DNA from: a virus
DNA: 20,109 nt
Strand: one strand, 5' to 3'
Virus record (IMG/VR): IMGVR_UViG_3300024062_000088
Coordinates: 1 to 20,109 of that record
The notes below the pieces were generated by a model. It ran no database searches, was not told the origin of the DNA, and worked only from the letters and a program-made list of their open reading frames with translations. Shown here piece by piece: positions 1 to 20,109 of this stretch (position 1 is the first letter of the stretch; each line of letters opens with the position of its first letter). A program made the position numbers and the translations under genes.

Positions 1-198
1 CTAGCTAGAGTTATGAATCATGAAATGCAGCATGTTACCGCTATGAATATTGGCAATGAAACATACGACGACAACGCTGTTTATTTTAATGGTGAAGTTT
101 GGCCTAGAGGCGAAGGTTATATATTAAACCCACATACTGGTGAGAAGTTACAAGAAGGTGATCCAAGCTTACCTTGGGAAGCAAATAAACTAGGATAA
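1..198 (+). CDS. C-terminal fragment of an HExxH metallohydrolase, possibly peptide deformylase-like
   Basis: The frame is open from base 1 to the TAA at 196-198, so the true start lies to the left and the ATG at 13 is probably internal. The visible 65 residues begin LARVMNHEMQHV. The HEMQH stretch (bases 19-33) has the HExxH form of a zinc site, and the preceding ARV resembles the third conserved motif of peptide deformylases (ARV-x-x-HE-x-DH). Deformylases usually end soon after this motif, whereas here about 55 further residues follow, with a PRGEGY and NPHTGEKL stretch I do not recognise. It could therefore be another zincin-type peptidase, for example one acting in lysis, since the next gene looks like a holin. 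The fragment overlaps that gene by one base (TAATG). The reading frame is certain; the function is only suggested. Confidence 0.5.
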   Translation, partial: LARVMNHEMQHVTAMNIGNETYDDNAVYFNGEVWPRGEGYILNPHTGEKLQEGDPSLPWEANKLG

Positions 199-614
199 TG
201 ATAAATAATTTACTAGGAGGAATATTAGGCAAAGTAGTAGACAATGCAGAAGGTATACTTGATAAAGTTATTACTACAGACAAAGAGCGCGAAGAAGCTA
301 AGTTTGCTATTAAGAAGCTTTTACTTGAAGCAGAGCGTGAAGCTTTTGCGAAAGAGGTTGAAGATAGAAAAGATGCGCGAAGTATGTATAAAGACGACGC
401 TGTTGTTCAAAAGGTTTTAGCAACGCTATTCACAATGGCTTACTTTGGCTTGACATACGTTATGTTTAAATATTTTGTTTTAAACACCATAGAATTAAGT
501 GATTATGAGATAGGATTTATATCCACAACCTTTGGAGCTATGTCTGCTAAGGTAAACACTATTATAGACTTCTTCTTCGGTGGAAGTTCACAAAAACAAG
601 AAAAAAACAATTAA
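198..614 (+). CDS. Holin-like membrane protein (3TM/GTA holin type)
   Basis: This 138-residue protein starts at the ATG overlapping the previous stop (TAATG). Residues 1-25 form an amphipathic glycine-containing helix. Residues 28-66 are a charged helical stretch containing EDRKDARSMY, which resembles the conserved DR-x-(S/D)AR-x-M segment of the GTA/HP1-type '3TM holin' family. Residues about 70-94 form a clear transmembrane helix, and residues about 104-128 form a second hydrophobic segment ending in FFFGGSS, before a charged tail. Family holins of about 110-150 residues permeabilise the inner membrane so that lysin can reach the cell wall. The adjacent HExxH gene could be a lysis partner, but that is inference. 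No other lysis gene is visible in the window. Confidence 0.6.
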   Translation: MINNLLGGILGKVVDNAEGILDKVITTDKEREEAKFAIKKLLLEAEREAFAKEVEDRKDARSMYKDDAVVQKVLATLFTMAYFGLTYVMFKYFVLNTIELSDYEIGFISTTFGAMSAKVNTIIDFFFGGSSQKQEKNN

Positions 615-615
615 A

Positions 616-867
616 ATGGGGAAAATATTTTTAGAAGATTCAGCTATTGGAGCACAGGGATCAAAGATCGTAACAGGAGCAGTAGCTACAACTGGTAGTT
701 TCTACGCTGCTCAATTTATAACAGACTGTACACCTACTGTATTTACTTTGTCAGATGGAGATGGTACTTATAGTGCTATAACTTACAAGGCTGGTACTAT
801 AGTTTACGGTGATATTACGGCTATCACACCTGCTGCTGGTGAAACAGTTATATTATACTTGAGATAA
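616..867 (+). CDS. Small beta-rich protein, possible virion decoration protein
   Basis: This 83-residue protein is rich in Gly, Thr, Ala and Val, with alternating hydrophobic residues typical of beta strands and no charged clusters. I chose the ATG at 616, one base after the holin stop, over the in-frame ATG at 580, which would add 12 lysine-rich residues read out of frame from the holin tail. The sequence (MGKIFLEDSAIGAQGSK onward) looks like the small trimeric or decoration-type proteins carried in phage structural modules, but I do not recognise a named family. It overlaps the next gene by one base (TAATG), so the two are probably translationally coupled and may act together, since the next gene is a beta-sandwich protein. 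Confidence 0.6.
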   Translation: MGKIFLEDSAIGAQGSKIVTGAVATTGSFYAAQFITDCTPTVFTLSDGDGTYSAITYKAGTIVYGDITAITPAAGETVILYLR

Positions 868-1580
868 TGGTATTAGGTTTAGGCTTAGGACAAATATTTA
901 ACAACAGTTCTCCTATAGGTTCTTTTGAGTTGACTAATCTTTCTGGGCTTAAGCTTTGGTTAAAGTATGATACTGGAATAACTTTAAATGGCAGCAGCGT
1001 TTCTAACTGGGCTGATCAGTCTGGTAATAGTAATGATGCCATACAAGCAACTGCTGATAGACAACCAAACTATGGTTCTGGTGATATTAGATTTGATGGT
1101 ACTGATGATAGATTTGAATTAAGTGCCCAGATAAGCTTATCGGCTTTTAGCACTTTCATGGTTATAAACCCTGATGCTATTGCAGCTATGGGTGTATTTG
1201 GATCTGCTGCCAACCAATGTGTTAGAGTTCATCAAGGTGCAGATGACGATAGAGTTACAGTTAAGGGTTTAGCTGGAGATTCAGACCAACTAAACTTAAC
1301 CCAAGATTTACCTTTAGGAAACTTTTTACTGTCTGTTACTAGAAGTTCAAGTGGTTCAACAGATAATGTTAGGGTTTTCATAAACACAACAGACGTAACA
1401 GACGTGGCTAGAGATAGTATGATCCCAGCTCCACTCACAGTAAACACTGTTGGATCTTGTACTGCCGCGTTTCTTCCTTTTGATGGAACAATAAACGAAT
1501 TAGCAATATATGACACATTACTTACTAGCGATGAAATAAGTGATGTTCAAAATAACATAATGTCCAGAAACGGACTATAA
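867..1580 (+). CDS. LamG/concanavalin A-like beta-sandwich protein, probable virion surface lectin
   Basis: This 237-residue protein has a short N-terminal segment (residues 1-25) and then one domain with the hallmarks of the LamG/concanavalin-like fold: GLKLWLKYDTG near residue 27, WADQSGNSNDA at 48-58, and IRFDGTDDRFEL at 74-85. The C-terminal INELAIYDTLLTSDEI matches the strand and helix that usually end these domains. Such domains bind glycans or proteins in a calcium-dependent or simple sandwich manner. In phages they occur on tail or capsid surface proteins. There is no signal peptide or catalytic motif. Its place in a virion block, coupled to the small beta-rich gene, supports a virion location. 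Adhesion to host polysaccharide is an inference. Confidence 0.65.
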   Translation: MVLGLGLGQIFNNSSPIGSFELTNLSGLKLWLKYDTGITLNGSSVSNWADQSGNSNDAIQATADRQPNYGSGDIRFDGTDDRFELSAQISLSAFSTFMVINPDAIAAMGVFGSAANQCVRVHQGADDDRVTVKGLAGDSDQLNLTQDLPLGNFLLSVTRSSSGSTDNVRVFINTTDVTDVARDSMIPAPLTVNTVGSCTAAFLPFDGTINELAIYDTLLTSDEISDVQNNIMSRNGL

Positions 1581-1607
1581 TAGTAATTAATTAAATTAAA
1601 TCAAATC
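1581..1607 (+). promoter_or_regulatory. AT-rich leader without Shine-Dalgarno
   Basis: The 27-base gap before the coiled-coil gene is made almost entirely of A and T, with repeated AATTAA units and no purine-rich Shine-Dalgarno. It resembles the leader before the scaffold gene, which also contains CAATTAATT. An A/T-rich unstructured leader is the usual initiation context in Bacteroidota. I see no certain promoter boxes. Confidence 0.35.
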
Positions 1608-1865
1608 ATGGCAAAAAGAAAAACGCCTAAGGTTGCTGACCTTAGACCAGAATCAATTACAAACGAGCAACTAATAAAGCTGCAAGGTATTGTTAAGGCA
1701 ATTAACACTACACAAGCAGAAGTTGGTATGTTAGAAAGTAGAAAGCACAACTTACTTCACCAAGTGTTTGAATTTCAACAAGTATTATCTAATTTTCAAA
1801 AAGAAATAAAAGAGCAATACGGTACTGATGAAATAAACATTACTGATGGAAAAATATCTTACTAA
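1608..1865 (+). CDS. Small coiled-coil protein of unknown function
   Basis: This 85-residue protein has a basic N-terminus (MAKRKTPKV) followed by a long helix with heptad spacing of Leu, Ile and Val from about residue 20 to 70, rich in Gln, Glu and Lys. The C-terminal end is polar (INITDGKISY). It has no cysteine or catalytic motif. It is three bases upstream of the next small gene and belongs to the same run that leads into the terminase genes. A helical assembly factor or small virion-associated protein is plausible, but no family is recognised. Confidence 0.6.
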   Translation: MAKRKTPKVADLRPESITNEQLIKLQGIVKAINTTQAEVGMLESRKHNLLHQVFEFQQVLSNFQKEIKEQYGTDEINITDGKISY

Positions 1866-1867
1866 TC

Positions 1868-2089
1868 ATGAGTAAGATAATTCGTAAAATTACAATTGGT
1901 AAAGACTACAAAGTTGACGCTATGCACTATTCTGTTGGACAGAGTGTGTATGGTGGTCATATTATTTGCGACATATTAGAATCTAAAGAAAAGTATAGTA
2001 TATACATTGAGAAAAACGGAGACGTACTACCGTGGAAAGATTTTAATAAAAACATGGCTATATCAATTGAGTATAACTTAGAATACTAA
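1868..2089 (+). CDS. Small conserved-looking protein of unknown function
   Basis: This 73-residue protein begins MSKIIRKITIGKDYK and carries the segment AMHYSVGQSVYGGH, then a predicted beta strand and ends IEYNLEY. The sequence resembles short uncharacterised proteins I associate with structural modules of marine Bacteroidota phages, but I cannot attach a function. It begins two bases after the previous stop and its TAA overlaps the next ATG (TAATG at 2087-2091), so it is probably translated together with the GroES-like gene. Confidence 0.55.
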   Translation: MSKIIRKITIGKDYKVDAMHYSVGQSVYGGHIICDILESKEKYSIYIEKNGDVLPWKDFNKNMAISIEYNLEY

Positions 2090-2670
2090 TGCAAGCATTA
2101 TTCGACTACATTATAAAACCTAAAGGTAAAAGGTATAATAACTCAATCGATGTTGATGGAAGTGAGTTGATAATAAACACTGAGGTGTATAATCACCAAT
2201 ACATTAACAGAGAGGCTGAGGTAGTGGCTGTACCTAAAAACGGTAGCAAGCAACTAAAAGTTGGAGACACTATAATTGTCCACCATAACGTGTTTAGAAG
2301 ATGGCACGACGTAAGAGGTAACGAAAAGAATAGTAGAAGCTATTATAAGGACGGAACTTATATTGTTAAGGAAGATCAAATCTTCTTGTACAAGCGTAGT
2401 GACAAGTGGAAACCTTTACAAGGGTATTGTTTCATACAACCTATAAAAAGCATAGACAGCTTTGATGAAGCAAAAGAAAGACCTTTAATTGGTATAGTTA
2501 AACATACTGATGGTACTGTTGACAAAGGAGACTTAGTGGGTTTTACGCCGTGGAGTGAGTTTGAGTTTGTTGTAGACAAACAAAGAATGTATAGAGTATT
2601 ATCAAAAGACATTTCAATAAAATATGAATATCAAGGAGACGAAGAAGAGTATAATCCAAGCTGGGCATAA
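2089..2670 (+). CDS. GroES-like co-chaperonin with two tandem Cpn10 domains
   Basis: This 193-residue protein appears to be two GroES (Cpn10) folds in a row. In the first half, REAEVVAVPKNG (41-52), LKVGDTIIVHHN (56-67) and DGTYIVKEDQIFLYK (88-102) follow the order of GroES strands: glycine-rich turn, VGD hairpin, and the final 'ED-I' strand. In the second half, GYCFIQPI (112-119), RPLIGIVKHTDG (131-142), DKGDLVGF (145-152) and MYRVLSKDISIKY (167-179) repeat the same order. GroES proteins cap GroEL and help fold capsid proteins; T4 gp31 is the phage precedent. The region before residue 41 could serve as a long mobile loop, while the second half has a short one. The last 47 bases overlap the next gene. 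The fold call comes from motif order and not from a search; a single degenerate domain with an extension is the alternative. Confidence 0.6.
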   Translation: MQALFDYIIKPKGKRYNNSIDVDGSELIINTEVYNHQYINREAEVVAVPKNGSKQLKVGDTIIVHHNVFRRWHDVRGNEKNSRSYYKDGTYIVKEDQIFLYKRSDKWKPLQGYCFIQPIKSIDSFDEAKERPLIGIVKHTDGTVDKGDLVGFTPWSEFEFVVDKQRMYRVLSKDISIKYEYQGDEEEYNPSWA

Positions 2671-2899
2671 AGCCGTTGAAGAACTTATTAAGGTTGCTAA
2701 AGAAGCTATTGTTGATGGTGATGATGACATTACTGCCGATAGACTTAAGAACGCTGCTGCTACAAAGAAGCTCGCTATCTTTGATGCCTTTGAGATACTT
2801 AATCGTATTCAAGAAGAACAAGATTTGCTTGATGGTAAGGCTCCTGAAGATAAGAAAGAGAAAGTTTTTAAAGGTTTTGCAGAAGGTAGATCTAAATAA
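2624..2899 (+). CDS. Candidate small terminase subunit (TerS)
   Basis: This 91-residue, almost wholly helical and charged protein is encoded directly in front of TerL and overlaps its ATG by one base (TAATG at 2897-2901). Its only methionine is the first residue, which forces a 47-base overlap with the end of the GroES-like gene unless a non-ATG start is used. Residues 36-66 (ITADRLKNAAATKKLAIFD and following) could form a helical hairpin used for oligomerisation, and the C-terminal part is lysine-rich. TerS proteins recognise phage DNA and stimulate the TerL ATPase. Here the call depends mainly on position, size and helical content, because TerS families are poorly conserved. An unrelated small assembly factor is possible. 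Confidence 0.45.
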   Translation: MNIKETKKSIIQAGHKAVEELIKVAKEAIVDGDDDITADRLKNAAATKKLAIFDAFEILNRIQEEQDLLDGKAPEDKKEKVFKGFAEGRSK

Positions 2900-5118
2900 T
2901 GTACGAACAAACTTTATATAAAGTAATAGATCCAATTAGATCTAACACCATTAAAAGACTTAACAAGTCTAAGAAGTGGAAATACGGTTATGACAAAGAG
3001 CATGACGTAGTTGTTATATCTAAGACTGGACAGATAGGTGAGATATACGAAATCGAAGGATTAAAAATAGCTTTACCTAAAGCTCCATCTAATGTTTACG
3101 AGCACGAGACTAAAAAGTGGGTTGCTTTTGACACTCCTAAAGCACTATCTAAATTAAAAAACATATTTGACTGGAGAGATTATCCTGAAGATCAAAAAGA
3201 TCAATGGTATGGATATATCGACGAGGAGTTTCAACGTAGAGAGGATGGTTTCTGGTTCAATAATGACGGAGACAACACTTATATCACTGGTACTCATTAC
3301 ATGTACTTACAGTGGACTAAGATTGACGTAGGTCGTCCAGACTTTAGAGAGTCCAATAGATTATTCTTTATATTTTGGGAGGCTTGCAAAGCTGATACAA
3401 GATGTTACGGTATGTGTTATCTTAAGAATAGACGTTCTGGTTTTTCTTTTATGAGTTCTGCAGAAACAGTAAATCAAGCTACAATATCAAGTGATTCTAG
3501 GTTTGGCATACTATCTAAGTCTGGTGCAGATGCAAAGAAAATGTTTACGGACAAGGTTGTGCCTATATCTATTAACTATCCTTTCTTTTTCAAACCTATT
3601 CAAGATGGTATGGATAGACCTAAGTCTGAATTAGCTTATCGTGTGCCAGCCTCTAAGTTTACTAGAAAGAAGATACAATCTAAAGAAAGTTTAGAAGAAA
3701 TAAAAGGACTAGATACTACTATAGACTGGAAAAACACAGGAGATAATAGTTATGATGGTGAAAAACTTGCTTTACTAGTTCACGATGAAAGTGGTAAGTG
3801 GGAAAAGCCAGATAATATATTAAACAACTGGAGAGTTACAAAAACCTGCCTTAGATTAGGTAGTAGAATCATTGGTAAGTGTATGATGGGTTCAACATCA
3901 AATGCTTTAGATAAAGGTGGTTCTAATTTCAAGAAATTATATAACGACAGTGATGTCACAAAAAGAAATGCAAATGGTCAAACACGTTCTGGTTTATACT
4001 CTCTGTTTATCCCAATGGAATGGAACTATGAGGGCTTCATTGATGAATTTGGAAAACCTGTCTTCGATACTCCCCGACGCGACGTTCGTGGACCCGACGG
4101 TGAATTAATAGACGTAGGTATAATAGAGTATTGGAATAATGAGGTAGAAGGTTTAAAAGGAGATCAAGATGGTTTAAATGAATTTTATCGTCAGTTTCCA
4201 AGAACTAAAGAGCATGCCTTTAGGGATGAGACTAAAAGTAGTTTATTTAATCTAACCAAAATATACGAACAGATAGATTATAACGAGGGTATAAGGAACA
4301 CATCTGTAGTCACAACTGGTAGTTTTCAGTGGGTTAATGGAGTTAAAGACACGCAGGTGGTTTTTACACCTGATCCAAATGGAAGGTTTAAAGTTAGTTG
4401 GGTTCCGCCTAGAAATCTACAAAATCGAGTAATAGTTAGAAATGGAATTAAATATCCTGGTAACGAGCATGTAGGAGCTTTTGGTTGTGATAGCTACGAT
4501 ATTAGTGGTACGGTTGACGGTAGAGGTTCTAATGGAGCTCTTCATGGTTTAACAAAGTTTTCTATGGAAGACGCACCTAGAAGTAGTTTTTTCTTAGAGT
4601 ACATATCAAGACCACCTACTGCAGAGATATTTTTTGAAGACGTTCTTATGGCTTTGGTTTTTTATGGTATGCCTATTTTGGCGGAGAACAACAAACCAAG
4701 ACTATTGTATTATTTAAGAAGAAGAGGTTATAGGGGATATTCTATGAATAGACCAGATAAGGTTTGGAACAAGCTATCTACGACGGAAAAAGAAGTTGGA
4801 GGTATGCCTAACTCAAGCGAAGATATTAAGCAAGCGCACGCAGCTGCTATTGAAATGTACATCAACGATCACGTAGGTCATATAGGAGATGGAAACTATG
4901 GAACGGTATACTTTCAAGAAACACTAAATGATTGGGCAAGGTTTGATATAAATAAACGAACAAAGCATGATGCATCTATTAGCTCAGGTTTAGCTATAAT
5001 GGCTTGCAATAGACATTTATACACGCCGGATAAACCAAAGATAGAAAGACAAAGATTAAACGTAGGATTTTCAAGATATAAAAATGATGGTTATTCATCG
5101 CAAATAATTAAAGATTAA
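2899..5118 (+). CDS. terL: Terminase large subunit (TerL), packaging ATPase and nuclease
   Basis: This 739-residue DNA-packaging motor subunit cuts and translocates concatemeric DNA into the prohead. The N-terminal ATPase has a degenerate Walker A at residues 173-184 (CYLKNRRSGFSF), which lacks the canonical GK(S/T) and offers a lysine or arginine upstream instead. The Walker B with catalytic glutamate is at 290-297 (LALLVHDE), and a likely coupling motif is at 326-335 (GKCMMGSTSN). The C-terminal RNase H-like nuclease is suggested by FGCDSYDISG at 528-537, with Asp531 and Asp534, acidic residues near 580, and KHDASISSGLA around Asp691. Length and motif style match crAss-like and related podovirus terminases. 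The gene starts on the TerS stop and ends one base before the portal gene. Confidence 0.92.
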   Translation: MYEQTLYKVIDPIRSNTIKRLNKSKKWKYGYDKEHDVVVISKTGQIGEIYEIEGLKIALPKAPSNVYEHETKKWVAFDTPKALSKLKNIFDWRDYPEDQKDQWYGYIDEEFQRREDGFWFNNDGDNTYITGTHYMYLQWTKIDVGRPDFRESNRLFFIFWEACKADTRCYGMCYLKNRRSGFSFMSSAETVNQATISSDSRFGILSKSGADAKKMFTDKVVPISINYPFFFKPIQDGMDRPKSELAYRVPASKFTRKKIQSKESLEEIKGLDTTIDWKNTGDNSYDGEKLALLVHDESGKWEKPDNILNNWRVTKTCLRLGSRIIGKCMMGSTSNALDKGGSNFKKLYNDSDVTKRNANGQTRSGLYSLFIPMEWNYEGFIDEFGKPVFDTPRRDVRGPDGELIDVGIIEYWNNEVEGLKGDQDGLNEFYRQFPRTKEHAFRDETKSSLFNLTKIYEQIDYNEGIRNTSVVTTGSFQWVNGVKDTQVVFTPDPNGRFKVSWVPPRNLQNRVIVRNGIKYPGNEHVGAFGCDSYDISGTVDGRGSNGALHGLTKFSMEDAPRSSFFLEYISRPPTAEIFFEDVLMALVFYGMPILAENNKPRLLYYLRRRGYRGYSMNRPDKVWNKLSTTEKEVGGMPNSSEDIKQAHAAAIEMYINDHVGHIGDGNYGTVYFQETLNDWARFDINKRTKHDASISSGLAIMACNRHLYTPDKPKIERQRLNVGFSRYKNDGYSSQIIKD

Positions 5119-5119
5119 A

Positions 5120-7546
5120 ATGGCAAGAAGCTCAGTTAAAAGAAGTTATTTCCCTAGTCAAGTCGTTAGCGACTTAGAGAAGATTAGCTATGACTATGGT
5201 ATGAAAGTAGCTAAAGCTATAGAATCAGAGTGGTTTGATGATAGCTACAGCAACCAAAGGTATCAATCTAATGAATTAAACTTCCATAGGCTTAGACTAT
5301 ATGCTAGAGGAGAACAATCAATACAAAAGTATAAAGATGAGTTATCTATAAATGGTGATTTATCTTACTTAAACTTAGATTGGAAACCAGTACCTATTAT
5401 ACCTAAGTTTGTAGATATAGTAGTTAATGGTATTGCTGAAAGAACTTACGATATAAAAGCGTTTTCTCAAGATACGTTTGGCGTAACTAAAAGAACAGAA
5501 TACATGGAGGCTATATTAGCTGACATGAGAGCTAAAGAAATAAATGATTTTTCAGAACAAGCATTTGGTGTTAATATAAGAAACTTCGACCAAGACGATT
5601 TACCTGAAAACGAAGATGAATTAGCATTACACATGCAGCTTGAGTACAAGCAAGCAGTAGAAATAGCAGAAGAACAAGCTATAAATGTACTACTAGAAGG
5701 TAGTAGGTATGAGCTTATAAAGAAAAGATTTTACTATGACTTAACGGTCTTAGGTATAGGTGCTGTGAAAACAGACTTTAATACATCTGAAGGAGCTGTA
5801 GTTAAATATGTAGATCCTGCAAACCTAGTGTATTCTTACACTGAGTCTCCTTACTTTGAAGATATATACTATGTTGGTGAAGCGAAAGTTATACCTATCA
5901 ACGAGTTAGTTAAAGAGTTTCCTCATTTAACACAAGAAGACCTTGAAGAGATAGCATCTACGGCAACTCAAAATCTAGGTGAGTATAACAGAGGCACTAA
6001 CAGTAATAACGACTACGATAACAACCAAGTAACAGTACTTTACTTTAACTACAAGACTTACATGAATCAAGTCTACAAAGTAAAAGAAACTTCAACTGGA
6101 GCTGATAAAGCTATAGAAAGAGACGATACGTTTAAAGGTCCACAAGGAGAAGATGCTGGTTTTAGCAAACTACAAAGATCTGTTGAAGTTTTATACGAAG
6201 GTGCAAAGATAGTTGGATTAGATAGATTATTAAAATGGGAGCTAGCTAAAAATATGGTTAGACCTAAAAGTGATTTTACTAAAGTTAAAATGCCTTACTC
6301 TATTGTAGCTCCAAGAATGTACAATGGTAATATAGAGTCACTTGTAAGTAGAATAACTGGTTTTGCTGACATGATACAATTAACACATCTAAAGCTACAG
6401 CAGGTTATGTCTAGAATTGTTCCTGATGGAGTTTATTTAGATGCTGACGGTTTAGCTGAAGTTGACTTAGGTAATGGCACAAACTACAATCCACAAGAAG
6501 CTTTAAATATGTTCTTCCAAACAGGTTCTGTTATTGGTAGATCAATGACTGCTGATGGAGATATGAATCCAGGTAGAGTACCTATACAAGAAATAGGTAG
6601 TGGTAGTGGCGGTGCTAAAATGCAAAGTTTGATAGGTACATACAACTATTACTTACAAATGATTAGAGATACAACCGGTTTAAACGAAGCTAGAGATGGT
6701 AGTACTCCAGATAAAAACGCTTTAGTAGGGGTACAAAAGCTTGCTGCTGCTAATTCAAATACAGCTACAAGACATATATTGCAAGCTGGATTATTTTTAA
6801 CTGCTGAAACGGCAGAATCTTTGTCTCTTAGAATATCAGATATAATAGAGTATTCTCCAACAAAAGATGCTTTCATACAACAGATAGGTGCTCATAACGT
6901 AGCGACATTAGAAGAAATGGCAAGCCTACACTTATATGACTTTGGTATATTTATTGAACTAACTCCAGATGAAGAAGAGAAAGCTATACTTGAAAACAAT
7001 ATACAAGTAGCTTTAGCTCAGCAAAACATTAACTTAGAAGACGCTATAGACTTAAGAGAAATAAAAAACATTAAGTTAGCTAATCAAATGTTAAAGGTAA
7101 GAAGAAACAAAAAGCTAAAGCAAGATCAGCTAATGCAGCAACAAAACATACAATTGCAACAACAAGCTGCACAGCAAACAGAAGCTGCAAAAGCTCAAAT
7201 GAGTATGCAAAAAGATCAAGCTACAATGCAAATGGAAATGCAGATGGAGCAAATGAAAGCACAGTTAGCTAATCAAAAAATGATGAGTGAAGCCGAGTTG
7301 AAAAAAGAGCTTATGATGCTTGAGTTTGATATGAACATGCAACTTAGACAGCTAGAAGTACAAGCTAAATCTGATAAAGAAAAAGAGTTGGAAGATAGAA
7401 AGGACGAAAGAACTAAGATACAAGCAACTCAACAAAGTGAGTTAATAAATCAAAGAAAAAATGATTTACCACCTAAAAACTTCGAATCGTCAGGTAATGA
7501 TGTAATGACAGGTGGATTTAACTTAGGTAACTTTGAACCAAGGTAA
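5120..7546 (+). CDS. Portal protein with long glutamine/methionine-rich C-terminal coiled coil
   Basis: This 808-residue protein would form the dodecameric ring at one capsid vertex that TerL docks onto and DNA passes through. Support comes from its place directly after TerL and before scaffold and MCP, and its size, typical of crAss-like portals. It has the mixed helical wing and stem pattern, including RDTTGLNEARDGS and the following ALVGVQKLAAANSNTATR near residues 515-555, a conserved-looking stem or crown region in this group. From about residue 655 the sequence becomes a long helix of Gln, Met, Lys and Glu, predicted coiled coil to about residue 780, probably the barrel inside the capsid. 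The tail ends in a Gly/Asn-rich segment. It starts one base after the TerL stop. Confidence 0.88.
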   Translation: MARSSVKRSYFPSQVVSDLEKISYDYGMKVAKAIESEWFDDSYSNQRYQSNELNFHRLRLYARGEQSIQKYKDELSINGDLSYLNLDWKPVPIIPKFVDIVVNGIAERTYDIKAFSQDTFGVTKRTEYMEAILADMRAKEINDFSEQAFGVNIRNFDQDDLPENEDELALHMQLEYKQAVEIAEEQAINVLLEGSRYELIKKRFYYDLTVLGIGAVKTDFNTSEGAVVKYVDPANLVYSYTESPYFEDIYYVGEAKVIPINELVKEFPHLTQEDLEEIASTATQNLGEYNRGTNSNNDYDNNQVTVLYFNYKTYMNQVYKVKETSTGADKAIERDDTFKGPQGEDAGFSKLQRSVEVLYEGAKIVGLDRLLKWELAKNMVRPKSDFTKVKMPYSIVAPRMYNGNIESLVSRITGFADMIQLTHLKLQQVMSRIVPDGVYLDADGLAEVDLGNGTNYNPQEALNMFFQTGSVIGRSMTADGDMNPGRVPIQEIGSGSGGAKMQSLIGTYNYYLQMIRDTTGLNEARDGSTPDKNALVGVQKLAAANSNTATRHILQAGLFLTAETAESLSLRISDIIEYSPTKDAFIQQIGAHNVATLEEMASLHLYDFGIFIELTPDEEEKAILENNIQVALAQQNINLEDAIDLREIKNIKLANQMLKVRRNKKLKQDQLMQQQNIQLQQQAAQQTEAAKAQMSMQKDQATMQMEMQMEQMKAQLANQKMMSEAELKKELMMLEFDMNMQLRQLEVQAKSDKEKELEDRKDERTKIQATQQSELINQRKNDLPPKNFESSGNDVMTGGFNLGNFEPR

Positions 7547-7576
7547 AACCAATCAATTAATTTTATATTTTATATT
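7547..7576 (+). promoter_or_regulatory. AT-rich leader of the scaffold gene
   Basis: The 30-base gap between portal and scaffold holds CAATTAATT followed by repeated TTTTATATT up to the ATG. It has no Shine-Dalgarno. It could combine a weak promoter and an A/T-rich initiation region for the highly expressed scaffold and capsid genes. No convincing Bacteroidota TAnnTTTG box is seen, so a promoter is not claimed. Confidence 0.35.
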
Positions 7577-8731
7577 ATGAGTAAAGAAACTAAAGAAGAA
7601 AACGTTACTAAAGTGGATTTAAGCGCGAAAGCAGCAGATCCAGTTGAAGACAATGTTACAAAATTAGATTTAAGTGAACAACCAAAAGAAGATACAGATG
7701 TTGCAGTTGACGCAACAGGAACTGATGGAAGCGATGAAGCTACCGACGCCGCACCGAAACAAGAAGAAGTACAGGCGGAAGAAGAAGCACAAGTTGAGTC
7801 AACAGTAGAAGAGGTAGTTGTTGAAGAAATAACTAAAGAAGATGTTGAGCAAGCTGCAGAAGAAATTGAAGCTGCAGTAGTGGAAGCAGAGGCGACAGGT
7901 AATCCATTGCCAGAAAGTGTACAGAAGTTAGTAGACTTTATGCAAGAAACTGGTGGAGGTTTAGAGGATTATATGAAGTTAAATAGAAATGTTGAAGAGC
8001 TTGATAATATGACGGCTTTAAAACAATACTACGAAAACACAAAACCTCATTTATCTTCTGAAGAGTTAGACTTTTTGTTAGAAGACAAGTTTAGTTATGA
8101 CGAAGAGTATGATGACAACAAAGACATAATGCGTAAAAAGCTAGCTTTGAAAGAAGAAGTAGCAAGCGCTAAAAAGCATTTAGAAAATCAAAAGTCTAAA
8201 TACTACGAAGAAATAAAAAATGGTTCTGCGCTAACGCCAGAAGCTAATAAGGCTTTAGAGTTTTTTAATAGATATAATAAAGAACAAGAAGCTACAAAAA
8301 TCACTGTTGAAAAACAGAGAACCGCGTTTGATCAAAAAACAAACAGCTTATTCAACGAAGAGTTCAAAGGTTTTGAATATAAAATCGGTGATAAGACGTT
8401 CAGATATAATGTGAAAAACGCACAAGAGATAAAGAACACACAAAGCGACATCAATAATTTCGTCAAAAGGTTTTTGGCAGAGGATAACACAATGTCAGAT
8501 GCTAAGGGTTATCACAAATCTCTTTATACTGCGATGAACGCTGATTCTATCGCTCAACATTTTTACGAACAAGGTAAAGCCGATGCTTTAAAAGACTCAA
8601 TTGCTAAAAGCAAAAATGTAAGTATGCAACCTCGTCAAGGACTTGGTGAAGTTAAAGCCGGAGGTACTACGTTCAAAATATTAGGTGGTGAAACATCAGC
8701 AGACTTCAAAGTTAAATTGAAAAGAAAGTAA
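7577..8731 (+). CDS. Capsid scaffolding protein
   Basis: This 384-residue protein lies between portal and MCP, the standard scaffold position. The N-terminal third (about residues 35-115) is low-complexity and very acidic, dominated by Glu, Asp, Ala and Val. The middle (about 120-290) is helical and charged with coiled-coil character. The C-terminal part after about 340 is basic and ends KVKLKRK, which would suit contact with the acidic inner capsid surface. A short motif, NVTK(V/L)DLS, occurs twice near the start (residues 9-16 and 26-33). Scaffolds direct MCP assembly and then leave the prohead or are cleaved; no protease signature is seen inside the protein. The identity rests on context and composition, not on a recognised family. 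Confidence 0.75.
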   Translation: MSKETKEENVTKVDLSAKAADPVEDNVTKLDLSEQPKEDTDVAVDATGTDGSDEATDAAPKQEEVQAEEEAQVESTVEEVVVEEITKEDVEQAAEEIEAAVVEAEATGNPLPESVQKLVDFMQETGGGLEDYMKLNRNVEELDNMTALKQYYENTKPHLSSEELDFLLEDKFSYDEEYDDNKDIMRKKLALKEEVASAKKHLENQKSKYYEEIKNGSALTPEANKALEFFNRYNKEQEATKITVEKQRTAFDQKTNSLFNEEFKGFEYKIGDKTFRYNVKNAQEIKNTQSDINNFVKRFLAEDNTMSDAKGYHKSLYTAMNADSIAQHFYEQGKADALKDSIAKSKNVSMQPRQGLGEVKAGGTTFKILGGETSADFKVKLKRK

Positions 8732-8753
8732 TTAACTTTAAAAATTAGAAATT

Positions 8754-10160
8754 ATGGCAGGAGTAAATCCAACAGCTGGAGCAGGCTTAAATAGCGTTCC
8801 AGCACCAGGTAAGCAAACAGTCGCTTCGGCGTTTGTTGACCTAAGAGACTCTGGATGGGCACAACAGTATCTTCCAGAATTAATGGACAAAGAAGCTGAG
8901 GTTTTTGGAAACAGAACTATCTCAGGATTTTTAGCACAAGTTGGTGCTGAAGAAGCAATGGCATCTGATCAGGTATTATGGTCTGAGCAAGGTCGTTTGC
9001 ATATCAAAGAATCTGTAACAATCACAACTGCATCTACTGGTCTTTGTACTACAGCTGCGGCTCACTCTGTAAGAGTAGGTGATACCGTTGTTCTTCACGG
9101 AATTTCAGGTACAGGTGATGGTGCAACTGTTAAAGGTTACGTATCTGCGGTTCCTTCAACAACTACATTTAACGTTCTTCCTTATACGCAAGACGCTTTA
9201 AGTACTGGTTCTTTATTTGCTGACGCTGATACTGCAACTGTATTTGTTTACGGTTCAGAATACAAGAAAGGACAAACTGGTAGAACAGAAGCTTTAGAGC
9301 CTGGCTTTGAGTCTTTTGAAAACAAGCCTGTTATCATCAAAGACCTTTATGAAGTATCTGGATCTGATGCATCTGCAATCGGTTGGATCGAAGTATCTGG
9401 TGAAGAAGGACAAAACGGTTACTTATGGTACTTGAAAGCTTCAGGTGACACTATGGCTCGTTTCTCTGACTACTGTGAGATGACTTGTATTGAAGGTGAA
9501 TTAGCTACTGGTTCTGGTGTACAAGGTGAACTAGGTGCTATCGCTGGTACTGAAGGTTTATTTGCAGCAGTTAAAAACAGAGGTCACTTTACAGCTGGTA
9601 TTACTGGTGCCACAGCTTCAGATGATTTAGAGTCTTTTGACTTTATTCTTAAAAAGTTTGATGCTCAAGGTGCTATCGAAGAAAACATGATGTTTGTAAA
9701 CAGAGGTGTATCTTTAGCAATTGATGATATGTTAGCTGCTCAAAATTCTTACGGAACTGGTGGTACTTCTTACGGAGTATTTAACAATGACGAAGAAATG
9801 GCATTAAACTTAGGTTTCTCTGGATTCAGAAGAGGTTCTTATGACTTCTACAAGTCTGACTGGAAATACTTAAACGATGCTAACACTCGTGGAGCATTAA
9901 ATGGAGAAGATATTAGAGGGGTATTTGTACCTGCTGGTGTATCTTCAGTATACGATCAAATGTTAGGGAAAAACATGAAGCGTCCGTTCTTACACGTACG
10001 TTACAGAGCTTCTCAAACTGAGTCTCGTAAAATGAAAACATGGATCACTGGATCTGTAGGAGCTGCAACATCTGATATAGATGCAATGGAAGTAAACTAC
10101 TTATCTGAAAGATGTTTAGTAACTCAAGGAGCTAATAACTTTATGTTATTAACTGACTAA
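8754..10160 (+). CDS. Major capsid protein (HK97-type fold expected)
   Basis: This 468-residue protein follows the scaffold and precedes a strong terminator, as expected for the most abundant virion protein. The N-terminal arm carries FVDLRDSGWAQQYLPELMDK, a style seen in MCPs of crAss-like and related phages. Residues about 84-168 form a Thr/Gly-rich beta insertion with VRVGDTVVLHG and an aromatic strand, likely the extended loop or a projecting domain. The P-domain region includes NKPVIIKDLYEVSG and YLWYLKASGD (from about 190 to 232), and the C-terminal strand includes LHVRYRASQTESRKM. Cysteines occur at 98, 241, 245 and near 453. Codons look more uniform and pyrimidine-ending than in neighbouring genes (for example GGT, GCT, CGT), consistent with high expression. 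Confidence 0.87.
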   Translation: MAGVNPTAGAGLNSVPAPGKQTVASAFVDLRDSGWAQQYLPELMDKEAEVFGNRTISGFLAQVGAEEAMASDQVLWSEQGRLHIKESVTITTASTGLCTTAAAHSVRVGDTVVLHGISGTGDGATVKGYVSAVPSTTTFNVLPYTQDALSTGSLFADADTATVFVYGSEYKKGQTGRTEALEPGFESFENKPVIIKDLYEVSGSDASAIGWIEVSGEEGQNGYLWYLKASGDTMARFSDYCEMTCIEGELATGSGVQGELGAIAGTEGLFAAVKNRGHFTAGITGATASDDLESFDFILKKFDAQGAIEENMMFVNRGVSLAIDDMLAAQNSYGTGGTSYGVFNNDEEMALNLGFSGFRRGSYDFYKSDWKYLNDANTRGALNGEDIRGVFVPAGVSSVYDQMLGKNMKRPFLHVRYRASQTESRKMKTWITGSVGAATSDIDAMEVNYLSERCLVTQGANNFMLLTD

Positions 10161-10174
10161 TTATTATTACTTAG

Positions 10175-10207
10175 AGGGGAGATTAAGTTCTCCCCTTTAT
10201 TTTTTTT
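10175..10207 (+). terminator. Intrinsic terminator after the major capsid gene
   Basis: The palindrome AGGGGAGA (10175-10182) and TCTCCCCT (10189-10196) forms a perfect 8-base-pair stem with a 6-base loop (TTAAGT). The stem can be extended outward by a G-T, an A-T and a T-A pair, and it is followed by TTAT and seven T residues. It starts 15 bases after the MCP stop. It would end or attenuate the scaffold-MCP transcript, giving more capsid mRNA than neck and tail mRNA. Confidence 0.88.
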
Positions 10208-10227
10208 AACTATTATTATATTATATT
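10208..10227 (+). promoter_or_regulatory. AT-only leader downstream of terminator
   Basis: Between the terminator T-run and the next ATG lie 20 bases of alternating TATTAT sequence with a single C. Since it sits behind a strong terminator, expression of the downstream gene needs read-through or a promoter around here. I see no complete consensus promoter. Confidence 0.3.
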
Positions 10228-11103
10228 ATGGCAAATCAAAACGGTTCAAAACCAAAAAGTAAAAAATCATTTAAAGTTCAAGCTCAAGAACAAGAAGCAG
10301 CTCGCGAAAACGTATCAGCTGAAGTATATGCTGAGCCAACTCCTCAAAAAGTTGAAGCACCAGTTGAAAAATCAACTGCGTGGGAAATAAAAGATAGAGT
10401 ATATTTATTAAAAAACAACTTATCACCATTAAGCTACGCTATTAAAAGTAGTGGAATATTTTGGTTTGATGAAGAAAAAGGCTACGAAAGAGAGTTAAAA
10501 TATACTAGAAATCAAAAAACACCTTTTGTAGATGAATTTCCAGAAGGAAGTCAAAAAAGATTAGAGCATATTGTTTTTGAAGATGGAACTTTATTTGTTC
10601 CAAAACAAAAGCAAACTTTACAAAAGTTACTTTCATTGTATCACCCTCAAAGAAATAAACTATTCTACGAGCGCGATAACGTTAAAGTAGCAGTTAATGA
10701 GGTTGCGATGATAGAGCTTGAAATTGAAGCGCTAATGGCGGCTAAGACTATGGATATTGATATGTCTGAAGCAATTATGCGTGTAGAATTAGGCTCTAAG
10801 GTATCTACGATGAGTTCTAAGGAGCTTAAAAGAGATTTGTTGTTGTTTGCTAAATCAAACCCAAGTCTATTCTTAGAATTAGCTAATGATGATAATGTTC
10901 ATCTTAGAAATATTGGTATTAGAGCTACTGAAATGAATATAGTAAGTTTGTCTGCCGACCAAAGAACATTTTCTTGGGCTAGCAACGGTAGAAAATTATG
11001 TACAGTTCCTTTCAACGAGCATCCTTACTCAGCTCTAGCTTCTTGGTTTAAGACTGATGAAGGTATGGAAGTGTTTTCTTCCATTGAAAAACTATTGAAT
11101 TAG
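10228..11103 (+). CDS. Post-capsid structural-module protein of unknown function
   Basis: This 291-residue protein has a disordered, Gln/Glu/Lys/Pro-rich N-terminus (about residues 1-48), then a mixed globular region with aromatic-rich strands (SSGIFWFDEEKGY near 78-91, HIVFEDGTLFVPK near 113-125). A helical part follows, with EIEALMAAKTMDIDMSEAIM around residue 165. The C-terminal half contains FAKSNPSLFLELANDD and FSWASNGRKLCTVPF. It lies between MCP and the first ring gene, where head-completion or head-interior proteins are often encoded, but I do not recognise a family. It ends with TAG, one of only two TAG stops in the window. A DNA-associated or inner capsid role is possible given its charged tail, but this is speculation. 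Confidence 0.65.
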   Translation: MANQNGSKPKSKKSFKVQAQEQEAARENVSAEVYAEPTPQKVEAPVEKSTAWEIKDRVYLLKNNLSPLSYAIKSSGIFWFDEEKGYERELKYTRNQKTPFVDEFPEGSQKRLEHIVFEDGTLFVPKQKQTLQKLLSLYHPQRNKLFYERDNVKVAVNEVAMIELEIEALMAAKTMDIDMSEAIMRVELGSKVSTMSSKELKRDLLLFAKSNPSLFLELANDDNVHLRNIGIRATEMNIVSLSADQRTFSWASNGRKLCTVPFNEHPYSALASWFKTDEGMEVFSSIEKLLN

Positions 11104-11113
11104 TGTGATTATC

Positions 11114-11154
11114 TGTAGAAGCTAGGTCACAATAAAAGTGGCTTAGCGACTACA
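11114..11154 (+). other. Long imperfect hairpin in the ring-protein leader
   Basis: The 65-base gap between the post-capsid gene and the first ring gene contains a 41-base hairpin. TGTAG (11114-11118) pairs with CTACA (11150-11154), a 2x2 internal loop (AA opposite GA) follows, then GCTAGGTCAC (11121-11130) pairs with GTGGCTTAGC (11138-11147) with two G-U pairs, closed by a 7-base loop AATAAAA. No T-run follows, so it is not a standard intrinsic terminator. It ends 14 bases before the ATG and could be an RNA processing, stability or translation-control element. Confidence 0.6.
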
Positions 11155-11168
11155 CAACATAAAAAGAC

Positions 11169-12320
11169 ATGGCAGTAAGCATAGATACAGTATATCAAAG
11201 AGTTTTGGCTATTGCCAACAAAGAACAAAGAGGTTATATTACACCTCAAGAATTTAACTTGTTTGCTAACCAGGCTCAAATGAAAATATTTGAGAACTAC
11301 TTCTACGAGTTAGACAAATTCTTAAGACTACCAGGTAACGACTCTGCTTACTCTGATAGAATAAACATACTAGAGGAAAAAATAGCTTTCTTTGAAAAGA
11401 ACAAAGTAGCAATGAGTTTAGTTGATGGTGATTCTTACTTAACCGAAGAAGTTACTAATGGAGATTTTACTAATTTCGTCGGCTTTAATGAGACAAGCTA
11501 TGAATTAGGAGTAATACAGCACGCATCGGCTCCTGAAACAACACTAGTGTCTGGCGCGCTAACTCTCCCTGGTAAAGAAACTACTGGTACTAGAGTACAG
11601 CTTACTGATGGAATAGTGTCAAATTTTGGTCTTGACACAGGTCGATTCTACAACTTAACTTACACTATCACTACTGGCGGAACTACTAATCTTGTGATTT
11701 ACAACAACGATTCTTCTATTTTTACTTCAATTCCATTAACCGTTGGGACACATACTGTTATCTTCGAAGCGAAAGGCGATAGGCTTTTTATTTGGAATGC
11801 AGATACCACTCCTGCTAACACTGTTGTATTTAGCAGCGTATCTATAAAAGAAGTAGTTCAAGACACTGCTACACTACCTACGGACGTATATAGATTAGGC
11901 ACTGTTTTCTACAATAATGGAACTAAAAATATTAGAACTGAAAATATAACAGCTAAGGAAGCTGATTTAATGGAACAAACAGCTTTATACAAAGCTAGCG
12001 AGCTTAGACCTGTATACGTTAGATTGTCTGCAACTAGACTTAGATTTTACCCTGCTAATGTATCTCCGGTTAGATCTATTAGTAATGTAAGCTGTAACTA
12101 CACGGCACAACCTACAACAGCTAGCTGGGGCTATAATATAACGCTAGGGCAAGCAACATACAACTCGGCTACATCAACAGACTTTCAACTTCACCCATCT
12201 GAAGAAACTTCTTTAGTGTTTGATATTTTAGAATTAGCCGGAATAATGATGGAAGATCCTGGCTTAGTAAATGCTGCTAACAATGAAGAAGCAGCTAAGA
12301 ACCAACAAGAATTAATGTAA
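11169..12320 (+). CDS. Neck/ring protein with inserted carbohydrate-binding-like domain
   Basis: This 383-residue protein looks like a ring or head-to-tail connector protein of the crAss-like type that has been split by an insertion. Residues 1-85 are helical (VYQRVLAIANKEQRGYITP, FNLFANQAQMKIFENYF) and residues about 233-383 continue with LPTDVYRLGTVFY, VYVRLSATRLRFYP and a C-terminal helix (LVFDILELAGIMMEDPG). Between them, residues about 88-230 form a separate beta domain with the order typical of CBM4/9-like jelly rolls: EEVTNGDFTNFVG at the start, YNLTYTITTGG and THTVIFEAKGD in the middle, and VVFSSVSIKEV at the end. The core would sit in the virion neck. The insert would project outward and could bind glycans. 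The start is the only good ATG after the hairpin. Confidence 0.75.
   Translation: MAVSIDTVYQRVLAIANKEQRGYITPQEFNLFANQAQMKIFENYFYELDKFLRLPGNDSAYSDRINILEEKIAFFEKNKVAMSLVDGDSYLTEEVTNGDFTNFVGFNETSYELGVIQHASAPETTLVSGALTLPGKETTGTRVQLTDGIVSNFGLDTGRFYNLTYTITTGGTTNLVIYNNDSSIFTSIPLTVGTHTVIFEAKGDRLFIWNADTTPANTVVFSSVSIKEVVQDTATLPTDVYRLGTVFYNNGTKNIRTENITAKEADLMEQTALYKASELRPVYVRLSATRLRFYPANVSPVRSISNVSCNYTAQPTTASWGYNITLGQATYNSATSTDFQLHPSEETSLVFDILELAGIMMEDPGLVNAANNEEAAKNQQELM
11430..11858 (+). other. Inserted jelly-roll (CBM-like) domain within the ring protein gene
   Basis: This coding segment (residues about 88-230 of the ring protein) interrupts the helical N-terminal and mixed C-terminal halves. Its boundaries are set by the change from charged helix (KIAFFEKNKVAMSL) to a Gly/Thr/Asn beta pattern, and by the return at DTATLPTDVYRLG. 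The family assignment rests on strand pattern only. Confidence 0.55.
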
Positions 12321-12324
12321 GACT

Positions 12325-13224
12325 ATGGGACTACTATCAGGAACAGATCAGCAATACTACGAAGGTAGTGATTTAGGTAACTATCAATTTACTTCTCTCG
12401 AAGATATTATAAATCAATTTATAATAGCTTACGTTGGTGAAGGTAAAATAATAAGTAAAATAAAAAGAACAGACGTAGCTTTTCATGCTCAAAGAGCTTT
12501 ACAAGAGTTTAGTTTCGATACATTTAAGTCAATAAAGTCTCAAGAAATAACTTTACCACCTAGTTTAACTATTGCTTTACCTAGAGATTATGTGAACTAC
12601 GTTAAGTTTACTTGGTCTGACAATGCTGGTATAGAGCATGTTATATATCCAATATCTAAAACTAGTAACCCTACTAATGTTTTGCAAGATAGTAGTGGCA
12701 CTTATCAGTTCGATAGTGATGGTAATTTAAAAACAAACGTTAATGCTTCTGACGAAGCTATTGATTCAAAAACTTGGGACGATTACAAAAGCGCTAACGC
12801 ACACGAAAATACACAAGACAATTTAGACTACGATCAAGATTTATGGAATTATAACGTAGGTCAAAGATACGGACTTGATCCTCAGTTTGCTCAAATTAAT
12901 GGATCTTTTTACATTGACGAATTAAAAGGTCTAGTACACTTTAGCTCAGGTTTAGTTGGCGAGACTATATTGATAAAATACATAAGCGATAGTCTTGGTA
13001 CTGACGCTGAAATGAAAGTGCATAAGTTCGCTGAGGAGGCAATGTACAAGCAAATTGCATTAGCAATATTATCTACAAGAGCTAATGTTCCAGAATATGT
13101 TATAGGTAGATTTAAGAAAGAAGCTAGAGCTTCTAAAAGAAACGCAAAATTAAGATTATCTAATATTAAGATAGAGGAAATTACACAGGTTTTAAGAGGT
13201 AAGTCTAAGCAAATAAAACACTAG
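12325..13224 (+). CDS. Second neck/ring protein (tail tubular/head-completion type)
   Basis: This 299-residue protein begins four bases after the first ring gene. The helical segment IIAYVGEGKIISKIKRTDVAFHAQRALQEFSFDTFKS (read in two parts, residues about 33-69) followed by the beta segment LPPSLTIALPRDYVNYVKF (about 77-95) is characteristic of the ring or P22 gp4-like connector proteins found before the muzzle gene in crAss-like phages. A variable Asp/Asn-rich middle (about 110-190) leads to GSFYIDELKGLVHFSSGLVGE and a C-terminal helix (HKFAEEAMYKQIALAI). The tail is basic (FKKEARASKRNAKLRL). It should form a dodecameric ring below the portal. It ends with TAG, in frame with and only three bases before the muzzle ATG. 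Confidence 0.78.
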   Translation: MGLLSGTDQQYYEGSDLGNYQFTSLEDIINQFIIAYVGEGKIISKIKRTDVAFHAQRALQEFSFDTFKSIKSQEITLPPSLTIALPRDYVNYVKFTWSDNAGIEHVIYPISKTSNPTNVLQDSSGTYQFDSDGNLKTNVNASDEAIDSKTWDDYKSANAHENTQDNLDYDQDLWNYNVGQRYGLDPQFAQINGSFYIDELKGLVHFSSGLVGETILIKYISDSLGTDAEMKVHKFAEEAMYKQIALAILSTRANVPEYVIGRFKKEARASKRNAKLRLSNIKIEEITQVLRGKSKQIKH

Positions 13225-13227
13225 TAC

Positions 13228-16200
13228 ATGGCTGAAATGAAAAGAAATTTCCTTAAAGGAAAAATGAACAAGGATTTTGACGAAAGACTTGTTCCTAGTG
13301 GAGAGTATAGAGATGCTTTAAACGTAGAAATAGTAAGCTCAGAAGGATCAAACGTTGGAACAGTACAAACTTTAAGAGGTAATAGTCAAGTTGACAACAT
13401 AAACTTTTCCTCCAGCGCACTAGCAGTTGGTAGTGTTGAAGACGAAGAAAACAATTTATTCTACAGTTTTATAGCAAACACTTATGATTTAACTGAACAT
13501 GCAAATGGAGGTTTTATTGGTAACAAGTGTGACACTATATGGCAGTACAAACAAGATGAGTCTGGAAATATAAGCGAGCAAAAGGTAGTTGTTAACGATA
13601 TGTATACGTCTCAGCAAATACCTAATACATTCGAGTATACTAATGATGGACAAGCAGTAACTATAACTGGTTTAAGTAGAGTAGCAAACTCTTTTAGACC
13701 AGGTGTTGTTGGAGGTTTTCCAGATGAACCAACTTATCTTGCTACTGGTGTTAGAGTGGGGATGCGTGTTCAAAAAATAAACGTAGCTGGTAATGACCTA
13801 TGGGGCAGCGCAGATATAAGAGTATTATCAATAGCAGATAGTGGCGATGGAACAATGGAGTGTACTATAACACCTTTAATTGGCATTGCTGAAGATAGAG
13901 ACGATTATGACGCAGCTGATATAGCTGCTGGAACTATAATAAGGTTTTCTTCCGACAGAATATTAAACTTTTCCACTGGAACTAAAGAGACTGCTACAAC
14001 AGTGGCTAGTAGCGGTCAAGTTTCTTTTACACCAAGTCTAGATGGTGAAACTACACTTATAACAGGTATAAACGTGTTAGATGATCTATTACTTTGGACT
14101 GACGGTAGAAATGAACCTAAAAAAATAAATATAAAAAACGGAATAGCTGGTAGTTCTAGACTTGCTGAACATACTAGATTATGGATTCCACAGAGAGAAG
14201 AAAAATTCCTTAGAGGTTGGCTTAAAGAAGAACATATTAATGTTATAAAGAAAACACCTTCAACTTCACCTAAGATAGAACCTCTTTCTACTTTAAGAAA
14301 TGGACCAACGAGCAGTTTAGTAAAAAAATATGTTGAGTTTGCATCTCCAGTAGCTGGACCTTTTGCTTTGCATGGACCTGGTGGAAATATATTTCCTGTT
14401 GGAACGGACCATTGGTTAGACTCGCTTATCGACAACGTAGCTTGGCAACCGTTCGACAAGATTAAATTAATAGGACAATCCTCTAATACTGTTGTTTACT
14501 TTAGATTAATACCACCTTATAACGCAGGTACAGATACAATAGATAAGCGTTTGTTTAGGCAAATAACCGTACCTGAAGGATACGATCCTAATGAAGTAGC
14601 TGAAGTTTGGTCTGCCTCTTTGGTAGTAGAAGAAGTTGACTCTTTATTTAAAGACAAGTTTATACATTTTGCTTACAGGTATAAATACACAGATGGAGAG
14701 TATTCTGTAATATCGCCTTATTCTACTTCAGCGTTTATTGCTGATGGTTATCAGTATAGCGCTTTGACTGGCTTTAATGACGGAATGCTTAATATAACTA
14801 GGATTGTAAACGTATCTAATTTTGTAACTCCATCTACCCCAGAAGATGTTGTAGCGGTAGAAATTTTAGCAAGGGATGTAAATGACGATGCTCAAAGTGT
14901 TTGGTCAGTAGCTTTCATTGATATTAACGATACTGCTTGGGCTAACGGAGGGTTTGTAAGTATAGATGACAACTCTTTTGGTGGAGCAATACCAACAGAT
15001 CAACTGCTTAGAGATCAAGACTTTGTTCCTATAACGGCTAGAGCTCAAGAAATAGTTGGTAACAAAATAATATATGGTAATTACACTCAAAACTACGATT
15101 TAAACAAGGTGAATATTATAACTGAAGTAGTATCTGCTTCGCCTTACCAAGGTGCCACTCAGTTATCTAATAACAATATAACTACCGCTCAGTCAGAGCC
15201 TTTAATAGTAAACCAAGGTGGTGTTGGTAATAGCTTATACAATGGTCCACTTAGAACTGACTACGAGGCTTCTGATCCACAGGGTAACTTTACTAACACG
15301 CCTGGAAATTATTTTTACACAGCGCCTCAAGATGGAACATACATTATAAAAGCAAGTGTCAACACGTTGATTTACAAGGCTATCCGTGGATTCGTTACAT
15401 ATAGTACCGGTCAAGCCAGTGATAGACTTGTTATATTTAGACCAGGCGTTGCTTTAAGACTGTATGACGTAGATGCTGCCGCATTCTTAACTAACGATGA
15501 AGTTACGCAGTTGTCAGGTGGTCCTTCTAGTAATCAATTTTTGTCAAATTCTCCGCAAGGACAAGCATTTACGGTCAATTTGTCTTATCCATCGGATTTT
15601 GAAGAAGTTAACTTTACATGGCAAGTTCCACTAACAGAAAACAAAAAGATACAAGTTAGAATTGTTGTAGATGATTACTCAAGTTTTACAACTTTCCCAC
15701 CAGGGGGCGTGTACAAAAGCATGAGCACGGACTTAGAGTACGGAACTATTGGAGCTACTTTTTCGTGGCCAAGTCCAAGTTCATACTATGCGACAGTTAA
15801 AAATGCCACATTCAATGTTGTTAGTTCGCCAGAAGTAGAAGAAAACATAATATTAGCACAAGGACTTAAGTCTGTGAAGTCTAATAAAACATATCAAACC
15901 GGTATAATGTATACGGATGGCAATAGACAAGCTGTAGTTCAAACAAACGAGTCTAGCAAGGTACAAACGCAAGTTCAAGACGCTATATCTGTAAATAGGA
16001 TAGCATGTACACCTATTAATACACCGCCAGTTTGGGCAACGCACTACAAGTATGTAGTAAAAGAAGTAGAGAACAGAGAGTACAATCTAGTTATGTCCGA
16101 GTCTTATTCTAACAATGATGATAACTTTGCTTGGCTTGTTTTCAACTCGTCTGATGTAGATAAAATCAGCGAAGGTGATTTCTTAATAATGAAAAAGAAG

Positions 16201-19173
16201 CATAACTCAACTGTTAGGGTTATTGATTCTAAAGCTAGGTTTAAAGTATTAAGCATAAGCGATCAAATACCAACAGCGGCAAATGATACTCCAATAATAG
16301 CATCTGCGGATGGAGCTGTAGGTAGATTCTTTGTCAAAGTTGACTACAATGATCAGTTTCAGCTATACTTAGGCACTGATTTTGATGCCTTATCTACTAG
16401 CACTAACGGAGCTGTTTTCACTAGCGAAAGATCACCAAGCAAGCTCTACGACTCTGGTATATTTTACGAGGCATCAGAAGCACACCCAATAAAACTGACA
16501 AGAGAAAACGCTCAAGACTACATACCGATAGGCTCTACACTACAGGTAGACTCTGCAAGCAATATTAGCAGTAGTGTTATCAGCTCTATACAGTCGAAAA
16601 TAAATGGAGCTACTGTGATAGGCGTTAGAGGTGCAAACTGCTTTAATAGAAAACAAATACTTGAAAAAAGTGGTACCGATGCTTTTTGTAGAATACAAGT
16701 AGATAGAGACTTAACTAATATACTTAATGGAGGATCATTTTTAAGTCAAGTTAGATTACATATAAGAGTTAATAGACCAGATGGCACTTTTGTTACTGTT
16801 AGGCTAGAGAAAGGTTTAAATAACGACGATACCCTACATGTAAATCCTTATACACACTCTGTTTATGATTTTAATGACTTAAACTTATCTTCATCTTTAG
16901 ACTTTTACAACTGCATAGCGTTTGGTAATGGTGTTGAATCAGATACTATAAGAGAAGACTTTGGAGCCGACTCTGTACATGTTTATGCACCTATAGGTAA
17001 AATAAGTGGTTTTAAAGCTTCGTTAGAAAATGAAGACTACAAGAAGGAGTTTAAAGGCAATTTTTTAATACACTCTCAAGGTTACAATGAGCAAAACGGA
17101 GTAAATAGACTTAATGAATTTTTAATTGGTCAGTCTATAGAAAGACAAATCGATAAGAACTATGGGTCTGTTCAAAAAATTTTTTTAAGTAATACAAACT
17201 TAATTATATTCTGCCAAAGTAGAGTACTTAGGTTATTGTCTGGTAAATCAGAGTTTTACAAAGCAGACGGAACAGCTGATGTAATTGAATTTAAAAATAG
17301 AGTGCTTGGCTCTGAGCTAGTTTACGGAGGCGGTGAGTATGGCATTTCAAACAATCCAGAGTCATTTGCCATAAATGAACAAAGAATATACTTTACTGAT
17401 ACAACTAGAGGAGCTGTTTTAAGGCTTTCTAACGATGGTATTACGGTTATATCTGATTATGGAATGAGAGATTACTTTTATGACAACCTAAAGAACGTTA
17501 GAGCTGCTATCGGTACATACGACGGAAGGAAAGATGAATACAATCTTACATTGCACCAAGTAGTACACCCTTACTTTGCTAAAAACGTTAATACAGTTAC
17601 TTTTTCAGAGCCTGCTAACGGTTGGTCTTGTTTCAAGTCATTTATACCAGAATCTGGATTAACAATGAACAATCTTTATTACACTTTTAAAGTAGGTAGA
17701 CTTTGGTTGCATCACGTAGAAAGCGTTAATAGAAATACGTTCTATAATGTTCAAACCGCATCTACAGTTTCACCTGTATTCAATGACTCCCCTGAAGTAG
17801 TTAAGAGTTGGAGAGCTATGAGCTACGAAGGTAGTGAAGCAAAAACTACCACTAGCAATGGCTGGTACGTAGAAAGTATAAATACTAATAGTCAGTCCGG
17901 TAAAATTGATTACTTCATAAACAAAGAGGATAAATTCTTTAATAGTATACAAGGAACAGAAACTGTGTTTGTAAACTTTGCTGACGGAGGCGCTACTGGT
18001 ACTGCTGCAAACAATATAGACACTAGAGAATTTTCTGTTCAAGGAGTAGGAGGCTTGTCTGGTAATCCAACGGTCGTAGGTACAACGCCTGAGCTAGGCT
18101 ATAGTATAACGGTAGATATTCCTGATACAGACTTTTACACTTCACCAGGCTTTCAATACTTGAATCAAACTACAACTCCAAGTGGATTGTTAGGTACGTT
18201 TACTATATCTCCTAAACCTGGCTACTCGATTAGTGCTTCTGATTTTACAAGCATAAGCATAACTAACTATCTTATATCTCCTTTGTCGTCAATAACTTTT
18301 TCTGACGTTGGAACTGCAAATACTCCAAGTAATTCTGTTTCAGTAACTATAAATAGTATTAGCCAGACTTTAACGAATGACTTAAACATAACTATTGATA
18401 ATTTCAATGAAATAGAGTTAGAGCAAGCGAATACTTTAATTAGAATGCGCCTGCGATTTAATGTAGATAATACAGCAGCGCCAACCGGCGTGAGCGTGGA
18501 GAATGTAACAATAAGTGAAGTAAGCCCACTAGTAAGCAGCACTTTATCGATAAATCAATCTAACTTAGTGCTTTACTTAATAGACGGAACTATTCCAGAA
18601 AATGCGTTTACATTACTATGTAATGTTCAGGTAGCCTTGTCTAGTGTAGATGGTTACTTTTATAGCGCTTTACCTGAGCCAATACTAACTTCTGATGAAC
18701 CTAATAACGAAGGCATAGAATTTCAAACACAGGTTTGGGGAGAGAATATAATTACTAATGAAAATGGGTTGCCAACAGCTATATCTTATAATGTTTCTTT
18801 TAATCCAAACGCTATTTATGGTATAAATGGTAATATTTATTCTTCTGCTAATTATGAGTTAAGTTTTGATAATCAACAAGTGTCGAGAAGTTCTGTTACA
18901 CTTAACTCTGATACTATAGTTAGACCTAACACTGCAACTACGTATGTGATACCTATTAATACAATAAACGGTATTCCAACGGCGGTAGAAGCTGAATCTT
19001 GGATTACTATAGATCTCATTAGCGTAGACAGTATTACTATAACATTGTTAGAGAATACTGGTGCTTCGAGAAGTGGAGATATAACAATAACGCCTGCTAA
19101 TCAAACGGGAGAAAACACAGTAACACTAACAGTAGTGCAACAGTCTGGAAGCTACATAGAAATTCAACAATAA
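13228..19173 (+). CDS. Giant tail stabilization/muzzle protein with C-terminal BACON domain
   Basis: This 1981-residue protein begins with the signature of the crAss-like stabilization (muzzle) family: FLKGKMNKDFDERLVPSGEY and then RDALNVEIVSSEGSNVGTV (residues about 8-46). Family body segments follow, including a propeller-like region around residues 1280-1430 (LNEFLIGQSIERQ, IYFTDTTRGAVLRLS). The usual family ending lies near 1460-1576 (GWSCFKSFIPESGL, TFKVGRLWLHH, WYVESINTN). Two additions stand out. A beta domain at about 640-865 separates YGNYTQNYDLNKV from GLKSVKSNKTYQTG. After about 1576 a further 400 residues of Thr/Ser-rich beta repeats end in a BACON domain (about 1890-1974). The muzzle forms the short tail tube end through which DNA leaves. 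The extra domains would sit on the outside. Confidence 0.87.
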   Translation: MAEMKRNFLKGKMNKDFDERLVPSGEYRDALNVEIVSSEGSNVGTVQTLRGNSQVDNINFSSSALAVGSVEDEENNLFYSFIANTYDLTEHANGGFIGNKCDTIWQYKQDESGNISEQKVVVNDMYTSQQIPNTFEYTNDGQAVTITGLSRVANSFRPGVVGGFPDEPTYLATGVRVGMRVQKINVAGNDLWGSADIRVLSIADSGDGTMECTITPLIGIAEDRDDYDAADIAAGTIIRFSSDRILNFSTGTKETATTVASSGQVSFTPSLDGETTLITGINVLDDLLLWTDGRNEPKKINIKNGIAGSSRLAEHTRLWIPQREEKFLRGWLKEEHINVIKKTPSTSPKIEPLSTLRNGPTSSLVKKYVEFASPVAGPFALHGPGGNIFPVGTDHWLDSLIDNVAWQPFDKIKLIGQSSNTVVYFRLIPPYNAGTDTIDKRLFRQITVPEGYDPNEVAEVWSASLVVEEVDSLFKDKFIHFAYRYKYTDGEYSVISPYSTSAFIADGYQYSALTGFNDGMLNITRIVNVSNFVTPSTPEDVVAVEILARDVNDDAQSVWSVAFIDINDTAWANGGFVSIDDNSFGGAIPTDQLLRDQDFVPITARAQEIVGNKIIYGNYTQNYDLNKVNIITEVVSASPYQGATQLSNNNITTAQSEPLIVNQGGVGNSLYNGPLRTDYEASDPQGNFTNTPGNYFYTAPQDGTYIIKASVNTLIYKAIRGFVTYSTGQASDRLVIFRPGVALRLYDVDAAAFLTNDEVTQLSGGPSSNQFLSNSPQGQAFTVNLSYPSDFEEVNFTWQVPLTENKKIQVRIVVDDYSSFTTFPPGGVYKSMSTDLEYGTIGATFSWPSPSSYYATVKNATFNVVSSPEVEENIILAQGLKSVKSNKTYQTGIMYTDGNRQAVVQTNESSKVQTQVQDAISVNRIACTPINTPPVWATHYKYVVKEVENREYNLVMSESYSNNDDNFAWLVFNSSDVDKISEGDFLIMKKKHNSTVRVIDSKARFKVLSISDQIPTAANDTPIIASADGAVGRFFVKVDYNDQFQLYLGTDFDALSTSTNGAVFTSERSPSKLYDSGIFYEASEAHPIKLTRENAQDYIPIGSTLQVDSASNISSSVISSIQSKINGATVIGVRGANCFNRKQILEKSGTDAFCRIQVDRDLTNILNGGSFLSQVRLHIRVNRPDGTFVTVRLEKGLNNDDTLHVNPYTHSVYDFNDLNLSSSLDFYNCIAFGNGVESDTIREDFGADSVHVYAPIGKISGFKASLENEDYKKEFKGNFLIHSQGYNEQNGVNRLNEFLIGQSIERQIDKNYGSVQKIFLSNTNLIIFCQSRVLRLLSGKSEFYKADGTADVIEFKNRVLGSELVYGGGEYGISNNPESFAINEQRIYFTDTTRGAVLRLSNDGITVISDYGMRDYFYDNLKNVRAAIGTYDGRKDEYNLTLHQVVHPYFAKNVNTVTFSEPANGWSCFKSFIPESGLTMNNLYYTFKVGRLWLHHVESVNRNTFYNVQTASTVSPVFNDSPEVVKSWRAMSYEGSEAKTTTSNGWYVESINTNSQSGKIDYFINKEDKFFNSIQGTETVFVNFADGGATGTAANNIDTREFSVQGVGGLSGNPTVVGTTPELGYSITVDIPDTDFYTSPGFQYLNQTTTPSGLLGTFTISPKPGYSISASDFTSISITNYLISPLSSITFSDVGTANTPSNSVSVTINSISQTLTNDLNITIDNFNEIELEQANTLIRMRLRFNVDNTAAPTGVSVENVTISEVSPLVSSTLSINQSNLVLYLIDGTIPENAFTLLCNVQVALSSVDGYFYSALPEPILTSDEPNNEGIEFQTQVWGENIITNENGLPTAISYNVSFNPNAIYGINGNIYSSANYELSFDNQQVSRSSVTLNSDTIVRPNTATTYVIPINTINGIPTAVEAESWITIDLISVDSITITLLENTGASRSGDITITPANQTGENTVTLTVVQQSGSYIEIQQ
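18895..19149 (+). other. BACON domain at the end of the muzzle protein
   Basis: Residues about 1890-1974 of the muzzle protein show the BACON pattern: an opening strand (VTLNSDTIVRPN), the central AESWITI with Trp1925, the strand SITITLLENTG, then SRSGDITITP with Arg1948, and the closing TVTLTVVQQSGS with Gln1971 and Gln1972. BACON domains (Bacteroidetes-associated, carbohydrate-binding, often N-terminal) are typical of Bacteroidota glycan-active proteins and occur in crAss-like phages. Confidence 0.75.
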
Positions 19174-19176
19174 AAT

Positions 19177-20109
19177 ATGCCAAATCCTAGAAATGTATTT
19201 TTAAACTCAGTTGATCCAGTGGATAACAATACTCAAGAGATAACTTTCAATGTTGTTACTAATGGAACAGCTCCGACAGCCGCTATATCGTATACAGATG
19301 GATCTGGCTGGGCAACTGTTGGTACACCAATACTATCAAACACTGACAACGATGGAAATAGTATATATGCGGTAAATGTTGTTTTAGACGTAAATGACTT
19401 TTCTGTGTCTGGTGATAATCCAAGAAGAGCTACCCTAACTATGACTCACTCTGACACAGTGGCAACAGATACTAATTTTATAGATCAATATGGCTACGAT
19501 CCGGCTACAGACACATTAACAGTGAGTCCTACGTCAGTTGTAGTTCCTACGTCTGCTACTTCAGGTACAATACAAATAACTAGTAGTTTGGCAACTGGAG
19601 ATTTACCAGGTGTTTCTATAGCGTCTATCACTGGTGAAGAAAATATAACTATAGGAGATGTACAAGAGGTTAGTGGAGAATCTTATACACATACTGTTTC
19701 GTACTCTTTTCAAGCGGCTAACGACGCTAACCCTAATGGCAATTCTGTATTCTTAAACTTTTTTCACCAATACAATAATCAACCAGGCGCTATTGCTAAT
19801 CAACTAATACCAATACAGCAATCATCGGCACCTTACTTTGAGTTCCAACCTGATAGTTCTAATAACCTAGAAATTGAGGTTGACAACGGCGATCACGTAG
19901 ACTACCAAATTCCATTGATAGATAATAGTGGTACTCCATCTTCAACAGAGTACAAGGTAAAAGTACCGGGTGGATCTGGTACCTTAGGAGATTGGGACGA
20001 AAACTTCTTAAACTCTCCAACTGGAGATGATTCTACATGGTTTAGTTCTGTTTCTGTTATTGATGGAGATAACTTTGACAAAGTTCTTCAGTTTACAGTA
20101 CAGGCAAAT
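19177..20109 (+). CDS. Partial tail protein made of tandem Ig/BACON-like domains (runs off the right edge)
   Basis: An ATG at 19177, three bases after the muzzle stop, opens a frame of 311 codons with no stop before the window ends. The first domain (residues about 1-100) contains DGSGWATVG with Trp45 and DNPRRATLTMTHSD near 80-93, the W-x-V and N-x-x-R-x-(A/G) signature of BACON-like repeats. A second starts at TLTVSPTSVVVPTSATSG (about 113) and ends with LIPIQQSS. A third begins at YFEFQPDSSNNLEIEVDNG. The style matches the C-terminal BACON domain of the preceding muzzle protein. It has no signal peptide, and its position after the muzzle suggests a tail appendage or receptor-binding protein rather than a secreted host-type protein. 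The C-terminus, which might carry an enzyme or fibre tip, is outside the window. Confidence 0.7.
   Translation, partial: MPNPRNVFLNSVDPVDNNTQEITFNVVTNGTAPTAAISYTDGSGWATVGTPILSNTDNDGNSIYAVNVVLDVNDFSVSGDNPRRATLTMTHSDTVATDTNFIDQYGYDPATDTLTVSPTSVVVPTSATSGTIQITSSLATGDLPGVSIASITGEENITIGDVQEVSGESYTHTVSYSFQAANDANPNGNSVFLNFFHQYNNQPGAIANQLIPIQQSSAPYFEFQPDSSNNLEIEVDNGDHVDYQIPLIDNSGTPSSTEYKVKVPGGSGTLGDWDENFLNSPTGDDSTWFSSVSVIDGDNFDKVLQFTVQAN

Follow-up and report, generated by a model that had tools for sequence, protein, structure and literature searches.

A crAss-like muzzle protein has here probably been joined in frame, at its C-terminus, to the head of a variable, adhesin-like module, a head comprising about three beta-rich domains of which the third is a BACON domain; this reading, together with the mechanism set out further below, is the one that we favour with good confidence. 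The window, by which we mean the whole stretch of DNA that was analysed (IMGVR_UViG_3300024062_000088 at its full length of 20,109 nt), carries the fusion in a single open reading frame at 13228..19173 on the plus strand, in which 1981 uninterrupted codons place the muzzle core and the module head in one chain of 1981 aa. T, module, site 1 and site 2 are names coined in this analysis.

Muzzle Gene and Its Genomic Setting

Judged from its sequence, the 13228-19173 product is a crAss-like muzzle: it matches PHROG family 14478 (E 7.9e-97), in tblastn it resembles structural proteins of Elemovirus (Flavobacterium) and Callevirus (Cellulophaga) phages as far as query residue 1580, and homologues along the muzzle chain were found in 71 viral loci. 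Among the ORFs upstream of the muzzle, PHROG matches point to a large terminase subunit and to three families of virion structural proteins. The nearest named muzzle relatives, namely Elemovirus, Callevirus (Cellulophaga) and Maribacter phage Panino, have a similar gene order, and the succession of head, ring-like and muzzle genes in the window resembles that of Callevirus and Panino. The first ring-like protein (window 11169-12320, 383 aa) is without a Pfam match and aligns with its PHROG family over two separate stretches, a pattern that suggests a beta-rich segment inserted after residue ~93, and a 237-aa ORF at 867-1580 matches virion structural PHROGs (best E 3e-8) and, weakly, a tail fibre family.

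The next ORF after the muzzle (19177..20109, plus strand) encodes at least 311 aa and runs off the contig end; it has no match in Pfam, PHROG or phage tblastn, and it may encode the remaining part of the module separately. It is absent among the matches listed in the search with the 35-relative module profile described below, direct blastp of the extension against it gave no significant similarity (best E 0.40), and close relatives of either the extension or this ORF were absent from the viral contigs and phage records searched. By eye, the ORF appears to consist of BACON-like repeats in series (Trp...Arg...QYG or QQSS), without a match in Pfam or PHROG.

End of the Muzzle Core and the BACON Domain

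The muzzle C-terminal piece, MUZ_C, spans 17593..18051 on the plus strand (residues 1456-1608), as delimited by an alignment with 17 relatives in which conservation of the core stops with the motif EFSVQGxG, represented in the window by EFSVQGVG at residues 1601-1608. The original prediction had placed the muzzle ending near residue 1576; the conserved core reaches a little further, to residue 1608. The crAss muzzle C-terminal domain (PF25729, crAss_MUZ_C) lies at residues 1501-1575 (18.3 bits, below the cut-off of 27). Among related records PF25729 scores above its cut-off in 31 of 35 and matches at E <= 0.1 in 34 of 35. The frame does run on past the muzzle core, as had been proposed, with the last ~370 residues being non-core. 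Beyond the core the sequence varies from phage to phage, with tails of 10 to 1429 residues in the loci whose muzzle ORF closes, and the extension therefore lies outside the muzzle core.

The BACON domain at the C-terminal end of the muzzle ORF is real. As module domain 3 it occupies 18865..19170 on the plus strand (residues 1880-1981), and the proposed Pfam search of these residues alone returned PF13004 at 18988-19143 (residues 1921-1972) with 37.3 bits and E 2.6e-9 against a cut-off of 25; the whole 1981-aa protein scored 30.9 bits against the same cut-off, and a search of the window genome itself gave 38.4 bits, whereas nine shuffles and the reversed segment of the BACON region produced no BACON match at E <= 10. 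The residues by which the domain had been recognized, Trp1925, Arg1948 and VVQQSG (from 1969), are all in place. In the predicted model the BACON part has a pLDDT of about 42-61; fold searches with the model of the extension returned common beta arrangements only, FimA being the best at Z 5.9, and no Foldseek match reached E <= 0.001. Sequence searches of the PDB, with either the full-length chain or the BACON domain as query, gave nothing meaningful, and an iterated search started from the BACON domain by itself gave nothing at E < 1e-3.

A known counterpart is the tandem-BACON tail protein of p-crAssphage, which is similar in that it places BACON domains near the tail genes of a crAss-related phage; it differs in carrying eight of them in a separate ORF (PMC6949934), whereas the muzzle ORF of the window has one Pfam-detectable BACON on the muzzle chain and not several. 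That paper reports no individual BACON domains in the vicinity of tail proteins, a statement to which the window is a counter-example.

Of 149 related virus records, 121 were searched for PF13004; the first batch gave no match at E <= 0.01 (0/43 records), and the other two gave matches at E <= 0.1 in 3/39 and 2/39 records. By their coordinates, matches lie inside the fused muzzle tails of L077 (23.8 bits) and L137 (23.2 and 19.1) and inside a separate downstream gene in L076 (19.5 bits) and L096 (13), while that of L140, the sole relative to reach the cut-off (25 bits with neighbours), falls outside both the muzzle tail and the downstream gene. In the muzzle core L076 and L077 are also the closest to the window, at 38.6 and 39.7 percent identity, respectively. 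Their modules are homologous over nearly the entire length (blastp E 8.5e-78), and the same BACON-bearing chain is, on this homology, separate in L076 and fused to the muzzle in L077.

The Extension as the Head of a Downstream Module

The original prediction spoke of a BACON domain fused to the muzzle C-terminus. The BACON domain is indeed joined to the muzzle, but the addition is larger, consisting of about three beta-rich domains homologous to the head of a neighbouring gene, and joining of this kind recurs among relatives. When the muzzle tails and the first residues of the separate genes in L076 and L079 are set beside the window, the joint between the old muzzle tail peptide and the start of the former downstream gene can be placed by eye at approximately 18136..18138 on the plus strand (~residue 1637). 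Module domain 1 (18187..18405, plus strand, residues 1654-1726) is matched at E 1.3e-14 by a domain profile of 35 relatives without the window, and it is marked by a GY.ISASDF motif, at window residue ~1665, which in relatives occurs near the start of the gene directly or shortly downstream of the muzzle. Module domain 2 (18577..18879, plus strand, residues 1784-1884) is matched by its own profile, likewise made without the window, at E 5.1e-4, with the next control at 5.4.

The larger module profile was built from 35 relatives, comprising 26 separate genes and 9 fused tails with the window left out, and it matches window residues 1656-1965 at E 1e-16, the best control among 432 ORFs upstream of the muzzle being 0.0046; none of 500 shuffles appeared among the matches listed, down to E 1.9. 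An early profile from four separate genes missed the window at full length, and its N-terminal part matched at E 2.9e-4. Direct blastp connects the window tail to separate downstream genes in L083 (8.7e-9), L076 (1.4e-8) and L079 (2e-7). These homologies identify domains 1 and 2 of the extension as the head of the neighbouring downstream gene. The BACON domain occupies the third-domain position in the alignment with relatives, and because the domain-3 profile of the relatives gives no match to it, it may have been swapped in rather than have descended from the common third domain. Fused or separate, the module has a conserved head, which therefore probably docks on the muzzle either way.

Architecture across Related Loci

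We surveyed the 118 of 153 loci that have a clear MUZ_C, a set in which two contigs are counted twice (L032/L134 and L064/L111) and some contigs are near-identical. The conserved C-terminus of the muzzle, which we call T, comprises ~115 residues with the pattern GYYA...N.S...AELFSVGSE...SSK. It is attached to MUZ_C in 24 of the 118 loci. In 75 a variable multidomain module comes first and T follows it as a small gene of its own. In the remaining 19 it was not found, and in 9 of these the muzzle ORF runs off the contig. In the 75 loci MUZ_C and T are interrupted: the separate T gene, of about 105-146 codons, lies 1.3 to 6 kb past the core with variable coding sequence between, and nowhere in the 118 loci was T found behind a long insert within one muzzle chain. 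The muzzle chain of the window does not end with the conserved T segment, and a search of the window in six frames gave no match to T; the Elemovirus and Callevirus loci, unlike the window, still have T with the muzzle C-terminal piece.

Within the 75 T-separate loci the module is separate in 38, where the muzzle tail is short, fully fused in 20, where T is the next gene, and partly fused in 17. A muzzle tail of <100 aa is followed by a gene of >140 aa in 40/40 loci, and a tail of at least 450 aa by a gene of at most 140 aa in 21/31; in the other 10 long-tailed loci the next gene is long as well, so some tails are not a whole fused module. Long blastp homology links fused tails to separate genes in L100/L120 (1e-97), L044/L130 (1.9e-62), L133/L116 (1.6e-51) and L145/L106 (2.7e-35). 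The module of L104 is Big_9/cadherin-like (Big_9, 45.7 bits), and that of L120 had no match among 50,697 phage records.

Immediately ahead of MUZ_C there is another variable site, site 1, where the muzzle is split into two ORFs in 18/118 loci and, in 5/118, contains a long in-frame insertion (site 1 was noted at L052:14152-17857, L157:10797-11359 and L156:10372-14285). The gap in L052 holds radical SAM/SPASM and mannosyltransferase-like genes, a gene annotated as a putative glycosidase stands at site 1 of MW202828, and the muzzle of Maribacter phage Panino is apparently split between CDS0075 and CDS0074. In L009, L045 and L070 the muzzles exceed 3300 residues, with ~1250 inserted before MUZ_C and a separate T gene.

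Pfam describes PF13004 as a putative binding domain, and variable beta-rich, sometimes cadherin-/Ig-like domains accompanied by BACON would suit surface binding; we infer that the BACON domain and the module bind a surface ligand, possibly a glycan. It is unlikely, though still worth weighing, that the Ig-like and BACON domains act as a structural spacer that scaffolds, decorates, lengthens or stabilizes the tail without any specific ligand, a role that recalls the BACON domains of bacterial enzymes, which have been read as linkers (work cited in PMC6949934). The strong variation of the module in length and domain content (tails of 10 to 1429 residues; the Big_9/cadherin-like domains of L104) would be commoner in host-range parts than in a spacer.

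Where the Module Attaches

A profile of MUZ_C+T matches the phicrAss001 muzzle gp44 at residues 1201-1292 of 1371 (E 5.4e-13). In L068 MUZ_C+T is a stand-alone protein, and its AlphaFold2 model (mean pLDDT 70.5) aligns with gp44 1242-1371 over 105 residues (Z 9.0, rmsd 2.1) and with the T7 nozzle at 674-790 (9jyz_P) over 85 residues, the latter with a Z of 5.7 that lies within the range of chance matches; by Foldseek there was no hit at E <= 0.001, the top one being the phicrAss001 muzzle at 2.8e-3. The C-terminal domain of the T7 nozzle is the platform, which contacts the adaptor ring, and the fibre dock lies beside it on the outer surface, between propeller and platform (PMC6702177); the ring-joining domain of phicrAss001 has been likened to that of T7, while the crass domain, inserted in IG2, is at the tail tip (PMC10172136). 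Because MUZ_C+T matches gp44 1242-1371 and the T7 platform, the module appears to be attached in the ring-facing domain, between its two parts, and MUZ_C and T would still form one domain when encoded by separate genes.

The original prediction that the BACON domain sits at the tip where DNA is released is not supported by this placement, in which the attachment domain matches gp44 1242-1371, and weakly T7 674-790, as a platform that would face the tail ring, away from the exit. The extension might yet fold down and display BACON as a glycan-binding module at the distal tip, by the DNA exit, given that the muzzle is the tail-tip protein in phicrAss001 (PMC10172136) and that three extended domains could span several nanometres; we regard this as improbable, since the attachment site lies in the C-terminal domain, whose T7 equivalent touches the adaptor (PMC6702177), and since the tip of phicrAss001 is formed by its crass domain.

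The phicrAss001 muzzle gp44 (PDB 7qok, 7qol), a large protein at the tail end with a homologous C-terminal piece, differs in that its C-terminal domain is intact to residue 1371 and without a module; variation in muzzle length has been ascribed, in PMC10172136, to insertions in the crass and IG2 domains, and the module of the window lies elsewhere. The T7 nozzle gp12 is similar in its C-terminal platform, which matches the MUZ_C+T model at a low Z (5.7), and in having a fibre dock between propeller and platform (PMC6702177), and differs in that no module has been described as splitting the platform.

Recurrence of the Fusion

Fused and separate states alternate on the muzzle tree with at least 10 changes, and a single clade of all 20 fused rows versus the 40 separate rows is rejected (AU p 3.2e-6), a test that cannot tell fusion from fission. 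The window groups with L077, both being fused, and with L076, which is separate, at an SH-aLRT support of 98. This was a quick tree without bootstrap, in which the window has a long branch (1.16) and L075 a very long one; it does not include 19/24 of the T-intact loci and so gives no direction for the separation of T. The fusion in the window is one of many among its relatives.

It is very improbable that programmed readthrough or frameshifting makes the fusion in all these phages and that the fused genes have merely fixed it. The gap from the muzzle stop to the next start is short, mostly 1-12 nt, which speaks for such a process, but the next gene is in frame with the muzzle in only 10/41 short-tail loci, which rules out a general in-frame readthrough. 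That an assembly or sequencing artefact joined two genes is scarcely credible, for although the fusion was seen on a single contig and no second copy of the extension was found, fully fused versions occur in 20/118 other loci, and the reading frame is kept across the joint, which is flanked by homology on either side.

Proposed Mechanism and Implications

In relatives the module sits between MUZ_C, which stays attached to the muzzle, and T, the former C-terminal end of ~115 residues that is now encoded by its own gene. In the mechanism that belongs to the favoured reading, T as a separate chain would complete the platform (ring-joining) domain in trans. The T gene of the window phage would be expected beyond the contig end. 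The module would hang from the muzzle shoulder beside the tail ring, in up to six copies per hexamer, and would bind a surface ligand, perhaps a glycan, before or during muzzle opening. Fusion would fix one module covalently to each muzzle subunit, and a separate module would be held non-covalently by docking via domain 1, the part that is conserved in fused and separate versions alike.

A wider reading, to which we give an even chance, is that in one crAss-related lineage a slot for exchangeable adhesin modules arose within the platform domain by which the muzzle faces the ring, leaving a two-chain platform (MUZ_C plus free T) and a module that is repeatedly fused and released. We found no account of BACON on a muzzle, or of modules between a muzzle core and its C-terminus, in the open-access papers searched. 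The prediction that follows is that the separate T protein completes the platform. If the slot reading is true, the tail plug itself carries host-range parts; the crAss-related tail-end protein would then be a carrier of exchangeable, probably surface-binding modules and not a fixed plug, the modules would be mounted where the muzzle meets the tail barrel, and their placement would bear on how receptor contact is coupled to muzzle opening.
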